64,000 nucleotides of DNA from Alkalicoccus chagannorensis DSM 18086 (GTDB lineage: Bacteria; Bacillota; Bacilli; Bacillales; Salisediminibacteriaceae): the NCBI RefSeq assembly GCF_000429725.1, contig NZ_KE386944.1:62001-126000 (forward strand), written 5' to 3'. This document shows, piece by piece, positions 1-64,000 of the stretch; the first letter of the stretch is position 1; each line of letters starts with the position of its first letter. Position numbers and translations under genes: made by a program. The notes below the pieces were generated by a model. It was not told the origin of the DNA. It saw only the letters and a program-made list of their open reading frames with translations, and did not search any database.

Positions 1-971
1 CTGGGCCAACCGGAACAAACACGGTGGAGAGTGCGCTGAAGATTGCGCGTAAAATGACGGGTCGTACCGATATCGTGAGCTTCACGAACGGATTCCACGG
101 TATGACAATCGGTTCCCTTGCTGTTACCGGCAACTCCATGAAGCGTAAAGGAGCTGGAATTCCACTCAGCCACACGGTGACGATGCCGTATGATACGTTT
201 ATGGACGACGGCTACGACACACTTGACTATTTCGAGCGCTTTCTGCAGGACAACGGAAGCGGCGTTGCGATTCCAGCTGCCGTAATCTTTGAAACTGTTC
301 AAGGCGAAGGCGGCATTAATGCTGCAAGCATGGAATGGATGCAGCGTCTGGAACGTATCTGCCGTGAATGGGGTATCCTGCTGATCGTCGACGATGTTCA
401 GGCAGGTGTTGGACGTACAGGTACGTTCTTCTCCTTCGAACCAGCCGGCATCAAGCCGGATGTGATCTGCCTGTCCAAATCCATCGGCGGCTATGGCCTT
501 CCGCTTGCGATCACGCTGATCAAACCGGAGCTGGACAAGTGGATTCCGGGCGAGCACAACGGAACGTTCCGCGGAAACAATATGGCTTTTGTGACGGCAA
601 CAGAATCCCTCTCCTACTGGGAGAATGACGAATTCGAAAAGAGCATTCAGGATAAAGCTGCCACAGTAACGGACTTCCTCAGCCGCATGGTCGAGGAGTA
701 TCCGGAAATGAAGGCGAAGCTGAAAGGACGCGGCCTGATGCAAGGAATTCATTCCGATGTGGAAGGATTCAGCGAAAAGGTAGCAGAGCATGCCTTTGAA
801 CGTCAGCTCATCATGGAAACAGCAGGCGGGAACGATGAAGTATTCAAGCTTTTCCCACCGCTGAACATCGATGAAGAAGGTCTCCAGCAGGGACTGGATA
901 TCATTGAACTGAGTATCCAGGATGCGCTCGTATCGATGAACCTGAAAGAAAAAGAAGCAGTCACACAATAA
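1..971 (+). CDS. ectB: Diaminobutyrate--2-oxoglutarate transaminase EctB (5' end outside window)
   Basis: Transfers the amino group of glutamate to L-aspartate-4-semialdehyde, giving L-2,4-diaminobutyrate, the first committed step of ectoine synthesis (PLP enzyme, cytosol). The frame is open from the first bases (GPTGTN, then ESALKIARK), so the true start lies upstream; about 322 codons are visible of the family's roughly 420-430. Class III aminotransferase signs are present: VDDVQAG and, after it, LSKSIGG, whose lysine (codon 477-479) should be the Schiff-base residue. The stop is TAA at 969-971, 36 bases before ectC, so the two are co-transcribed; ectA is expected just outside the window. 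A GTG at 24 is an internal codon, not a start. Confidence 0.96.
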
Positions 972-1007
972 ATCAATCCGGCAGTCAGCCAAGGAGGACA
1001 ATACAGC

Positions 1008-1403
1008 ATGAAGGTAGTAAAACTCGACGATATCATTGGATCCGATCAGCATATCGACGGTGGTAACTGGGAAAGCCGCCGCCTTATCCTCAAGAAGGAC
1101 GGTATGGGCTACTCGGTACACGACACGGTCATCAAAGCAGGAACGGAAACACACATCTGGTACAAAAACCACTTGGAATCTGTCTACTGCATTGAAGGAG
1201 AAGGCGAAGTAGAGACGGTGAAAGACGGCAAAATCTGGCCGATTAAAGCCAATGAACTCTACGCGCTGGATGAGCACGACGAACACTATCTCCGTGCCAA
1301 CAAAGGCGTGGACATGCGGATGGTGTGCGTATTCAATCCGGCAATCACCGGCCGGGAAGTGCACGACGAAGACGGCGCCTACAAGCTCGTCGACGACGAA
1401 TAA
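1008..1403 (+). CDS. ectC: L-ectoine synthase EctC
   Basis: Closes the ring of N-gamma-acetyl-diaminobutyrate to ectoine, the last step of the pathway. It is 131 residues, the usual length, and folds as a small cupin. The three iron ligands known from characterised EctC proteins fall at the same positions here: Glu57 (NHLESVY), Tyr85 (NELYALD) and His93 (DEHYL). The ATG follows AAGGAGG with 9 bases between. It is the last gene of the ectoine operon and is followed 13 bases after its stop by a strong terminator. Ectoine production marks the host as salt-adapted. Confidence 0.97.
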
Positions 1404-1416
1404 GTTTGACTGGATC

Positions 1417-1450
1417 AGCCCTGCGGCATACTGCCGCAGGGCTTTCTTTT
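1417..1450 (+). terminator. Rho-independent terminator of the ect operon
   Basis: A perfect 12-bp stem (AGCCCTGCGGCA, loop TAC, TGCCGCAGGGCT) followed by a T-rich run, starting 13 bases after the ectC stop. Confidence 0.93.
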
Positions 1451-1731
1451 TCTTTCTTTGCATGGGAAATATAAAATGCTCCACGTCTGTTGATTACCCA
1501 TTTATTAGGGAAATATGTATTGGGTGCAGCGGCTGCAGTATTTCTTTGCTTGCCGTGGAGAAAGCTTTCATCTTCCCTCGAAGAACGCCGGGGAGATCTT
1601 CCAGCTTTCTTTTTCCACAGGCGTCTCGAAAGAACACCTTGCCACTGCGACATGTTTGATCATAAGGAAGAAAGGATGCAGCACCCTCCTTCCTTACAAA
1701 GAAAGGCTCGTTTTTCCTAAGATTTTAGGAA

Positions 1732-1815
1732 AGCATACGTTTTCATACAAGGAGACGGCTGCATCGCACGCTGCGCGCCGTTCCGACCAAAGGGCGCTTT
1801 GCGCTTTTGTTCAGA
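1732..1815 (+). repeat. Class A interspersed repeat, short copy
   Basis: Begins with a TACGTTTTCATACAAGGAGACGG-like block (first 20 bases ATACGTTTTCATACAAGGAG) and ends in the hairpin ACCAAAGGGCGCTTTGCGCTTTTGT. Compare 5219-5346, 21892-22022, 40986-41135 and 58066-58200, which have the same order of blocks. Confidence 0.7.
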
Positions 1816-1856
1816 GAAAAAGCATTGCAGCTTTTTTTAGAAAAAGAGCGGCGCGC

Positions 1857-1960
1857 AGCCGGCGACTCCGGGAGGATCAGGACGATTCGAAGATCCGGCT
1901 GCCGGAGGCAGACTAGCTGAGAGAGTCCCCTCCGGAAAGCGCCCGGCGGAAGCAGAGCGT
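1857..1960 (+). repeat. Class B repeat (Bacillaceae-type intergenic element), degenerate
   Basis: Contains GCGACTCCGGGAGGATCAGG near the left side and CCGGAAAGCGCCCGGCGGAAG at the right. The same left and right blocks, with variable middles, occur at 6535-6753, 22870-22990, 41163-41275 and 60272-60472. From memory this layout (GCGACTCC...GGAAAGCG-CCGCCTG-AGCGG) resembles intergenic repeats common in Bacillaceae genomes. Confidence 0.55.
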
Positions 1961-2197
1961 CTCTCCGTATTCCAAATAAGAAGCTCTTTCGGAAGGGCTG
2001 GGGTAACCTGCCGTTAGGTGGTTGAAACGGCTGGGCCACCGGCGGTTGTTGAGTGACCGCCGGGCTCAACGTCTGCTCCGCTCCCAAACCACGAGCCCAT
2101 ACAAAGGACCTTCCATGATTTCAACCACGATTGCATTGCCACACTTCCAGGCATACCTGAGCGGATTACGCCGTAAATATCAAACTCTCTTTACAAA

Positions 2198-2233
2198 CAA
2201 AAAAGGCCGACTCTAGTTTCTGTAGAGACGACC
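2198..2233 (-). terminator. Terminator of the 79-residue protein gene
   Basis: Read on the minus strand: GGTCGTCTCTA, loop CAGAAAC, TAGAGTCGGCC, then a run of T. One mismatch and one G-U pair in an 11-bp stem. It lies 19 bases past the stop of the gene at 2252-2491. Confidence 0.8.
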
Positions 2234-2251
2234 CTCTTTTCACGCGGTGCC

Positions 2252-2491
2252 TTATACTTTTTCAATCACGTATGCGCGCTTTTCGCGGAAATACTTTTCT
2301 CCGTCTTCAGATGAATGCTCGAAAAAGCCATTAAACGAACTTGCCACAAGGTACTCTCGCTCCGGCTCTGTGAAAAGTTGTTCTTCGTTCGTGGAGAGCA
2401 GCAGGACATCGGTTGTTGAAACGAAGCTGTCCAGCTCTCGTGCAGAATAATTTTTTCCTATTTCAAGTTCATTCAGACGATATTGAGTCAT
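2252..2491 (-). CDS. Hypothetical protein, 79 residues
   Basis: I do not recognise the family. The protein is small, soluble and acidic, has no signal peptide or membrane segment, and ends in a KRAYVIEKV strand-like tail. The start was placed at the ATG of MTQYRLNE because AAAGGAGG lies seven bases ahead of it; the longer frame has no such site. Its own terminator follows (2198-2233), so it is a stand-alone transcript, divergent from the membrane protein gene at 2630. The clear ribosome site and terminator make a real gene likely. Confidence 0.72.
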   Translation of the reverse strand: MTQYRLNELEIGKNYSARELDSFVSTTDVLLLSTNEEQLFTEPEREYLVASSFNGFFEHSSEDGEKYFREKRAYVIEKV

Positions 2492-2629
2492 GAAAAAACC
2501 TCCTTTTGTAGTGATAATAGTCTGTTTCCCTAGGACATCCGTCAATAAACATCAGAACTGGGAAACTGAAGGAATTTCCTGTCGCTGCACTGCGCATGGT
2601 ATGATGTCATAAGAAAGGGGGAGTGAGCG

Positions 2630-3457
2630 TTGGATATACCTTGGAAAGACAGGGGGACGGCGGCCGTCGGTTACCTCGTTCCAATTATCATGCCTATTCC
2701 AGGCTTGATTCTTCTCGTACTCTACATATACTGGCGGGTGATTCAAAAAGAATCTGCCTACGCTGCCGAACATACGAGAGAGCATTTGAATTTTCAGTTC
2801 ACCTTGCAGCTGTTTACCTTCCTGCTGCTCGGTATCAATGCGTTTTTATTGTGGGGGCCTGCGCTGCCGGACTTCGGTATTCCGGCCTGGTCGGCTTATT
2901 TGACGCTGTTCGCCGGATTTGGTTTCTGGGTATTGGGCGGCGCAGCCGTGCTGATCGCGTACGTATTCATGCTCATCGGGCTGATCGCTTCTCTCAGTGG
3001 AAGCGCGTGGACGCCGCCGTCGCTGCAGCTGTTTGCCGATGTGGAAAAAGGTCCGCTCCCGGAGCGCCTGACCGCAGCGGCCGCCTGGCTGCTCCCGATG
3101 CTTGTTCCGGTACCGCTCCTGTCGCTTGGGCTCGTGTACGCAGGGAGTCTGGTGGTACCGCCTGCGATGCCGGAAGGAAAGGCTGCCTGGCGCAGCGCCG
3201 TTCGCTTTCAGCTTATTACGCAGCTGATGTTAGTTTCTCTTCTGACAGCGATGCTTGTCATGATGCAGCTGGTCGATCCGGCGGCGTTTTTCCCTTCTGT
3301 CATCACACTCATCCTGGTACTGCTGCTCGCCCTCGGCATGACCACCTGGTATGTACTCATGGGCACCGCTCTGCTCGGAGCAGCGTTCGGGTCCCGTGTC
3401 CAGCTGCCATTTACGAAAAACAGAAAGGAGGAGGATGCCCATGTGGCAGACTACTGA
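2630..3457 (+). CDS. Membrane protein with two DUF4870-like (Tic20-like) halves
   Basis: A 275-residue polytopic membrane protein. Each half repeats the same plan: a polar start, a hydrophobic pair, an H-x-REHLNFQ or AVRFQLITQ segment that resembles the DUF4870 core, then two to three more hydrophobic segments (residues about 15-130 and 145-265). This suggests an internal duplication of a DUF4870-type unit. The start is TTG with AAAGGGGGAGTG before it. Function is unknown; the Tic20-like fold alone does not set one. It overlaps the start of the next gene by 17 bases, so the two are translationally coupled. Confidence 0.75.
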   Translation: MDIPWKDRGTAAVGYLVPIIMPIPGLILLVLYIYWRVIQKESAYAAEHTREHLNFQFTLQLFTFLLLGINAFLLWGPALPDFGIPAWSAYLTLFAGFGFWVLGGAAVLIAYVFMLIGLIASLSGSAWTPPSLQLFADVEKGPLPERLTAAAAWLLPMLVPVPLLSLGLVYAGSLVVPPAMPEGKAAWRSAVRFQLITQLMLVSLLTAMLVMMQLVDPAAFFPSVITLILVLLLALGMTTWYVLMGTALLGAAFGSRVQLPFTKNRKEEDAHVADY

Positions 3458-5036
3458 CGAACTCGAACAACTGCTGCTGGAACTAACGAGGTGGGAAAGC
3501 CGCACCTTGACGCAGGGAGAGCGTGAATTTCCGCTGAAACTGCAGGAAAAAATCCGGCAGCTCCCCTATTTTCAACAGCATAAATCACGTATCCGCCTCC
3601 ACGAAGCGGACCACGGCAGGCGCGCCTTAACCGCACTGTATCGGAGCCCCGAAGCAGCAGACCGGGAGACGGTCGTCCTGCTCAGCCATTTCGACACGGT
3701 CCAGACCGAAGAATATGGACAGCTCGAGCCCTTTGCCTGCGATCCGGAGGCTTTGACACAGAAGTTCCGCGACGCGCCGGATACTCTCCCGGCCGCCGCC
3801 CGCGAGGATCTTTTATCAGGAGAGTACTTGTTCGGCCGCGGCACGATGGACATGAAGATGGGCCTCGCGCTCCACATGCAGCTTCTCGCCCGGGCAGCCG
3901 CAGAACAATGGAAGCTCAACCTGCTGCTCGTCACTGTCCCCGATGAAGAAGTCGATTCGGCCGGCATGCGCGCCGTCGTTCCCGAGCTGCCGGTACTCGA
4001 GCAGGAAGAGGACCTCCACTACACCCTTTTTCTGAACAGCGAGCCCTCGTTTACGCAGCAGCCCGGCGATAACACGCACTACATCTACTCCGGCTCTATG
4101 GGCAAAATCATGCCCGGCGCGCTCTTCTTCGGCAAAGAAACGCATGCAGGAGAACCGCTCAGCGGTATTACCGCCGCCTTTATGTCATCCTACGTTTCCC
4201 AGGCGATGGAATGGAATCCGGCGTTCCGGGAACAGCACTTCGGCGAACAAACCCCGCTGCCTGTCGCCCTGCAGCTCCGGGATCTGAAATCCGGGTATTC
4301 GACCCAGACCCCGTACCGGGCCGCTGCTCTGTACAACGTTTTCACCCTCAAGCAGGACGCCTCCCAGGTGATGACTGCCTTCACCTCCATCGTGGAAAAG
4401 GCGATGCAGCGCTGCCAGCAGGAGTACGACACCATCTGCCGGCGCGAAGGGGCTGACGGGGTGCAGCCGATGCGTGTCCTTCGGTATGAAGAACTGGAGG
4501 CGTATGTGAGAGAGAAGTTTGAACCGGCGGAGCTCGAAGAAGAGATACGAACCGTCATGGAGAAAGAAAACTGGGATGAACGGGAGCAGTCGATCCGCAT
4601 AGTCGGTGAATGGATGCTGCTCTGTCCGGAACTGGCACCGGCCGTCGTCCTGTTTTTTGCACCGCCGTATTATCCTCCGGTAAACGCCTCGGAAGATGAG
4701 CGGGTCCAGCGGGTGATGCAGCTGCTGGAGCATCCGGCGCAATCGAGCCGGAGGCCTGTCCGGCATGTGCACTATTTTAACGGCATTTGTGACCTGAGCT
4801 ACGTTGGATACAGCCAGCCGCCAGAAGAGCTCGACAGTTACCGCAAGAACACGCCGGTGTGGGGACGAAGCTACACGATTCCGTTTGAAGCCATGCGGCA
4901 GCTGGATGCGCCTGTACTGAACGTCGGCCCGTTCGGCAAAGACCCGCACCAGCGGACCGAGCGGCTGCACCGGCGCAGCGCATTCGAAGAAACGCCCGGA
5001 ATGCTCGCTTCCCTGCTGGCCACCTGGGGGGAGTGA
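3441..5036 (+). CDS. rocB: RocB-like M20 family peptidase/deacylase
   Basis: A 531-residue zinc hydrolase of peptidase family M20, closest in layout and length to Bacillus RocB (arginine utilisation, about 566 residues). Visible metal-site motifs are SHFDTV, LFGRGTMDMKMG and TVPDEEVDS, with the usual Asp and Glu-Glu. The later HAGEPLSG segment fits the dimerisation lid with its histidine. Two ATGs (3435, 3441) lie beside AAAGGAGGAGG; 3441 has proper spacing. It overlaps the preceding membrane protein gene. Its substrate cannot be told from the sequence; RocB itself has no firmly assigned reaction. The C-terminal third carries an acidic region typical of the whole window. Confidence 0.8.
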   Translation: MWQTTDELEQLLLELTRWESRTLTQGEREFPLKLQEKIRQLPYFQQHKSRIRLHEADHGRRALTALYRSPEAADRETVVLLSHFDTVQTEEYGQLEPFACDPEALTQKFRDAPDTLPAAAREDLLSGEYLFGRGTMDMKMGLALHMQLLARAAAEQWKLNLLLVTVPDEEVDSAGMRAVVPELPVLEQEEDLHYTLFLNSEPSFTQQPGDNTHYIYSGSMGKIMPGALFFGKETHAGEPLSGITAAFMSSYVSQAMEWNPAFREQHFGEQTPLPVALQLRDLKSGYSTQTPYRAAALYNVFTLKQDASQVMTAFTSIVEKAMQRCQQEYDTICRREGADGVQPMRVLRYEELEAYVREKFEPAELEEEIRTVMEKENWDEREQSIRIVGEWMLLCPELAPAVVLFFAPPYYPPVNASEDERVQRVMQLLEHPAQSSRRPVRHVHYFNGICDLSYVGYSQPPEELDSYRKNTPVWGRSYTIPFEAMRQLDAPVLNVGPFGKDPHQRTERLHRRSAFEETPGMLASLLATWGE

Positions 5037-5184
5037 GAGATTCTTTAACATCTTTTAGAGGATTCTTCACTTTTCTGAAACACGCACTTAATCTCTGTCT
5101 GCTATAGTAAGAATTGTACACGGAACAGCACATGGTTCCCCCTCTTCATGAAGATGACTCCCCCTTAAAGATTCTTCATGCAGT

Positions 5185-5213
5185 AAAGCCGGCCCTCGGG
5201 CCGGCTTTTTGTT
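5185..5213 (+). terminator. Terminator downstream of the M20 peptidase
   Basis: AGCCGGCCC, loop TC, GGGCCGGCT followed by TTTTTGTTTT. It lies about 150 bases past the stop of the gene ending at 5036; the gap in between holds no gene. Confidence 0.88.
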
Positions 5214-5218
5214 TTGAT

Positions 5219-5346
5219 AAGAATGTATACGTTCTAATACAGGGTGACGGCGCAGCAAGCTGCTCGGGAAGCAGGAAGAACCCGTGCCCTCAAAGAACCT
5301 GCGGTACACGCAGCTCCGATCAAAAGGCGCTCCGCTGCAAAGCAGA
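5219..5346 (+). repeat. Class A interspersed repeat
   Basis: Blocks in order: GTATACGTTCTAATACAGGG, TGACGGCGCAGCAAGCTGC, TCGGGAAGCAGGAAG, CCCTCAAAGAACCTGCGG, then CCGATCAAAAGGCGCTCCGC. The first four blocks match 21892-22022 almost base for base, although the genes around the two sites are unrelated. Confidence 0.85.
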
Positions 5347-5402
5347 AGCACCCGGAGCTCGTGCCGCGGGTGCTTGGTCATTGCCGTATTTACTTGTCTT
5401 GA

Positions 5403-5750
5403 TCAATCAATCTCCATGCCGGCAGGGGCATCTTTGACAACGACGAGCACCTTTCCTTCATCGAGCTTTTCTTCCAGCTCTTCGGCGTGGTATTCCTCGA
5501 ATCCCAGTTCTTCCAGCTTCGCCCGGAGTTCTTCGCCTTTTTTGCGGAACACATTACGGGCGGCGGTTCCGAGGGTTTCTTCATCGAGGCCGATCGTATC
5601 AGCTTCCGCATGATCCGCAATCCGCTCAGTCCGGTCCTCGTCGTGGGTGAGAACATAAATGTTGTCTTCGTCGATGTTTTTGCGTCTCAGATCCTGAATG
5701 GCCTCCACGACTTCCTTATCTTTAGAAAATTCCTGATGAATCGGCTGCAT
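5403..5750 (-). CDS. YflT-like general stress protein (GSP17M domain)
   Basis: A 115-residue soluble protein of the heat-stress-induced YflT/GSP17M kind (B. subtilis YflT is of similar length). The domain starts with a short strand, helix and the pattern KNIDEDNIYVLTHDEDRTERIAD, split here only by my reading, and ends with KVLVVVKDAP. The start at 5750 has GAAAGGA eight bases ahead; a longer frame to 5840 lacks a ribosome site. In B. subtilis the family is under the general stress sigma factor; I cannot find a clean SigB promoter upstream, so regulation is unproven here. The role in the cell is unknown. Confidence 0.78.
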   Translation of the reverse strand: MQPIHQEFSKDKEVVEAIQDLRRKNIDEDNIYVLTHDEDRTERIADHAEADTIGLDEETLGTAARNVFRKKGEELRAKLEELGFEEYHAEELEEKLDEGKVLVVVKDAPAGMEID

Positions 5751-6034
5751 CGCTCTCATCCTTTCAAACATGATATCAGCAGCATACTGCTGGATTACAG
5801 AAGGTGTACCACGTGCAGGGCGGTTAAAAACGTATTCCATCGAATTAGGAATATATGCTTACATTTTCCTTTTATCTCCTCTTTACAAATGTTGTAAGTG
5901 TCATATAGCCCTGCCAAAGAGGGCGCCACGCTTTCCGTGGATTTCTCACAAAATACCACAGCCGGAAACCTTGCTATTAGAGGGGTTCAGGGTGGATAAT
6001 AGGGAGAACAGGCAAGCAGAAGGGGGTGTCGTGT

Positions 6035-6481
6035 ATGGAATGGCGAGAAGAAACATTGATCCCAACGCACATCGAAGTTCTCTGGAATGTCTTTCAGGAT
6101 GCAAACATCTCCGACATACTACCCAGTGTGGAAACGCATGAGCTGGTGGAGGGGAAGCCGGACAGTGAAGGAGCCCGGCATCGTCAGACGTATCGCTGCG
6201 GAAGAAAAGTGTCCACGCATATCGTGGAAACATTCAAGTATATCGACGAACCTTCCTATAAAGAAAAAGAAATTGCCTTTCAGCTGCAGGATGCCTATCA
6301 AATCCGGCTCCGTTTTCAGCTGAGGAAACTGAACGAAAATGAAACGATGTTTATATATGAGGGAGAATACGAAGCAGTAAACTTCGTAGCAAGAATCAAG
6401 CATAAATTCGTAGAAAAAGACACAGAGCGCCGGATGGTCCAGCGTTTTGTCCAGCGGGTTCGAGAAGAGACCGGCGCCTGA
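6035..6481 (+). CDS. SRPBCC (START/Bet v1-like) family protein
   Basis: A 148-residue protein with the SRPBCC layout: an N-terminal strand (EETLIPTHIEVLWNVFQD) then a helix, a run of strands and a long C-terminal helix (TERRMVQRFVQRVREE). Such proteins bind hydrophobic ligands in a deep pocket; the ligand is unknown. The start ATG at 6035 follows AAGGGGG by eight bases. The terminator hairpin begins before the stop codon, so the last codons form its left arm. No partner gene: it stands alone between repeats. Confidence 0.72.
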   Translation: MEWREETLIPTHIEVLWNVFQDANISDILPSVETHELVEGKPDSEGARHRQTYRCGRKVSTHIVETFKYIDEPSYKEKEIAFQLQDAYQIRLRFQLRKLNENETMFIYEGEYEAVNFVARIKHKFVEKDTERRMVQRFVQRVREETGA

Positions 6482-6503
6482 AAAGGGTGCCGGTCTCTTT
6501 TTT
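6467..6503 (+). terminator. Terminator overlapping the SRPBCC stop codon
   Basis: GAGACCGGCGCC, loop TGAAAAG, GGTGCCGGTCTC, then six T. The left arm is coding sequence and the TGA stop is the first part of the loop. Confidence 0.9.
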
Positions 6504-6534
6504 CGGGTTCTAAAAGAAATGTTGGGGTAGAGCT

Positions 6535-6753
6535 TCATTTCCGTGGCATCTTTTCTTCCGTTTCAGACGGACGCCTGCCAAGGGGCGCTGCCCTCCATGA
6601 TCCTCGCGCTTCGGGAAGGATGTTCGGACGGCGCTTGATTCTCATAGCGTTGCCGTCCTTCCCTCCTGAAAAGGGTTCGTTGTTGTTTGTTCTTTTCAAA
6701 GAGGATCCTAGGTGCCATGTGAAAAGCGTCGGAGCATGCCTGAGCCTGTTCAA
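6535..6753 (-). repeat. Class B long repeat, copy 1 (inverted relative to 60272-60472)
   Basis: Its reverse complement starts TTGAACAGGCTCAGGCATGC, continues with a CTCTTTGAAAAG block and CTTTTCAGGAG, then AATCAAGCGCCGTCCGAAC, and ends CTGAAACGGAAGAAAAGATG. The same blocks in the same order and spacing make up 60272-60472 on the plus strand. A 72-codon minus frame inside translates to a peptide similar to one in the other copy, but the other copy has an in-frame stop, so I treat it as a repeat rather than a gene. Confidence 0.85.
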
Positions 6754-6900
6754 AAGGTGAATGAGAACCAGCAGGATGGTATTCGGAAGAAGACGGCGTC
6801 ACGCGCTGCGCGCTTTCATGTGAGAGCCGGCAGGCAGCGTGTTGTTCGAGCTGAAACCTCATTTTCTTTTCTTCGTACAGATACAAAGGAGGGAGTTTCT

Positions 6901-7272
6901 GTGGAACAGACTCTAGTGGCTGTGCTGGTTGTGATTGTGCTGGCTGTAGCCTTGATCCGCGGCGGGCGGAGGCTGAAGGAGTGGCTGGACAACAACAAGC
7001 AGCCCGAAGAGCCGCATGAAGTTCGCGTCACGTCCAAGCGGAAAGAAACCACCCGCCGGAGAAGTCCGGGCAGACCGGGCGGGGGCATCTCAATCGGCAG
7101 AAGTCATACGTCAGAAACGTATTATGTCACGCTGGAACTGGAAGATGGACGCAGGCAGGAATTCAGGATCAAAGGACATCAATACGCGGAGATGGCGGAA
7201 GAGGACACAGGCACCGCCGTTCTGCAGGGAACTCGGCTCGTCTCATTTACGAGAGAAGGCGCCGGCTCCTAG
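6901..7272 (+). CDS. DUF2500 family protein
   Basis: A 123-residue protein with one N-terminal membrane segment (residues about 3-20), a basic, Gly-rich linker with a THRRRSPGRPGG-like stretch, and a C-terminal beta domain (YYVTLELEDGRRQEFRIKG ... YAEMAEEDTG) that matches the DUF2500 pattern including the final GTRLVSF. The start is GTG at 6901 with AAGGAGGG eight bases ahead; an upstream frame runs back through repeat sequence and is not coding. The function of the family is unknown; the layout suggests a membrane-anchored domain, facing either side. Confidence 0.8.
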   Translation: MEQTLVAVLVVIVLAVALIRGGRRLKEWLDNNKQPEEPHEVRVTSKRKETTRRRSPGRPGGGISIGRSHTSETYYVTLELEDGRRQEFRIKGHQYAEMAEEDTGTAVLQGTRLVSFTREGAGS

Positions 7273-7328
7273 CGTGGTCCGTGCAGCCGGACGGTCCTCG
7301 ATGCAAACAGGGAAATCCGCGGCGGACG

Positions 7329-7604
7329 TCAGGAGAGAAGGCGGATGTCGATCCCTTCTCTGTCGAGCGCATACAGCAGCTGCTGTTCGAGATGGGCAGA
7401 GGCTGCGGCGAGGGTGGTACGAAGGTGGACGGTCTGCTCGGGGGTCTCGATCGAGAACAGGAGGATATCGTCCTGCCTGGCAGCATCGATGTGCCACCCG
7501 CACGCATCCGTCCGTCTTCTCCATCGCTGCAGCAGGGTGGTCGTCTGCTTCTCTGCCCTGCGTACCTCGGTCGTTTCAAGGTGGTGCTGGTTTTCGCTGA
7601 ACAT
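7329..7604 (-). CDS. Hypothetical protein, 91 residues
   Basis: I do not recognise it. It is soluble, rich in Gln, Arg and His at the N-terminus (MFSENQHHLETTEVRRAEKQ) and ends in a helix and a short IDIRLLS strand. GAGGAG lies nine bases ahead of the ATG at 7604. It runs convergent to the DUF2500 gene (57 bases between stops). Several frames are open here, so coding is likely but not certain. Confidence 0.45.
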   Translation of the reverse strand: MFSENQHHLETTEVRRAEKQTTTLLQRWRRRTDACGWHIDAARQDDILLFSIETPEQTVHLRTTLAAASAHLEQQLLYALDREGIDIRLLS

Positions 7605-7720
7605 CGTGCATCACTCCTCGGATAGATTGTCAGCACACATCTCCTGAAACAACCGTATCCGCACGGTTGTTTTCCCTTGAGTCCAGGGAGGAGAAGGTTG
7701 TCCATTCCTCTATTATGACG
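7605..7720. other. Spacer with a small hairpin
   Basis: Part of a gene-free stretch (7605-7917). AACAACCGT and ACGGTTGTT form a 9-bp stem at 7648-7671, followed on the plus strand by TTCCCTT. No gene on that strand ends close by, so its role is unclear; it lies in the leader of the minus-strand gene starting at 7604. Confidence 0.4.
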
Positions 7721-7753
7721 AAAAAGCCCTTCGTTCATGATGAACGAAGGGCT
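7721..7753 (-). terminator. Terminator of the aldehyde dehydrogenase-DUF779 operon
   Basis: A near-perfect 14-bp stem (AGCCCTTCGTTCAT on both strands, short central loop) followed on the minus strand by TTTTTCGTC. It lies 165 bases past the DUF779 stop; the bases between (7754-7917) show no gene. Confidence 0.85.
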
Positions 7754-7917
7754 GTCTTTCTGCCGTCATTCATCGTCCAGAGCACAACGCTCTGCTGGCG
7801 GAAGCACCTTGCCGGGGGCAGGCTGCTGTGGAGTCATCAAGCCAGATCTCTCGTCCACTCAGGATAAATGTATGCTGTTGTTCGTGAGTATACGCTCTTT
7901 GGCTCCTGCTGTCCAGT

Positions 7918-8274
7918 CTACAGCTGGAGTTCGCGCTTTTCTTCGTCACTAAAGACCCTGGAACGGGTGAAGAACCGCTTTCCTTCCGGTCCCTCCAGGG
8001 AAAACATCCCGCCCCGTCCATCAACGACATCGATGATCAGCTGCGTGTGTTTCCAGTATTCGTACTGGTCGCGTGACATGTAGAAGGGACTGCCGCCGAT
8101 CGCGCCGAGGTGCACGTCCTGCTCTCCCACGCGGAGTTCTCCTGCCGGATAGCACATCGGGGAGCTGCCATCGCAGCAGCCGCCGGACTGATGGAACATC
8201 AAGTCACCATGGATGGACTGCAGCTTCTCGATCAGTGCCTCGGCCTCTTCTGTCGCTGTCACTCGTTCTGTCAT
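7918..8274 (-). CDS. DUF779 protein, partner of aldehyde dehydrogenase
   Basis: A 118-residue protein of the DUF779 family, which commonly sits beside acetaldehyde dehydrogenase genes and is thought to help or accompany the enzyme. The Cys-rich motif SGGCCDGSSPMC at residues about 30-41 is typical and may bind a metal. The start ATG at 8274 follows AAAGGAG by nine bases; longer readings have no ribosome site. It is 169 bases downstream of the aldehyde dehydrogenase stop, with a class A-like repeat between and no terminator, so it should be on the same transcript. Confidence 0.85.
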   Translation of the reverse strand: MTERVTATEEAEALIEKLQSIHGDLMFHQSGGCCDGSSPMCYPAGELRVGEQDVHLGAIGGSPFYMSRDQYEYWKHTQLIIDVVDGRGGMFSLEGPEGKRFFTRSRVFSDEEKRELQL

Positions 8275-8299
8275 CGGTAATGGCTCCTTTCCTGGTTCG

Positions 8300-8440
8300 T
8301 AATAAAGCAAAAGGTAGCAGCGGAGGAAGACGTCGGCTTTGTCCGCTGTAAGGGAAAAACGAAGGACTTGTTCTTCCCTCCAAGAACCTGCAGCGACGCG
8401 CGCAAGCTGTTCCGCTTTTGTACTGAAAGTTCCTGCCGCC
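8300..8440 (+). repeat. Class A-like repeat, decayed
   Basis: Contains GAGGAAGACGTCGGC, then CTTCCCTCCAAGAACCTGCAG and GCTGTTCCGCTTTTGTAC, the same order of blocks as 58066-58200 but without the full hairpin. It fills the gap between aldehyde dehydrogenase and DUF779 inside one transcript. Confidence 0.5.
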
Positions 8441-8443
8441 GGC

Positions 8444-9964
8444 TTAGAAAAATCCTTTCGGCTCTTCACTGTAGCTGACGAGCATGTTTTTCGTCTGCTG
8501 GTAATGACTCAGCATCATGAGGTGGTTTTCGCGCCCGATGCCGGATTTCTTGTACCCGCCGAAGGCCGCGTGGGCCGGATAGTCGTGGAAACAGTTCGTC
8601 CAGACTCGTCCGGATTCAATCGCGCGGCCGAACCGGTAGGCGGTATTGATGTTCCGGGACCAGACGCCGGCGCCGAGGCCGTAGAGCGTGTCATTGGCAA
8701 TCGACAGTGCTTCCTTATGGTCTTTAAACGACGTGACGGAGACGACCGGACCGAAAATTTCTTCTTGGAAGACCCGCATTTTATTATGTCCTTCAAAGAT
8801 GGTCGGCTGCACATAGTAGCCGCCTTTCAGGTGGCCGTCCAGCTGGGCGCGCTCCCCGCCGGCGAGCACGTTGGCACCTTCCTGTTTGCCGATATCGAGG
8901 TAGGAGACGATTTTGTCCAGCTGTTCTTTGGATGCCTGAGCCCCCATCATCGTATCGGTGTCGAGAGGATCCCCGACGACAATTTTATTGACGCGGTCCA
9001 CGGCCTTCTGCATAAAGTCATCGTAAATCGAAGCCTCAATGAGCGCACGGGATGGGCAGGTGCATACTTCCCCCTGGTTCAGGGCAAACATCGCAAAGCC
9101 TTCCAGTGCCTTTTCGAGAAAGCTGTCTTCATGCTGCATCACATCTGCGAAGAAAAGGTTCGGGGATTTACCGCCGAGCTCGAGCGTAACCGGGATGATG
9201 TTCTCGGATGCGTACTGCATGATCAGCCGGCCGGTCGTGGTCTCTCCGGTGAAGGCGACTTTGTTCACGCGCGGGTTCTGAGCGAGCGGCTTTCCGGCTT
9301 CGACGCCGAACCCGCTGACAATGTTGAGGACGCCGGGTGGCAGCAGGTCCTCAATTAGTTCCAGCCAGACGAAAATCGAAGACGGTGTCTGCTCTGCCGG
9401 TTTCAGCACGACACAGTTGCCGGCAGCGAGCGCCGGAGCGAGCTTCCAGGCGGCCATCAACAGCGGGAAGTTCCATGGAATGATCTGACCGACGACGCCG
9501 ATCGGCTCGTGGAAATGGTAGGCGACAGTATCGTTGTCGATCTGACTGATGCCGCCCTCCTGAGCCCGGATGGCACCGGCAAAGTAACGGTAGTGGTCAA
9601 TGGCGAGCGGGATATCGGCCATGAGCGTTTCACGCACGGCTTTTCCATTCTCCCATGATTCTGCTACTGCAAGCATTTCCAGATTTGCTTCCATCCGGTC
9701 TGCAATCTTATTCAGGATATTGGCACGCTCGGCGACCGAGGTCGTTCCCCAATCGTGCTTTGCTTTCTGAGCGGCATCGAGTGCCTTCTCAATATCTTCC
9801 TTGCCGGAACGGGCGAGCTCGGTGAAAACTTCGCCCGTAACGGACGTCGTATTCTCGAAATAAGATCCTCCGACGGGTGGGACGTACTCTCCCCCAATGT
9901 AGTTATCATAGCGCTTCTTGAACTGGACGAGACTATCAGGCGAATTCGGTACAGCATACTTCAT
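8444..9964 (-). CDS. NAD-dependent (acet)aldehyde dehydrogenase
   Basis: A 506-residue class 3 aldehyde dehydrogenase of the ExaC/AcoD/Adh type, oxidising acetaldehyde or similar aldehydes to the acid with NAD in the cytosol. It shows [28 protein letters not shown] with the general-base Glu, and [13 protein letters not shown] with the catalytic Cys. The start is the ATG at 9964 with AAAGGAG about 12 bases ahead. It heads an operon with DUF779. The promoter overlaps a cre box (10029-10044), so repression by CcpA on glucose is expected. This pairing (enzyme plus DUF779) is common in Bacillaceae. Confidence 0.93.
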
Positions 9965-10028
9965 AATACCGGCACACTCCTTTTTCTTTGTAGTCTGGTG
10001 ACGATACAAGAGCTCTCGCTGACTGTTG

Positions 10029-10044
10029 ATGTAAGCGTTTCCAT
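10029..10044 (-). promoter_or_regulatory. cre box (CcpA site) at the aldehyde dehydrogenase promoter
   Basis: Minus strand ATGGAAACGCTTACAT matches the Bacillus cre consensus TGWAARCGYTWNCW with one mismatch. It starts at the -10 hexamer, where CcpA binding would block transcription. Confidence 0.75.
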
Positions 10045-10070
10045 CATACCATGTATGTGAGAATTTTCAA
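10043..10070 (-). promoter_or_regulatory. SigA-type promoter of the aldehyde dehydrogenase operon
   Basis: TTGAAA, 16-base spacer, TATGAT on the minus strand, 79 bases ahead of the start codon. Confidence 0.75.
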
Positions 10071-10140
10071 GTAATTTCGTTTTGGGCGATTGACTCGCGG
10101 GAATAGGAAAAACAGCACGGATAACCGGGAGGGATGCAGG

Positions 10141-11661
10141 ATGACACAGGATATGCCGCAATCTGCTTCGCTTTGGCAGAAACGGCCCACACAGCGCTTT
10201 CCACAGCTTCAGGAAGACGTGACGACGAAGGTATGTGTAATCGGTGGAGGCATCGCCGGGGTGACAACGGCCTACATGCTCGCCCGGAAAGGTATTCCAT
10301 CCGTCCTCATAGAGGCGGGGGAAATCGGTACAGGTACCACCGGTCACACCACGGCGAAAATTTCGTCCCAGCACGGTCTGAAGTACGCGGATTTATGGCA
10401 GTCGATCGGTGCAGAGAAAACGAAGCTGTACTACGAGGCAAACGAAGACGCCATCTCCTGGGTGGAGCGGACGTGCCGCCGGCTGGCTATCGACTGCAGC
10501 TTTTCCCGGCGGCCTGCCTATCTGTATGCAACGTCGGAAGAAGGGAAGACGAGGTTGGAGCGTGAGGCCGAGGCCTACCGGAGTCTCCACCTGGACGGCA
10601 GTCTGACCGATAAGCACGAACTGCCTTTTGCCGTCACGGCGGCATTGAAAATGCACGAACAGGCGCAGTTCCATCCGGTCTGCTTTCTGGCGAAACTGCT
10701 GCGGTATCTGGAAGTCGAACAGATGCCTGTTTTTGAACAGACGAGGGCAGTGGATGTGAAGCGGGGCCGGCAGCCAGTCGTCACGACCGACGGCGGCCGG
10801 CAGATCAAAGCAGATCATGTCGTCATGGCCACCCATTATCCATTCAAAGATCTGCAGTCGCTTTTTGCAGCCAGGCTGCACGTCGAACGATCCTACGCGA
10901 TAGCCTTCCGGCTTCACGGGGAAGTACCGAAGGGGATGTATCTGCATGCGGAAAGCCCGGTGCAGTCGTTCCGCGAAGCAGAGGATATCGACGGGCGCCC
11001 GCTGCTGCTCGGCGGCGGCTTCGGTCACACGAGCGGCCAGGCCGGGAACACGGAATCCCATTATGAAAAGCTGCGCGATTTCGTCACGTCCCATTTTGAT
11101 GTGAAAGCGATCCCGTACCGGTGGTCTTCGCAGGACATTCATACGTCCGATGGGGTGCCGTACGCCGGACCGTTGACACCGGGAAGCGAAGATGTGTACG
11201 TCCTGACTGGCTTCGGCAAATGGGGCATGAGCGCCGGCGTTGCAGCGGCACAGGTGACCGCGGACCGTCTGGAAGGAAAGTACAATCCGTATGCTTCTCT
11301 TTTCACCCCGTCCCGGTTTCATCCCCGTGCGGATATGAAGCAGATGGTCAAGGAGAACATGGATACAGCACGAGCGTTTGTCCGTGGCAAATTCCATCGG
11401 ACGAAGGGCACCGTTGACGACCTCGACTTTGACGAAGGTGCTGTCCTGAAAGTGAACGGAAGCCGTACGGCGGTGTACAAGGATGAGAACGGCGAGATCA
11501 GCGCCGTCGATTCCAGCTGCACGCATCTCGGGTGTGAACTCGGCTGGAATCAGGCGGAGCGTTCGTGGGACTGCCCCTGCCACGGATCCCGTTTTGACGT
11601 AGACGGCAGTGTACTGGAAGGGCCCGCGGTCCATCCGTTGAAGAAGCGGGAGGATGTTTAA
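10141..11661 (+). CDS. FAD-dependent oxidoreductase with C-terminal Rieske domain (YhfW type)
   Basis: A 506-residue fusion like B. subtilis YhfW. Residues about 28-390 form a DAO-type flavoprotein with the dinucleotide motif VIGGGIAGVTTAYML; the GTTGHTTAKIS stretch follows the FAD motif. Residues about 425-505 form a Rieske domain with CTHLGC and CPCHGSRFD, giving the Cys-His/Cys-His ligands of a [2Fe-2S] cluster. The start at 10141 has GGGAGGG seven bases before; the frame continues upstream without a ribosome site. Substrate unknown. It is divergent from the aldehyde dehydrogenase, and 56 bases ahead of the next gene. Confidence 0.9.
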   Translation: MTQDMPQSASLWQKRPTQRFPQLQEDVTTKVCVIGGGIAGVTTAYMLARKGIPSVLIEAGEIGTGTTGHTTAKISSQHGLKYADLWQSIGAEKTKLYYEANEDAISWVERTCRRLAIDCSFSRRPAYLYATSEEGKTRLEREAEAYRSLHLDGSLTDKHELPFAVTAALKMHEQAQFHPVCFLAKLLRYLEVEQMPVFEQTRAVDVKRGRQPVVTTDGGRQIKADHVVMATHYPFKDLQSLFAARLHVERSYAIAFRLHGEVPKGMYLHAESPVQSFREAEDIDGRPLLLGGGFGHTSGQAGNTESHYEKLRDFVTSHFDVKAIPYRWSSQDIHTSDGVPYAGPLTPGSEDVYVLTGFGKWGMSAGVAAAQVTADRLEGKYNPYASLFTPSRFHPRADMKQMVKENMDTARAFVRGKFHRTKGTVDDLDFDEGAVLKVNGSRTAVYKDENGEISAVDSSCTHLGCELGWNQAERSWDCPCHGSRFDVDGSVLEGPAVHPLKKREDV

Positions 11662-11717
11662 CAGATGCGGAATGTGGAAAAAGCATGGATAGAACGAATA
11701 TAAAAGGAGGATGTATC

Positions 11718-12014
11718 ATGCCACTGATGGAAATTAGTATGGTGCCTGTAGGTACAGGAGATGAAAGCTTCCAGAAGGATATTGAGCGGGCCGTTGCCGT
11801 CATTGAGCAGAATGAGCTCAAGTATCAGGTTACCCCGACATCGACGATCATCGAAGGGGAAATCGACAAGCTTTTCGATGTGGCCCAGGTGATTCATCTG
11901 AACGAAATCAAAAACAACGCAAAACGTGTCGTGACGTCGATAAAAATTGACGACCGGACGGATAAGCCGCTGACGCTGGAAGGACAGCAGCAGAAGGTGG
12001 ATCCTTCGTCATAA
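11718..12014 (+). CDS. MTH1187/YqgV family thiamine-binding protein
   Basis: A 98-residue ferredoxin-like protein of the MTH1187 (DUF77) family, known in B. subtilis as YqgV, some members of which bind thiamine or its pyrimidine part. The typical N-terminal strand (MEISMVPVG), the YQVTPTSTIIEGE segment and the KRVVTSIKIDDR strand are all present. The start at 11718 follows AAAAGGAGG by seven bases. No TPP riboswitch is seen upstream, so the thiamine link rests on family knowledge only. Confidence 0.88.
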   Translation: MPLMEISMVPVGTGDESFQKDIERAVAVIEQNELKYQVTPTSTIIEGEIDKLFDVAQVIHLNEIKNNAKRVVTSIKIDDRTDKPLTLEGQQQKVDPSS

Positions 12015-12018
12015 ACGG

Positions 12019-12064
12019 GAAGGCTGCCCTTCAACCGAGGTTCGAAGCGGCAGCCTCTTTTTCT
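12019..12064 (+). terminator. Terminator after the thiamine-binding protein gene
   Basis: AGGCTGCC...GGCAGCCT with an inner TTC/GAA extension, followed by CTTTTTCT. The next bases to 12242 hold no gene. Confidence 0.75.
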
Positions 12065-12242
12065 ACCTTCCAGAAAAGGATCTCATCCGCCTGAAGGCAC
12101 GCTGCACGCGGGCTTCTATAGAAAAACCGGCGCCTCCCGCGCGGGGAGGAGGAGAGGCTCCTTCTTTCCTTTCCGTCCGGCAGCGGCGCACACTGCGTTA
12201 TCTAACAGGCACGGCGCGTTTTTGTTTTGAAAGGAGTTTCAC

Positions 12243-12521
12243 ATGGAAGAAGACAAACACCAGATCCGGGAGCGCGGCCGCTGGGCTGCGCAGTCGATGT
12301 CGGATCGGGAGAAAAACAGGATTATTTTTCACAGCGCCCGGCTTCTGAATCAGGGACGGACGGCAGAAGTCCAGCAGAAGTGGCGCGATATCTGCATTTC
12401 ATCTGGTATTTCGATGCCGCCGGAGCTGACCGGCCCGCCGGAAACCACGCGGCTTCGTTCATTTTTGGAAGGGGCGTCCCAGCGTATGCCCCAGGAAAAA
12501 GAGGACGGTGGTCATGAATAA
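12243..12521 (+). CDS. Hypothetical protein, 92 residues
   Basis: Not recognised. A charged, helical, soluble protein (RERGRWAAQSMSDREKNRI, then TAEVQQKWRDICISSGISMP). It starts at an ATG with AAAGGAG seven bases before and ends inside the start region of the next gene (overlap of 8 bases from its ATG), so the two form a coupled pair. No membrane segment or known motif. Confidence 0.65.
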   Translation: MEEDKHQIRERGRWAAQSMSDREKNRIIFHSARLLNQGRTAEVQQKWRDICISSGISMPPELTGPPETTRLRSFLEGASQRMPQEKEDGGHE

Positions 12522-13308
12522 AGACGAGGGACAGATCCAGCATCTATATCAGCTGGCTGCTTCACTGCAGCAGGAGCTGCCGGATCTTCCCTATGTGCCC
12601 TGCGCTTCACCGGTGCTCTGGAACGGGGACCGGCGTGACGTGCGTCTGCTGACGGTGGGGACCAACCCGTCGCCGCGCGATTTTGCCGGAGAGCACTGGC
12701 CGGACCCGGGTCGCTATGCTGTGCTGCCGGCGGATCAGCCGCTGTCGTCGTGGGCAGCGGACGGAGACCGGACGACCGAGGCCTCGCGGCTGCTTGATGC
12801 CTATTTCCAGCGGGACACGGTCTACAGCGGGTGGTTCGGGAAACCGGGCGGGGCCGGCCTGGAAGCGGTAGTGAATGGCTTCGGCGCTTCCTTCTATGAA
12901 GGGTCAGCCCTCCACATGGACCTGTTTCCGTTCGCGCTGAACAAGCAGATGGGAAAGCTGCGTCGAGCGGACCGGGATGCTGTTTTTCAGCATCCACGGA
13001 CAGAGCAGCTGCTGCGCGAGCGGATTGCGTGGCTGGACCCTCCGGCTGTTCTGCTTCTCGGAAGGAGGCATGCACGGTTTCTTGACGAAGGCGGAGAGAG
13101 GCTGTCCTGGCCTGCCTATCCTATGCTGCAGTGGCAGCGGGGACGTATCGGTGAGGCAGCGGCGGTGCAGCTGGATGCTAAACCGTCCGAACCCTTCCTG
13201 GCTCTTGGAAGCCGTCGGGATGCACACGGAATACATACCGGCAGTTATGCTGTGAGAGAAGTGCTGCTCGGCCTTGGCGGCCAATTGCGTCATACGCTGC
13301 ATGCCTGA
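12514..13308 (+). CDS. Hypothetical protein with uracil-DNA-glycosylase-like motifs
   Basis: A 264-residue soluble protein. LLTVGTNPSPRDF at residues about 44-56 and HMDLFPFALNKQ near 131 recall the two hallmark segments of the uracil-DNA glycosylase superfamily (Gly-x-Asn-Pro-Ser-Pro and the His-x-Asp-x-Phe-Pro strand); PAVLLLGRRHARFL would be the usual later strand. No function is proven, and a real glycosylase would need its catalytic residues checked in a structure alignment. Start ATG at 12514 or GTG at 12508; both are near GAGGACGGTGG. It is coupled to the 92-residue protein. No terminator follows before helD. Confidence 0.6.
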   Translation: MNKDEGQIQHLYQLAASLQQELPDLPYVPCASPVLWNGDRRDVRLLTVGTNPSPRDFAGEHWPDPGRYAVLPADQPLSSWAADGDRTTEASRLLDAYFQRDTVYSGWFGKPGGAGLEAVVNGFGASFYEGSALHMDLFPFALNKQMGKLRRADRDAVFQHPRTEQLLRERIAWLDPPAVLLLGRRHARFLDEGGERLSWPAYPMLQWQRGRIGEAAAVQLDAKPSEPFLALGSRRDAHGIHTGSYAVREVLLGLGGQLRHTLHA

Positions 13309-13451
13309 GGAGGTTGCTGCTCCTGCTTTTCGTTGATCCTGTGCCGTTAGTGGACAGAGCTTCTCTCCTGGTGAAATAATAGAAGGATCTCGTACAGTAG
13401 AGGTTGCTGTACGGACACGAGAAAGCAACCATGTAGAAGGAGGCAGCTGCT

Positions 13452-15722
13452 GTGAGTGGCGAACATCCAGAATTTGAAAAGGAACAACGCCGGCTGGAGT
13501 GGACGAAGACGTATTTGAAGCAGGTGATCGAGGCGGCGGAAATCAAACGCGGCGAATTTCAGGGGAATATCAAGCAGGCACTGGTCGACCTTGACCATCT
13601 TGACAGCTCCAACAGCTATGTGAATATTCTTGCGAACGCAAACCTGATGGACGCGGCGGACAGGGATCTGCGTCAACTGAAGGCGGTGCGGGACCGCCCG
13701 TATTTTGCCAGGCTGGATTTTCGGGCTGACGGAGAAGAACAGAAAGAATCCTTTTATATAGGTAAAACGTCGTTATTTAAAAAAGACACGAACGAACCGA
13801 TCATGATCGACTGGCGCTCTCCGATGGCGAACGTCTATTATGAAGAACAGCCCGGACGCGTCTCTTATGAAGCAGAAGGAGGCACGTATCAGGGCGAAGT
13901 AGACGTGAAGCGGCAGTACCGCATCGACCAGGGCGGACTGCAGGATATCCGGGACATTGATATCACCACGAGGGATGATATGCTGCAGGCCTCGCTCGAA
14001 GAAGGGTCCGGGAATCGCCTGAAAGAGATTGTCGCGACCATTCAACAGGATCAAAACCGCATTATTCGGGCGGAACTGCAGCAGCCGCTGCTTGTGCAGG
14101 GGGCTGCCGGGAGTGGGAAAACCACCATCGCGCTGCACCGTATGGCGTATGTCATCTATACCCATGGAGAGAACTTCGATCCGGCTCAGATGATGGTGCT
14201 CGCTCCGAACCGGCTGTTTCTCGACTATATCTCCGATGTGCTGCCGGAGCTGGGAGTCGATGAAGTGAAGCAGACGACGTTCGCAGACTACGTTCAGGGA
14301 GCTCTCGGCGAGCAGATGGCCTTTGATGAGAAGGAAGACAAATTAAAAAAGCTTCTGACAGAAGACGAATGGAATGAAGACCGGGCGTTCGCCGCTGCGT
14401 GGAAAGGATCGTTCGATTTCCGGAGCGTGCTGGATTCGTGGATCAAAGCACAGCAGGCTGCGTTTCTGCCACAGGCGGATGTTCAACTCGACCGCTTTCT
14501 GATTTTTTCCGCGGAACGGATGCAGGAGCTGTATGAACAAGAGTATACGTACCTCCCGCCCTACCGGCGCGCCGAAAAAATATACGAGGTCGTAAAAGGG
14601 TACGTCAAGCCGAGGGTGAAAGAAATCCTCGATCAAGTGAAAGAGATCTATGAGAACAAAATCGAAAAAATACGTCATTCCGTCCGCGGGGAAGAAGAGC
14701 GCAGATCCCGCATTGTTCAAGTAATGGACCAGCAGGAAGCGTATACGAAGCAGCTGGAGGCAGAGGCGAAAACACTGCTGCCGGCTTTCCGTAAGCAGCT
14801 GCCGAAAACGACGCCGCTGAAACTGTATAAAAAGCTGATGACGACTTCCGAAGTGTTCCACCGCCATGCTTCGGAAGTATTGGAGGAAAAAGACCGCGAG
14901 CGCCTGCTGCGCTGGAACCGGCGCTGCCAGAAGCAGAAAGTATGGGATGCAGAAGATGCGGGAGCCATGCTGTACTTGAAACAGGCGCTGTTCGGCATTG
15001 AACCGGAGCATCAGTTCATGCATGTCTTCGTTGATGAGGCACAAGACTATTCTCCTCTGGAGATGCTCGCGCTGCGGCAGGCTGCGAATACGAACACCTT
15101 CACTGTGCTCGGAGATCTGGCACAAGGGATCTACCGCTATCGGTCGCTGCATGACTGGACGCCGCTCACAGAGGAAATCTTCTCCAAAATGGACTATGTC
15201 CCGCTTCGACAGAGCTATCGTTCCACACGGGAAATCATCCATGCCGCCAATGCCGTCCTATCCCAGCTGCCCGAAGCGCTGGAGCTGGCGGAACCGGTGG
15301 TGAGAACCGGATCTCATCCGGAGAGACTGGAAGCGGCCTCGGTCTCAGAGGCGGTGCAGACTACAGCAGATCTTCTGCATGCGGAGTGGGATACGACAGC
15401 CGTGATCAGCCGGACACCGGAAGACTGCCGCCGCCTGTACGAAGCGCTGGCAGAGGCAGTGGATGCACCGGTGACCTTGATTGATGAGAGTGTAGAAACA
15501 TTTCCGGACGGCGTAGTGGTTGTCCCAGCCTACCTGGCGAAAGGATTGGAGTTTGACCAAGTCTTTCTTGTGACACTCGAGACTCCTTTTTCCCGGACTG
15601 GAATGGATATCCGCCTGCTGTATACCGGGATGACGAGGGCGCTGCATGAGCTGTACCTGATCCATCTGCCGGAACAAGCGGGAGCGATGGACGCGTTGGA
15701 GCTCCGGGGCGTGCAGGGATAA
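13452..15722 (+). CDS. helD: RNA polymerase recycling motor HelD (UvrD/Rep-like helicase)
   Basis: A 756-residue superfamily 1 ATPase matching HelD of Bacillus, which removes stalled RNA polymerase from DNA. The N-terminal helical arm (residues 1-90, EFEKEQRRLEWTKTYLKQ) reaches into the polymerase secondary channel in HelD structures. Then come the IDWRSPMANVYYE segment, Walker A GAAGSGKTTIALHRM at about 216-230, DEAQD near 526, RQSYRST, and the final YTGMTRALHELYLI. The inserted bump region lies between the Walker A and DEAQD parts. The GTG start at 13452 follows AAGGAGG. A single gene with no clear terminator after it. Confidence 0.92.
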   Translation: MSGEHPEFEKEQRRLEWTKTYLKQVIEAAEIKRGEFQGNIKQALVDLDHLDSSNSYVNILANANLMDAADRDLRQLKAVRDRPYFARLDFRADGEEQKESFYIGKTSLFKKDTNEPIMIDWRSPMANVYYEEQPGRVSYEAEGGTYQGEVDVKRQYRIDQGGLQDIRDIDITTRDDMLQASLEEGSGNRLKEIVATIQQDQNRIIRAELQQPLLVQGAAGSGKTTIALHRMAYVIYTHGENFDPAQMMVLAPNRLFLDYISDVLPELGVDEVKQTTFADYVQGALGEQMAFDEKEDKLKKLLTEDEWNEDRAFAAAWKGSFDFRSVLDSWIKAQQAAFLPQADVQLDRFLIFSAERMQELYEQEYTYLPPYRRAEKIYEVVKGYVKPRVKEILDQVKEIYENKIEKIRHSVRGEEERRSRIVQVMDQQEAYTKQLEAEAKTLLPAFRKQLPKTTPLKLYKKLMTTSEVFHRHASEVLEEKDRERLLRWNRRCQKQKVWDAEDAGAMLYLKQALFGIEPEHQFMHVFVDEAQDYSPLEMLALRQAANTNTFTVLGDLAQGIYRYRSLHDWTPLTEEIFSKMDYVPLRQSYRSTREIIHAANAVLSQLPEALELAEPVVRTGSHPERLEAASVSEAVQTTADLLHAEWDTTAVISRTPEDCRRLYEALAEAVDAPVTLIDESVETFPDGVVVVPAYLAKGLEFDQVFLVTLETPFSRTGMDIRLLYTGMTRALHELYLIHLPEQAGAMDALELRGVQG

Positions 15723-15801
15723 CGCAGAGGAGCGGTCGTCTTTGTGCACCGCGGCTCCGGGTGCATCATAAAAGCCATGAAACTGCAGGGGGGAATGCCG
15801 T

Positions 15802-17055
15802 TTGTCTCGACAGCCGGATGCGGTCATGCGCCGCATCCCTTTTTACTACGGATGGGTGATTGTTGTGATGGCCGCGCTTGCGGTATTTTTATCCGGTCCG
15901 GGCCAGACCTACTCCGTCTCGATTTTTATTGATGCATACATAGAAGATTTCGGCTGGAGCCGCTCTCTCGTCTCCAGTCTGTATTCGGCAGCGACGCTGC
16001 TCTCCGCATGCCTCATGATCGTGTTCGGACGAATGATTGATCGAAAAGGTCAGCGGTCGGTGTCTATTTTTGCCGGAGTGATGCTCGCTGCAGCGTGTCT
16101 CTTTAACAGCATGCTGCTCGGACCGTGGATGCTGTTCGCCGGCTTCTTTCTGATTCGGCTGTTCGGCCAGGGACTGATGGAGATGGTGCCGAACACGCTG
16201 GTTCCGCGCTGGTTCGAGCAGAAGCAGGGCCGGGCTTTTGCCTTCATGGAAGTCGGCGGCTTCCTGAGCGCTGCTGCGCTGCCACCGTTGAATGTGTGGC
16301 TGATTGCTTCTGCAGGCTGGCAGGGGGCCTGGCAGTTCTGGGCAGCCGTGCTGTTGTTTTTCTACGTTCCGCTGGTCGTGCTGTTTGTCCGGAACAGTCC
16401 ATGGACATACGGGCTGGAGCGGGATGGAGGGAGCCGCCCGGCGAGGGAGAGGAGCGAAAGCAGAAGCGAATGGGGTTGGACGCCCCGGGAAGCGCTGCGG
16501 TCCCCTCTGTTCTGGGGAGCGATCTTCTGTATCGCCGTCCCGGCCATGGTGAATACGGGACTGACGTTCCACCTTGTTTCCATTCTGAGTGAGGCCGGCT
16601 TAACCCGGGCGGAGTCTTCCTTTGTGCTGAGTCTGATAGCCATGACCGCTTTTCCCGTCTCGTTTCTGGCGGGATTTCTGTTAGAGCGGCTGTCGCTGCA
16701 TCAAGTATTCGCGGCTTCGTTTCTCGTCGAGGCGGCGGCTGTGCTGGTACTGCTGCTGTTTGATTCCTATGCTGCCGGATTGTTGTTTGGACTATTGCGC
16801 GGCGTGGCAGCCGGATTAGGCACGATCTGCCTGGCTATGCTGATTCCGACGTTTTTCGGTACCGCACACCTCGGCACCCTCAAAAGCATGGGAGTTACGG
16901 CCACCGTCTTCGCCTCGGCTGTCGGTCCGCTGCCATTCGGTCTGGCCTTTGACTGGTTCGGAGGCTATACGGAAGTGCTGATCCTGATGCTTTTCTTTCC
17001 TCTCGCAGCCATGGTGACTGCCTGGTACAACCGGCCCGCCGCGCCGTTGAGCTGA
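15802..17055 (+). CDS. MFS transporter
   Basis: A 417-residue carrier with 12 predicted membrane segments and the loop-2 motif GRMIDRKGQRS typical of the major facilitator superfamily; a second half starts near SPLFWGAIFC. The layout (RIPFYYGWVIVVMAALAVF start) recalls the oxalate/monocarboxylate-type MFS group, but substrate cannot be set. TTG at 15802 has GGGGGG eight bases ahead; an in-frame ATG at 15826 is the alternative. It is 79 bases after helD and ends before a terminator at 17097. Confidence 0.85.
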   Translation: MSRQPDAVMRRIPFYYGWVIVVMAALAVFLSGPGQTYSVSIFIDAYIEDFGWSRSLVSSLYSAATLLSACLMIVFGRMIDRKGQRSVSIFAGVMLAAACLFNSMLLGPWMLFAGFFLIRLFGQGLMEMVPNTLVPRWFEQKQGRAFAFMEVGGFLSAAALPPLNVWLIASAGWQGAWQFWAAVLLFFYVPLVVLFVRNSPWTYGLERDGGSRPARERSESRSEWGWTPREALRSPLFWGAIFCIAVPAMVNTGLTFHLVSILSEAGLTRAESSFVLSLIAMTAFPVSFLAGFLLERLSLHQVFAASFLVEAAAVLVLLLFDSYAAGLLFGLLRGVAAGLGTICLAMLIPTFFGTAHLGTLKSMGVTATVFASAVGPLPFGLAFDWFGGYTEVLILMLFFPLAAMVTAWYNRPAAPLS

Positions 17056-17096
17056 TGCAGCGAGTGTAATCACCTGCACCGTTTTGACTGCTGATG

Positions 17097-17129
17097 AACC
17101 CGTCTTCCACTTTAGGAAGGCGGGTTTTT
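17097..17129 (+). terminator. Terminator of the MFS gene
   Basis: AACCCGTCTTCC, loop ACTTTA, GGAAGGCGGGTT, then TTT. One G-U pair in a 12-bp stem, 41 bases after the stop. Confidence 0.9.
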
Positions 17130-17414
17130 GGATGGGGTGCACATGTAGAGATTCGTGTGTGGTGGGTAGTCTTGGTTGAAGACACGTGCAACGATAGGGC
17201 ACTTAATGCAGCCGTTGTCCGGGGAAGTCCCTCATTAGTTGGAGAGAGGCTGTTCCTTTTATGAACGCAGTATTGTCGCTGTCGATGCTGAAGGCACATG
17301 GTTCCTGCATTGAAAAACCACCGAAACAGTCCACGCTCCTGGATAAAACAAAATTTCAAATAAATGTTTATCTTTCCTTTAAGCGGGTAGTGAAACTCAA
17401 AGAGGAAGGAGGAG
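17130..17414. other. Leader region of the AGCS symporter gene
   Basis: About 285 bases with no convincing gene. A weak 66-codon plus frame at 17261-17461 overlaps the start of the symporter and has no ribosome site. The last 90 bases are A/T-rich and likely hold the promoter and leader. I looked for a glycine riboswitch and found none of its conserved cores. Confidence 0.5.
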
Positions 17415-18857
17415 ATGGAGAAAATGGAACAATGGTTTTCTGCAGATACGATGTTTGCTGATTTGGTCGGAGCGGCGAGTGATCTCATTTGGACTTACAT
17501 ATTGATTGCTTTTCTTCTCGGTCTGGGACTATATTTCACGCTGAGAATGAAATTCGTCCAGTTCCGCTTGTTCCCGCTGATGGTTAAAGAGCTGATTCGC
17601 GGTATGAACCGAGATGGGTTCAAAGAAAGAAAAGGAACCTCTCCTTTCCAGGCGTTCGCGATCAGCACGGCTGCGAGGGTAGGAACAGGAAATCTCGCCG
17701 GCGTTGCGATTGCGATTTCAGCTGGCGGCCCGGGAGCGATTTTCTGGATGTGGATCGTTGCATTGATCGGGGCTGCGACAGGATTCGTCGAGAGTACGCT
17801 CGCGCAGGTGTATAAAGTGAGGGATAAGGATGGATTCCGCGGCGGACCGGCCTATTACATGCAGCGTGGAATGAATTCACGCGGGATGGGCCTGTTATTC
17901 GCGTTTCTCATGATTTTCTGCTTCGGGTTGATTTTCAACGGTGTTCAGTCCAATACGATTTCAGATGCCTTCAGCGGCGCATTCACGATTGAACCGTGGA
18001 TGGTCGGTATCGTGATTGCCGTGTTGATGTCTTTCATTATCTTTGGAGGCATCCGACGAATTGCGGTGGTAGCCGAAGTAATCGTACCGGTTTTTGCTAT
18101 TACTTACGTTATCGCAGCGTTGGTGATTATGGTGATGAACATAGAAGCCGTTCCCGCAGTTATGTCGCTCATTTTCCTGAGTGCTTTTGGATTGGAAGAG
18201 GCCGTTGGCGGAACGATTGGTGCAGCAATCATGCTGGGTGTACAGCGGGGGCTGTTTTCCAATGAGGCCGGTATGGGTAGTGCACCAAACGCGGCTGCTA
18301 CGGTTTATGTAGACCATCCGGCTAAACAAGGACTGATTCAGTCACTGGCAGTGCTGATTGATACGATCATCATCTGTTCTGCGACCGCCTTTATCATTCT
18401 TCTTACCGATGTTTATCAGACGGGTGGGGACATGGAAGGCATTCAGCTTACACAGAATGCGCTTGCCGTCCATATGGGAGAATGGGCCGCTCCGATCATC
18501 GCCATCGCTGTCTTCTTCTTCGCGTTCAGCTCCCTGCTCGGCAACTATTACTATGGACAGGCCAACGTGGAGTTCATTTCGGAGAAGCCGCAGCTGCTGA
18601 TGGCGTTCCGCATTGCTTTCCTTGCTATGGTCGTCATCGGTTCAGCTATGGACCTGGAGGTCATCTGGGCTCTTGCTGATCTGTTCATGGGATCGATGGC
18701 CATTGTCAATCTGGTTGCGATTGCTATCCTCGGACCGATCGCGTTTCGCGTGCTGCGTCATTTCCAGGACCAGCGGCGCCGTGGACTCAATCCCGTTTTT
18801 TACAAAAACAGCATCAAAGAATTAAAAAACCTGGATGGATGGGAAGATCGTCCGTAA
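17415..18857 (+). CDS. Alanine/glycine:cation symporter (AGCS family)
   Basis: A 480-residue membrane protein taking up alanine or glycine with sodium. The family mark SPFQAFAISTAARVGTGNL is at residues about 77-95, followed by FWMWIVALIGAATGFVE and later RGLFSNEAGMGSAP, both standard for AGCS. About 11 membrane segments. Two ATGs, at 17415 and 17424, lie next to AGAGGAAGGAGG; the second has better spacing, so the true product may be three residues shorter. A sodium symporter fits a saline, alkaline niche. No riboswitch or terminator of clear shape is seen around it. Confidence 0.93.
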   Translation: MEKMEQWFSADTMFADLVGAASDLIWTYILIAFLLGLGLYFTLRMKFVQFRLFPLMVKELIRGMNRDGFKERKGTSPFQAFAISTAARVGTGNLAGVAIAISAGGPGAIFWMWIVALIGAATGFVESTLAQVYKVRDKDGFRGGPAYYMQRGMNSRGMGLLFAFLMIFCFGLIFNGVQSNTISDAFSGAFTIEPWMVGIVIAVLMSFIIFGGIRRIAVVAEVIVPVFAITYVIAALVIMVMNIEAVPAVMSLIFLSAFGLEEAVGGTIGAAIMLGVQRGLFSNEAGMGSAPNAAATVYVDHPAKQGLIQSLAVLIDTIIICSATAFIILLTDVYQTGGDMEGIQLTQNALAVHMGEWAAPIIAIAVFFFAFSSLLGNYYYGQANVEFISEKPQLLMAFRIAFLAMVVIGSAMDLEVIWALADLFMGSMAIVNLVAIAILGPIAFRVLRHFQDQRRRGLNPVFYKNSIKELKNLDGWEDRP

Positions 18858-19322
18858 ATCGAACGTGCTTTCATCCGGTGACAGCTTCATGGAGAGAGAG
18901 TTTTTGTTATATCCCTATCCGGAGAGAGTTCCTGCTAACCGGATGCAGGCTTGAACATCGCGTCGAGAACGTTTCTTCGGCGCGATTTCTCCATGTGCGG
19001 CGTCTGCTCATTAAAAGCTGAAAACGATACTGTGACCGGGATCAGCATCTACTACTCACATGTGGCGGTGACGAGAAGGAGGATCCTTTGTTCCTGCAGC
19101 CCGTCGACCCGATACTCCAAGTGACATACCAGGTAAACAGGGTATGCTCCGCCGTTTTTTTCGGCGGCTGCAGCAGTTCCAGTGCTTTGTATGAATATTC
19201 ACTTTCTATTCATTCTTTTTCATAAAATGTTTCCCTGGAAAGAATAAACCTTCATCGTAGTGTCAGTAAATTCCTTTTATTGTCGGTGAAGTGTGCGAAA
19301 ATTGAATATTTTATTATTATAC
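18858..19322. other. Gene-poor stretch between symporter and ABC operon
   Basis: No convincing gene. Noted: two GGAGAGAG motifs near 18890 and 18923, a CCGCCG-T7-CGGCGG inverted sequence at about 19151-19169, and an AAGGAGGATCC ribosome-site-like motif at 19077 ahead of a 45-codon TTG-started frame (19088 on) with no recognisable product. The sequence turns A/T-rich after 19200, ahead of the promoter at 19323. Confidence 0.5.
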
Positions 19323-19350
19323 TTGCATCATGCAGATTTCATGATAAAAT
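19323..19350 (+). promoter_or_regulatory. SigA-type promoter of the amino acid ABC operon
   Basis: TTGCAT, 16-base spacer, TAAAAT, with the ATG of the lipoprotein gene 60 bases further on. Confidence 0.7.
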
Positions 19351-19409
19351 ACAAAACATGAATAAAAATTAATTGTGTATTATAAACATAAAGAGAGGGA
19401 GAGACATTC

Positions 19410-20420
19410 ATGAAAAAAGCGGGATTTTTGATTGCAGGTGCGATGCTGTTTACTGCTGCGTGCGGTGCGGAAGAGAATGCACCGGAGCTGAATGAGACAG
19501 GCGGAAACAATGGAGACAACAACGTGGAAAACAACGCCGACACCAATGAAGCGGCAGACAATGAAGACACGGACGAGAACAATAACGAAGAAAACGGCGC
19601 CGAAAACGAGGAAGACGCGTATGAAGAAGGCGACACGCTGATCATGGGCACCTCGGCTGACTATCCGCCGTTTGAATACATTGAGACCGGCGAGAGCGAA
19701 GAAATCGTCGGATTTGATATCGATCTGGCCAACCGCATCACGGAAGAGCTCGGCTATGAGCTGGAAGTAGAAGACATGGACTTCGGGAGCCTGATTCCTG
19801 CGCTGGATACAGACCGTGTCGATTTCGTCATGGCAGGGATGCGTCCGACCGAAGAGCGCCGGGAGAATGCGGACTTCTCCGATATCTACTTCCGCAGCGC
19901 CCACTCGATCGTGACAGCAGCGGACAGCGGCATTGAAGACGTCGATGATCTGGAAGGCATGACGCTCGGTGTCCAGCTTGGTTCCATTCAGGAAGGCCAG
20001 GCAGAAGAGCTGCAGGAAGATGTGGAGGGCATTGAAGTAGAAACACGCGACCGCATTCCGGAAATGATTCAGGAAATTCATACGAACCGTTTCGACGCGG
20101 TGATTCTCGCGGATACCGTAGCGGATAACTACACGGATGATAACGACGATCTGACAAGCTTCACCCTGCCGAACGAAGCAGAAGAAGACGGCAACGCGAT
20201 CGCATTCCAGCTGGACAGCCAGCTGACTGAAGAGTTCAACGGTGTCCTGGCTGAGCTGGAAGAGAGTGGCGAGCTGGATGAGCTGATCCTCGAATGGTTC
20301 GACGGCGATGTCGCAGATGCCGCAGGAGCAGGCGAAGACGAGGAAGAGACAGAAGAAGACAACGATGCCGAAAACAACGAAGAAGCAGATGAGGATAACA
20401 ACAACACGAACGAAGACTAA
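19410..20420 (+). CDS. Amino acid ABC transporter, substrate-binding lipoprotein
   Basis: A 336-residue exported lipoprotein: signal peptide with lipobox FTAACG (Cys19), then a low-complexity linker of about 50 residues rich in Asn, Asp and Glu, and the SBP_bac_3 domain from about residue 73 (TLIMGTSADYPPFEYI, VGFDIDLANRI, FGSLIPALDTDRVDFVMAGM). The C-terminal 35 residues are again a Glu/Asp/Asn tail. The domain fits polar amino acids. It is the first gene of an operon with permease and ATPase. The acidic tails at both ends are more than the family needs and suit a surface protein in high salt. Confidence 0.92.
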   Translation: MKKAGFLIAGAMLFTAACGAEENAPELNETGGNNGDNNVENNADTNEAADNEDTDENNNEENGAENEEDAYEEGDTLIMGTSADYPPFEYIETGESEEIVGFDIDLANRITEELGYELEVEDMDFGSLIPALDTDRVDFVMAGMRPTEERRENADFSDIYFRSAHSIVTAADSGIEDVDDLEGMTLGVQLGSIQEGQAEELQEDVEGIEVETRDRIPEMIQEIHTNRFDAVILADTVADNYTDDNDDLTSFTLPNEAEEDGNAIAFQLDSQLTEEFNGVLAELEESGELDELILEWFDGDVADAAGAGEDEEETEEDNDAENNEEADEDNNNTNED

Positions 20421-20439
20421 GAGAGGATGACTGCCGTTT

Positions 20440-21099
20440 ATGGGTTTAGATTTTGCCGCCCTTGCCCCGAGTTATCCATTTATACTCCGGGGCATCTGGG
20501 TGACACTCCAAATTGTAGCCGTAGCCGCCGTGCTCGGCTTTCTTTTTGGTGTCATCCTGAGTCTTATGAAAATCGGACGATTCACCTTTCTCCGCTGGAT
20601 TGCGGATGCCTATACTTCGGTTTTCCGCGGAACGCCGCTCGTCCTGCAGCTGATGATCATTTACTTCGGTCTGCCGCAGGTGCTCGGGATTGAGATTGCT
20701 CCGTTCGTCGCGGCTTTCTCGGCGTTTGCCCTTAACTCTGCCGCCTACGTTTCCGAAATTATCCGGGCCGGCATCAATGCCGTCGACCAGGGCCAGAAGG
20801 AAGCCGCCCAGGCTCTCGGCATTTCCTACGGGGAAATGATGAAAGACATTATTCTGCCGCAGGCGATGAAAAATATTCTGCCTGCGTTGATGAACGAATT
20901 TATTACATTGACGAAGGAATCCGCCATTGTCACCACGATCGGGGTTATGGATATCATGCGCCGCGCCTACATTGTCGGGGGAGAGACATTCTCTTATTTC
21001 GAACCACTTTTGTTTGCCGGCTTTATCTACTACTGCCTCGTGATGGTGCTGACAGTACTCGGACGTCTTGTTGAGAGGAGGCTGCGTCAGAGTGATTAA
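20440..21099 (+). CDS. Amino acid ABC transporter permease
   Basis: A 219-residue inner membrane permease of the HisMQ/GlnP type with five membrane segments. The coupling-helix region reads [21 protein letters not shown], the standard EAA loop that touches the ATPase. The start ATG at 20440 has GAGAGGATG before it. The stop overlaps the start of the ATPase gene by 8 bases, so translation is coupled. One permease gene implies a homodimer in the complex. Confidence 0.94.
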
Positions 21100-21814
21100 A
21101 GCTGAACACCTGCACAAATCGTTTGGTGATAACGAAGTGCTCTCCGATATAACGACAACGATCGAAGACGGGGAGGTCGTGACCGTCATCGGTCCGTCCG
21201 GTTCCGGTAAATCGACGTACCTCCGCTGTCTGAACCTGCTGGAAACGCCGACGAAGGGAAAGATCTGGATTGACGATGTGGAAGTAACGGATCCAAAGTC
21301 TGATATCATGAAGGTCCGCGAGAACATCGGGATGGTCTTCCAGCACTTTCATCTCTTCCCGCATTTAACGGTCCGTGAGAACATTACGTATGCTCCGATG
21401 AAAGTGAAAGGGAAATCGAAGGCGGAAGCCAATCAGATTGCAGATCGTCTGCTCGAGCAGGTAGGTCTGTCGGATAAAGCGGATGCATATCCGAGCCGTC
21501 TTTCCGGCGGCCAGAAGCAGCGTGTGGCGATCGCACGCGCACTTGCGATGGAACCGACGGCCATGCTGTTTGACGAGCCGACGTCGGCACTGGACCCGGA
21601 AATGGTCAAAGAGGTGCTGGACGTCATGAAGTCGCTCGCCGATTCCGGTATGACGATGATCATCGTCACTCATGAAATGGGCTTTGCCCGTGAAGTGGCC
21701 GACCGGGTGCTGTTTTTGGATGAAGGAAAGCTGGTGGAGGAAGCCTCTCCGGTCACATTTTTCGAAAATCCGAAAACAGAGCGGGCGCAGGACTTTCTCA
21801 GCAAAATTTTATAA
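21092..21814 (+). CDS. Amino acid ABC transporter ATP-binding protein
   Basis: A 240-residue ATPase of the GlnQ/HisP type: Walker [11 protein letters not shown]-loop in [11 protein letters not shown], signature [14 protein letters not shown], Walker [11 protein letters not shown] and H-loop THEMGFA. The start is GTG at 21092 because AGGAGG lies about 10 bases ahead and the protein then begins with the family's usual [11 protein letters not shown]; the longer frame is inside the permease gene. It ends the operon and is followed by a terminator. Confidence 0.95.
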
Positions 21815-21841
21815 CAGCGGTCCGGAAACGAGCCGCTGCAG

Positions 21842-21883
21842 AAAAGCCCGTACAGAAGCAGCCATCTTCTGTACGGGCTTTTT
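21842..21883 (+). terminator. Terminator of the amino acid ABC operon
   Basis: A 17-bp perfect stem, AAAAGCCCGTACAGAAG and its complement, with a 7-base loop; the right arm ends in the T run. Confidence 0.94.
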
Positions 21884-21891
21884 AAAAGTAT

Positions 21892-22022
21892 AAGACTGTA
21901 TACGTTCTCATACAGGGTGACGGCGTAGCCGGCTGCTCGGGAAGCAGGAAGCCCCCCAGCTTCCCTCAAAGAACCTGTGGTACACGCCGTTCCGAACAAA
22001 AGGCGCTCCGCGCTTTTGTTCC
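21892..22022 (+). repeat. Class A interspersed repeat
   Basis: Full-length copy: GTATACGTTCTCATACAGGG, TGACGGCGTAGCCGGCTGC, TCGGGAAGCAGGAAG, CCCTCAAAGAACCTGTGG, and the hairpin AACAAAAGGCGC-TCC-GCGCTTTTGTT. A second start of the same element (GATGTTTTCATCGAAGGAGA) follows directly at about 22032, without the middle part. Confidence 0.88.
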
Positions 22023-22324
22023 GTGATCAGAATGGTAGATGTTTTCATCGAAGGAGACGGCGCCGGACGCTTTTGGTGCATGGGAAAAAGAAGAACAGCG
22101 GCGCGTGGCCCAATTTTCGGAACCAAGCGTCCCTATGGCAGGAGAAGCTTGCTCAAAGCAGCTGCGTACTGGCTCAAAACAAGCGAGGTGGCTCAAAAAA
22201 ATCCGAGAGCGACCTGCCTCCGACGCCGAACGACCGTAAGCGTCAAAGAATACGTACCTGTCGAGACACGTGCGCTTTATCTATACTGAAAGCAAGCCAG
22301 TAGATAAGGTGGCATGATGTATGA

Positions 22325-22792
22325 GTAACGTTACTTATGGGCAGGAGGACCGGAAACCGACATCCCATTCCTATATGTAGGCCTATGCTTCGGCAGTGGA
22401 AGAGGTGCCATGCGTCGTCTTTGACTACCTGCCACGCTTCCCGAAAACACGAGGCGCCGCTCGCCTTTTTAGAAGGGTTCGAGGGAACCCTGTTCGCTGA
22501 TGCCCATGTCACTTATCGAAAGGTGGCGGAGAAGCAGCCGGGGATCTCCCTTGCCGGCTGCTGGGCGCACGCCCGCCGAAAGTTTGTGGAGGCCACACAC
22601 GGAAATAGCGGTTCGGGGATCAGTCATGATGGCGTTGCTTGGATTGGGAAGATCTACGATCTTCATCATGCGTACCTGCGCTATCTGTTGGAAACCCTGC
22701 CGAACCTGCCCTCCCTGGAGCCCGATGTTCTAAAGGAGTACCTGCCGTGGGCGCCGGCCATGCAGGAAGCCTTTGTGTTCAGGCCGGAATAA
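22325..22792 (+). pseudogene. tnpC: IS66 transposase (TnpC) fragment
   Basis: A remnant of the large IS66 transposase. One frame reads GRKPTSHSYM-stop-AYASA, where the family has a Trp after SYM, so TGG became TAG; it goes on as VVFDYLPRFPKTRG. The reading then shifts to the frame LAFLEGFEGTLFADAHVTY...LAGCWAHARRKF, the best-conserved IS66 stretch, and stops at 22792 after YLPWAPAMQEAF. The zipper, zinc-finger and N-terminal part, and the C-terminal part with the last catalytic residue, are absent. The gene cannot make an active enzyme. Confidence 0.88.
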
Positions 22793-22869
22793 GCGTTACC
22801 AGCGGCCGATGGGCCGTATGCCGTTCTTCAAAAAGAGAAAGGGATACGGATTTTTGGCGTGCCCGAGCA

Positions 22870-22990
22870 GAAGGCGACGACTCCGACAGGATGAGCGCCG
22901 TCTGAAAATCCCTTCTTCCCCGGAGAGGGGAAGAAGTAGTTGAAGACAAGCCCTGCGGAAAGCGTTCGCCTGGAGCGGCAGGCACGCCGT
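22870..22990 (+). repeat. Class B repeat inside the IS66 remnant
   Basis: AAGGCGACGACTCCGACAGG at the left and GCGGAAAGCGTTCGCCTGGA at the right, with an inner CTTCTTCCCC-GGAGA-GGGGAAGAAG hairpin. It lies inside the inverted repeats of the IS remnant, so it came with the element or entered it later. Confidence 0.6.
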
Positions 22991-23187
22991 GCCTGATTTC
23001 CGTAGGTATTCTTTAACGCTTACGAACGACCCGCCTGTTGCAGGAAAGCAGCTCAAACATTCAGCGGACCCGACCTGCTTCAACCATGTGTCCGTCAGAG
23101 AGGGGGCGACCGCCCCTTCCTGCAGCAGTTTTAAAAGCGGATTCGGCGGGTAGAGGATGGTAAACACGGGACGTCAGGAGGATAAAC

Positions 23188-23649
23188 GTGAAGAAGACCC
23201 TGCTCTATGCTGCGCCGCTGCTGCTGCTTGCCGCCTGCGGTGACGAAAACAACGTGAACAACCATGATGGAGAAGAGAACAACATCAACAACGTCGAGCC
23301 TGAGAATGAGAGTGAAGAGAATGAACAGGCCGCGGATTCAGATGATCCTCTGGCAGCCATGGAAGCCCATCTGGAAGGGGAGGAAGGCTTTGATATCGGG
23401 GAGACGTCCGACCGGGACTACGAATCGATCGGAGCAGAACAAGGCTATGGCCTGGAACTGGATGGAGAAGAGATCGATCTCTACTTGTTTGAGCCGGACC
23501 ATGACACGCTTTCAGACGTGGAAGACAGCGGTATGATCGACACCGAAGACGGAGAACAGGAAGCGGAAGTGAACGGAGAAATCGTGCTGACCGGCTATGA
23601 AGACCATCCGGAAGCAGACCGTATCTCGACTGCTTTCCACACGTATTAA
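23188..23649 (+). CDS. Acidic Asn-rich lipoprotein
   Basis: A 153-residue exported lipoprotein of unknown role. Signal peptide MKKTLLYAAPLLLLAACG with the lipobox Cys at residue 17, then a linker rich in Asn, Glu and Asp (NNVNNHDGEENNINN) and a soluble acidic domain without a known motif. The GTG start has CAGGAGG before it. It is followed after 13 bases by the DinB gene, so both are on one transcript. It resembles the linker of the ABC binding protein at 19410 in composition only. Confidence 0.75.
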   Translation: MKKTLLYAAPLLLLAACGDENNVNNHDGEENNINNVEPENESEENEQAADSDDPLAAMEAHLEGEEGFDIGETSDRDYESIGAEQGYGLELDGEEIDLYLFEPDHDTLSDVEDSGMIDTEDGEQEAEVNGEIVLTGYEDHPEADRISTAFHTY

Positions 23650-23662
23650 GAGGAGGATGACC

Positions 23663-24121
23663 ATGTATAAAAACGAAGTTTATCTGAAAAATTATTTTCT
23701 CTCGCACCGCCTCGTGACTAGAGATCTGATCAGCTACATCAACGAAGGGTCGTACAGCTACCGGCCGACGGAAACGTCGATGACGGCCGCGGAACTTGTG
23801 GAGCATATGCTGACGACAGCTTATCAGTTCGCCGCAATGGCCGCGGAAAAGGATCCGGCGCCGCTGCACGAGGAAAGGGAGCAGCTGTCTCTGGAGGCTA
23901 TGGCGGAACGGTACACGTCAGAAACCGTCCGGCTCATTGAAACGATGGATACCGAGCACCTCGAGAAGGAAATTGATCTGAGCAGCACCCTCGGCGTAAA
24001 AGCACCAGCCTGGAAAGTGGTTGAAATGATGATCGATCATGAGATCAACCACAAAGGTAATCTGTTCGTCTATATCCGCGAGCTCGGCCACACCGAGCTG
24101 CCGATGTTTGTCAAAGCCTGA
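23663..24121 (+). CDS. DinB family protein
   Basis: A 152-residue four-helix protein of the DinB/YfiT superfamily, most likely a metal-binding hydrolase or thiol-linked enzyme. The metal ligands expected for the fold are visible as ELVEHML near residue 43 and DHEINHKGNL near residue 127 (His-x3-His). The start ATG at 23663 follows AAGAGGAGGATG; the longer frame lies in the lipoprotein gene. The substrate is unknown. It ends the small operon and is followed by a strong terminator. Confidence 0.85.
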   Translation: MYKNEVYLKNYFLSHRLVTRDLISYINEGSYSYRPTETSMTAAELVEHMLTTAYQFAAMAAEKDPAPLHEEREQLSLEAMAERYTSETVRLIETMDTEHLEKEIDLSSTLGVKAPAWKVVEMMIDHEINHKGNLFVYIRELGHTELPMFVKA

Positions 24122-24139
24122 TAGAAAAGCGTGAAATAC

Positions 24140-24183
24140 AAAGCCGGCGGGAAGCAGTGATGCCTCCCGCCGGCTTTTTTTCT
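24140..24183 (+). terminator. Terminator after the DinB gene
   Basis: AAAGCCGGCGGGA, short loop, TCCCGCCGGCTTT and a further T run. Convergent to the AEC carrier gene ending at 24255; it may act for both strands, since A runs are on the left side as well. Confidence 0.9.
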
Positions 24184-24254
24184 ATGGAGGTTGATCGTCT
24201 TCCAACAGAAAACCAAAGCTGGTGTCGTCCGCTTCGGGCGTTCAGTCCAAAAGG

Positions 24255-25148
24255 TTACACGATCGACAGGAGGAATGTGATCGTGAAAATGCTGAGCAGC
24301 GTGGAGACGAGCGTCACGGCGGAGACGTAGCGCGGCTGGCTGTCAAACTGGACAGCGAACATGACAATCGTCGCGGCAGACGGCATGGCTGCAGAGACAA
24401 TCAGCACTTGAGCGAGGAGGGGATCCATCGGCATCAGCAGGGTCAGTCCGTACGCAAGCGCAGGAGAAACGAACAGCCGGACGAGAACGCCGTAGGTGAC
24501 ATGGCCCCATTCAAAGCTTTCCACGTCCATGTTGGCGAGCTGCATCCCGAGAATAATCATGACGAGCGGAATCGCTGCAGCGGCTACGATATCCACCCCG
24601 CCCATCAGATTTTCCGGCATGGTAAGCGGCGTACTCTGCATCATGACAGCGAGCAGCAGTGCATACGTCACCGGCATAGACAGCACGCTTTTGACAGCAT
24701 ACCGGGCGCCGGCATGGCCTTTCGCGGCATAGTAGACGCCGAAAATATTCATGATAATCGCCTGAATGACCATAAAGGAGACGGCATAGGCAAACCCGTC
24801 CTGTCCGTAGGCAAACAAAATAATCGGGGCGCCGTAGTTTCCGGCGTTCATGAATGCCGTCGCGAGAATCCAGCCGCTCTCCCGTTCTTCCGGCTGCCGG
24901 GCAAGAAAAGCAGCCGCTTTATTAAAGAGGATCAGCACAAACAGGAGCGCCGCAGCAAAAATCAGCATGTACATATACTGGGCGTCGATGTCTGCCTCAT
25001 AAAACGTCTGAAACACAAGCGCCGGTGTCGCGACGTACAATGCTACGACCGAGACCGGCTTCACATCGAGTTTTTTCCATTTCTGAACCGCATAGCCGGC
25101 CGCAAATACGCATAAAACTGGTAACACTACGTCGACAAAAATCGTCAT
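24255..25148 (-). CDS. AEC family transporter
   Basis: A 297-residue membrane protein of the auxin efflux carrier family, with ten predicted membrane segments in two inverted halves. MNAGNYGAPIILFAYG, with the broken-helix Asn-Pro-type region, and the final SAAMPSAATIVMFAVQFD are typical. Bacterial members move malate, malonate or similar dicarboxylates; the substrate here is open. The start at 25148 follows ACAGGAGG by ten bases. A stand-alone gene divergent from the chemoreceptor. Confidence 0.88.
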   Translation of the reverse strand: MTIFVDVVLPVLCVFAAGYAVQKWKKLDVKPVSVVALYVATPALVFQTFYEADIDAQYMYMLIFAAALLFVLILFNKAAAFLARQPEERESGWILATAFMNAGNYGAPIILFAYGQDGFAYAVSFMVIQAIIMNIFGVYYAAKGHAGARYAVKSVLSMPVTYALLLAVMMQSTPLTMPENLMGGVDIVAAAAIPLVMIILGMQLANMDVESFEWGHVTYGVLVRLFVSPALAYGLTLLMPMDPLLAQVLIVSAAMPSAATIVMFAVQFDSQPRYVSAVTLVSTLLSIFTITFLLSIV

Positions 25149-25319
25149 ATAGATAAGGCCTCCTGTTTTACCCAACTGAACAGGCAGAAAGAAAGGATGC
25201 TTGCTCCGACCTGGGTAGGATGAAGATGGTTTTCTAATATAGGTATCAGGGTATATTTGATTAGATATTCATTTCGCATTACAATGTATGTACAACGAAC
25301 GTAGGAGAGGATGCACATC

Positions 25320-26870
25320 ATGACACAACGGAAAAACGCGATCATGCTCGGTTTTGCCTTTTTTGTTCTTGCCCTGTCGTTTCTTATTCACTTTCTTCAC
25401 CGGGAGATTGGATGGCTGGATACATACCTGCTGCTGTCACAGACCCAGGCTTCGCAGCCCGCCCATTTCGCCCCGATTCTGAATGTGCTGCTGTTTGTAC
25501 CATTTCTGTTGTTTGCTGCCGCTGTTTTTTTCTACTGGAAGCAGCGGGATCACGCTGCGGTACCTGCGCTGGTGATGCTGACGCTCACGTTCGGCAGCAT
25601 CTCGATCATTGCAGGCGGAGACGGCATGGTGGAATACCACTTTTCCATCTTTATGGTGCTGGCAGGGCTCGCCTACTATGAGAGCATCCGGCTTGTCACG
25701 ATCAGTACAGCGATCTTTGCTGTCCAGCACCTCGCCGGCTATTTCACCGTGCCGGAACTGATCTGCGGTACGGCGGATTATCCGTTTGCGCTGTTGATGA
25801 TACATGCGGTGTTTCTTCTATTTACAGCCGCAGTTATCATTATACAGATTTCTGCCAGACATCGGTACTACGCCATCGTAGACCGGAATCAGGAAACAAG
25901 CCGGCAGACGATCGCCGGCCTGAGCACCCGCCTGCAGGAGAGTGCAGAACAGCTGACGACGAGCGTGCGGGAAATGAAAGATGGGATGACGGATGCCGCG
26001 GCGAAGAGCGATCAGATTTCCACCGCGGTCATGGATACGTCAGCGGGAGCGGAGGAGCAGCTGGCGTCGATGGAAGAGTCGGCGTCGATTATTGAAGAAG
26101 TGAAAAAAGAAAGCCGGCAGCTCAGCTCGCAGATCAACGCGAGCAGCGAAGCGGCGGCCGAAACGGAAGGAAAAGTGACGGAAGGACTCCGAAGCATGGA
26201 ACGCGCCGGTGCTGCGATGACCTCGATTGAAACGAGCACAGCCGCCATGGATACGGCATCCAAGCAGCTGGAATACCGCGCTGCGGAAATGAAGAAAACA
26301 CTCGGCATGATCTCCAGCATCTCGGAGCAGACGAACCTGCTCGCCTTAAACGCTGCCATTGAAGCGGCGAGAGCAGGAGAAGCAGGCAGAGGGTTTGCCG
26401 TGGTCGCCGATGAAGTGAGAAAACTGGCGGATGCCTCCCATGGCTATGCAGAGCAGATTGCGGCCACGCTGGAAGAGTTGACGAAGGACTCGGAAAACAT
26501 GGATCAGGTGATGCATCAGAGCCGACGTGCCGTCGAGGAAGGCAGCAGGGAAGTAACCGACGCCGGGGAGCTGTTCCGAGGCATTCAGGCTTATGCCCAG
26601 GAGGTCCGGGAAGAAACGAAGCAGGCTGCCGCGATTGCAGCTTCGCTGGATCAGCAGATGACCGACATGCAGGCCGCTACCAAAGAAGTGACGGCAACCG
26701 CGGAAGCCAGCCAGGAACAGGCAGCGCGGGCTGCTGCCGGTACAGAGGAGCAGCGGGCCGCATTCACCCAGCTGCAGCGCGCAGCGGATACCTTGACCGC
26801 GCTGGCAGAAGACTTGGAAGTGCGTGTTGCTGACGTCCGGCGCGACCAGCATGTGCAGCATAACCAATAA
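25320..26870 (+). CDS. Methyl-accepting chemotaxis protein without an outside sensor domain
   Basis: A 516-residue chemoreceptor. Residues 1-180 hold about six membrane segments joined by short loops, with no periplasmic ligand domain, so sensing must be in the membrane or cytosol. The rest is a long coiled coil with the signalling tip [20 protein letters not shown] and [15 protein letters not shown]. There is no HAMP domain that I can see between the membrane part and the coiled coil. ATG 25320 has GGAGAGG nine bases ahead; the ATG at 25311 is too close. A terminator follows. Confidence 0.9.
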
Positions 26871-26888
26871 GCAGAGCAGGATTGTGAA

Positions 26889-26920
26889 GAGGCGTGCTTG
26901 GCGGCGCCTCTTTCTTTTTG
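26889..26920 (+). terminator. Terminator of the chemoreceptor gene
   Basis: GAGGCG, 10-base loop, CGCCTC, then TTTCTTTTT; 19 bases after the stop. Confidence 0.75.
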
Positions 26921-27027
26921 TATGATAAAAGGACGCCCATCCGCTGGGAAAAAGCGTTGGCGTGACCCGCGGTGCAGGCAGAGCGTGAGACATGCTGCCC
27001 ATCGTCAGAAACGAAGGAGGCCTGAAC

Positions 27028-27837
27028 ATGGAGAAGGTCATTGATATTCAAGATGCGACGGTGCAGAAAAACGGCCGGAAGCTGATCGAACATATTGACT
27101 GGCAGGTAAACCAAGGCGAACACTGGGCGGTGCTCGGGTTAAATGGATCGGGAAAAACGACGCTGCTGAAGGTGGCAGCCGGCATTCTCTGGCCGAAAGC
27201 CGGAAGCGGGCCGGTCGATGTGCTCGGTCATCGGTATGGGAAAACGTATATGCCCGAGCTGAAAAAGTCGATTGGCTGGGTGAGCCAGGCACTGGACCAG
27301 CAGTATCAGGCCCATGCACAGGCCGATGCGCTCGATATCGTGCTGAGCGGCAGGCACGCCTCGGTCGGCTTATATGAACCGGTCACAGAAGACGATGTAG
27401 AACGTGCCCGGGAGCTGCTGGATCGTTTCCGCATCCGTCATCTGGAGGAGGCACCATTCGCCCAGTTCTCGCAGGGAGAGCGTAAAAAAACACTGCTCGC
27501 CCGCGCGTGGATGGCAGACTTGAAGCTGCTGATTCTCGACGAGCCCTGCGCCGGTCTCGATGTCTATGCCCGGGAAGAGCTGCTGGATACACTCGAAGAA
27601 GTGACGAGCCCTGGAGGCCCGACCCTCTTGTACGTCACGCATCATCTGGAAGAGGTGATCCCATCGATCACCCACGCGCTGCTTATGAAAAATGGCCGGC
27701 GTTATGATGCGGGAAAAAAAGAGGACGTCCTGCAGACACCACATCTGCGTGACGTCTTCCAGGTTCCGATGGATATCTCTTGGCGTGACGGCCGCCCATG
27801 GGTGCAGGTGCATAAGCGGCGCAGCGGCTCGTCCTGA
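27028..27837 (+). CDS. ABC transporter ATP-binding protein (YlmA-like, orphan)
   Basis: A 269-residue ATPase resembling B. subtilis YlmA and ModF-type single ATPases. Walker A LNGSGKTTLL, a signature read as FSQGERKKTLLARA (Gln in place of the usual Gly-Gly start), Walker B LLILDEPCAGLD and H-loop THHLEEV. The start at 27028 follows AAGGAGG. No permease or binding protein is near, so it is an orphan; YlmA-like proteins are usually found alone. Substrate and partner are unknown. Confidence 0.87.
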   Translation: MEKVIDIQDATVQKNGRKLIEHIDWQVNQGEHWAVLGLNGSGKTTLLKVAAGILWPKAGSGPVDVLGHRYGKTYMPELKKSIGWVSQALDQQYQAHAQADALDIVLSGRHASVGLYEPVTEDDVERARELLDRFRIRHLEEAPFAQFSQGERKKTLLARAWMADLKLLILDEPCAGLDVYAREELLDTLEEVTSPGGPTLLYVTHHLEEVIPSITHALLMKNGRRYDAGKKEDVLQTPHLRDVFQVPMDISWRDGRPWVQVHKRRSGSS

Positions 27838-27959
27838 GGAAAAAGGGAGTGTTGTCTCCCGGTGGACATAGAGAGAGACGCGGGCGGCACTGGCGGGTTT
27901 CTGCCCAGGATAAGACAACAGACCGTACGTCTGAAAACGTCGTGCGGGGATGCTGCACG

Positions 27960-28002
27960 AAAAAAGAGCCCGCCTCCGTAAAGCAGCAGACGGGCTTTTT
28001 TC
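27960..28002. terminator. Bidirectional terminator between ABC ATPase and aldehyde dehydrogenase
   Basis: AAAAAAGAGCCCG ... CGGGCTTTTTT: a 6-bp GC stem with A and T runs on both sides, between two convergent genes (27837 and 28011). Confidence 0.75.
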
Positions 28003-28010
28003 TATGGGGA

Positions 28011-29441
28011 TCAGCCCCCGATATTTTTAGCGACGTACTTTTTCTCCAGATAATCTTCGATGCCTTCGATGCCGCCTTCACGTCCGAATCCGGATTCTTT
28101 CATTCCTCCGAACGGCGCCTGGGCCGCGGACGGAACGCCATCGTTCCAGCCGATGACACCAAAATCAAGTGCTTCCGTGATCCGGGTGCCGGTACGCATG
28201 CTGTCCGTGAAGACATAGGCAGCAAGTCCGAATGGGGTATCGTTGGCCAGTTCAATGGCTTCTTCTTCCGTATCGAAAACGGCCATCGGAGCAACCGGTC
28301 CGAATGTTTCCTCCTGCATGATCACCATGTCCTGCGTCACGCCGGTAAGCACCGTCGGCTCATAGAAGAAGGCACCGTTATCCTTCGTCCCTTTTCCACC
28401 GGCTGCGATTACAGCTCCGTTGTCAGAAGCATTCTTCACGTGGCGGTCGATTTTGTCCCAGCCGTCTTCATCAATCACGGCTCCAATGTCATGGCCTTCT
28501 TCAAGGCCGTAGCCTGCAGACATCTTCTGGACTTCTTCCGTAAACCGCTTTGTGAACGCATCGTAAACGTCCCGCTGAATGTAAAAGCGGTTGGCGGCGA
28601 TACAGGACTGGCCGCCGTTTCGGAATTTGGCACGCAGGGATTCCCGGACCGCTGTATCGATGTCCGCGTCGTTCATGACGATGAGCGGGCCGTGGCCGCC
28701 GAGTTCGAGCGAGAGGTTTTTGACTTGTGCAGCGCTCTGTTCAATCAGCATTTTTCCGACTTCGGTAGAGCCTGTGAAAGACACTTTCTTCACACGGCGG
28801 TCTTCCATGAAGACTTTCGTGATATCCGAGGCACTCCCCGTAATCAGGTTGACGACCCCTTTCGGAATGCCGGCCTGTTCGCAGTATTCCATGATTTTCA
28901 TGGCTGTCAGTGGGGTGGCGGTCGCCGGTTTGACAATAACAGGGCACCCCGCTGCCAGGGCCGGGGCAATTTTTCGTGTAATCATCGCCGCTGGGAAGTT
29001 CCACGGGGTGATGGCAGCAGAAATACCGACAGGGTCATGAATGACATCAATGCGGTGGTCGGCATGTTTACCGGGAACATTCCGGCCGTAAATACGTTTC
29101 GCTTCATCGGCAAACCAGTCGAAGAAGGAAGCGGCGTACGCAACCTCCTGCTTGGAGTCGGTGAGTGTTTTCCCGTTTTCCTTTGTCATCAGTTCAGCGA
29201 GGTTGTCCGCATCCTCCTGCATCAGGTGGAAAGCTTTGCGGAGCATGCCGGCGCGTTCCGCAGCAGTCGTTCTTTTCCAGTCTGCAAAAGCGGCTTCTGC
29301 TGCATCGACAGCCCGGCTCGTCTCGTTAGAACCGCCTTTTGGAATGGTGGCAATCACCTCACCGGAGCCTGGGTCCGTTACGTCTATCTGCTCCAGGTCC
29401 GATCCGGTCCATTCTCCGTTGATATAAAGTTCTGTTTTCAT
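28011..29441 (-). CDS. gabD: NAD(P)-dependent succinate-semialdehyde dehydrogenase family protein
   Basis: A 476-residue aldehyde dehydrogenase of the GabD class, oxidising succinate semialdehyde or a similar aldehyde to the acid. Motifs: ITPWNFPAAMITRKIAPAL, LSLELGGHGP with the general-base Glu, GGQSCIAANRFYIQ with the catalytic Cys, and EETFGPVAP. The start at 29441 follows GGAGGG by six bases; an upstream frame extends through non-coding bases. No GABA transaminase gene is nearby, so the physiological substrate is open. Its promoter holds a dyad (29575-29591), suggesting a dedicated repressor. Confidence 0.88.
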   Translation of the reverse strand: MKTELYINGEWTGSDLEQIDVTDPGSGEVIATIPKGGSNETSRAVDAAEAAFADWKRTTAAERAGMLRKAFHLMQEDADNLAELMTKENGKTLTDSKQEVAYAASFFDWFADEAKRIYGRNVPGKHADHRIDVIHDPVGISAAITPWNFPAAMITRKIAPALAAGCPVIVKPATATPLTAMKIMEYCEQAGIPKGVVNLITGSASDITKVFMEDRRVKKVSFTGSTEVGKMLIEQSAAQVKNLSLELGGHGPLIVMNDADIDTAVRESLRAKFRNGGQSCIAANRFYIQRDVYDAFTKRFTEEVQKMSAGYGLEEGHDIGAVIDEDGWDKIDRHVKNASDNGAVIAAGGKGTKDNGAFFYEPTVLTGVTQDMVIMQEETFGPVAPMAVFDTEEEAIELANDTPFGLAAYVFTDSMRTGTRITEALDFGVIGWNDGVPSAAQAPFGGMKESGFGREGGIEGIEDYLEKKYVAKNIGG

Positions 29442-29574
29442 ACATATCCCTCCTATATCACGAGTTACCTGAATCCGCCCGGGTTCAAACCCGCCTGGAG
29501 GAATAACGGAAGGATAAAACAGGAAAGAGAGGCTGCAGATGGGCAGGTACCGCATGGTAAAACCGTGAATCATT

Positions 29575-29603
29575 TGTATAATTATTGTACATAGGTTTAA
29601 CAA
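29575..29603 (-). promoter_or_regulatory. Promoter of the gabD-like gene with an overlapping dyad
   Basis: Minus strand TTGTTA, 17-base spacer, TATACA. TGTATAAT-T-ATTGTACA (29575-29591), an inverted repeat with one mismatch, covers the -10 and part of the spacer and would suit a dimeric repressor. The regulator is not identified. Confidence 0.6.
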
Positions 29604-29672
29604 AAGACGAAAAGGGCAATAGACGAACCAGCGGTGCAGCCGCACAAAATTTCTCCAAAAGGGGTAGAGGTT

Positions 29673-30434
29673 ATGAAAAAAGCAATGGTATTGTCACTTG
29701 CAGGCGCAGTTGGTTTCGCTGGTGCAGCAGGTACAGTCGCAGCAGACTCACATGACCACGACGATGGTACAATGTTTGAAGCCGAGATGACGCCGGATCA
29801 GGAAGTACATGATGTCGACAGTGATGCCCATGGCGAAGCCTCCTTCACGTTAAATGACGATCAGGATGAAGTAAGCTACACGCTGGAAGTGCACGATTTG
29901 ACAGATGTCACGATGGCCCACATTCACAGCGGTGCTGAAGGGGAAGATGGTCCGGTCGAAGTGGATTTCCTCGGAGAAGATTATGAAGTACAGGATGTAG
30001 ATGGAGAGTTGGCATCCGGCACATTTGGAGAAGATGACCTGGCCGGTGACATGAGCTGGGATGAGCTGCTTGAAGCGATGACAGACGATATGCTGTATGT
30101 AAACGTACACACAGAAGAATACCCGGATGGGGAAATTCGTGGACAGATCATGGCAGCAGCAGATCATGAAGGTGAAGATGACTACAATAACGAGATGAAC
30201 AACAATCATGATGACAATAACTACAATAACGAGATGAATAACAATCATGATGAGGACAACTACAACAACGAAATGAATAATCATAACAATGCTGACAACA
30301 ACCATGACGAAGAAGGAAACGAAATGGCGGCCACGGCTTCCAACGGGCCTCTTTACACGATGCTCGGTATGCTTGCTGCTATGGCCGGCGGAGCGATGAT
30401 GTTTGTCCGCCGACGCACGGGACAGGTACAGTAA
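29673..30434 (+). CDS. CHRD-domain surface protein with Asn-rich repeats
   Basis: A 253-residue exported protein. Signal peptide residues 1-24 (cleavage near TVAADS), a CHRD domain at about 34-165 (EMTPDQEVHDVDSDAHGEA ... VNVHTEEYPDGEIRGQI), then three imperfect repeats built on YNNEMNNNHDDN, and a C-terminal hydrophobic segment ending in FVRRRTGQVQ. The tail has the hydrophobic-plus-basic end of a sortase substrate but no LPxTG before it (the place reads MAATASNGP), so it may instead stay as a membrane-anchored protein. CHRD domains have no firm bacterial role. ATG at 29673 follows AAAGGGG and TAGAGG. Confidence 0.85.
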   Translation: MKKAMVLSLAGAVGFAGAAGTVAADSHDHDDGTMFEAEMTPDQEVHDVDSDAHGEASFTLNDDQDEVSYTLEVHDLTDVTMAHIHSGAEGEDGPVEVDFLGEDYEVQDVDGELASGTFGEDDLAGDMSWDELLEAMTDDMLYVNVHTEEYPDGEIRGQIMAAADHEGEDDYNNEMNNNHDDNNYNNEMNNNHDEDNYNNEMNNHNNADNNHDEEGNEMAATASNGPLYTMLGMLAAMAGGAMMFVRRRTGQVQ

Positions 30435-30466
30435 AGCAGTCAACCACCTGCTGCGTTAAACAGCAG

Positions 30467-30503
30467 ACCGCTCTCTTCCGTTATTCGGAGGGGAGCGGTT
30501 TTT
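30467..30503 (+). terminator. Terminator of the CHRD protein gene
   Basis: ACCGCTC...GAGCGGT with a TTCCG-TTATT-CGGA inner part, followed by TTTTT. Confidence 0.85.
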
Positions 30504-30546
30504 GGCTGTAGAGGAGCATTTTCCTAAGGGCAGGGACGGAGGCGGA

Positions 30547-30756
30547 AGGAGCTGTGAGGTGACGGGGTTTCGGCGTGAGTCGACAGGGCTGCGTGCATAC
30601 CTCGACGTACCTTTCGCCTCGTATGGCGGGGTTGAAACCGTTTGGCGCGCTTTTCCTCCGGGGCGACGGGCTTTTGCCGTGGGGCGACGATGTTTAGGGG
30701 CCGGGCGGCGGACTTTCCCTGTCGAGTCGACACGGTTTCTTCCGGCCGAGAGGTAG
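30547..30756. repeat. Class D array of about ten 21-nt units
   Basis: Units start at 30568, 30589, 30610, 30631, 30651, 30672, 30693, 30714 and 30736, with one more likely at 30547. Best examples: TTTTCCTCCGGGGCGACGGG and TTTTGCCGTGGGGCGACGAT. Each unit begins with a T run and holds GGGCGAC or GTCGAC near its end. Lengths are 21 except one of 20 and one of 22. It lies downstream of the CHRD terminator and more than 400 bases ahead of the next gene; the bases 30757-31060 between hold no gene. Confidence 0.8.
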
Positions 30757-31171
30757 AGACAACATAGCGGCAGGCCAAGAGCCTGATCCTCTTTCGTATG
30801 CTTGAACGTTTTCGTCTTTCTGCAAAAGGCTTGGCGTCGCAGAGGGTGGTTTGTGTAAAAAAACGGGAAAATGTGGTTTCCTGCAGAAAAGTGATACACA
30901 AGATTCGGATTATTCCCGCGATATGCAGAAGAACGCTTTCCATCATCCCATCTTTAATTCTATTATTATTCCTTTTATATCCATATATAAAATATTTTTC
31001 TAATTACTTATTCTGAATCATGCGAATTTGTTGACAAAAGTACCTTTCCTTCTTTAAATATTCGGTTATAATAGTAATTAGACAATCGGACGAATTAATC
31101 AAAATCCAGTGACAGGGACGTGGTGGAAGGAGCCGGAGCTGATCATCAACTCAAGCCAGGGGGAAATACTT

Positions 31172-33724
31172 ATGGAGAGGATACATGCCGGCTATACGGT
31201 GCATCATGGACTTCTGGAACGGGAAGAACTGCGGAGGAGCTTTGATGCAGTAGGAGAGAACAGTGTCAGCATTGTCACGGCCCCGACAGGCTACGGAAAA
31301 ACAACGATGCTCCGCCAGTGGAGTGAAGAAGCCGTAGAATGGAAAACGGTCTGGCTGACGCTGAGCGACAGGGACCAGGATCCGGTCTCGTTTCTCCGTC
31401 GTTTTTTTCAGACGCTGAAAGAAGCGGGAGTCAATGTAACGGAGAGCGTCGAGGATGCCTTGGTCATGTCCTATCAGCGACGGCATACGGTGCCCGTCAC
31501 TCCGCTGATGGAAGTACTCCAGCTGATGAAAGAACCTGTCGTCCTTCTCGTCGATGAAGCGGACCATCTAAGCCATCCGGTGCTCGTCAGCTGGCTGGAA
31601 CAGCTTCTGCTGGAACGAAACCATCAGTTAAAACTATGCTTGATCTCCAGAGCCGCCCTCCCGCTGAAACTGCACCGTTTGAAATTGCATGGAGGGGTGA
31701 AGCACTGGTCACGGCAGGATTTCCAATTTTCCCTGGAAGAAACGAAACAGTTTCTGCTTCAGGAAGGAGCAGGGCTGTCGGAAGAAGACCTGGAGAGGGT
31801 TCATCACTTTCTGGAAGGCTGGCCGGCGGGCGTCAAGCTGTCTTCGCTGTATTTTCAGCATGAACCGGAGGCCACAGCAGCCTCTTTTCTGCAGGATGAT
31901 ACGACCGATGTGTCCTACTATCTTGTGGAAGAAGTCGTGATGAGCCAGAGCATTGATGTGCAGAAGTTTATGATTTACACCGCCCGGCTGTTCCCGAAAA
32001 TGAACGCGGAGCTTTGTGATTATGTGCTTGAACGTGAGGACAGCTATTATATGATCCGCTACCTGCGTGAGATCAATGCGTTTCTGCACCGCATCCCCGA
32101 GGAGCACGGATGGTACCGGTATCATCAGCTCATGAAAGCAGCCGTAACGAGCCGCTGCTCGGTTTCTGAAGAGACGGAACGCGCATTTCACTACAGAGCT
32201 TTTGAATGGTATGAAAGCCGGGACATGATGGGAGAAGCGGTCGAACACCTGCTGCAGGGGCAGTGGTGGGACGCTGCGGAAGCATACATGCAGAAAGTGT
32301 CGCTTTTGCTGCTGAAAAGTGGGGAGGTGGAAACCCTACTCCGCTGGACCAAAGCGTTTCCGCTCTCCTATCAAAAAAACAGCGCTCCGGTCCTGCTGAT
32401 CCAGGCCTGGTCTGCTGCTCTTCATCATATGAACCGGCGCGCCAGAGAAATTCTTGCCGCCATCGAGGCTTCCTTTTCAGATGATATTGAAACGATGGCG
32501 GAGGTCCACGTCATTCGTATTTATATGGCTTTTCTGGATAACGAGCCGAGGCATTCGCTCGACCGCTTCCGCCAGGCCGTGGAAGAAGGTATTGAAGAAA
32601 CCAGCTATCTGCAGGAGAGTGTCGTGCTGAATTTCGGCGAAACGTGTCTGCTCCGCAGCAGACTCGGGTGCCGGGGGAATTTGTTCTTAACCTATGATAT
32701 TTTTACGCAGCTCCGATGGATGTTTACTTCGCGGCAGATGATCCTGCTCGGCTATGGCTCTGCCATGCTCGGCGAAATCATGTATGAGTGGAACCAGCGC
32801 CATCTGGTAAACTATTACGTTCACCGCGGCATCGATCTCGGCGTGAGGCACTACCACCTCGGCGTGCTCTTCCCGACCTGCTGGCTCGGCGTCCGGCAGG
32901 CGCTCGCCGTCAATAATCTTGAGGAAGCTTACGGCATTGTGGATCTGCTTGAGGATACGATGGAAAACAGCGAGGAAGTATCTGCACATTGGCGTGATCT
33001 CTGCGCCTGCATCCGCATCCGGGTTGCAGAGCACAGCGGCGACGACACGATGCTGGAAACGTGGTACGAGCAGAAAGTATTCGTCCAGTCCTATGTGGCA
33101 GCGAAAGAGTTTGAACAAATTACGGGAGTGCGCGTCCTCCTTCATATGGGAAGGTACCGGGAAGCGGTCGAATGGATTGGCAAACTGCTTGCCGGTGCCT
33201 ATAGAGAAAGGCGCTACGCTTCTGTCATTGAGCTGGAGATGCTGCTTGCATCGGCGAGGGTCCGGCTGAATGAACCGGCTGAAGCCTCTCTTCACTTCCG
33301 GCGGGCGCTGAAGCAGGGAATGGAGTACGGCTATACGCGTACGATTCTGGATGCCGCGCCGCTGGAACCGCTGCTCCGGACCTTATCAGATCAGGACAGA
33401 GCGTACATCTCTCCTTCGTACATTCAGATGCTCCGCACCGCTGCCGGCATACAGCCGGAGCAGGCGGTCGCTGCTCAGGCGGCTGGCAGAACCGCCGACG
33501 TCACGGAAGAAGCGATGGCACCGCCGACGACGGTGTCGGGTCAGCTTTCCTACCGGGAACAGCAGGTGCTGTTCCATATGGCGAAAGGGCTGACGAACAA
33601 GCAGATCGCAGATGTTCTTCAGGTGGCCGTCGGTACCGTGAAGAGCTACAGTCATCACATTTACGACAAGCTCGGTGTAAGGAACCGGGGAGAAGCAGTG
33701 AAGATCTGGTTTTTAAAAGAATAG
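31172..33724 (+). CDS. MalT-like LuxR family ATP-dependent transcription regulator
   Basis: An 850-residue STAND-type activator. Residues about 15-300 form the NTPase (Walker A APTGYGKTTML, Walker B VVLLVDEADH), about 350-750 a helical TPR-like sensor region, and the last 60 a LuxR helix-turn-helix (LSYREQQVLFHMAKGLTNKQ, then VGTVKSYSHHIYDKLGV). It starts at the ATG of MERIHAG, seven bases after AGGGGGA. A TATAAT lies at 31067 with no good -35, which would suit an activated promoter. The inducer is unknown. It stands alone, 624 bases ahead of gltA, on the same strand. Confidence 0.9.
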   Translation: MERIHAGYTVHHGLLEREELRRSFDAVGENSVSIVTAPTGYGKTTMLRQWSEEAVEWKTVWLTLSDRDQDPVSFLRRFFQTLKEAGVNVTESVEDALVMSYQRRHTVPVTPLMEVLQLMKEPVVLLVDEADHLSHPVLVSWLEQLLLERNHQLKLCLISRAALPLKLHRLKLHGGVKHWSRQDFQFSLEETKQFLLQEGAGLSEEDLERVHHFLEGWPAGVKLSSLYFQHEPEATAASFLQDDTTDVSYYLVEEVVMSQSIDVQKFMIYTARLFPKMNAELCDYVLEREDSYYMIRYLREINAFLHRIPEEHGWYRYHQLMKAAVTSRCSVSEETERAFHYRAFEWYESRDMMGEAVEHLLQGQWWDAAEAYMQKVSLLLLKSGEVETLLRWTKAFPLSYQKNSAPVLLIQAWSAALHHMNRRAREILAAIEASFSDDIETMAEVHVIRIYMAFLDNEPRHSLDRFRQAVEEGIEETSYLQESVVLNFGETCLLRSRLGCRGNLFLTYDIFTQLRWMFTSRQMILLGYGSAMLGEIMYEWNQRHLVNYYVHRGIDLGVRHYHLGVLFPTCWLGVRQALAVNNLEEAYGIVDLLEDTMENSEEVSAHWRDLCACIRIRVAEHSGDDTMLETWYEQKVFVQSYVAAKEFEQITGVRVLLHMGRYREAVEWIGKLLAGAYRERRYASVIELEMLLASARVRLNEPAEASLHFRRALKQGMEYGYTRTILDAAPLEPLLRTLSDQDRAYISPSYIQMLRTAAGIQPEQAVAAQAAGRTADVTEEAMAPPTTVSGQLSYREQQVLFHMAKGLTNKQIADVLQVAVGTVKSYSHHIYDKLGVRNRGEAVKIWFLKE

Positions 33725-33763
33725 CTGCTAGCTTCTTCCGCGTCTGTCGGAGAGGCTGTGCTC

Positions 33764-33800
33764 CTCGACCAGACCAGAAAGCTCCGCGCTTCTGGTCTGA
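33764..33800. repeat. Class A-type hairpin
   Basis: GACCAGAAAGC, loop TCC-GC, GCTTCTGGTC: the same hairpin plan as the 3' end of the class A repeats (compare GACCAAAAGGCGC and its complement at 58160). It sits 40 bases after the regulator stop and could end its transcript, although no T run follows. Confidence 0.5.
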
Positions 33801-34136
33801 CGTTCGTTCTCAAGGACGATCGGCTGCTTCAGTGAGGCGATGCCCGTGCATGCATAAACACTTCGTTGTAAACGCATACATAAAAACGTACAACAAAGTG
33901 TATGGAAAATGTTTAGTAAGGAAATTATTTGTAATAATACTTTTATATGCCATGCGTGTTCAAAAAGTATTCAAATTTTCACTGGTTTTAAATATGAAGA
34001 AACACGGCTGAAATGGCTTTAACGGCTGCCCTGCGTAGAAAATCTACGGAGGGCGAATGATCGAAAAATGCTGATGCAGCAAGGCTTTGCAAACGTTTGT
34101 TGTCTGAAAATAGCGACAAAGTGTTAAATAATGCCT
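33801..34136. other. Long upstream region of gltA with a dyad and a hairpin
   Basis: No gene. ACACTTCGTTGTA (33858-33870) and TACAACAAAGTGT (33889-33901) form a dyad with one mismatch and an 18-base centre. GCCCT-G-CGTAGA, AAA, TCTACG-G-AGGGC (34028-34054) form a second, tight hairpin without a T run. Both lie upstream of the gltA promoter at 34137 and may be operators. I see no clean GltC or TnrA box. Confidence 0.5.
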
Positions 34137-34164
34137 TTGTAAATTCGAAAAAAGATGGTATTAT
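34137..34164 (+). promoter_or_regulatory. SigA-type promoter of gltAB
   Basis: TTGTAA, 16-base spacer, TATTAT, leaving a leader of about 180 bases before gltA. The leader is A/T-rich and shows no terminator-like hairpin. Confidence 0.65.
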
Positions 34165-34348
34165 TCAATGATATGAAGGAAAAATTACTCGAATTCTGAA
34201 TTTTTCTTTGTGGGGGCTTGTGCAGCATTTCTAACGAAGACTGCAAACAAGTCTGCATAAAAATGTGTGTAAATGATTATATATTCGCTGGTGCAGCTAA
34301 TATTTTCTCATTTGCGCATATTTTGAATTTTCAAGGAGGGACGTTATC

Positions 34349-37300
34349 ATGATGAAACACGGATATCCTGAGGCGCAGGGCCTCTATGACCCAAGAGAAG
34401 AGCATGAAGCCTGCGGAATAGGGATGATTGCGAATATCAACGGAACGAAATCCCATGATATCGTTCAAAATGCGGTGACAATCCTATGTAACCTCGAGCA
34501 TCGGGGTGGACAGTCCGCCGACGTCAGTTCCGGTGATGGAGCCGGCATTTTGACCCAGATTCCGCACCGTTTTTTTGAAAAGCAGTTTCATAAAGAAGAT
34601 ATTGCGCTGCCGGAAGAAGGCCGCTACGGGATCGGAATGATTTTCTTTCCGCAGGAGCAGAAAGAAAGAAAAGAATCCCGTCAAATCTTTGAGAAGATTA
34701 TAGAAGAAGAAGGCCAGCGTATTCTCGGGTGGCGTACGGTTCCTGTAAACGATTCCTTCGTCGGGGACGAAGCGAAAAAGACAGAGCCGTTCATCCGCCA
34801 AGTCGTTATCGGCCCGTCCGATCAAATGGCTGATCAGGATGAATTCGAGCGCCGTCTCTACATTATCCGTAAGCGTACCGAGATTGAAATTGCCAAAACG
34901 ATGCAGAATCAGGATTTCTACATCTGCAGTCTCTCCACGCGTACGATCATTTATAAAGGCATGCTCATTCCGGAACAGCTCGATTCGTTCTTTATCGACC
35001 TGAATCACCCGGACTTCAAAACAGCGGTCGCATTCGTGCATTCCAGATTCAGTACGAATACCTTCCCAAGCTGGAAGCGGGCGCACCCGAACCGCTACAC
35101 TATCCATAACGGGGAATTCAACACGATCCGCGGGAACGTAAACTGGATGAAAGCGCGCGAAAAGCTCTGTCAGTCCGAGCATTTCGAAGCAGAAGACCTG
35201 GATAAACTCCTGCCGGTTATTGATAAAAACGGCAGTGACTCCTCCATGTTCGACAACGCGTTTGAATTCCTGCACCTCTCCGGTCGATCCCTCGCACATA
35301 CAGCGATGATGATGATTCCTGAACCATGGGCCAACGACGATTCCATTGCACCTGAAAAACGGGATTTCTATGAATATCACAGCACGCTGATCGAGCCGTG
35401 GGACGGACCAGCAGCGGTCGGTTTCACAGACGGTCGTCATGTCGGAGCGACACTGGACCGGAACGGCCTGCGTCCGGCGCGCTATTACGTGACAAACAGC
35501 GGCATGATTGTACTTGGTTCCGAAGTTGGTGCCCTGGATATTTTTGCTGATGACATTGCCTACAAGGAACGTCTGCACCCGGGTAAAATGCTGCTTGTTG
35601 ACCTGGAGGAAGGGAAAATCATCCCGGATGAAGAGATCAAGACAGCGATTGCCAAAGAGCATCCGTACCGGGAGTGGATCGATGAGAACATGATCGACCT
35701 CGATGAAGTGCCGAAAGTGAAAGGGAACAAGCTTCCGGATGACCGCGAAGAGCTCGTAGAAAAGCAGATGGCGTTCGGTTATACAAACGAAGAAATGAAC
35801 AAGATCCTGAAGCCGCTCGTGGCGGATAAAAAGGATCCGGTCGGCTCCATGGGCTACGATTCGCCGCTCGCGGTGCTCTCCAAAAAACCGCAGCTGCTCT
35901 ACAACTACTTTAAGCAGCTGTTCGCTCAGGTGACGAACCCGGCGATCGATGCAATCCGGGAGGAAATCGTCACCCAGATCAGCACGACGATAGGAGCGGA
36001 AGGCAGCCTTGTGAATCCGAAGCCGGACAGCTGTAAGCATATTCGTCTGAACAAGCCGGTGCTCAGCAACGAACAGCTGGAAACCCTGCGTCAGTCGGAG
36101 ATGGATGGCTTCACCGCTGAAACGCTCTCGATCCTTTTCCCTGCAGCGGATGGGAAAGAAGCCCTTGAGCCGGCGCTGGAGCATCTGTTTGCAGAAGCAG
36201 ACCGCGTCGTCGAGGAAGGCAGACAGCTGATCATCCTTTCGGATAGGGGTGTAGACAAAGATCACGCAGCGATGCCGGCCCTGCTGGCGGTATCCGCACT
36301 TCACCACCACCTGATCCGTCAAGGGACAAGAACGAAAGTGAGCCTCCTTGTGGAAACAGGTGAAGCCCGTGAAGTGCATCATTTCGCTGTCCTGCTCGGG
36401 TACGGTGCAGAAGCGATCAATCCGTATCTCGCTTTCGCTTCTCTGGGAGAACTGCGGGACCGCGGCGAAATCGATAAAGCCTACACGATGCATGACCTTG
36501 TCTATCAATACATTGATTCTGTCACAGACGGCATCGTCAAGGTGATGTCGAAGATGGGGATCTCGACGATTCAAAGTTACCGTGGAGCGCAGATCTTTGA
36601 AGCTGTCGGCATTGCGACGGACGTCATTGACCGTCACTTTACCCGTACCTCCTCCAAACTCGACGGCATCGGCCTGGAGACGATGGCAGAAGAAGTGCTT
36701 CTTCGTCATGGGCCTGCTTATGAAGAAGACCGAGGCAAGCCGAAGCGTCTGGAGGCAGGCGATGAGTTTCAGTACCGTCAGAACGGGGAGGACCATCAGT
36801 ATAATCCGCAGACCATTCATCTGCTGCAGCACTCGACACGAACCAACGACTACGAGTCGTTCAAAGAATATTCCCGTCTGCTCACAGACGAGAAGAGCAA
36901 CCTGCAGTCGCTGCGCGGCTTGATTAAGTTCAAGAAGAACGACCCGGTGCCGATCGAAGAAGTCGAGTCGGTGGAATCGATCTGTAAACGATTCAAGACG
37001 GGGGCGATGTCGCTTGGTGCGATCAGCCAGGAAGCACACGAGGCGCTGGCTATTGCCATGAACCGCATTGGCGGCAGCAGCAACAGCGGCGAGGGCGGCG
37101 AGTATCCGGAGCGCTTCACACCGGACGAGAACGGCGATTCGCGCCGAAGCTCGATCAAACAGGTGGCATCCGGCCGTTTCGGCGTGAAGAGCCATTACCT
37201 CGTCAATTCTGATGAAATTCAGATTAAGGTGGCTCAGGGAGCGAAGCCGGGCGAAGGTGGACACCTTCCAGGCAAGAAAGTCTACCCTTGGATTGCCGAA

Positions 37301-38941
37301 GTGCGCGGATCGACGCCAGGTGTCGAGCTCATTTCACCTCCGCCGCACCATGATATTTATTCGATCGAGGATCTGGCAGAGCTGATCCATAACTTGAAAA
37401 ACGCCAATCCGCGTGCCCGTATTTCCGTCAAGCTGGTCTCTTCCGGCGGCGTCGGTACGATCGCAGCGGGTGTGGCCAAAGGCCGTGCGGACCTTGTTCT
37501 CATCAGCGGCTATGACGGCGGTACCGGTGCTGCACCGCGTACAAGCTTGAAGCATGCGGGACTTCCGTGGGAAATCGGCCTGGCGGAAACCCATCAGACG
37601 CTGCTCCTCAACGGGCTCCGTGACCGCATCGTCGTCGAAACCGACGGCAAAATGATGACCGGACGGGACGTGGTTGTCGCGACCCTGCTCGGCGCAGAAG
37701 AATACGGTTTCTCTACAGCACCGCTGGCGGTGCTCGGCTGTATTATGATGCGCGTCTGCCACCTGGATACGTGTCCAGTCGGTGTCGCTACACAGAACCC
37801 GGAACTCCGGAAGAAGTTTATGGGTACAGCCGATGCGGTTGAGAACTTCATGCGCTTTGTGGCGCAGGAAACCCGTGAACTGATGGCCGATCTCGGCTTC
37901 CGTACCGTCAACGAAATGGTAGGACGTACGGACATGCTGGAAGTGAACGAAGAGCTCGACCACTGGAAAGGGAAGCATCTGAATCTTGGTCAGCTGCTGT
38001 ATCAACCGGAGCTTAAGCCGGGACAGACAGCATACGCGAGCCGGAAACAGGATCATGCGCTCGAGAAATCACTGGATCACCAGGAACTTCTTCCGTTCTG
38101 TGAAGATGCGTTGGAAAACGGGACACCAGTGAAAGGGACGTCGTCGATCCGCAACATCCACCGGGTGGTCGGCACGATTCTCGGAAGCGAAGTCAGCCGC
38201 CGGTACGGACTGGACGGTCTGCCGGAAGATACCATCCGTCTGACGTTCAAAGGATCTGCGGGACAGAGCTTCGGTGCCTTTGTACCGAACGGCATTACAC
38301 TGAAACTCATCGGGGATGCGAACGACTTTATCGGGAAAGGACTCTCCGGCGGAAAGATCATCGCCCGTCCGTCCCGCAAGTCTCCGTTTAAATGGGAAGA
38401 CAATATCATCATCGGAAACGTGGCTTTCTATGGAGCATCCGGCGGCGAAGCGTATATCAGCGGCCATGCCGGAGAACGATTCTGCGTGCGTAACAGCGGC
38501 GTCAATGTCGTCGTAGAAGGAATCGGAGACCACGGTTGTGAATACATGACCGGTGGACGCGTCGTCATCCTTGGCGGCACTGGACGCAACTTCGCAGCAG
38601 GTATGTCCGGCGGAATCGCCTACGTACTCGATGAAAAGAACGAATTCGAAGATAAGTGCAACCAGGAGCTTGTTCATCTTCAGTCGCTCGGGGATCAAAA
38701 AGAAATCGAGCAGGTAAAGCGGATGATTGAAAAGCACGTTGAGAACACGCTCAGCCGTAAAGGCCAGCGCATCCTCGACAACTGGAGCAAATACGTCGGC
38801 CAGTTCGTGAAAGTGATTCCGGGCAGCTTCATGGAAATGCAGGAGCGCATCGAGCATCACCTCAACCGCGGACTCAGCCAGTATGATGCGGAAATGGCAG
38901 CCTTTGAAGACAGCAAAAAGCCGAAGATTGCAGCGAAGTAA
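34349..38941 (+). CDS. gltA: Glutamate synthase (NADPH) large subunit
   Basis: A 1530-residue subunit that releases ammonia from glutamine and adds it to 2-oxoglutarate. The N-terminal amidotransferase starts at Cys22 (EACGIG) after a 21-residue propeptide to be removed. The synthase part has the FMN region with [18 protein letters not shown] and the [3Fe-4S] cysteines in [15 protein letters not shown] (spacing 5 and 4). The C-terminal beta-helix ([22 protein letters not shown]) is complete. Two ATGs (34349, 34352) follow AAGGAGGG. It forms an operon with gltB, 102 bases further on. Large glutamate supply suits an ectoine-making cell. Confidence 0.98.
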
Positions 38942-39043
38942 TCGTGCAGCCATAAGCAGGTTCGGAGCGGAAAGACCGCCTTTTTGCCCGACGCCTGCGG
39001 GCTGCCGTTCTGCCTGAGCAGAACAGAACAAGGAGGGAAAACG

Positions 39044-40531
39044 ATGGGAAAAGCGACAGGATTTATGGAATACAGCCGCCAGACAATACCCGAGCGTGAC
39101 CCTTCGGAACGGACGAAGGACTGGGATGAATATACCCTGCCGATGTCAGATGAAGAAGCCCAGCGCCAGGGTGCCCGCTGTATGGACTGCGGCGTGCCAA
39201 CCTGCCACACAGGAATGGAAATCGGCGGTGTGACAACCGGGTGCCCGGTCTATCATATGATTCCGGAATGGAATGACATGGTTTACCGCGGCCAGTGGCA
39301 TGAAGCGCTGCAAAAAGAGCACGAAATGAATAACTTCCCGGAATTCACCGGTTTTGCCTGTCCGGCTCCGTGTGAGGGCGCCTGCGTGCTCGGCATCAAC
39401 GAGCCGCCGGTTGCTATCCGTTCGGTAGAGAAATCCATCATTGAGAAAGGCTTCGCAGAAGGCTGGGTCAAGCCGGAACCACCGAAGCAGCGCACCGGCA
39501 AACGGGTCGCTGTCGTCGGATCGGGTCCTGCGGGTCTCGCGGCTGCCGATCAGCTGAATAAAGCCGGCCACCAGGTCACCGTCTTTGAACGGGCGGACCG
39601 CCTCGGCGGGCTGCTGACCTACGGCATTCCGGAGATGAAGCTTCCTTACCATATCGTCACGCGACGTACGGATATTCTCGAGCAGGAAGGCATTGAGTTC
39701 ATTACGAACACGGAAGTTGGGAAGGATATTTCTTCTGATCAGCTGCAGGCGGATTTCGATGCGACGATCCTCTGCGGAGGCGCTACCGTCCACCGCGATG
39801 TGCCGGCAGAAAACACGGACCTGGAAGGAATCCATTATGCAATGGACTTCCTCCATGCCAACACAAAGAGCCTGCTGGACTCGAATCTCGAAGACGGCAG
39901 CTACATTTCTGCAGAAGACAAAAACGTCCTCGTCATCGGCGGTGGGGATACCGGTACGGACTGCCTGGCAACCTCCGTCCGGCATAACTGCAAGAGCCTG
40001 GTCCAGTTTGACATTTACGATAAAAAAGGCGACACGCGTGACATGATGACAAACCCGTGGCCGCAGTTCCCGACCATCCATCGTATTGAATACGGGCAGA
40101 AGGAAGCGGGCGCGGTCTTCGGTGACGATCCTCGTGCCTATGCCGTCATGACGAAAAAATTCGTCGGAGACGAGAACAATCACGTGAAGGAAGTCCACAC
40201 CGTCAACGTGTCACTTCGATACGACGAAAAGGGTAATAAAATCCGGGAAGAGATTCCAGGATCCGAAAAAGTATGGCCGGTCGATCTCGTACTGGTTGCG
40301 ATCGGTTTTAAAGGTCCCGACCAGGGGCTGCTGGAGCAGCTGAACGTGGAGACGAAAACGAACTCGACGGTACGGGCAGCCTACGACGATTACCAGACGA
40401 ACGTGGAAGGTGTCTTTGCAGCTGGTGACATGCGCCGCGGACAAAGCCTGATCGTCTGGGCGATCAACGAAGGGCGCGGTGCAGCGCGTGAATGTGACCG
40501 CTTCTTGATGGGCCACACGCAGCTGCCGTAA
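39044..40531 (+). CDS. gltB: Glutamate synthase (NADPH) small subunit
   Basis: A 495-residue flavoprotein that passes electrons from NADPH through FAD and two [4Fe-4S] clusters to the large subunit. Cys motifs [10 protein letters not shown] and [14 protein letters not shown] hold the clusters; [15 protein letters not shown] is the FAD site, [16 protein letters not shown] the NADPH site, and [18 protein letters not shown] the C-terminal FAD contact. ATG at 39044 follows AAGGAGGG by seven bases; the longer frame reads into spacer. A hairpin with a short T run follows. Confidence 0.97.
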
Positions 40532-40561
40532 GGAAAAACAGCACGACAAGAATATCGCCGG

Positions 40562-40592
40562 GGGCACCTCACAGCAGTGGAGGTGCCCTTTC
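40562..40592 (+). terminator. Terminator of gltAB
   Basis: GGGCACCTC, loop ACAGCAGTG, GAGGTGCCC, then TTTC. The T run is short, so it may be leaky into the next small gene. Confidence 0.75.
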
Positions 40593-40693
40593 GCTATGTT
40601 GGAAGCAGCTCTGTTTTTGGAGTTTAAGCGGGATGTATGAAGGAAATAGAAGAATAGGCAAAAGACGGATGATCGATAGAGGAGGCATGAATC

Positions 40694-40903
40694 ATGGCAG
40701 CAGACGAACCTAACCAATCTGGACCTGTTTTTATTAAGTACGCGTTTATTACCATTATTGTGATTATTATTCTATTCTTCCTCATGAATTTCCTTCCGTT
40801 CGGCGGTGGAGGCGACGAGGACGACGGCGGCAATAACGATGCTGACATCGAAATCGATGTGGATGGCGACGACCTCGATCCTTCCAACAACGAAGAAGAA
40901 TAA
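40694..40903 (+). CDS. Small membrane protein with acidic tail
   Basis: A 69-residue protein: a short polar N-terminus, one membrane segment (residues about 13-34, FIKYAFITIIVIIILFFLMN) and a Gly-Asp-Asn-Glu tail with repeated Asp. AGAGGAGG lies seven bases before the ATG, and a terminator follows, so it is a stand-alone gene. The role is unknown. A tail of this kind would suit the outer face of the membrane in salt, but orientation is not proven. Confidence 0.75.
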   Translation: MAADEPNQSGPVFIKYAFITIIVIIILFFLMNFLPFGGGGDEDDGGNNDADIEIDVDGDDLDPSNNEEE

Positions 40904-40943
40904 AAACGGCCGGCAGGGCCTGCGGGTGCTGTTGGTACTGAAA

Positions 40944-40983
40944 AAAAGCCTTGCTCTTCCACTGGGGAGAACAAGGCTTTTTG
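40944..40983 (+). terminator. Terminator of the small membrane protein gene
   Basis: AAAGCCTTG-TCT ... AGA-CAAGGCTTTTT; an A run on the left makes it possibly bidirectional. Confidence 0.88.
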
Positions 40984-40985
40984 TG

Positions 40986-41135
40986 CATCATGATAAGAAT
41001 GTATCAGTTTTCATAGAGGCAGATGGTGGCTTTGACGGCTGCGCTGGAGAAACGAAGGCCCTTTGCTTCCGAAGAAAAGCCTGCGGCACGCGCCGTTCTA
41101 AACAAAAGATGCACCGCGCTTCTGTTCTACCAGCT
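40986..41135 (+). repeat. Class A interspersed repeat, diverged
   Basis: ATGTATCAGTTTTCATAGAGG, then GGCTGCGCTGGAGAAACGAAG, CTGCGGCACGCGCCGTTCTA and the hairpin region AACAAAAGATGCACCGCGCT. Same block order as 21892-22022, with many changes. Confidence 0.65.
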
Positions 41136-41162
41136 CCAAAGCTGGTTGTTGGGTGAACGAGA

Positions 41163-41275
41163 AGAGACGCCTGCGGGTAAAGCAAGAGCGGAAGATCCAC
41201 CGTCGAGGTTCGTCCCACGATCAGCTGAAGCCTTTCACGCGGCAAGCGATTGTCTAGTGGATTCATGCACCCGCT
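41163..41275 (+). repeat. Class B repeat, degenerate
   Basis: GAGACGCCTGCGGGTAAAGC at the left, GAGCGGAAGATCC inside and GCGGCAAGCGATTGTC at the right, in the order found at 1857-1960. The bases from here to 41402 show no gene. Confidence 0.5.
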
Positions 41276-41402
41276 TGATCCGGGAGACCTTCAACAAAAA
41301 AGGCGGAGGCGTCTTTCACTTTTGTTTTCGTTCCAGCCTCAGCTTTGTTCATCGGCATGCCATGCTGTGGGAATCTCGAAAGAAAGGCGGAAGATGCCTC
41401 AA

Positions 41403-41428
41403 GAAAAAACTCCTGCCTCAGCAGGAGT
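41403..41428 (-). terminator. Terminator overlapping the Crp/Fnr gene stop
   Basis: Minus strand ACTCCTGC, loop TGAG (which includes the TGA stop), GCAGGAGT, then a T run. The last codons of the gene form the left arm. Confidence 0.88.
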
Positions 41429-42119
41429 CGAGCTGTTCTTTGATTTGATCTGCGTCGATCAGCAGTGCTTTTTCGCGGCCGAACAAGTTCCGCTCTTTTT
41501 TCACGAGGCCTTCTTTGGTCAGACGGCTCATCGCCGCGCTGGTCGTTTCTCTCGTGGAGCCGATCATGTTGGCGAGGTCCTGATGGGTCAGCTTGAAGTC
41601 GATGGTCTGCCATTCATTCACCCGGCGGCCGTTCTTGCAGCTCAGGTGGTAGAGCAGATAAAGCAGGCGGTGCCGGACATCCTGCAGCGCCAGCGTCTCC
41701 CCGAGCTTGTACACATCCGAGAGCCGGGCGGACAGCACGTCGATCAGCTTCATCGCAATCGATGGGTTCTGCTCGATGAGTTTTTCAAACTGCTCCCGGC
41801 TGATGATACATACATACGTATCCGTCATCGTTTCTGCTGTTACGGTATCATCGGTGAGCACGACCGAGCTCGTCTCCCCGAAAATGTTTCCGTCCGTCAG
41901 AATATCGACGGTGAACTCCCGGCCCTGGCTGTTCAGCCGGTAGAGGCGTACCTGCCCCTGCTTCAGGAGAAACAGCGCCGGGATCGGCTTTTCGGGGGAG
42001 AAGATGGTCTGTCCTCTCGGAAACGGCTGCATGTCACTCATGGCGTCGATCAACTCCAGCTCCTGCATAGGGAGCTCCTCAAAGATATTGATCTGCGAGA
42101 GGAGTGTTAATTTGTCCAT
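41418..42119 (-). CDS. Crp/Fnr family transcription regulator
   Basis: A 233-residue regulator: cyclic-nucleotide-binding-like beta barrel (residues about 10-125, GEXFGE-type segment read as GNIFGETS) and a winged helix with recognition segment GSTRETTSAAMSRLTKEGL. Only one Cys, at the very end, so it lacks the [4Fe-4S] ligands of true Fnr, and the nucleotide-binding Arg pattern of Crp is not clear either. The signal is therefore unknown. Start at 42119 follows AAAGGAGAG by six bases. Divergent from the thioredoxin-fold gene 90 bases away, a possible target. Confidence 0.88.
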   Translation of the reverse strand: MDKLTLLSQINIFEELPMQELELIDAMSDMQPFPRGQTIFSPEKPIPALFLLKQGQVRLYRLNSQGREFTVDILTDGNIFGETSSVVLTDDTVTAETMTDTYVCIISREQFEKLIEQNPSIAMKLIDVLSARLSDVYKLGETLALQDVRHRLLYLLYHLSCKNGRRVNEWQTIDFKLTHQDLANMIGSTRETTSAAMSRLTKEGLVKKERNLFGREKALLIDADQIKEQLDSC

Positions 42120-42208
42120 CCGATTCTCTCCTTTGTAAGAAAGATTACTGCTGAACGAAGCTCACAGCCGGTAAGATAAAATCAGGTCATATCAAAAGGA
42201 GCAGCGAT

Positions 42209-42442
42209 ATGTATGAATTGTACGTGATGCCGGGGTGTATGCACTGCCGGTATGCGGAAACTCTGCTTCAACAGCATCGGGCAGCTTTTGTCATTAAAAA
42301 TGTCTATGCCTCTTCAGCCTATTGGGAGGAATGGAAGCATCTTGCGGAAGATGGGATGCTTCCCCTGCTCGTTCGCGGAGACCGGAAGTGGTCCAGAGAG
42401 GAGATCGAGCCCTGGATAGAGGAAACCGACGCGGGATTATAG
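42209..42442 (+). CDS. Glutaredoxin-like small thiol protein
   Basis: A 77-residue thioredoxin-fold protein with the redox motif CMHC at residues 10-13 (MPGCMHCRYAE), a mid-protein LPLLV strand with the expected cis-Pro place, and a C-terminal helix. It would act in cytosolic thiol exchange; the partner is unknown. AAAGGAGCAG precedes the ATG. It is convergent with the thioesterase gene, with only 6 bases between the stops, and there is no separate terminator. Confidence 0.8.
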   Translation: MYELYVMPGCMHCRYAETLLQQHRAAFVIKNVYASSAYWEEWKHLAEDGMLPLLVRGDRKWSREEIEPWIEETDAGL

Positions 42443-42448
42443 TAAACT

Positions 42449-42976
42449 TCAGGATGGGCTGTTCTCATCCCACGGTTTCAGATCGGATAAAATCTCGGCT
42501 AGATCTTTGCTGTGACGGCGGCGTTCTTTCCGGGCGGCGACGCGCCCCGGTGCCGTATCAAATAAGTATTTCTCTTCCGGGGTCTCCGGCTGCACTTGTG
42601 GGACAGGAGCAGGCTTTCCGTCATCTCCGAGCGCAACAAACGTCAAAAAGCTGGTTGCAGCCAGACGGCGGTCGCCGGTCAGCAGATCTTCTGCAATCAC
42701 TTTGACGAAGACTTCCATCGAGCTCTTGCCGGTGGAAGTGACGTGTGATTCGAGGCAGACCGAGTCTGTCTGTCGGATGGCATGCAGGAAATCGACGGAG
42801 TCCGTCGAGGCTGTTACGCACTCGGTGCGGCAGTGACGGGCGGCGGAAATTGACGCCACATCATCAATGTCGCGCATCAGCTTTCCGCCGAACAGCGTGT
42901 TATGATTATTGGTATCCTGAGGGAAGACTCTTCCCGTTTTGATCACTTTGGAATCGCGGCATGTTTTCGTCTGCAT
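42449..42976 (-). CDS. Hotdog-fold acyl-CoA thioesterase (YkhA-like)
   Basis: A 175-residue acyl-CoA thioesterase of the YkhA/BFIT kind, splitting acyl-CoA to free acid and CoA. The typical NHNTLFGGKLMRDIDDVASI motif, with the active-site Asn and the Asp of the helix, is at residues about 24-43, followed by VTASTDSVDFLHAI. The C-terminal 45 residues are an acidic and basic tail without known fold. AAGGAGCG is eight bases before the ATG. Divergent from the CHY zinc finger gene; their start codons are 100 bases apart. Confidence 0.9.
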   Translation of the reverse strand: MQTKTCRDSKVIKTGRVFPQDTNNHNTLFGGKLMRDIDDVASISAARHCRTECVTASTDSVDFLHAIRQTDSVCLESHVTSTGKSSMEVFVKVIAEDLLTGDRRLAATSFLTFVALGDDGKPAPVPQVQPETPEEKYLFDTAPGRVAARKERRRHSKDLAEILSDLKPWDENSPS

Positions 42977-43076
42977 AAAAACGCTCCTTCATCTGCATCA
43001 TCATGGAGTTCCGTCGGACGGAGCCGACCGGTCCATAGCCGTATTATATCATTTTCAGAAGAAAGAGGGGGAAACG

Positions 43077-43394
43077 ATGGACATCCCGGGAGCGGTCGAT
43101 CAACAAACGCGCTGCCGCCATTACCACGGGCCGACCGATGTGATCGCCTTAAAGTGCGGTTGCTGCAGCGTGTATTATCCGTGTGTTTCGTGCCATCTGG
43201 AGAGGACCGGCAGGCCTTTTCAGCGGCGCCGTCTCTCCGATCCCTCCCCGGCCGTGCTGTGCGGGGTGTGCGGAGAGGAAATGAGCGCTGCTGCCTATTT
43301 GAACGCCGGAAACGCCTGTCCATCCTGCCGTGCCGGTTTTAACCCCGGCTGTGCAGCCCACTACCACCTGTATTTTGAAATGGAGGAATCTTAA
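43077..43394 (+). CDS. CHY zinc finger protein
   Basis: A 105-residue protein with the CHY zinc finger: RCRHYHGPTD, ALKCGCCSVYYPCVSCH, VLCGVCGEEM and NACPSCRAGFNPGCAAHYHLYF supply nine Cys and several His for three zinc sites. Single-domain CHY proteins are common in Bacillaceae; in eukaryotes the domain sits in ubiquitin ligases, but no such role is implied here. Its stop codon abuts the ATG of the binding protein gene (TAAATG), so it is the first gene of the 43-48 kb operon. AGAGGGGGAAAC precedes the ATG at 43077. Confidence 0.88.
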   Translation: MDIPGAVDQQTRCRHYHGPTDVIALKCGCCSVYYPCVSCHLERTGRPFQRRRLSDPSPAVLCGVCGEEMSAAAYLNAGNACPSCRAGFNPGCAAHYHLYFEMEES

Positions 43395-44597
43395 ATGAAA
43401 CGATACGTACCCCTGCCTCTGCTCCTGGCTGCTGCCGCCTGTGCGGATGGCGAAGGCGGAGCCGAAGACGCAGACACCCTCTCGGAAGCACCTTGGGAGG
43501 AAATCGAAGAAGCCGCTTCCGGAGCGGAGATCAGCATGTACATGTGGGGCGGGGACGAAGGCATTAACGCCTACATGGATGAGGTGGTCGCCCCGCACCT
43601 GGAAGAAGAATATGACATCACGTTCAGCCGGCAGCCGATGGATGCACCGGAGTTTCTGTCCCGTCTGATGACCGAGCGGGAAGCAGACAGCATGGACGGA
43701 TCCGGAGATATCCTCTGGATCAACGGGGAAAACTTCCGGACGGCGAAAGAAAACGAGCTCCTCTACGGCTCATTTGCGGATATGCTGCCGAACATGGACT
43801 ACATCAACGAGGAAGCACCGTATGTTGAAAACGACATGGGGACAGCAGTGGAAGGCATGCAGGTGCCATGGGGGAACGTCCAGTATGCCTTCCAGTTCCA
43901 AGGGGCGGAGGACCCGCCGGAGACGATGGAAGAGCTGCTCGACTGGGCAGAAGAAAATCCCGGCAGTATGACGTACCCGGATGTTTCCAACGACACAGGA
44001 AACGGCTTCGTGAGGCATATTCTCCACCATGTGGCGGAGAGCCCGGAGGACCTCGCAGAATACGATGAAGCCTGGCTTGAAGAGAACGGAGATGACGTGT
44101 GGGAGACGCTGCGGGAGCTGGCGCCTCACTTGTGGCGGGAAGGAGAGACGTACCCGGATTCTCTCTCCCAGCAGGATCAGCTGTTTGCAGACGGGGAAGT
44201 GTCTATGACGCTCGGCTTTAACGAGCACCGTGCCGAGAGCCTGATTGAACAGGGGACTTTTCCGGAGGACACCGAGACAATCGGCCTTACCTCCGGCTCG
44301 ATCAGCAGCGTCCATTATTTGAGCATGCCCTTTAATACGACAGAACCGGAGGCAGCGCTGGTAGCGATCAACTACATGCTCTCACCGGAAGCACAGATTG
44401 CGAAGCTGGAGCCTTCCCGCTGGGGGGAAGGTCATATTCTTGACCTGGATGCAGTGAGCAGCGGAGAGCGTGACGAGATCGAGGCGATGGTAGGGGAAGA
44501 AGTCGTGCCGCAGGAGGACGCCCTGCCGGAGCTGGATGCCCGCTATGTCGACTGGATTCAGGATAACTGGGAGCAGGAAGTTGTCCAGCAGCGTTAA
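43395..44597 (+). CDS. YnjB-like ABC transporter substrate-binding lipoprotein
   Basis: A 400-residue exported lipoprotein: signal peptide with lipobox AAAAC (Cys16), then an acidic linker. The mature part follows E. coli YnjB: INGENFRTAKENELLYGSF, VPWGNVQYAFQFQGAEDPP, MEELLDWAEENPGSMTYPD, GFVRHIL, GEVSMTLGFNEHRAESLI and AINYMLSPEAQIAKLEPSRW. YnjBCD is an ABC system of unknown substrate. The ATG abuts the stop of the CHY gene, and the permease start overlaps its end. Strongly acidic, as other exported proteins here. Confidence 0.88.
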   Translation: MKRYVPLPLLLAAAACADGEGGAEDADTLSEAPWEEIEEAASGAEISMYMWGGDEGINAYMDEVVAPHLEEEYDITFSRQPMDAPEFLSRLMTEREADSMDGSGDILWINGENFRTAKENELLYGSFADMLPNMDYINEEAPYVENDMGTAVEGMQVPWGNVQYAFQFQGAEDPPETMEELLDWAEENPGSMTYPDVSNDTGNGFVRHILHHVAESPEDLAEYDEAWLEENGDDVWETLRELAPHLWREGETYPDSLSQQDQLFADGEVSMTLGFNEHRAESLIEQGTFPEDTETIGLTSGSISSVHYLSMPFNTTEPEAALVAINYMLSPEAQIAKLEPSRWGEGHILDLDAVSSGERDEIEAMVGEEVVPQEDALPELDARYVDWIQDNWEQEVVQQR

Positions 44598-45423
44598 GTC
44601 GTGGCTGCTGCTCCTGCCGCTGCTCGTGTTCATGATTCTCTTTGTCGGGCAGGGCATGTTCCGTGCCTTTCAGGAGAGTCTCGATGTCGGCGGCAGCAGC
44701 GGCATCTTCGCCAATTACGAGGCGCTTGCCGCGGATGGCACATTCCATGCCGCGCTCGGCGTCAGTGTGTATGTCGCTTTCGTCTCGACGATGCTGTCCC
44801 TGCTGCTCGGCCTGCTCGTGACGAGAACGCTCACTTCCTGGATGAAGAGCGATACATGGAAGCTCGGCGCCTGGTTTCCGATGCTCATCCCCCATTTCGT
44901 GGGAGCCTACCTCATCCTGCTGTTTTTCGCGCCGACCGGATGGTTTGCGTCTGCAGCAGCTTCTGCCGGTCTTGGCTTTCCCGTGATGGTCCAGGATACG
45001 GCCTATATCGGCGTCATCCTGACGTACGTCTGGAAGGAAATCCCGTTCGTTGTGCTGATGCTGCTGCCGGTGTACCAGGAGATGGACGGCCGCATGCAGG
45101 AAGTCAGCAGAAGCCTCGGGGCAGGCAGGTGGACCGGCTTCCGCTTCACCGAATGGCCGTGGGTGCGGCCGGTACTGCTGGAAACCGGGCTGATTTTGTT
45201 CGTGTTCGTCATCGGAGCCTTTGAAGTACCGGCTCTGCTCGGTGTCACGTACCCATCCATGGTGCCGGTGCTCGCGTTTGACTGGTTCTATCAGTCCGGA
45301 TGGAGCACCCGGCCGCTCGCCCAGGCGATGATGGTGCTGCTCATGCTCGGGTCGATCCTGCTTGCGCTGCTGCTGCTCACCACCGCCTACCGCTGGCGGG
45401 AAAGGGGGCGGTCGCATGCGTAG
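44581..45423 (+). CDS. ABC transporter permease 1 (N-terminal half of YnjC)
   Basis: A membrane permease of about 280 residues with six segments and the EAA-like loop EVSRSLGAGRWTGFRFTEWP. In E. coli YnjC both permease halves are one protein; here they are two genes. The start is uncertain: TTG at 44581 (in the end of the binding protein gene, AGCAGGAAG just before) puts the first membrane segment SWLLLLPLLVFMILF at the N-terminus; an ATG at 44545 is the other choice. Its stop overlaps the start of permease 2 by 8 bases. Confidence 0.85.
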   Translation: MSSSVKSWLLLLPLLVFMILFVGQGMFRAFQESLDVGGSSGIFANYEALAADGTFHAALGVSVYVAFVSTMLSLLLGLLVTRTLTSWMKSDTWKLGAWFPMLIPHFVGAYLILLFFAPTGWFASAAASAGLGFPVMVQDTAYIGVILTYVWKEIPFVVLMLLPVYQEMDGRMQEVSRSLGAGRWTGFRFTEWPWVRPVLLETGLILFVFVIGAFEVPALLGVTYPSMVPVLAFDWFYQSGWSTRPLAQAMMVLLMLGSILLALLLLTTAYRWRERGRSHA

Positions 45424-46198
45424 CATCCTCGGCTGGAGCATGCTCCTGCTCGTGTTCGTGGTGCCGGTCCTGTTCCTTTTTCTCCGCAGCATCACCTTCG
45501 GCTGGCGCTATCCGGACCTCTTTCCTTCCGACTGGAGCATGCGGGCCTGGCATGTCATCGCGGGAGATCCCCAGATCCTGCAGGCACTGCTGACAACGAT
45601 GCTCGTCGGCATCACCGTCGTTGCCTTGAACCTGCTGCTCGGCATCCCGGCAGCCTATGCGCTCAGCCACGGCCGGCTGAAAGGCGTCGTCTGGCTGGAG
45701 ACGATTCTGTTTCTGCCGATTCTGGTGCCCGTCCTCGCGATCGCCATGGGGCTGCACATCACGATGATCCGTTTAGGCCTGGCGGATCACATCAGCGGGG
45801 TCATCCTGATTCATCTGCTGCCGACGCTGCCGTACACCATCCGGGTGCTCCGCTCCGGATTCGACCGGATTGCCCCCGGCTGGCGCCGGCTCGGGGACAC
45901 CCTCGGAGCGCCGCGGATAACGCTGTTTGTCACCGGCCTGCTCCCGATGATGCGCCCGAGCCTCCGCAGCGCGGCTGTGCTCGCCTTCGTCATTTCCTTG
46001 AGTCAGTACGTCCTCACCGCGATCATCGGCGGCGGTCAGGTCACCACGCTCCCGCTTTTATACTACCCGTTCTTTGACAGTGCCGATCAGGCTGTCATCG
46101 CCGGATTTTCCGTCGTCTTTGCAGCACTGCCGGCCGTCTTTCTCCTGCTGTGGGAAAGCCTCATGGCCGGCTTCACCTACCTGCTCAGGCGCACATAG
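45416..46198 (+). CDS. ABC transporter permease 2 (C-terminal half of YnjC)
   Basis: A 260-residue permease with six membrane segments; the coupling loop reads RRLGDTLGAPRITLFVTGLLP. AAAGGGGGCGG precedes the ATG at 45416, which lies inside the end of permease 1. With permease 1 it should form the heterodimeric channel. LSQYVLTAIIGGGQVTTLPLL resembles the matching part of ThiP/YnjC-type permeases. 14 bases separate it from the ATPase gene. Confidence 0.88.
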   Translation: MRSILGWSMLLLVFVVPVLFLFLRSITFGWRYPDLFPSDWSMRAWHVIAGDPQILQALLTTMLVGITVVALNLLLGIPAAYALSHGRLKGVVWLETILFLPILVPVLAIAMGLHITMIRLGLADHISGVILIHLLPTLPYTIRVLRSGFDRIAPGWRRLGDTLGAPRITLFVTGLLPMMRPSLRSAAVLAFVISLSQYVLTAIIGGGQVTTLPLLYYPFFDSADQAVIAGFSVVFAALPAVFLLLWESLMAGFTYLLRRT

Positions 46199-46212
46199 AA
46201 AGGAGACCGCCC

Positions 46213-47145
46213 ATGCTTACCATTCATCAGGCAGAAAAACAATTTGATCAGCTCCCCGTGTTCCGCGGCGTCTCCTTCACGGTGAAGGCGGGGGAGACAG
46301 CGAGTCTTGTCGGTCCTTCGGGGTGCGGGAAGACGACCCTGCTCCGGACGATCGCCGGACTGGAACGGCTGAGCAGCGGGACGATGCAGCTGCACGGCAG
46401 GGACATGACGTCCGTACCGCCGGAGAAGAGGCCCGTCGTCCTGCTCTTTCAGGATGCGCTTCTCTTCCCCCATTTGACGGTGCTGGAGAACGTCCTCTAC
46501 GGACTGAAGTACGGCAAACGCCGGCTCAGCCGGAAAAAAAGAAACGAAGAAGCTGAGACGATGCTGGCTAAAGTAGAGATGACCGGCTGGAAAGACCATT
46601 ATCCAGCCCAGCTCTCCGGCGGCCAGCAGCAGCGGGTTTCGCTTGCGAGAGCGCTGCTGCTGCAGCCGGAACTGCTGCTTCTCGACGAACCATTTTCGAG
46701 CCTCGATGCCCACCTGCGCCAGCAGCTGCGCCTCTGGGTCCGCCGGTTTTTGAAGCAGGAGGGCGTGACCGCTCTCTTCGTCACGCACGACAGAGAAGAA
46801 GCGGTCATGATGGGGGACCACCTTCTCGTCATGAAAGACGGCCTCCTGCAGCAGGAAGGCGCGCCGGAGGACGTCTATACAGCTCCTGTCAACGAAGCCG
46901 TCGCAGACGTCATCAGCGATGGGCTCTACTGCGAAGAGGGCTTTATCGGGGCAGATCGTCTGCAGGTAGATCCGGAAGGAGAGCTGGAGGCTGTCGTGGA
47001 GCACGCGCTGTATGCGTATGGATGGCGCTTTTACCGGCTGACGGTGCACACCCTTTCCCAGACCGTGGTTGTGCATACAGAGGAGGAGCTGACCGAGGGG
47101 ACTTCTGTAAAGCTGTCGGTAAAGGAGGTGCCGGAGCATGATTGA
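46213..47145 (+). CDS. ABC transporter ATP-binding protein (YnjD/PotA-like)
   Basis: A 310-residue ATPase: Walker A GPSGCGKTTLL, Q-loop LLFQDALLFPH, signature LSGGQQQRVSLARALL, Walker B LLLLDEPFSSLD, H-loop THDREEAV. Beyond the YnjD-like core (E. coli YnjD is about 217 residues) it has a C-terminal beta-rich part of about 90 residues (IGADRLQVDPEGELE ... TLSQTVVVHTEEEL), likely a TOBE-type regulatory domain. AGGAGACC precedes the ATG. Its stop overlaps the start of the phosphatidyltransferase gene by 8 bases, so production of the two is coupled. Confidence 0.92.
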   Translation: MLTIHQAEKQFDQLPVFRGVSFTVKAGETASLVGPSGCGKTTLLRTIAGLERLSSGTMQLHGRDMTSVPPEKRPVVLLFQDALLFPHLTVLENVLYGLKYGKRRLSRKKRNEEAETMLAKVEMTGWKDHYPAQLSGGQQQRVSLARALLLQPELLLLDEPFSSLDAHLRQQLRLWVRRFLKQEGVTALFVTHDREEAVMMGDHLLVMKDGLLQQEGAPEDVYTAPVNEAVADVISDGLYCEEGFIGADRLQVDPEGELEAVVEHALYAYGWRFYRLTVHTLSQTVVVHTEEELTEGTSVKLSVKEVPEHD

Positions 47146-47719
47146 TACGAAGGCGCGCCGCTACGTGCAGCCGGTAATCGAAACGACAGCTGGAGGTGCC
47201 TTGCGGCTCGGGCTGACGCCGAATCAAGTGACGGTGGCTGGTTTTCTCGTCGGTATCGGAGCGGCGGTCAGCGTCTATGCAGGTGTCTACTGGCTTGGAC
47301 TGGTGCTGCTCTGGGTGTCTGGCTTTGTGGACGCGGTCGATGGTACGATGGCAAGGCAGACGAAGAGCTCCAAGTTTGGAACGGTGCTGGATATCAGCTT
47401 TGACCGGCTGGTCGAGTTCGGCATCATTTTTGCGCTCGCACTCCGGTTTCCGGATGTGATGTGGGCGCTGCTGCTGCTGACGGGGACGATCCTGTACACG
47501 TTCTCGATATTTATCAGTGTCGGGGCGGTGGCGGATGAGGAGGCGGAAAAATCGTTCTACTATCAGCCGGCGCTTGCCGAACGGACGGAAGGGTTCATTC
47601 TTTTGTCGCTCATGATTCTGTTCACGGATTATCTGCTGTACATGGCGCTGTTGTTTATTGCCGTTCAGCTCATCACAGCGGTGCAGCGCCTCTATCTGGC
47701 GCGCCGGATGCTCGATTAG
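47138..47719 (+). CDS. CDP-alcohol phosphatidyltransferase family protein (YnjF-like)
   Basis: A 193-residue inner-membrane enzyme with six predicted segments. The catalytic motif DAVDGTMAR, seven residues, GTVLDISFD supplies the four Asp and the Arg; the spacing between AR and G is seven, where PgsA-type enzymes have eight. Such enzymes join a CDP-linked lipid and an alcohol. E. coli YnjF, of the same superfamily, is coded next to ynjBCD, so this synteny is shared across phyla. The start ATG lies in the end of the ATPase gene. The acceptor alcohol is unknown; the importer may supply it (inference). Confidence 0.87.
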   Translation: MIDTKARRYVQPVIETTAGGALRLGLTPNQVTVAGFLVGIGAAVSVYAGVYWLGLVLLWVSGFVDAVDGTMARQTKSSKFGTVLDISFDRLVEFGIIFALALRFPDVMWALLLLTGTILYTFSIFISVGAVADEEAEKSFYYQPALAERTEGFILLSLMILFTDYLLYMALLFIAVQLITAVQRLYLARRMLD

Positions 47720-47734
47720 AAGAGGAGGATGTTG

Positions 47735-48340
47735 ATGCGAATACTGCTGGCTTCAGCCAACCCGAAAGAAGAGCAGCGCTCCTGTGGGTTGCGGCTCGCT
47801 CAGTTCTTTCAGGAAGAAGTGGCACGGGAACTGCCGGAAACGGTACTGACAATAAGGGACTTGTATGAAGAACCGAGCCCTTTCTTGGGGGGCGACGTTC
47901 TGGATGCTTGGGAGCGGGAGACGGATAAGCCGGTGACGACCGAGGAAGTGGAGCAGCTGCTGGAGCAGGACGTGCTCGTGCTGGTCACTCCCCTCTGGAA
48001 CATGGGAATCCCTGCGGCAGCCAAAGCGTATATAGATCGGCTCATTCTGCCGGAGAAGACGTTTACATTCGGCGATAAGGGGATTGAAGGCTTGATGCAG
48101 AAGCTGACCGTCGTCCATCTCCAGTCGCGCGGCGGCATCTATTCGGAAGGAAAGCTGGCTGCTTTTGAACACGGAGAGAGCTACATGCGGACGATCTGGT
48201 CGCTGACAGGCGTTCAGGACTATCACCACATCGTCGTGGAAGGGACAAGCACGTATCCCGATGAAGTCGACACGCGACTGGCGGCGGCTGAAAAAGAGAT
48301 CCGCGCACTCGTCGCCTCGTGGAAAGCAGAGAATGGATAA
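47735..48340 (+). CDS. FMN-dependent NADH-azoreductase/quinone reductase family protein
   Basis: A 201-residue flavodoxin-like oxidoreductase. The N-terminal strand and FMN phosphate loop region read ILLASANPKEEQRSCG, followed by LVLVTPLWNMGIPAAAKAYID, the hallmark of AzoR-type enzymes, and a VVHLQSRGGIY strand at the isoalloxazine side. Such enzymes reduce quinones or azo compounds with NAD(P)H. Of two ATGs (47729, 47735) the second has correct spacing from AGAGGAGG. It follows the phosphatidyltransferase by 15 bases and ends the operon. What it does for the transport system is not clear. Confidence 0.88.
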   Translation: MRILLASANPKEEQRSCGLRLAQFFQEEVARELPETVLTIRDLYEEPSPFLGGDVLDAWERETDKPVTTEEVEQLLEQDVLVLVTPLWNMGIPAAAKAYIDRLILPEKTFTFGDKGIEGLMQKLTVVHLQSRGGIYSEGKLAAFEHGESYMRTIWSLTGVQDYHHIVVEGTSTYPDEVDTRLAAAEKEIRALVASWKAENG

Positions 48341-48348
48341 CGAAGGAC

Positions 48349-48391
48349 AGCCCGAAGCAGCCGGAAGACGGCCCTGCTCCGGGCTTTTTTG
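48349..48391 (+). terminator. Terminator of the Ynj-like operon
   Basis: AGCCCG-A-AGCAG, 13-base loop, CTGCT-C-CGGGCT, then TTTTTTG, ten bases past the azoreductase stop. Confidence 0.88.
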
Positions 48392-48496
48392 TTATCAGTT
48401 TTTTCCTTCGAGAGGGCGCTGTGTCCGACCACGGGAAGGCGGACGTGTTCCGTGCGGTTGAACTTCTGCGGTCCTCCTGCAGGGCCGGACATCGCG

Positions 48497-48723
48497 GCTC
48501 AAAATCCGGGCGAAGCGTCGGCATTGAGGCGCAAAGCGTCCCAAAGCCGTCGCGAGGTGGCTCAAAAACAGCGGCGTGGCTCAAAAATGTCGGGAGGCGA
48601 CCCGCATGCATCGTCAGGCCGCCCGCTCGGCAGGCCGAGGCGACTCAAACGTTGGCCGAAGCGACCCGCTTTTGAACCAAGCACGGAAAAAAGCTCGATG
48701 AGTTGGTTTCCGCCGGCTGGCGT
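48497..48723. repeat. Class C repeat, tandem copy 1
   Basis: From GCTCAAAATCCGGGCGAAGC to GGTTTCCGCCGGCTGGCGT. The next copy begins 280 bases later (48777) and differs at few positions. Inside, GTGGCTCAAAAA-type motifs recur at 19-21-base steps; on the minus strand this reads TTTTTGAGCCAC and would code short units starting Phe-Glu-Pro. No ribosome site or start context is seen, so I do not call a protein. Confidence 0.9.
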
Positions 48724-48776
48724 GGCAGCCGGGGGCTGGAAGTAGTGAGGTGGATGAAGGGCTGGTGTTCCGTGTG

Positions 48777-49003
48777 GTTCAAAACCCGGGCGAAGCGTCG
48801 GCATTGAGGCGCAAAGCGTCCCAAAGCCGTCGCAAGGTGGCTCAAAACCAGCGACGTGGCTCAAAAATGTCGGGAGGCGACCCGCATGCGGCGTCAGGCC
48901 GCCCGCTCGGCTGGCCGAGGCGACTCAAACGTTGGCCGAAGCGACCCGCTTTTGAACCAAGCACGGAAAAAAGCTCGATGAGTTGGTTTCCGCCGGCTGG
49001 CGT
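48777..49003. repeat. Class C repeat, tandem copy 2
   Basis: Same 228-bp unit as copy 1, at a 280-bp period, separated by 52 bases of other sequence (GGCAGCCGGGGGCTGG...). Near identity suggests a recent duplication or gene conversion. It lies just past the stop of the AraC-type regulator gene on the minus strand. Confidence 0.9.
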
Positions 49004-49048
49004 TCCCCTCTTGGTGGGAAGGGTCCCCCGGTCTTCCCTCGATCTCGA

Positions 49049-49804
49049 TCAAGGCAGATCCCGGTACTTCCCGGGAGGGACATGCATCATGCGGTGGAAA
49101 TTGCGGTGAAACGAGCGGAGGTTCTGATAGCCGCAGGCAGCGGCAATATCCCCCACCGGCTGCTCCGTGTTTTTCAGCTGGTAGCAGGCCTGCGAGATGC
49201 GGTAATGATTCAAGTACTGCGTGAACGTCATGTTTGTCATCTGCAGAAACAGTTTGGAGAGGTAGGCATAGTCATACTGCAGCTCCTCCGCAGCCGCCTG
49301 CAGCGTGCACGTTTCATGGAAGTGGGCATCGACAAACAGCAGCATGCGGTGGATGGTTCTCGTTTTCGGAGAATATTTCACCTCGGTGAAGCCGGTCTCC
49401 TGGACCAGCGTGCTGCACAAGTCATACAGAAACGCTTTCTGCGCATAGACAGCGTCCTGCTCGTCAGGTCCAGGCAGCCGCCGGAAGGACACTTTGTTCT
49501 GTTCCGGGACAACGCCTTTGTAATTCATGTAAAAATGTCCGATCAATTCTGGAGAAAACAACACGATGGTCACAGCAGCCTCCGGAGACGTGGTGATCGC
49601 GTGCAGCTGATGGGGAAAGACAAACACTGCTTCTCCCGGCGATACCTCGTATTCTTTCTGATCCACGAGGACGTCCGCCGTTCCTTCCCGGACGAAGATG
49701 ATCTCGTACGCCCGGTGCAGGTGCAGCGGAAAATGGGTGTAGCGGAGCGGAAATACTTGAAAATACTCGCTCTCCTCCATTCCGTGATGTTCGAAAAAAA
49801 TCAT
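49049..49804 (-). CDS. AraC family transcription regulator
   Basis: A 251-residue regulator: an N-terminal cupin sensor (HFPLHLHRAYEIIFVREGTA, PHQLHAI) and two C-terminal helix-turn-helix units ending in AACGYQNLRSFHRNFHRMM and PPGKYR. AAAGGAGG precedes the ATG. It is divergent from the beta-xylosidase gene (142 bases between), so it most likely senses a xylose-type sugar and controls that gene. No other transporter or xylose gene is near. No terminator is seen before the class C repeat at 49003. Confidence 0.9.
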   Translation of the reverse strand: MIFFEHHGMEESEYFQVFPLRYTHFPLHLHRAYEIIFVREGTADVLVDQKEYEVSPGEAVFVFPHQLHAITTSPEAAVTIVLFSPELIGHFYMNYKGVVPEQNKVSFRRLPGPDEQDAVYAQKAFLYDLCSTLVQETGFTEVKYSPKTRTIHRMLLFVDAHFHETCTLQAAAEELQYDYAYLSKLFLQMTNMTFTQYLNHYRISQACYQLKNTEQPVGDIAAACGYQNLRSFHRNFHRMMHVPPGKYRDLP

Positions 49805-49946
49805 GACGCAGCCCTCCTTTGAAAAAACACGAATATTGTCTCCTATTGTACTAGAATTTCAGTCGTCCTGCCTGCGCTCTCTATTCTAAAATAAGGAAGA
49901 AGCACATCGTGACACGAGAAGGAATGGACAGAAGGAGGAATGGGCA

Positions 49947-51878
49947 ATGGGAATGGAATATCACGTAGCCAAACATGGCTCCGACGCTGGACTGGGGACG
50001 AAACAGGATCCGTTTTTGACGATCAACCGGGCCGCAGCCGCCGCAGAAGCAGGAGACACCGTCACGGTTCATGAAGGGGTGTACCGGGAATGGGTGAAGC
50101 CGAAGTATCCCGGGCGGAGTCACTGGAGAAGGATTACTTACCAGGCGGCAGAAGGGGAAAAGGTCGTCATCAAAGGGTCGGAAGAAGTCAGCGGCTGGGA
50201 GAACGTCGAGGGGACCGTATGGAAAGTGGTCGTGCCAAACGCCCTGTTTCCAGAAGAGAATCCGTTTGACGAAGCGCTGTTTGGAGACTGGCTGCTGTAC
50301 AATCCAGGACGCCACCTCGGCGAAGTGTACATGAACGGCCGGTCTTTTTATGAAGCTGAAACGTATCAGCAGGTCGCAGCGCCTGTTGTCGAAACGGAAG
50401 TGCTGGACCGCTGGACGGAGACCACCGTTCCAGCGCATGATCCCGAGCAGCAGCAGTATACCTGGTATGCAGAAGTGGAGGAACAGCATACAACGATCTA
50501 TGCAAATTTTCATGAAGCTGATCCGAATGCCGAAGTCACGGAAATCCATGTGCGGAAGTGCTGTTTTTTTCCGGAGACAACGGGCATCGATTACATCACG
50601 GTCCGGGGTTTTGAGATGGCGCAGGCTGCAACCCCATGGACGCCGCCGACTGCCGACCAGCCAGGGCTGATCGGACCGCATTGGAGTAAAGGGTGGATCA
50701 TTGAAGACAATGTGATTCATGACTCCAAATGCAGCGGCATCAGCCTCGGGAAAGAAATCTCTACGGGAGATAACCATGCGACGAAGCGGAAAGATAAGCC
50801 CGGCTATCACTATCAGCTGGAGACGGTCTTTGCCGCAGAGAAAATCGGATGGAGCAGGGAGCATGTTGGGTCTCACGTCGTCCGCGGCAACACGATTTAT
50901 GACTGTGGACAGAATGGCATCGTCGGGCATCTTGGCTGCATTTTCAGCGAGATAGCCGATAACCACATTTACAATATTGCTGTAAAGCGGGAGTTTTATG
51001 GACACGAAATTGCCGGCATTAAGCTGCATGCGCCGATTGATACCCAGGTCCTTCATAACCGGATTCATGACTGTTCGCTTGGGATCTGGCTGGACTGGCA
51101 GCTGCAGGGTACGCGGGTCAGCCGCAACATCAGTTACCGGAATAACCGTGATCTTTTCGTCGAAGTCAGCAGCGGGCCGTGTCTCGTGGATCATAATATC
51201 TTCACGGCGGATTACGCGATCGACAACCGGGCTCAGGGCGGTGCCTACGTGAATAACCTGATCCGCGGGGCGATGAAACACCGGAAGCTGCTCGACCGCG
51301 CGACACCGTATCACGAGCCGCACAGCACCGATGTGAAAGGCGTCGCGGTCGTTTACGGCGGCGATGACCGCTGGATCAACAATCTTTTCATCGGAGACGG
51401 CAGGATGGAAGACGTCGGAACAGCCCACTACAACGGCTATACAGCTTCGCTGGAAGAATATATCGACGCCGTGCAGGAGATTCGGGAGAGGACGGGCAGC
51501 GACCATGAAGCGTTTACCATGGTCGATGAGCCGGTCTGCATCCACAGCAATGCCTACCTGCACGGAGCTGTCCCGTTTGAGCGGGAAGAAAAGCACGTGC
51601 AGGTGGAGCAGGATCCGTCTTTCCGCATTGTCGAAGAGGGAGAAGCAGTTTTCATGGACATGGATCTTCCGGAAGAAGCGGCCAATCTGTCAGTCCATGT
51701 CCAATCCACTCATACGCTGCCGCGTGTCCGCATGGTGGACGTCGAATTTGAGCAGCCGGATGGCAGTGCCTTGTTCCTGGACGAAGACCTAGTCGGAAAG
51801 AAGAAAGAAGGGGAAGCCGTCGCAGGACCGCTGGCCCAGCTGAAGGCAGGAAAGAACCGCATCAAAATCTGGGGATAG
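49947..51878 (+). CDS. GH120 beta-xylosidase (right-handed beta-helix)
   Basis: A 643-residue glycosidase of the family founded on XylC of Thermoanaerobacterium (638 residues), cutting xylose from xylo-oligosaccharides. The start MEYHVAKHGSDAGLGTKQDP matches the family as I remember it. XylC uses Asp382 and Glu405; here LDWQ gives Asp383 and VEVSS gives Glu406, with the same distance of 23. There is no signal peptide, so it acts inside on imported xylo-oligomers. ATG at 49947 follows AAGGAGG by eight bases. A single gene controlled, by context, by the AraC protein. Confidence 0.9.
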   Translation: MGMEYHVAKHGSDAGLGTKQDPFLTINRAAAAAEAGDTVTVHEGVYREWVKPKYPGRSHWRRITYQAAEGEKVVIKGSEEVSGWENVEGTVWKVVVPNALFPEENPFDEALFGDWLLYNPGRHLGEVYMNGRSFYEAETYQQVAAPVVETEVLDRWTETTVPAHDPEQQQYTWYAEVEEQHTTIYANFHEADPNAEVTEIHVRKCCFFPETTGIDYITVRGFEMAQAATPWTPPTADQPGLIGPHWSKGWIIEDNVIHDSKCSGISLGKEISTGDNHATKRKDKPGYHYQLETVFAAEKIGWSREHVGSHVVRGNTIYDCGQNGIVGHLGCIFSEIADNHIYNIAVKREFYGHEIAGIKLHAPIDTQVLHNRIHDCSLGIWLDWQLQGTRVSRNISYRNNRDLFVEVSSGPCLVDHNIFTADYAIDNRAQGGAYVNNLIRGAMKHRKLLDRATPYHEPHSTDVKGVAVVYGGDDRWINNLFIGDGRMEDVGTAHYNGYTASLEEYIDAVQEIRERTGSDHEAFTMVDEPVCIHSNAYLHGAVPFEREEKHVQVEQDPSFRIVEEGEAVFMDMDLPEEAANLSVHVQSTHTLPRVRMVDVEFEQPDGSALFLDEDLVGKKKEGEAVAGPLAQLKAGKNRIKIWG

Positions 51879-52032
51879 CACGGGCTGACCTTCCGTAAGC
51901 AGCAACAAATACCAACAGAGAGAAAGTGCTACTCCTGCCGCGCCGAAGTCCTTGGCACGTTCGCCTTCAGAACATGGCCGGTTCGGCGGGGTTTCCATTC
52001 TTCATTTGGAGCGGGTTGTTCATCGTCACGTT
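51879..52032. other. Spacer after the xylosidase
   Basis: No gene seen. Together with 52086-52225 it makes a 347-base gene-free stretch. The right part contains TTCCGACCACAAAGAGCTCC near 52137, a weak class A hairpin trace. Confidence 0.45.
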
Positions 52033-52085
52033 AAAAAAACAGACCGGCAGCAGGATACGTATGATCCTGCTGCCGGTCTGTTTTT
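52033..52085. terminator. Bidirectional terminator between xylosidase and the PTS operon
   Basis: A 17-bp stem (CAGACCGGCAGCAGGAT and its complement) with A and T runs on both sides, between two convergent transcripts. Confidence 0.92.
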
Positions 52086-52225
52086 CGTTCGTAAGAAAGA
52101 GGGAGTATACGATGTGATCGGAAGACACCCGCTGTTCCGACCACAAAGAGCTCCGCGTTCTCGTTCTTATACTAAACGAGGCTTCAGAAAAGCGAGCGGC
52201 CTGCTTCCCGGTTCCACGAGGAGAA

Positions 52226-53128
52226 TCAGCGCCGGATGGAGCGTCCCATCCGCAGCATCGTATGGCGTCTGCCGCGGATGGTCGTGGAATAATGCAGGAT
52301 GTTCTCCGGCTCCGCGATGCCCATCAGCCCGGCATCGCCGATGTGGTGGATGTCAGCACCGGCCATTTTGTTCCAGAGGCCGATCTGCCTGATGGCTGCG
52401 GGATCGGCGCCTTCCTGGCTCGTGCCGATGGTCATCATGACGAGTGCCTCCTGTTCCGCAGCTGCTGCCGCCCAGGCAGCGGCTTTTTCGACGGTGACCC
52501 CCGGAACCGTCCCGGGCGCAGGCAGGAGAATCACGTCGGCCCCGGCTGCGGCAGTTGCTGCGATTTGTTCCGGGGATACCACGTCTCCCTGCACACCAGC
52601 GCCGTGCATTTTACCAGCGATGAGAAGGGCCTCCTCGCCGAGCAGCCGCCGCGCCTTTTTTACGGCATCGGTGATCTGCCGGTTCGTCACTCCTGTCTGC
52701 GGGTTGCCGGTCAGGCAGAGAAAGTCGATTCCCTGCGAAGCGGCCTCCCGCAGCGTTCGTTCTGAAACGGTGCGCCCCTCCGGAAGCGTCTGGAGCGTTT
52801 CGGCAGCTGCAGCGTCCGGGTCCACCGGCTCCAGATTGATGCCGGTAGGTCGTCCCGTCCATTCCCGAAACCGCTGCATGGGCGGATGGTCGCCGGCGTG
52901 CAGTCCGTGAATATCCGGCTGCAGCACGTCGTAGCCGTTCAGGAGCAGGAGGTCGGCCCCGAAGGCAGCCGCGAGCTCCCCGTTTGTCATTTCCGGATAG
53001 ACGGGAGGTGTCGAAGCAAGGACCTCCGCGAGGATCGTGCGCCCTTCAGACGCACGAACGGCCTGCTTCAATTCCTGGCCTGTCATCGCGAGTAATTCGG
53101 AGGAAGTACTGCTTAATAATCGCTTCAT
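52226..53128 (-). CDS. PTS-linked TIM-barrel-like protein of unknown function (DUF7916-like)
   Basis: A 300-residue soluble protein with alternating strands and helices of a TIM barrel: TILAEVLASTPP, ADLLLLNGYDV, GINLEPVDP, IDFLCLTGNPQTGVTNRQI, ALLIAGKMHG, ADVILLPAPGTVPG, ALVMMTIGTSQEG. Proteins of this kind, annotated as DUF7916 or phosphonomutase-like, are coded next to EIICB sugar PTS genes. Its ATG overlaps the PTS stop (ATGA), so translation is coupled to the GlcNAc transporter. A role in amino-sugar use is likely, but the reaction is unknown. The family name is from memory and less sure than the rest. Confidence 0.78.
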   Translation of the reverse strand: MKRLLSSTSSELLAMTGQELKQAVRASEGRTILAEVLASTPPVYPEMTNGELAAAFGADLLLLNGYDVLQPDIHGLHAGDHPPMQRFREWTGRPTGINLEPVDPDAAAAETLQTLPEGRTVSERTLREAASQGIDFLCLTGNPQTGVTNRQITDAVKKARRLLGEEALLIAGKMHGAGVQGDVVSPEQIAATAAAGADVILLPAPGTVPGVTVEKAAAWAAAAAEQEALVMMTIGTSQEGADPAAIRQIGLWNKMAGADIHHIGDAGLMGIAEPENILHYSTTIRGRRHTMLRMGRSIRR

Positions 53129-54531
53129 TGCTTCTTCTCCTTCATGGCATCTGCTACGAACTCCACATCGGTACCGACAACGACCTGTACGTTTTCTCTG
53201 CCCATCTTCATCACGCCCTGAGCGCCATGCTTCTTCAGCGCTTTCTCATCAACCTCTTCGCTGTTCTTTACCTGCAGGCGGAGACGGGTGGCGCAGTTGT
53301 CGATGGAGGTGATGTTGTCTGCTCCGCCAAGCGCCGTCATGAAGGCATCTGCCATGATGCTGTACTTATCTTCAGACGCTTTCTCTGACGCTTCTTCGGA
53401 AGAAGGCTCGGCAGCCGTTTGACCTTCGCTGTCAATCACGATGCCATCATCTTCACGTCCTGGTGTTTTGAGATCCAGTTTAATAATCAAGAAGTAAAAG
53501 ATGACGAAGTAGAGTGCGCCGAAGGCAAGTCCCTGCAGGAGGAGCAGCGCAGGGTTCTGCGCGATCCCGAAGTTCAGCAGGTAGTCGAACATACCGGCAG
53601 AGAAGCCGAAGCCGTGCCGGATATCGAGCCAGACGGCAATCATCATCGACAGTCCTGTTAAGAGCGCATGGACGACATAGAGCAGTGGCGAAAGGAACAT
53701 GAACGAAAACTCAATCGGCTCCGTCACCCCTGTGATAAAGCTGGTGATAGCAATACTGATCATACCGCCGGAAATGGCTTTGCGGTATTCTTTTTTCGCA
53801 GCAAAAATCATCGCGATTGCTGCTGCCGGCAGACCGAACATCATGATCGGGAAAAAGCCGGCAAGGAAGTAACCTGCGTTTGGATCGCCCGCAAAGAATC
53901 TAGCTATTTCACCGGAAGCACCTTCGTATTCACCAAAGACAAACCAGATGAGGGAGTTGATGATGTGGTGCAGGCCGACGGGAATGAGAAGCCGGTTCAT
54001 TACACCATACACGCCGGCGCCGGCAGCACCTGCTCCGAGCATCCACTCGCCGAAGCTGTGAATTGCTTCCTGGATCGGCGGCCAGATGACGCCGAACAAG
54101 AGGGCGAAAACGACCATCGTAGCACCAGTGACGATCGGAACGAACCGCCTTCCTCCAAAGAAAGCGAGCCACTGAGGGAGCTTGATGTTGTAATACCGGT
54201 TATACAGCAGGCCCGCTGTAAGACCGGAAATGATTCCCCCGAGCACATCCATGTCAATATCACTGTTGATGGCTTCGGTGCCGTTCGTTAAGACGAGATA
54301 ACCGACAGCCCCGGCTAAGGCGGAGGCCCCGTTGCCGTCCCTCGATAAACCGACGGCGACCCCGATGGCGAAAATGAGAGGCAAGTTGGCAAAAATAGCA
54401 TCACCTGCAGCTGCCATGAACGGAATGTCTAAAAGATCGTCCTGACCGAGCCGGAGAAGGATGGCCGCAGCCGGGAGAACGGCTACCGGCAGCATGAGCG
54501 CCTTACCGATCCGCTGGATAAAAGCTAACAT
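53125..54531 (-). CDS. nagP: N-acetylglucosamine PTS transporter, EIICB
   Basis: A 468-residue sugar transporter of the glucose/GlcNAc PTS family. EIIC (residues 1-375, about ten membrane segments) includes NRLLIPVGLHHIINSL and GVTEPIEFSFMFLSP; EIIB (last 80) holds SIDNCATRLRLQV with the phosphorylated Cys. There is no EIIA domain, as in Bacillus NagP, so phosphate must come from a shared EIIA. The start at 54531 follows AAAGGGG; an upstream frame lacks a site. Specificity is set by context: divergent from nagAB and sharing the NagR operator. Confidence 0.9.
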   Translation of the reverse strand: MLAFIQRIGKALMLPVAVLPAAAILLRLGQDDLLDIPFMAAAGDAIFANLPLIFAIGVAVGLSRDGNGASALAGAVGYLVLTNGTEAINSDIDMDVLGGIISGLTAGLLYNRYYNIKLPQWLAFFGGRRFVPIVTGATMVVFALLFGVIWPPIQEAIHSFGEWMLGAGAAGAGVYGVMNRLLIPVGLHHIINSLIWFVFGEYEGASGEIARFFAGDPNAGYFLAGFFPIMMFGLPAAAIAMIFAAKKEYRKAISGGMISIAITSFITGVTEPIEFSFMFLSPLLYVVHALLTGLSMMIAVWLDIRHGFGFSAGMFDYLLNFGIAQNPALLLLQGLAFGALYFVIFYFLIIKLDLKTPGREDDGIVIDSEGQTAAEPSSEEASEKASEDKYSIMADAFMTALGGADNITSIDNCATRLRLQVKNSEEVDEKALKKHGAQGVMKMGRENVQVVVGTDVEFVADAMKEKKQ

Positions 54532-54584
54532 GTAGATAAACCCCTTTCGATCAAAATAATTAGGAAAGCCCTTTCTTACAAACG

Positions 54585-54613
54585 AATATAACACAAGGTC
54601 ATATGGTTGTCTA
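54585..54613 (-). promoter_or_regulatory. Promoter of nagP
   Basis: Minus strand TAGACA, 17-base spacer, TATATT. The -35 is part of the NagR operator, so bound repressor would block it. Confidence 0.7.
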
Positions 54614-54621
54614 TACCACTT
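54604..54621. promoter_or_regulatory. NagR/YvoA operator (dre-type) shared by nagP and nagA
   Basis: Minus strand AGTGGTATAGACAACC matches the known B. subtilis dre sites, which are imperfect palindromes of the AGTGGTCTAGACCACT kind. It covers the -35 hexamers of both divergent promoters. Confidence 0.85.
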
Positions 54622-54635
54622 TTCTTTTGTATACT
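54607..54635 (+). promoter_or_regulatory. Promoter of the nagA-nagB-nagR-SIS operon
   Basis: TTGTCT, 17-base spacer, TATACT, with its -35 inside the operator; the nagA ATG is 37 bases past the -10. Confidence 0.78.
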
Positions 54636-54671
54636 GAAGATATGAATAACCAATGGAGAGGGTGACGGGTC

Positions 54672-55826
54672 ATGGAAAGAGAGTGGTATATCCGCGGTGG
54701 AACGGTTTATCATGCCGATGGGGAAAAGGAGGTGCAGCCGCTTATTCACATCAAAGGAGACCGGATAGTTTCCGTGCAGGAAGCAGCCGGCCCGCCGGAG
54801 CAGGCAGACGTCCTGCAGCTGGAGGACGACGACGTGATCCTGCCGGGTTTTATCGATATTCATATCCACGGAGCCTACGGCCATGACGTGATGGATGGAG
54901 AAGCAGCATCGCTGGAAGCAATGAGCCGGAAGCTGCTGCAGGAAGGGGTCACCTCGTTCCTCGGCACTACTATCACATCGGAAGAAGAAGCGACCGTGCA
55001 GGCACTGCGCACGCTCGGCGCATTTGAAACCGGGGAGGGGGCATCTCTTCTCGGCATTCATCTGGAAGGCCCCTTTATCAATCCGGTGCAGGCAGGTGCA
55101 CAGCCGCTGGAGGCGATTCATGAGCCGGACGTGGGGTTATTTCAAAAGTGGCAGGAAGCAGCCGATGGACAGATCCGTGTCGTAACATTTGCGCCGGAAC
55201 AGCCCGGCGGCCTGGAGCTGCTTGATTACCTGGCCGCTACAGGAGTAACAGCTTCCATCGGTCACTCCGATGCCGGATACGACGTGATTCAGGAGGGGGA
55301 GAAACGGGGGCTCAAGCATGCCACGCACTTATTCAACGGCATGCGCGGCCTGCACCACCGTGAGCCCGGAGTCGTTGGGTCCGTCTATTTGAGCAGTACA
55401 TTAAAAGCCGAACTGATCCTCGACCACATCCACGTCGGCCCCGAAGCTGCGGCTCTCTCATGGAAGGTGCTCGGTGCGGACAGATTGATGCTGATCACCG
55501 ATGCGATGCGCGGCAAAGGACTCGGTGACGGCACGTTTGATCTCGGAGGGCAGCCGGTCTACATTCACGGGAAAGAAGCGCGGCTTGAAGACGGAACGCT
55601 CGCTGGAAGCGTTCTGACGATGGATGAAGCCGTCCGTCATGCGCTGACGTTTCCTGGTATTTCATGGCATGATATCGTGAAAATGACATCAGCAAATCAG
55701 GTGGCTTCCCTCGGGCTGATGGACCAGCTCGGCGCGGTGAAAAAAGGGTATAGAGCGGATATAGCGGTGATGAAACCGGACGGCTCCGTAAAAGCCGTTA
55801 TCTGCCGGGGAGGGAGAAGCGTATGA
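54672..55826 (+). CDS. nagA: N-acetylglucosamine-6-phosphate deacetylase
   Basis: Removes the acetyl group from GlcNAc-6-phosphate. It has 384 residues. Metal and substrate residues of the amidohydrolase family are visible: GFIDIHIHGAYGHD, HLEGPFINPVQAGAQ, SIGHSDAGYD, KHATHLFNGM and LITDAMRGKG with the catalytic Asp. GGAGAGGG precedes the ATG. It is the first gene of the operon and overlaps nagB by 4 bases (ATGA). Controlled by NagR through the operator at 54604. Confidence 0.96.
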   Translation: MEREWYIRGGTVYHADGEKEVQPLIHIKGDRIVSVQEAAGPPEQADVLQLEDDDVILPGFIDIHIHGAYGHDVMDGEAASLEAMSRKLLQEGVTSFLGTTITSEEEATVQALRTLGAFETGEGASLLGIHLEGPFINPVQAGAQPLEAIHEPDVGLFQKWQEAADGQIRVVTFAPEQPGGLELLDYLAATGVTASIGHSDAGYDVIQEGEKRGLKHATHLFNGMRGLHHREPGVVGSVYLSSTLKAELILDHIHVGPEAAALSWKVLGADRLMLITDAMRGKGLGDGTFDLGGQPVYIHGKEARLEDGTLAGSVLTMDEAVRHALTFPGISWHDIVKMTSANQVASLGLMDQLGAVKKGYRADIAVMKPDGSVKAVICRGGRSV

Positions 55827-56578
55827 CGATCAACCTGATACGAGTGCCTGACTATGAGGCCATGAGCCGGGAAGGGGCGTCTCTTTTTTACGAAGCGATC
55901 CAGAGCCGGCCGGACATCTGCCTTGGTCTCGCGACAGGAGGTACGCCGGTCGGTATGTACGAGGCGCTCATCCGAAAACTGAAGGAGGAACCGCTCGATT
56001 TGAATGGGATCTACACGTTTAACCTGGATGAATACACGGGTCTGGACGAAGAAGACCCGAACAGTTTTTTCTCGTTCATGAAGCATCATTTTTACGAGCC
56101 GCTGCAGCTGAGCCGGAACCAGAGCTTTCTCCCTGACGGAACTGCGGGGGACCTGGAAGGGGAGTGCCGCCGCTATGAGTCATTGCTCGAGGACTACGGC
56201 GTCGATCTGCAGCTGCTCGGCGTCGGAGAAAATGGGCACATCGGCTTCAATGAACCCGGTACCTCGTTCGATTCCGTCACGCATATCGTGAAGCTGAAAA
56301 CGTCCACACGGGAGGCGAATGCACGATTCTTCTCCTCGATGGACGAAGTGCCGACCCATGCCATTACGATGGGCATCGGCTCTATTTTAAAAGCCGGGCG
56401 CATTGTGCTCATCGCAAGCGGAAAGGCCAAAGCAGAAGCGGTAGCGCAGCTGATGTACGGAACCGAAGACGAAGCCTGGCCGATTACCGCCCTGCGCCGG
56501 CATGCCGACGTGACCGTGATTGCCGATGCGGCTGCGGCATCTCTGTTGGAAGAAGAGAAGGAGGGTTCCCATGATTGA
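55823..56578 (+). CDS. nagB: Glucosamine-6-phosphate deaminase
   Basis: Turns glucosamine-6-phosphate into fructose-6-phosphate and ammonia, feeding glycolysis. At 251 residues it fits the short Bacillus type. LATGGTPVGMYEAL binds the phosphate, FNLDEYTGL holds the catalytic Asp, and LGVGENGHIGFNEPG the catalytic His region. The C-terminal hexamer extension of the E. coli type is absent. Its ATG overlaps the nagA stop, and its end overlaps the nagR start by 8 bases. Confidence 0.96.
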   Translation: MTINLIRVPDYEAMSREGASLFYEAIQSRPDICLGLATGGTPVGMYEALIRKLKEEPLDLNGIYTFNLDEYTGLDEEDPNSFFSFMKHHFYEPLQLSRNQSFLPDGTAGDLEGECRRYESLLEDYGVDLQLLGVGENGHIGFNEPGTSFDSVTHIVKLKTSTREANARFFSSMDEVPTHAITMGIGSILKAGRIVLIASGKAKAEAVAQLMYGTEDEAWPITALRRHADVTVIADAAAASLLEEEKEGSHD

Positions 56579-57290
56579 CAAAGCGTCGCCGATACCGATT
56601 TACTACCAGCTGCAGGAACATATGCGGCAGATGATTGATACAGGAGTATGGAAGCCGGGAGAGCCTGTCCCCTCCGAGAGAGACTTGTCGGAGCAGCATG
56701 AAATCAGCCGCATGACCATACGGCAGGCGATGACGAATTTAGTGAATGAAGGACTGCTCACGAGAGTGAAAGGGCGCGGCACGTTTGTGGCTGAACCGAA
56801 AATCGAGCAGCCTCTGATGAAGCTGACCGGCTTTTCCGAGGATATGCGCCGCCGCGGGATCGAGCCGGGGTCGAATCTGCTGCAGTTCGACATCGTGGAA
56901 GCATCGGCGGATGCCTCGAAGCACCTTGAGATCGAACCGGGGACAGACATCTACCGCATCAGCAGGCTTCGTCTCGGCGACGGGGCGCCGATGGCTCATG
57001 AACTTTCTTACTTGAGAAAAGAGGGATTGAGACTGACGGAAGAAGAACTGCAGGGATCTTTGTATGAAGCCGTGGAAACGCAGCTCGGCATGAAGATGGC
57101 TGGTGCCCGGCAGACGATCGAGCCGTCGTTCGCCACGGAAGAAGAAGCTTCTTTGTTAACGATCGAAGCTGGAGCGCCCGTCCTTCTGCTGGAGCGGGTA
57201 TCCAGGCTGGAGAGCGGAGCCCCGATTGAATACGTGAAATCGATCTACCGGGGGGACCGGTATAAATTTATTGCCGATCTGGAACGATGA
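56571..57290 (+). CDS. nagR: GntR family repressor of N-acetylglucosamine use
   Basis: A 239-residue HutC-type regulator: N-terminal winged helix (PVPSERDLSEQHEISRMTIR, GLLTRVKGRGTFV) and a C-terminal UTRA effector domain (residues about 80-235) that binds amino-sugar phosphate in B. subtilis NagR (YvoA). AAGGAGGG precedes the ATG at 56571, inside the end of nagB. Position in the operon, with the operator at 54604, means it controls its own synthesis. Confidence 0.93.
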   Translation: MIDKASPIPIYYQLQEHMRQMIDTGVWKPGEPVPSERDLSEQHEISRMTIRQAMTNLVNEGLLTRVKGRGTFVAEPKIEQPLMKLTGFSEDMRRRGIEPGSNLLQFDIVEASADASKHLEIEPGTDIYRISRLRLGDGAPMAHELSYLRKEGLRLTEEELQGSLYEAVETQLGMKMAGARQTIEPSFATEEEASLLTIEAGAPVLLLERVSRLESGAPIEYVKSIYRGDRYKFIADLER

Positions 57291-57302
57291 AGGAGGACCA
57301 TG

Positions 57303-58037
57303 ATGGAATTCCGATACTTGGACGTGGTACAGCATAAACTGGAAGGAATCAAAGAAAGGCAGCGCAGGCCGCTGGAACAGGCGGTAAGGCAGATGAAAGA
57401 AGTGCTCCGTCGTGACGGCATGATCCACGTGTTCGGTACGGGCCATTCCCACCTGCTCGCAGAAGAACTGTTTTACCGCGCGGGCGGCCTTGCCTGTATC
57501 CGGCCGATTCTGATTGAATCACTCATGCTGCATGAAAGTGCCACGGAGGCCTCGAGACTGGAGAGAGAGCCTGATACGGCAGCTTCTTTTATGAAAGAGC
57601 AGCCGCTGAAGGAAGGCGATATGGTGATCGTTGTCTCGACATCGGGGCGGAACCCGGTGCCGATTGATGTGGCGCTCCTGAGCCGGGAAGCGGGAGCGGT
57701 CGTACTGTCCGTTTCTTCGCATCAGTATGCAGACACGATGCATTCCCGGCACGAATCCGGACTATTCCTGAAAGAGACGGCCGATACCGCGCTGGATAAC
57801 GAGAGTGCCCCAGGGGATGCGGCGCTGACCCACCGGGCGCTCGATACTGGGTTCGGTCCGACGTCTACGATCATCGGGGCAGCACTCCTGCACAGCGTGA
57901 TCGCAGAAACCATCGACCAGCTTGCGGAAACAGGACACAGGCTGCCTCTTCTTCAAAGCGGCAATGTGGACGGTGCGGATGCACATAACGCGGAGCTGAT
58001 CACCCGCTATAGAGACCGAAACGAGCTGCTCCGCTGA
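57303..58037 (+). CDS. SIS-domain sugar isomerase-like protein (UPF0309 type)
   Basis: A 244-residue protein with one SIS domain (phosphosugar binding): MIHVFGTGHSHLLAEELFYR and VIVVSTSGRNPVPIDVAL, with the Ser-Thr-Ser loop. The HESxxA region and the late GPTSTIIGAALLH segment fit the UPF0309 group. As the last gene of the nag operon it likely acts on an amino-sugar phosphate, perhaps one other than GlcNAc-6P. Two ATGs (57300, 57303) lie near AAGGAGG; the second has better spacing. Its last codons overlap the terminator. Confidence 0.85.
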   Translation: MEFRYLDVVQHKLEGIKERQRRPLEQAVRQMKEVLRRDGMIHVFGTGHSHLLAEELFYRAGGLACIRPILIESLMLHESATEASRLEREPDTAASFMKEQPLKEGDMVIVVSTSGRNPVPIDVALLSREAGAVVLSVSSHQYADTMHSRHESGLFLKETADTALDNESAPGDAALTHRALDTGFGPTSTIIGAALLHSVIAETIDQLAETGHRLPLLQSGNVDGADAHNAELITRYRDRNELLR

Positions 58038-58062
58038 TGGTTGATGGAGCAGCCGTTTTTTT
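58025..58062 (+). terminator. Terminator overlapping the end of the nag operon
   Basis: GCTGCTCC, 13-base loop, GGAGCAGC, CG, then seven T. The left arm is coding and the TGA stop (58035-58037) is in the loop. Confidence 0.88.
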
Positions 58063-58065
58063 CTC

Positions 58066-58200
58066 TTTGCAGGAAAATGTCATAGCAGGAAGACGACGGC
58101 TTCCTGCGCTGCACGGGAAGCATAAAGAACCTGCAGCGACGCCGCAGGTCGTTCCGACCAAAAGGCGCTGCGCGCTTTTGGTCCAGTATAGAATGTCGAG
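58066..58200 (+). repeat. Class A interspersed repeat with perfect hairpin
   Basis: GGAAGACGACGGCTTCCTGC, GGGAAGCATAAAGAACCTGC, GTCGTTCCGACC, then the hairpin GACCAAAAGGCGC-TGC-GCGCTTTTGGTC, in which one G is unpaired. A second hairpin-like trace (CAGGCGCACTGCGCTGTTG) follows at 58238. The bases to 58371 hold no gene. Confidence 0.85.
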
Positions 58201-58371
58201 TCAGATAGACGGCAGCGCACGCGGTTTCGACCAATACAGGCGCACTGCGCTGTTGTTTTAAGCGTCACGTGCGGCCTTCTTACTATGCAGACAGGAGGAA
58301 GAAGGTGTCTCCTCCAGGAACAAGAGAAGGACTGGGTGAAACATTGCTTCTACCGGTATATCCATCTAGCT

Positions 58372-59970
58372 CTAAACAGTACGGCCGGCTGAACTTGCCG
58401 GCGAATCGTCACGATCCTTCTCACGGCCCTGAACGCTATGGCCTCTGGAAGTCACGATTTGATTTCTTCCGGCTCGTTTGGCTATATACAGAGCGTTGTC
58501 CGCAGTGGCGTATAAATCTGAAAAACTGCCGCCGAGTGCTGGGTCGAAAACGGCAGTGCCTGCACTGAACTGTACGGATTCCGGCTCCCCATCGAAGGTG
58601 AGCGGGTTGTTCATGAGCTGCAGCTGCAGCTGCTGCACGTTCCGCGCCGCTTCTTCTTCCTCCATCCAGCAGACCGCCGCAAATTCTTCGCCGCCGATCC
58701 GGCCTGAAAAGCCATGACCCTCCGCATGACTCATAAGAAGACTTGCAAAAAACTGAAGGACTTCATCGCCGGCCTGATGACCGTAGCGGTCGTTGAACTG
58801 CTTGAAGTAGTCCAGGTCCAGAAGGACGAACGTAAAGGATCGACCCATGCTGATCACTTCTTCGAGTTGTTCAATAAAATAACTGCGGTTGGCCGTGCCG
58901 GTCAAATAGTCGATGGTAGCACGGCGATAGAGAGCTTCTTGATACAGATAGTCCTTTGTCACGTTGGTTAACATGAGGAGCGAAGCCTCTTCTCCGGAGC
59001 GCAGGCTTTTCATCGGATAGAGGCGGGCGCGGACGCGGAGCGGAAGGTTCTCATCCGTCCATGATTCCTCCTGCATATCCTGAACAGTGTGTTTATCGAA
59101 ATTGGACACCTCCGGCAGAATGTCCGTACAGGGCAGTCCGCGCCACTGGGCGGGGAGCCCCGGGGTCAGCTGCATCAGCATCTGTTCTGCTGCACTGTTC
59201 CACTCCTTGATCCGACCTCCGCTGCTGATGATAAGGATACCTTCCGTCATCGTTTCGAAAATGCGTTCACCAGCAACCGGCCAGACCGCTAGAAGATCAT
59301 ATTTATAATAAAGCACGAGGAGAATGCCAGACGTAACGGTGAATCCGACAGCAATTTGACCGGGAAAATTCCATGGCAGGGCAGGAACGCTCAGCATATA
59401 AGCAACCGGAAGGATGAATGCAATAAAGAAAAGGGTGTTCATCACCCGTTCCGAGTGGTTGCTGCGGAGCAGCTGAATGAAAAGGATAGAGGCAGCCAGT
59501 AACGCAACAGAGGAAGGGTATACAATCGTAATCGCTCCTAAAAACGTCTGTGTGACAGAGATTTCCGATAAGGTGCCGAACTGGACGACTTCCGTAGATA
59601 CGCGGAGAAGTCCGAGCTGTTGATCGAACAGAATCAGCAAAAACTGCAGCAGCACAGGTGCCGTAAGAAACAGCAGCCAGCGTCTCGTCCTCGCTGCACC
59701 GTAACCAGCATACTCCCTGGCAAGACCGAACAGCAGCACAGGGGTGATAAATAAAGGAAGCTGCTGCAGGTTTCGCAGCCACAGCATCAGTGTTTCACTA
59801 GAGGCTGAAAGCTCGGCAGCCGTGAGAATCATAAAGGCTCCCCCGGACGTTAATAAAGCCGCCAAGTACGTTCGTGCATGTGTGGCGGAGTGACGGAAAA
59901 TCTGAATGGTCAGAAGCAGTGCCAGCATTGCCATCAACAGCATATAAAAAATGTATGGATGGATCGTCAT
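58372..59970 (-). CDS. Membrane diguanylate cyclase (7TM-PAS-GGDEF)
   Basis: A 532-residue signalling enzyme making cyclic di-GMP. Residues 1-220 form seven membrane segments of the histidine kinase N-terminal 7TM type, about 230-340 a PAS-like domain (MTEGILIISSGGRIKEWNSA), and about 355-515 a GGDEF domain with DYLTGTANRS, LLDLDYFKQFNDRYGHQAGD and the active site GGEEF. The RxxD inhibitory site five residues ahead of GGEEF is missing (the place reads EGHGFSGRI), so product feedback of the common kind is not expected. The start at 59970 follows GGGAAGGGAG; a longer frame lacks a site. Confidence 0.92.
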   Translation of the reverse strand: MTIHPYIFYMLLMAMLALLLTIQIFRHSATHARTYLAALLTSGGAFMILTAAELSASSETLMLWLRNLQQLPLFITPVLLFGLAREYAGYGAARTRRWLLFLTAPVLLQFLLILFDQQLGLLRVSTEVVQFGTLSEISVTQTFLGAITIVYPSSVALLAASILFIQLLRSNHSERVMNTLFFIAFILPVAYMLSVPALPWNFPGQIAVGFTVTSGILLVLYYKYDLLAVWPVAGERIFETMTEGILIISSGGRIKEWNSAAEQMLMQLTPGLPAQWRGLPCTDILPEVSNFDKHTVQDMQEESWTDENLPLRVRARLYPMKSLRSGEEASLLMLTNVTKDYLYQEALYRRATIDYLTGTANRSYFIEQLEEVISMGRSFTFVLLDLDYFKQFNDRYGHQAGDEVLQFFASLLMSHAEGHGFSGRIGGEEFAAVCWMEEEEAARNVQQLQLQLMNNPLTFDGEPESVQFSAGTAVFDPALGGSFSDLYATADNALYIAKRAGRNQIVTSRGHSVQGREKDRDDSPASSAGRTV

Positions 59971-60020
59971 CTGTACGGCTCCCTTCCCCGATTGACTAGT
60001 CACAAAGTATTAGTAGACAC

Positions 60021-60049
60021 ATTATAAAATGAAAATGAAAAGTATACAA
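60021..60049 (-). promoter_or_regulatory. SigA-type promoter of the diguanylate cyclase gene
   Basis: Minus strand TTGTAT, 17-base spacer, TATAAT; 51 bases ahead of the ATG. The bases from here to 60271 hold no gene. Confidence 0.8.
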
Positions 60050-60271
60050 GAACAAAGGGACTTCTTTCTGTACAACTTGATGATATATGTAGTAAAAAAG
60101 TTTAACAACATGGTTTTCAGGCAGCATGTCTGCATCTTAAGGAAGAGGTCTGCATCTACCATATGTCTACCGGTCATCTGTGCAGCACGCATGAATCGAG
60201 CTCGTTTTCCCACGGAGTAACATCGGAGACTGTGATTGCTTCAATCGTTAAAAAGCGATCTCCTTCACATG

Positions 60272-60472
60272 TTGAACAGGCTCAGGCATGCTCAGAGGCT
60301 TTTCCAATGGTACCCAGGATGCTCTTTGAAAAGAAAAAATAACATCTTTTCAGGAGTGAAGAGCGGCGACGCCGGAGGGATCAAGCGCCGTCCGAACCTC
60401 CTCCCCGCAGCGCGAGGATTGTAGAGGGGAAGCGTCCGCCTGAAACGGAAGAAAAGATGCCACGGACATGAA
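60272..60472 (+). repeat. Class B long repeat, copy 2
   Basis: TTGAACAGGCTCAGGCATGC at the start, CTCTTTGAAAAGAAAAAATA, ATCTTTTCAGGAGTGAAG, GATCAAGCGCCGTCCGAAC, then CCGCCTGAAACGGAAGAAAA and GATGCCACGGACATGAA at the end. The reverse complement of 6535-6753 has all these blocks in this order. Confidence 0.85.
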
Positions 60473-60499
60473 CCGCTGCCTCAACATTTATGATAGTAC

Positions 60500-60533
60500 A
60501 AAAAAAGAAGCCCATACCCGGAGGCATGGACCC
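60500..60533 (-). terminator. Terminator of the peptide ABC operon
   Basis: Minus strand GTCCATGCC, short loop, GGTATGGGC, then CTTCTTTTTTT, five bases past the oppF stop. Confidence 0.78.
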
Positions 60534-60538
60534 TTTTA

Positions 60539-61552
60539 TCAGTAATTCGGCTGCATTTCACCGGACTCGATTTCCTCGATGTAGTGGCAGGCTGCGCGGT
60601 GGCCGTCCTGCATAAGATCATCGTTGGTTCGGAGCTCCGGGTCTTCGTCTTTACATTTGTCTGTCGCAAAAGGACAGCGTGTGTGGAAACGGCAGCCGGT
60701 TGGTGGATCGATCGGGGATGGAACGTCCCCTTTGAGAATGATCTGATCTTTTTCAATCGACGGATCCGGTACTGGAATCGCTGAGAGCAGCGTCTTCGTG
60801 TACGGATGCTTCGGGTTATCGAAGAGGGACTTCTTATCTGCGATTTCGACGATTTTACCAAGGTACATGACCAGCACGCGGTCCGAGATGTGCCGCACCA
60901 CCCCAAGGTCGTGGGAGATAAAGAGATACGTCAAATCGAGTTCCTTCTGCAGCTTACGGAGAAGGTTCAGCACCTGTGCCTGGATCGAAACGTCCAAGGC
61001 AGAAACCGACTCATCACAGATGATCATCTTTGGATCCACGGCGAGGGCACGGGCAATCCCGATCCGCTGCCGCTGTCCGCCGGAGAATTCATGCGGGAAA
61101 CGGTCGATTTGGTGTTCGCCGAGGCCGACGGTAGTCATCAGTTCTTTAATTCTCGCTTCGCGCTCCTTTTTCGGGAGCACGTTCTGGATGGCCATTGCCT
61201 CGCCTAAAATCTGCCGTACGGTCTGGCGCGGGTTGATGGACGCGTAAGGATCCTGAAAAATGATCTGCAGGTCTTTGCGCATTTTACGCATCTCCGCTTT
61301 GGAAAGAGAGAGCAGGTCTTTGCCGCCGAATTCGACCTCTCCGGACGTCGGTTCATCCAGGCGCAGAATCGCACGGCCTGTGGTAGATTTTCCGCACCCG
61401 GATTCGCCGACGATACTGAGAGTTTCACCGGCTTTTACTTCGAATGAAATATCATCGACGGCTTTGACGTCATTCACTTTACGGCCGAGAATGCCGCCTT
61501 TGATCGGGAAATATTGTTTAAGATGTTGAACTTTGAGCAGATCCGTAGTCAT
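60539..61552 (-). CDS. oppF: Oligo/dipeptide ABC transporter ATP-binding protein (OppF/DppF)
   Basis: A 337-residue ATPase of peptide import: Walker [17 protein letters not shown]-loop IIFQDPYAS, signature [15 protein letters not shown], Walker [13 protein letters not shown] (Ser in place of Pro-Thr is normal for OppF), H-loop SHDLGVV, and the C-terminal oligopeptide domain with [15 protein letters not shown], whose Cys may hold an iron-sulfur cluster. It overlaps the oppD gene by 35 bases and ends the operon. Whether the system takes up oligopeptides, dipeptides or a related solute cannot be told without the binding protein. Confidence 0.94.
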
Positions 61553-62570
61553 CTTTCACGTTCACCTCCGGGCCGTCCCACTGGTCGGTATGAATCCAGC
61601 ATCGGACTTGATTTCCGCCTTCGAGATCTTCCAGATCCGGCAGACGTTCATGACACATATCACGGGCAAAAGGGCAGCGGGGGGCAAAACGGCAGCCTTC
61701 CGGAAGGTTATCCGGCCGGGGCACCATGCCCTGGATGACTTCGAGTTCATCCTGATCGATGTCATGACGCGGCAGCGATTTCAGCAGCCCCACTGTGTAC
61801 GGATGCTTCGGGTTGCTGAACAGGGTGTAGACATCGGCATATTCCACGATTTTGCCTGCGTACATCACGGCAACGTAATCACACGTTTCGGCTACGACAC
61901 CGAGGTCGTGGGTGATCAGCATCATCGACATGCCGAGCTCATCCTGAAGCCGGCTGATCAGACGGAGAATCTGCGCCTGAATGGTCACGTCCAGTGCCGT
62001 CGTCGGTTCATCTGCCACGAGCAGCTCCGGGTCACAGGCAAGGGCAATAGCAATCATCGCCCGCTGCCGCATGCCGCCGGACAATTCGTGGGGATAGGCT
62101 TTGACGCGTCTTTCCGGAGAAGGAATACCGACCAGTTTCAGCATATCTACAGCCTTGCGGAGTCCTTCTTTTTTCGACGTTCCTTCATGAATCTGGTACG
62201 CTTCGGCAATCTGGTCGCCGATCGTATAGACCGGGTTCAGCGACGTCATCGGTTCCTGGAAAATCATCGAGATTTTGTTTCCGCGGATCGACCGCATCTC
62301 TGCTTCACTTTTCTCCAGCAGGTTCTCGCCTTTAAAGATGATCTCGCCGCCTTTAATCCGGCCGGGATCGTCAATCAGACGCATGATGGAGAGGGACGTA
62401 ATACTTTTTCCGGAGCCGGATTCACCGACGATGCCGAGTGTCTTTCCTGCAGGCACGTCGAAATGAACGCCGTCTACTGCTTTAATTTCCCCTTTATGGG
62501 TAAAGAAAGAAGTCTGCAGGTTATCGACTTTGATAATTGACTCATTGGATTCCATGTTTTCATTTTCCAA
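61518..62570 (-). CDS. oppD: Oligo/dipeptide ABC transporter ATP-binding protein (OppD/DppD)
   Basis: A 350-residue ATPase: Walker [14 protein letters not shown], signature [15 protein letters not shown], Walker [14 protein letters not shown]-loop THDLGVV, and C-terminal [18 protein letters not shown] at 62570 is taken as start since AAGGTGG lies eight bases ahead; a GTG at 62582 is inside that ribosome site, and the ATG of MESNES is the third choice. 36 bases separate it from the permease gene. Confidence 0.93.
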
Positions 62571-62606
62571 CGTGGTTCCCACCTTTCTGCAGTTGGAATA
62601 AAATCA

Positions 62607-63527
62607 TCAATCAAGCTCAATACGCTTGTTCAGAATACGGTAGGAAATATCGACCAGGAAATTTACCAGTACGAACAGGAGGGATAGAACAAGGACAGAT
62701 CCCTGAACAACCGGGAAATCACGCTGGTTGATGGCTTCCACAACCAAGCGGCCGAGGCCGTTGATCGCAAACACCGTTTCTGTCAGGACGGCTCCGCCGA
62801 GCAGAACGCCGAACTGAAGACCAACAACCGTAACAACTGGAATCAGCGCATTTCGGAGCGCGTGTTTATAAACGACATATCGTTCTTTGACCCCTTTGGC
62901 CCGGGCGGTGCGGATATAGTCCTGATGGATGACTTCGAGCATGCTGGATCGTGTCATCCGTGCAATGATCGCTGCCCCTGCAGTGCCGAGCGTGATAACC
63001 GGGAGGAGAATCTGCTGCGGTGTCCCCCAGCCGGAAACAGGCAGCCAACCGATATTTAAAGCAAGGTACTGTATCAAAATTAAACCAAGCCAGAAGTTCG
63101 GCATCGACAGTCCGAACAAGGCAATAATCATTAAGGACATATCTAAAAACGAGTTACGGCGGGTTGCAGAGATGATACCTGCAATCAAACCGATGAAAAT
63201 ACTAAGCAGTGTACTGTAGAAGGCAAGTTCTACCGTGATCCAGAAACGGTCTCCAATCAGCGATGTAACGGAGCGTCCACTCCGGATCGAGTTACCAAGG
63301 TCCCCCTGCACCGCGTTTCCGACAAAGGTAGCATACTGGACCGGCAGCGGTTCATTCAGTCCGAGGCGTTCACGAGTCTGCTCCACCTGTTCTTCCTGTG
63401 CGGCTTCTCCGGCAATGATCTGTGCCGGATCACCAGGAATCAGATGCATCATCAGGAAGACGACGAGGGAGACCCCGATCATGACCGGTATGGTCTGTAT
63501 AATGCGTCTTATTGTGTAAACAAACAT
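62607..63527 (-). CDS. oppB: Peptide ABC transporter permease (OppB/DppB)
   Basis: A 306-residue inner-membrane permease with six segments. N-terminal RRIIQTIPVMIGVSLVVFLMMHLIPGDPA is the DppB/OppB hallmark (given here by its first and last parts, RRIIQTIPVMIG and HLIPGDPA), and the coupling loop reads YIRTARAKGVKERYVVYKHA. With the OppC-type partner it forms the channel. 21 bases follow the stop of the oppC gene. Part of an operon entering from beyond 64000. Confidence 0.94.
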   Translation of the reverse strand: MFVYTIRRIIQTIPVMIGVSLVVFLMMHLIPGDPAQIIAGEAAQEEQVEQTRERLGLNEPLPVQYATFVGNAVQGDLGNSIRSGRSVTSLIGDRFWITVELAFYSTLLSIFIGLIAGIISATRRNSFLDMSLMIIALFGLSMPNFWLGLILIQYLALNIGWLPVSGWGTPQQILLPVITLGTAGAAIIARMTRSSMLEVIHQDYIRTARAKGVKERYVVYKHALRNALIPVVTVVGLQFGVLLGGAVLTETVFAINGLGRLVVEAINQRDFPVVQGSVLVLSLLFVLVNFLVDISYRILNKRIELD

Positions 63528-63548
63528 GGCTGGTTCACCTCTCTTACA

Positions 63549-64000
63549 TTAAGTTTTTAACTTCGGATCGAGTGCATCGCGTACGCCGTCACCAAACAGA
63601 TTGAAGGCAAGAACGACAGCAACAATAGCAAGTCCAGGGAAGAGAGTGATGTGCGGATATTCCCACATGTAATCCCGTCCTGCAGCAAGCATCGCTCCCC
63701 ACTCAGGATCCGGGGGCTGTGCTCCAAGTCCAAGGAAGGAGAGTCCTGCAGCTGTGAGGACAGCCGTGGCGATTCGCAGCGTCGCCTGCACAATGATCGG
63801 CGACATGATATTAGGCAGGATATGCAGGAAGATGATCCTTGTATCGGACGCACCAAGTGCACGGACGGCATCAATGTATTCAAGCTGTCTGACACCGAGT
63901 GTAGAACCACGTACAATCCTTGCGAAAACAGGAATGGAAAAAATAGAAATCGCAATGATGACGTTGTTGATGCTTCCACCGAGAACAGCAACGATACCAA
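63549..64000 (-). CDS. oppC: Peptide ABC transporter permease (OppC/DppC), 5' end outside window
   Basis: The C-terminal 150 or so residues of the second permease. The frame is open to the window end. Visible are [20 protein letters not shown] followed by [17 protein letters not shown] (the coupling loop), [20 protein letters not shown] and [18 protein letters not shown], all standard for DppC/OppC. The start, the binding protein gene and the operon promoter should lie beyond 64000. Confidence 0.95.

Follow-up and report, generated by a model that had tools for sequence, protein, structure and literature searches.

In the Pcs pathway, an ABC importer supplies choline and phosphatidylcholine synthase joins this alcohol to CDP-diacylglycerol. 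This pair is a functional analogue of the route that we propose for the importer YnjBCD and the predicted CDP-alcohol phosphatidyltransferase YnjF, although the latter involve a different importer family and transferase subfamily and are frequently accompanied by TVP38 and flavoprotein partners. Homologues of YnjB, C, D and F are encoded in the ydjXYZ-ynjABCD / ynjE / ynjF region of E. coli, where the TVP38-type proteins YdjX and YdjZ belong to the same ynj cluster. The YnjB fold and the YnjC/D architecture are also shared with ABC importers of the PotD/ThiB/AfuA type, but YnjB constitutes a separate family (NF008633), with 8-18% identity to the listed solved proteins.

The window (the whole 64,000-nucleotide stretch of Alkalicoccus chagannorensis DNA that was analysed) contains seven genes between 43077 and 48340, all on the forward strand, whose neighbours abut, overlap or sit a few bases apart (Table 1). 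Both the coordinates and the family matches agree with the earlier note, which had described seven tightly packed genes of these families. The CHY gene abuts ynjB; ynjC1 starts with a TTG codon inside ynjB, and its copy in a genome of the same genus (G671, locus L251) likewise starts LSS; ynjC1 and ynjC2 overlap by 8 bases. The ynjD stop and ynjF start also overlap by 8 bases (47138-47145), as had been claimed. The pattern scan that located the terminator-like stem gave 11 sites for the region, where shuffled sequence leads one to expect 5.2.

Table 1. Features of the ynj operon and its 3' flank in the window.
Feature	Position	Strand	Evidence
CHY zinc-finger protein, 105 aa	43077..43394	+	PF05495 zf-CHY, 37.8 bits (cut-off 31.3)
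YnjB solute-binding protein, probable lipoprotein, 400 aa	43395..44597	+	NF008633, 377.7 bits (cut-off 203)
YnjC1, first permease	44581..45423	+	BPD_transp_1, 28.2 bits
YnjC2, second permease, ATG start at 45416	45416..46198	+	BPD_transp_1, 43.1 bits
YnjD ABC ATPase, 310 aa	46213..47145	+	ABC_tran, 132.4 bits
YnjF class I CDP-alcohol phosphatidyltransferase (predicted), 193 aa	47138..47719	+	PF01066, 41.4 bits
AzoR-like flavodoxin-fold reductase, 203 aa	47729..48340	+	PF02525 Flavodoxin_2, 131.1 bits
Weak terminator-like stem, then T run	48370..48385	+	pattern scan

The match of YnjB to the curated NF008633 / PRK11622 family covers positions 19-395 of 397, and the protein is 34% identical to E. 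coli YnjB over 364 aa (AF2 model pLDDT 92.5). Its lipoprotein signal was judged by eye, and is clearer in the same-genus relative. YnjD is 38% identical to E. coli YnjD over 199 aa. E. coli YnjC is a single 511-aa protein, whereas the window has two permeases matching its first and second parts (YnjC1 aligns with residues 38-229, YnjC2 with 354-462). Such a split, pointed out previously, is what the Bacillota maps generally show; those of Pseudomonadota generally have a single fused gene. The statement that E. coli ynjBCD lie with ynjF is correct as to region only: in K-12, ynjF is found past ynjE on the opposite strand, convergent with the other genes, whereas in the window it is part of the operon. 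Relative to E. coli, the window operon is without TVP38, YnjE and YnjA and carries CHY and AzoR genes.

These last two genes are genus-level additions. Both are present in locus L251, and phmmer at E 1e-4 retrieved neither from any of the 106 remaining ynjB loci searched; among 10 further loci of the order, the one that carries them is from the same genus. They therefore fall outside the widely conserved core, ynjB-C1-C2-D-F; of the seven genes originally described, it is these five that recur widely. In a family-mate locus (L252), SelDN-TVP38-MerA lies 3' of ynjF, where L251 has AzoR. A search of the window locus found neither the TVP38/DedA protein nor the MerA-like flavoprotein, and for this reason these frequent members of the conserved module could not be seen from the window alone.

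YnjF carries the complete class I CDP-alcohol phosphotransferase signature D1xxD2G1xxAR...G2xxxD3xxxD4 (D65xxD68G69xxA72R73...G81xxxD85xxxD89), from which transferase activity is predicted. D65, D68, G69, A72, R73, D85 and D89 are kept in 61/61 distinct rows, window included, and G81 in 63/63 rows; the full signature is invariant in a 31-row alignment (A3) restricted to YnjF rows near YnjB, where three rows (L099, L100 and L105) come from the same organisms as survey genomes G090, G169 and G268. Identity to E. coli YnjF is 28% over 191 aa (E=1e-16).

The closest solved relatives of YnjF, by both sequence and fold, are inositol-phosphate enzymes: PIP synthases provide its best PDB folds, and the DIPP synthase 4mnd its best PDB sequence match (E=1.2e-17). 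Fold and catalytic signature are common to all of these, and Bacillota YnjF has arginines equivalent to R94, R152 and R195 of M. tuberculosis PgsA1, the last being YnjF R184 (61/61 rows). Assignment as a PIP synthase is nevertheless not supported. At 79 bits, YnjF falls short of the 170-bit cut-off of NCBIfam PIPS; K135 and S132 are not conserved, and of the phosphate-binding pair R155/R195 only R195 remains. The R155 position, the second of two arginines described as absolutely conserved in PIP synthases, is Gly in the window and in 25 of 26 Bacillota rows (window included; the other is Thr), and Thr in all 35 non-Bacillota rows. Archaetidylinositol phosphate synthase (NF040950, 89.6 bits, cut-off 180 bits) is likewise not supported, nor is DIPP synthase: there is no inositol-phosphate cytidylyltransferase domain in the 193 aa, nor such a gene among the operon's seven.

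YnjF belongs with those CDP-alcohol transferases whose acceptors are soluble; the six-helix form of these enzymes goes with a soluble acceptor according to the RsPIPS paper (PMC4634129). The same paper describes DIPP synthase substrates and product as soluble, which, with the 4mnd match, would fit a YnjF that joins a CDP-activated polyol to an imported acceptor, giving a small soluble phosphodiester comparable to the DIPP synthase osmolyte rather than a lipid. We consider this very unlikely, as PIP synthases rank first by fold, no polyol-phosphate cytidylyltransferase was recognised among common neighbours, and the CofC-like TIGR04282 cluster occurs together with YnjF in 0/129 loci.

YnjB and YnjF are co-inherited in three phyla. 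YnjB carriers were defined by the NF008633 cut-off, and the YnjF subfamily by a score gap within each genome draw (at least 157 bits in Bacillota, next 86; at least 118 in Pseudomonadota, next 77; at least 133 in Spirochaetota, next 79). Among 299 Bacillota genomes, 26 have YnjB, 20 YnjF and 18 both (1.7 expected); the corresponding numbers are 31, 35 and 29 (3.6 expected) in 299 Pseudomonadota, and 5, 9 and 5 in 174 Spirochaetota. Fisher tests, which ignore relatedness, give p=8e-21, 4e-32 and 1e-7, respectively, or 9e-20, 3e-31 and 2e-6 without the three genomes known beforehand. The association is also seen for unlinked genes: excluding the 21 Pseudomonadota genomes linked within 6 kb leaves 8 shared among 10 and 14 carriers (n=278, p=1.6e-10). 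The link across distant phyla that had been asserted is borne out, and the neighbourhood survey set beforehand as its test clearly favours it: among genomes with both genes, they are adjacent in 17/18 Bacillota and 21/29 Pseudomonadota. In the 21 linked Pseudomonadota loci, ynjF directly follows ynjD on one strand in 14, directly precedes ynjB in 3, and is convergent as in E. coli in 4. Each gene is also found without the other. YnjF is absent from 8/26 Bacillota and 2/31 Pseudomonadota genomes with YnjB. Conversely, YnjF carriers that lack YnjB number 6 in Pseudomonadota, 4 in Spirochaetota and 2 in Bacillota; of the last two, one has decayed ynjB pieces (G060) and the other a cut ynjF (G239).

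Our preferred reading, to which we assign a probability of about 0.45, is that YnjBCD imports a sugar-like acceptor that YnjF, using CDP-diacylglycerol, turns into an unusual phospholipid head group. YnjBCD would be an ABC importer of a small water-soluble hydroxylated compound (sugar-, polyol- or nucleoside-derived), and YnjF would transfer the phosphatidyl group of CDP-diacylglycerol, its probable donor, onto this compound or its phosphate ester. In many lineages, the TVP38/DedA membrane protein and the MerA-like NAD(P)H flavoprotein may contribute to this pathway too; that the former moves the lipid and the latter carries out a reduction are guesses. In the window's genus, the AzoR-type flavoprotein and CHY protein may occupy their place. 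By sequence profile, YnjB matches 4edp and polyamine-binding proteins best in the PDB (E 6e-6 to 3e-4), which favours a cationic ligand and counts against this reading; its neighbours by fold belong to many ligand classes with no clear leader.

Partners in 129 mapped ynjB loci include TVP38 (56), MerA-like proteins (35), rhodanese (22) and SelDN (17). So common a redox and envelope setting would also suit a shared physiological response with no common molecule, in which YnjBCD imports a nutrient or cofactor and YnjF and TVP38 adjust membrane phospholipids. Regulon tables list E. coli ydjXYZ-ynjABCD and ynjE among FNR-regulated operons (PMC3688515) and ynjA-ynjB under BaeR (PMC2731931). We regard this explanation as rather unlikely, given that co-occurrence is tight even when the genes are unlinked and that other importers join the module in some YnjB-less genomes. 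The rhodanese genes, together with TusA (7/129) and YeeE/YedE-type sulfur transporters (9/129), are also compatible with a role of YnjBCD in sulfur, selenium or molybdopterin metabolism, with YnjF incidental to the cargo. In G223, ynjB is preceded at ~430 bases by a Moco riboswitch, in a neighbourhood of moeA, mobA, mobB, moaA and moaC, and MoaC is present in 25/26 YnjB Bacillota genomes versus 176/273 others (p=4e-4). However, scans of 55 further short ynjB loci and of 7 long loci gave no such riboswitch, only 3/139 loci (L035, L043, L109) had matches to E. coli Moco biosynthesis proteins in the vicinity of ynjB or ynjF, and G169 has YnjB and YnjF with no MoaC match, making this role distinctly improbable.

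The inference of the earlier note, that the head group or its precursor comes in through the importer, receives indirect support from the placement of YnjF among transferases with a soluble acceptor and from genomes in which YnjF stands without YnjB. In 3/10 YnjB-less Pseudomonadota and Spirochaetota genomes (a post hoc count with no baseline rate), YnjF has an unrelated transporter in line with it: an ascorbate-family PTS (G793, F-MerA-EIIB-EIIC-TVP38-DUF547 on one strand), NupC (G393, SelDN-TVP38/MerA fusion-ORF-NupC-F) and a methylthioribose-salvage ABC operon (G754, F-RbsB-type SBP-MtnA-MtnK-ABC ATPase-permease). In addition, a BMP-type transporter is divergent from YnjF in G421, and an MFS gene lies two genes away in G489; the neighbourhoods of G318, G514 and G544 show no obvious transporter, and those of G771 and G864 are curtailed by contig ends. 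YnjBCD would then be the usual importer for YnjF, replaced by other transporters in some genomes. Inositol-1-phosphate synthase was not found in 20/20 carriers, which is in keeping with an imported acceptor; this absence is weak, because the PF07994 control was positive in only 3/14 genomes and missed Corynebacterium glutamicum, which has the enzyme. Against a supply role, YnjBCD occurs without YnjF in 59/129 loci, 16 of which have an APH-type kinase.

The three stand-in transporters point to no single compound. NupC, methylthioribose salvage and the BMP-type protein, along with nucleoside-hydrolase clusters that lie no more than 8 kb from ynjB in 18/129 loci (one member scanned per cluster), would fit a special case of the preferred reading, in which YnjBCD imports nucleosides and YnjF takes a nucleoside, or the ribose portion of one, as substrate. 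This is unlikely: hydrolase and YnjF occur together in only 1/129 loci, so the hydrolase evidence belongs to loci without YnjF, and the PTS case indicates another compound class. More speculative is a widespread new lipid class, kept in E. coli as ydjXZ-ynjBCD-ynjF. Here, the imported compound would be redox-active or sugar-like (resembling ascorbate, methylthioribose or a nucleoside) and would enter through YnjBCD or a swapped PTS, NupC or Rbs-type transporter; YnjF would join it to CDP-diacylglycerol, TVP38 would carry it across the membrane, and a MerA- or AzoR-type flavoprotein would maintain it in reduced form, as a lipid-anchored redox carrier. We think this a long shot.

That distantly related bacteria inherit this pump jointly with a membrane enzyme from the phospholipid head-group family points to a supply of some sugar-like building block, for use in a lipid, from the pump to the enzyme. 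Neither ynjBCD nor ynjF has an assigned role in E. coli K-12, and their co-inheritance in three phyla, even when unlinked, renders a shared function amenable to test in a laboratory strain. Should import of the acceptor prove correct, bacteria would have a route of lipid head-group uptake and use for which we found no description in the literature searched, and in which a DedA-family protein and a flavoprotein probably take part.

The operon in the window encodes, in order, a CHY zinc finger protein, the binding protein YnjB, two permeases (YnjC1 and YnjC2), the ABC ATPase YnjD, the CDP-alcohol phosphatidyltransferase YnjF and a flavodoxin-fold reductase of the AzoR type. This seven-gene arrangement, proposed in an earlier note, is borne out by coordinates, strand and family matches. 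The window YnjB scores 377.7 bits against its own family model, NF008633 (curated cut-off 203). Identity to the E. coli K-12 proteins is 34% for YnjB, 38% for YnjD and 28% for YnjF (E=1e-16); E. coli YnjC is one protein, and each window permease matches part of it. The same note had placed E. coli ynjF with ynjBCD: the homologues do match, but ynjF there is convergent and lies beyond ynjE. The window genome has one YnjB and three PF01066 matches. A locus from the window's genus (L251, genome G671) has the same seven genes, and one from a family-mate (L252, G629) reads TVP38-ynjB-ynjC1-ynjC2-ynjD-ynjF-SelDN-TVP38-MerA, which suggests that the window's flavoprotein and zinc-finger genes were locally added or swapped in.

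Coordinates of the operon and of other features in the window and in a mapped ynjB locus
Feature	Sequence	Position	Strand	Remark
Seven-gene ynj operon	Window	43077-48340	+	
Repeats of near-identical wording	Window	48480-48900		Gap 3' of the operon; e.g. gcgaagcgtcggcattgaggcgcaaagcgtcccaaagccgtcgc (raw sequence)
SAM riboswitch	Window	7767-7870	-	74.8 bits
Moco (molybdenum/tungsten cofactor) riboswitch	L005 (G223)	942-1068		~430 bases 5' of ynjB; also L035

Three genome draws were each searched twice, with NF008633 for YnjB and with A3, an alignment of 31 YnjF rows, for YnjF: 299 Bacillota (the window's phylum, as judged from loci identical to named Peribacillus and Chryseomicrobium contigs), 299 Pseudomonadota (the phylum of Limimaricola) and 174 Spirochaetota (the phylum of a Spirochaetales MAG). 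All A3 rows are YnjF found near YnjB, and for three of them the source organism is in the Bacillota draw as well. YnjB and YnjF are shared well above chance in all three draws, and the link between the two families claimed in the earlier note therefore passed the neighbourhood survey. In the Bacillota, 26 genomes have YnjB over the cut-off, 20 have a YnjF-type protein and 18 have both; the Pseudomonadota counts are 31, 35 and 29 (YnjB only in two, G392 and G586; YnjF only in six), and those for the Spirochaetota are 5, 9 and 5 (YnjF only in four). Fisher p values, with kinship ignored, are 8e-21, 4e-32 and 1e-7, respectively, or 9e-20, 3e-31 and 2e-6 after removal of the carriers known beforehand (G000, G299 and G301). 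The genes lie within 6 kb of each other in 17/18 Bacillota genomes with both (they are on two contigs in G265) and in 21/29 such Pseudomonadota. When these 21 linked genomes are removed, eight with both remain among 10 YnjB and 14 YnjF carriers (n=278, p=1.6e-10; p=2.6e-9 without G299 too). Bacillota YnjF-type matches score at least 157 bits and the next best match 86; because a score gap is present in all three draws, this argues for YnjF-type proteins as a bounded subfamily. Both YnjF-only Bacillota show apparent decay of the system: G060 (L064) has a truncated ynjF next to fragments of ynjB that contain stop codons, and G239 (L269), in which ynjF is cut, has a 130-aa ynjF remnant and lacks ynjB.

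For the neighbourhoods, dereplication of 107 ynjB loci left 99 (80 from named genome contigs, plus the Bacillota draw, the window and E. coli). Of the 99 fetched stretches, 49 include YnjF (38 with it on the same strand) and 53 a TVP38/VTT-domain protein. Another 30 Pseudomonadota loci brought the set to 129, in which neighbours within 8 kb were counted by cluster models, short contigs being kept; each cluster was named from a scan of one member. Partners in this set are YnjF (70 loci), TVP38 (56), MerA-like proteins (35), rhodanese (22), nucleoside hydrolase (18, in two clusters of 11 and 7), SelDN-type oxidoreductase (17), APH kinase (16, at 60 bits or more, excluding L183 at 54 bits), TIGR04282 (9) and TIGR04283 (9). 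With relatedness ignored, YnjF occurs together with TVP38 in 47/129 loci (p=2e-9), with MerA-like proteins in 31 (p=1e-6) and with APH kinase in none (p=1e-6). APH shares eight loci with the 'arsenosugar' glycosyltransferase clusters TIGR04282/TIGR04283 (a single member of each scanned), and YnjF shares none with them. In L082, L110, L121, L132 and L181, among others, ynjBCD lies without ynjF but with an APH-type kinase and a TIGR04283 glycosyltransferase, a TIGR04282 one or both. On a FastTree tree of YnjB (128 of the 129 rows), YnjF changes state 19 times and APH eight times. Median p values of independent-pairs sign tests are 0.125 for YnjF with TVP38 and likewise with MerA of at least 400 bits, 0.25 with MerA, 0.5 with APH and 0.625 with nucleoside hydrolase; as none is below 0.05, tree-corrected evidence for these associations is weak.

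Among the 30 mapped Pseudomonadota loci, five (L178, L188, L202, L203 and L206) have a gene for a 717-aa MerA-type protein and one of about 300 aa directly 5' of ynjB. In the scanned members (L178, L188 and L202) the former are VTT (TVP38)-MerA fusions and the latter DUF547 proteins; the next gene 5' encodes a TonB-dependent receptor in L178 and L202 and ribonucleotide reductase in L188. A separate YnjB clade, from Chloroflexi and Actinomycetota MAGs (L123, L127, L128, L129, L135 and L142), lacks YnjF; its neighbours include nucleoside-hydrolase-type and xylose-isomerase-like TIM barrel clusters, joined in L123, L129, L135 and L142 by an ADP-ribosylglycohydrolase-type protein (cluster types from a scan of one member each).

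The catalytic signature of YnjF is complete. Its best solved relatives by sequence are the DIPP synthase 4mnd and the PIP synthases of M. tuberculosis, Renibacterium and others, and a fold search returned 18 PDB chains at E<0.001, all PIP synthases, AF2299 or IPCT-DIPPS. The AF2 model (pLDDT 88.6) has seven helices of at least 13 residues, the first probably lying along the membrane and six crossing it. Excerpts of PMC4634129 and PMC6506517 indicate that enzymes with a six-helix architecture seem to use soluble acceptors, that R155 and R195 of the M. tuberculosis enzyme are considered to bind the phosphate group of the inositol phosphate substrate, that R94 is kept in inositol-phosphate-using enzymes and that R152 lines the pocket. 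Equivalents of R94 (window R90), R152 (window R149) and R195 are kept in 26/26 Bacillota YnjF, window included, and the R155 position is Gly in 25 of these and Thr in one. Since the R155 equivalent is missing, YnjF is, by these sequence tests, not a PIP synthase. All 35 other rows keep R195 alone, with Phe for R94, Gly or Ala for R152 and Thr for R155; E. coli YnjF has Phe and Gly at the first two of these positions. Spirochaetota YnjF include both residue types. The acceptor may be phosphorylated for the Bacillota type and a free alcohol for the other. Inositol was rejected as the head group: YnjF falls under the PIPS and AIPS cut-offs, again without the R155 equivalent. Inositol-1-phosphate synthase was not found in any of 20 carriers, an absence that is weak on its own because the PF07994 control was positive in only 3/14 genomes.

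The AF2 model of YnjB (pLDDT 92.5) has fold neighbours with tied scores that bind sugar phosphates, thiamine, iron, polyamines and sugars: the Foldseek list is headed by AfuA, the Salmonella STM0429 protein and thiamine, ferric and polyamine binding proteins, and the VIA list holds many sugar binders, also tied. A sequence-profile search gave eight weak PDB matches, 4edp and polyamine-binding proteins first. With tied fold scores and a weak polyamine preference, no ligand is readable from fold or profile. In an excerpt of PMC9397018, YnjB appears as a homologue of a binding protein for polyamine transport in Streptomyces, and one of PMC13131330 has a ynjB deletion among the mutants of a ciprofloxacin-tolerance screen.

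Locus L005 bears on a rival explanation, in which YnjBCD is tied to molybdopterin: its Moco riboswitch lies between moeA and a ynjB-ynjC1-ynjC2-ynjD-APH-nucleoside hydrolase-moaA array. We tested this by MoaC co-occurrence and Moco genes near ynjB; matches to E. coli DmsA/DmsB, also present in L050, L059, L101, L108, L182 and L190, were not counted as Moco biosynthesis. No riboswitch was found in 55 other short ynjB loci, which gave rRNA and tRNA only, and seven long loci that were scanned yielded a T-box and a SAM riboswitch, ~5 kb from ynjB. We keep the molybdopterin idea only as a rival.

If YnjBCD feeds YnjF, genomes with YnjF but without YnjB should often show another source. G793 has, on one strand, ynjF, MerA-like, PTS EIIB (40.5 bits, cut-off 138), PTS EIIC of the ascorbate family (361 bits, cut-off 380), TVP38 and DUF547 genes. 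The order in G393 is SelDN, a TVP38-MerA fusion, one small unassigned gene, a NupC-type nucleoside carrier (272 bits vs a cut-off of 442; Pfam over cut-off) and ynjF. Next after ynjF in G754 come a gene for an RbsB-type binding protein, those for the S-methyl-5-thioribose-1-phosphate isomerase and kinase, each scoring above its cut-off, and then those for an ABC ATPase and for a BPD_transp_2 permease. A BMP-type binding protein gene is divergent from ynjF in G421, and an MFS gene lies two genes away in G489; no transporter was recognised near ynjF in G318, G514 and G544, and contigs end too near it in G771 and G864 for neighbours to be judged. A transporter is thus in line with YnjF in 3/10 YnjB-less Pseudomonadota and Spirochaetota genomes, a post hoc raw count. 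G793 and G393 weigh most, since both also have the remaining module genes. YnjF is of the R/R type (residues at the R94/R152 equivalents) in G793 and G754, where importer or kinase should give a phosphorylated product, and of the F/G type in G393; these are three points only.

Our literature searches on these genes, COG4134, CDP-alcohol phosphatidyltransferases and the partner families ydjX/ydjZ, TVP38/DedA and arsenosugar glycosyltransferases showed no functional study of the ynjBCD-ynjF pair. The best single reading, to which we give a probability of about 0.45, is that YnjBCD imports a head-group precursor for YnjF. New here are the extension of the module by TVP38 and a flavoprotein, the kinase and glycosyltransferases seen at some loci that lack YnjF, and the transporters next to YnjF in genomes without YnjB.
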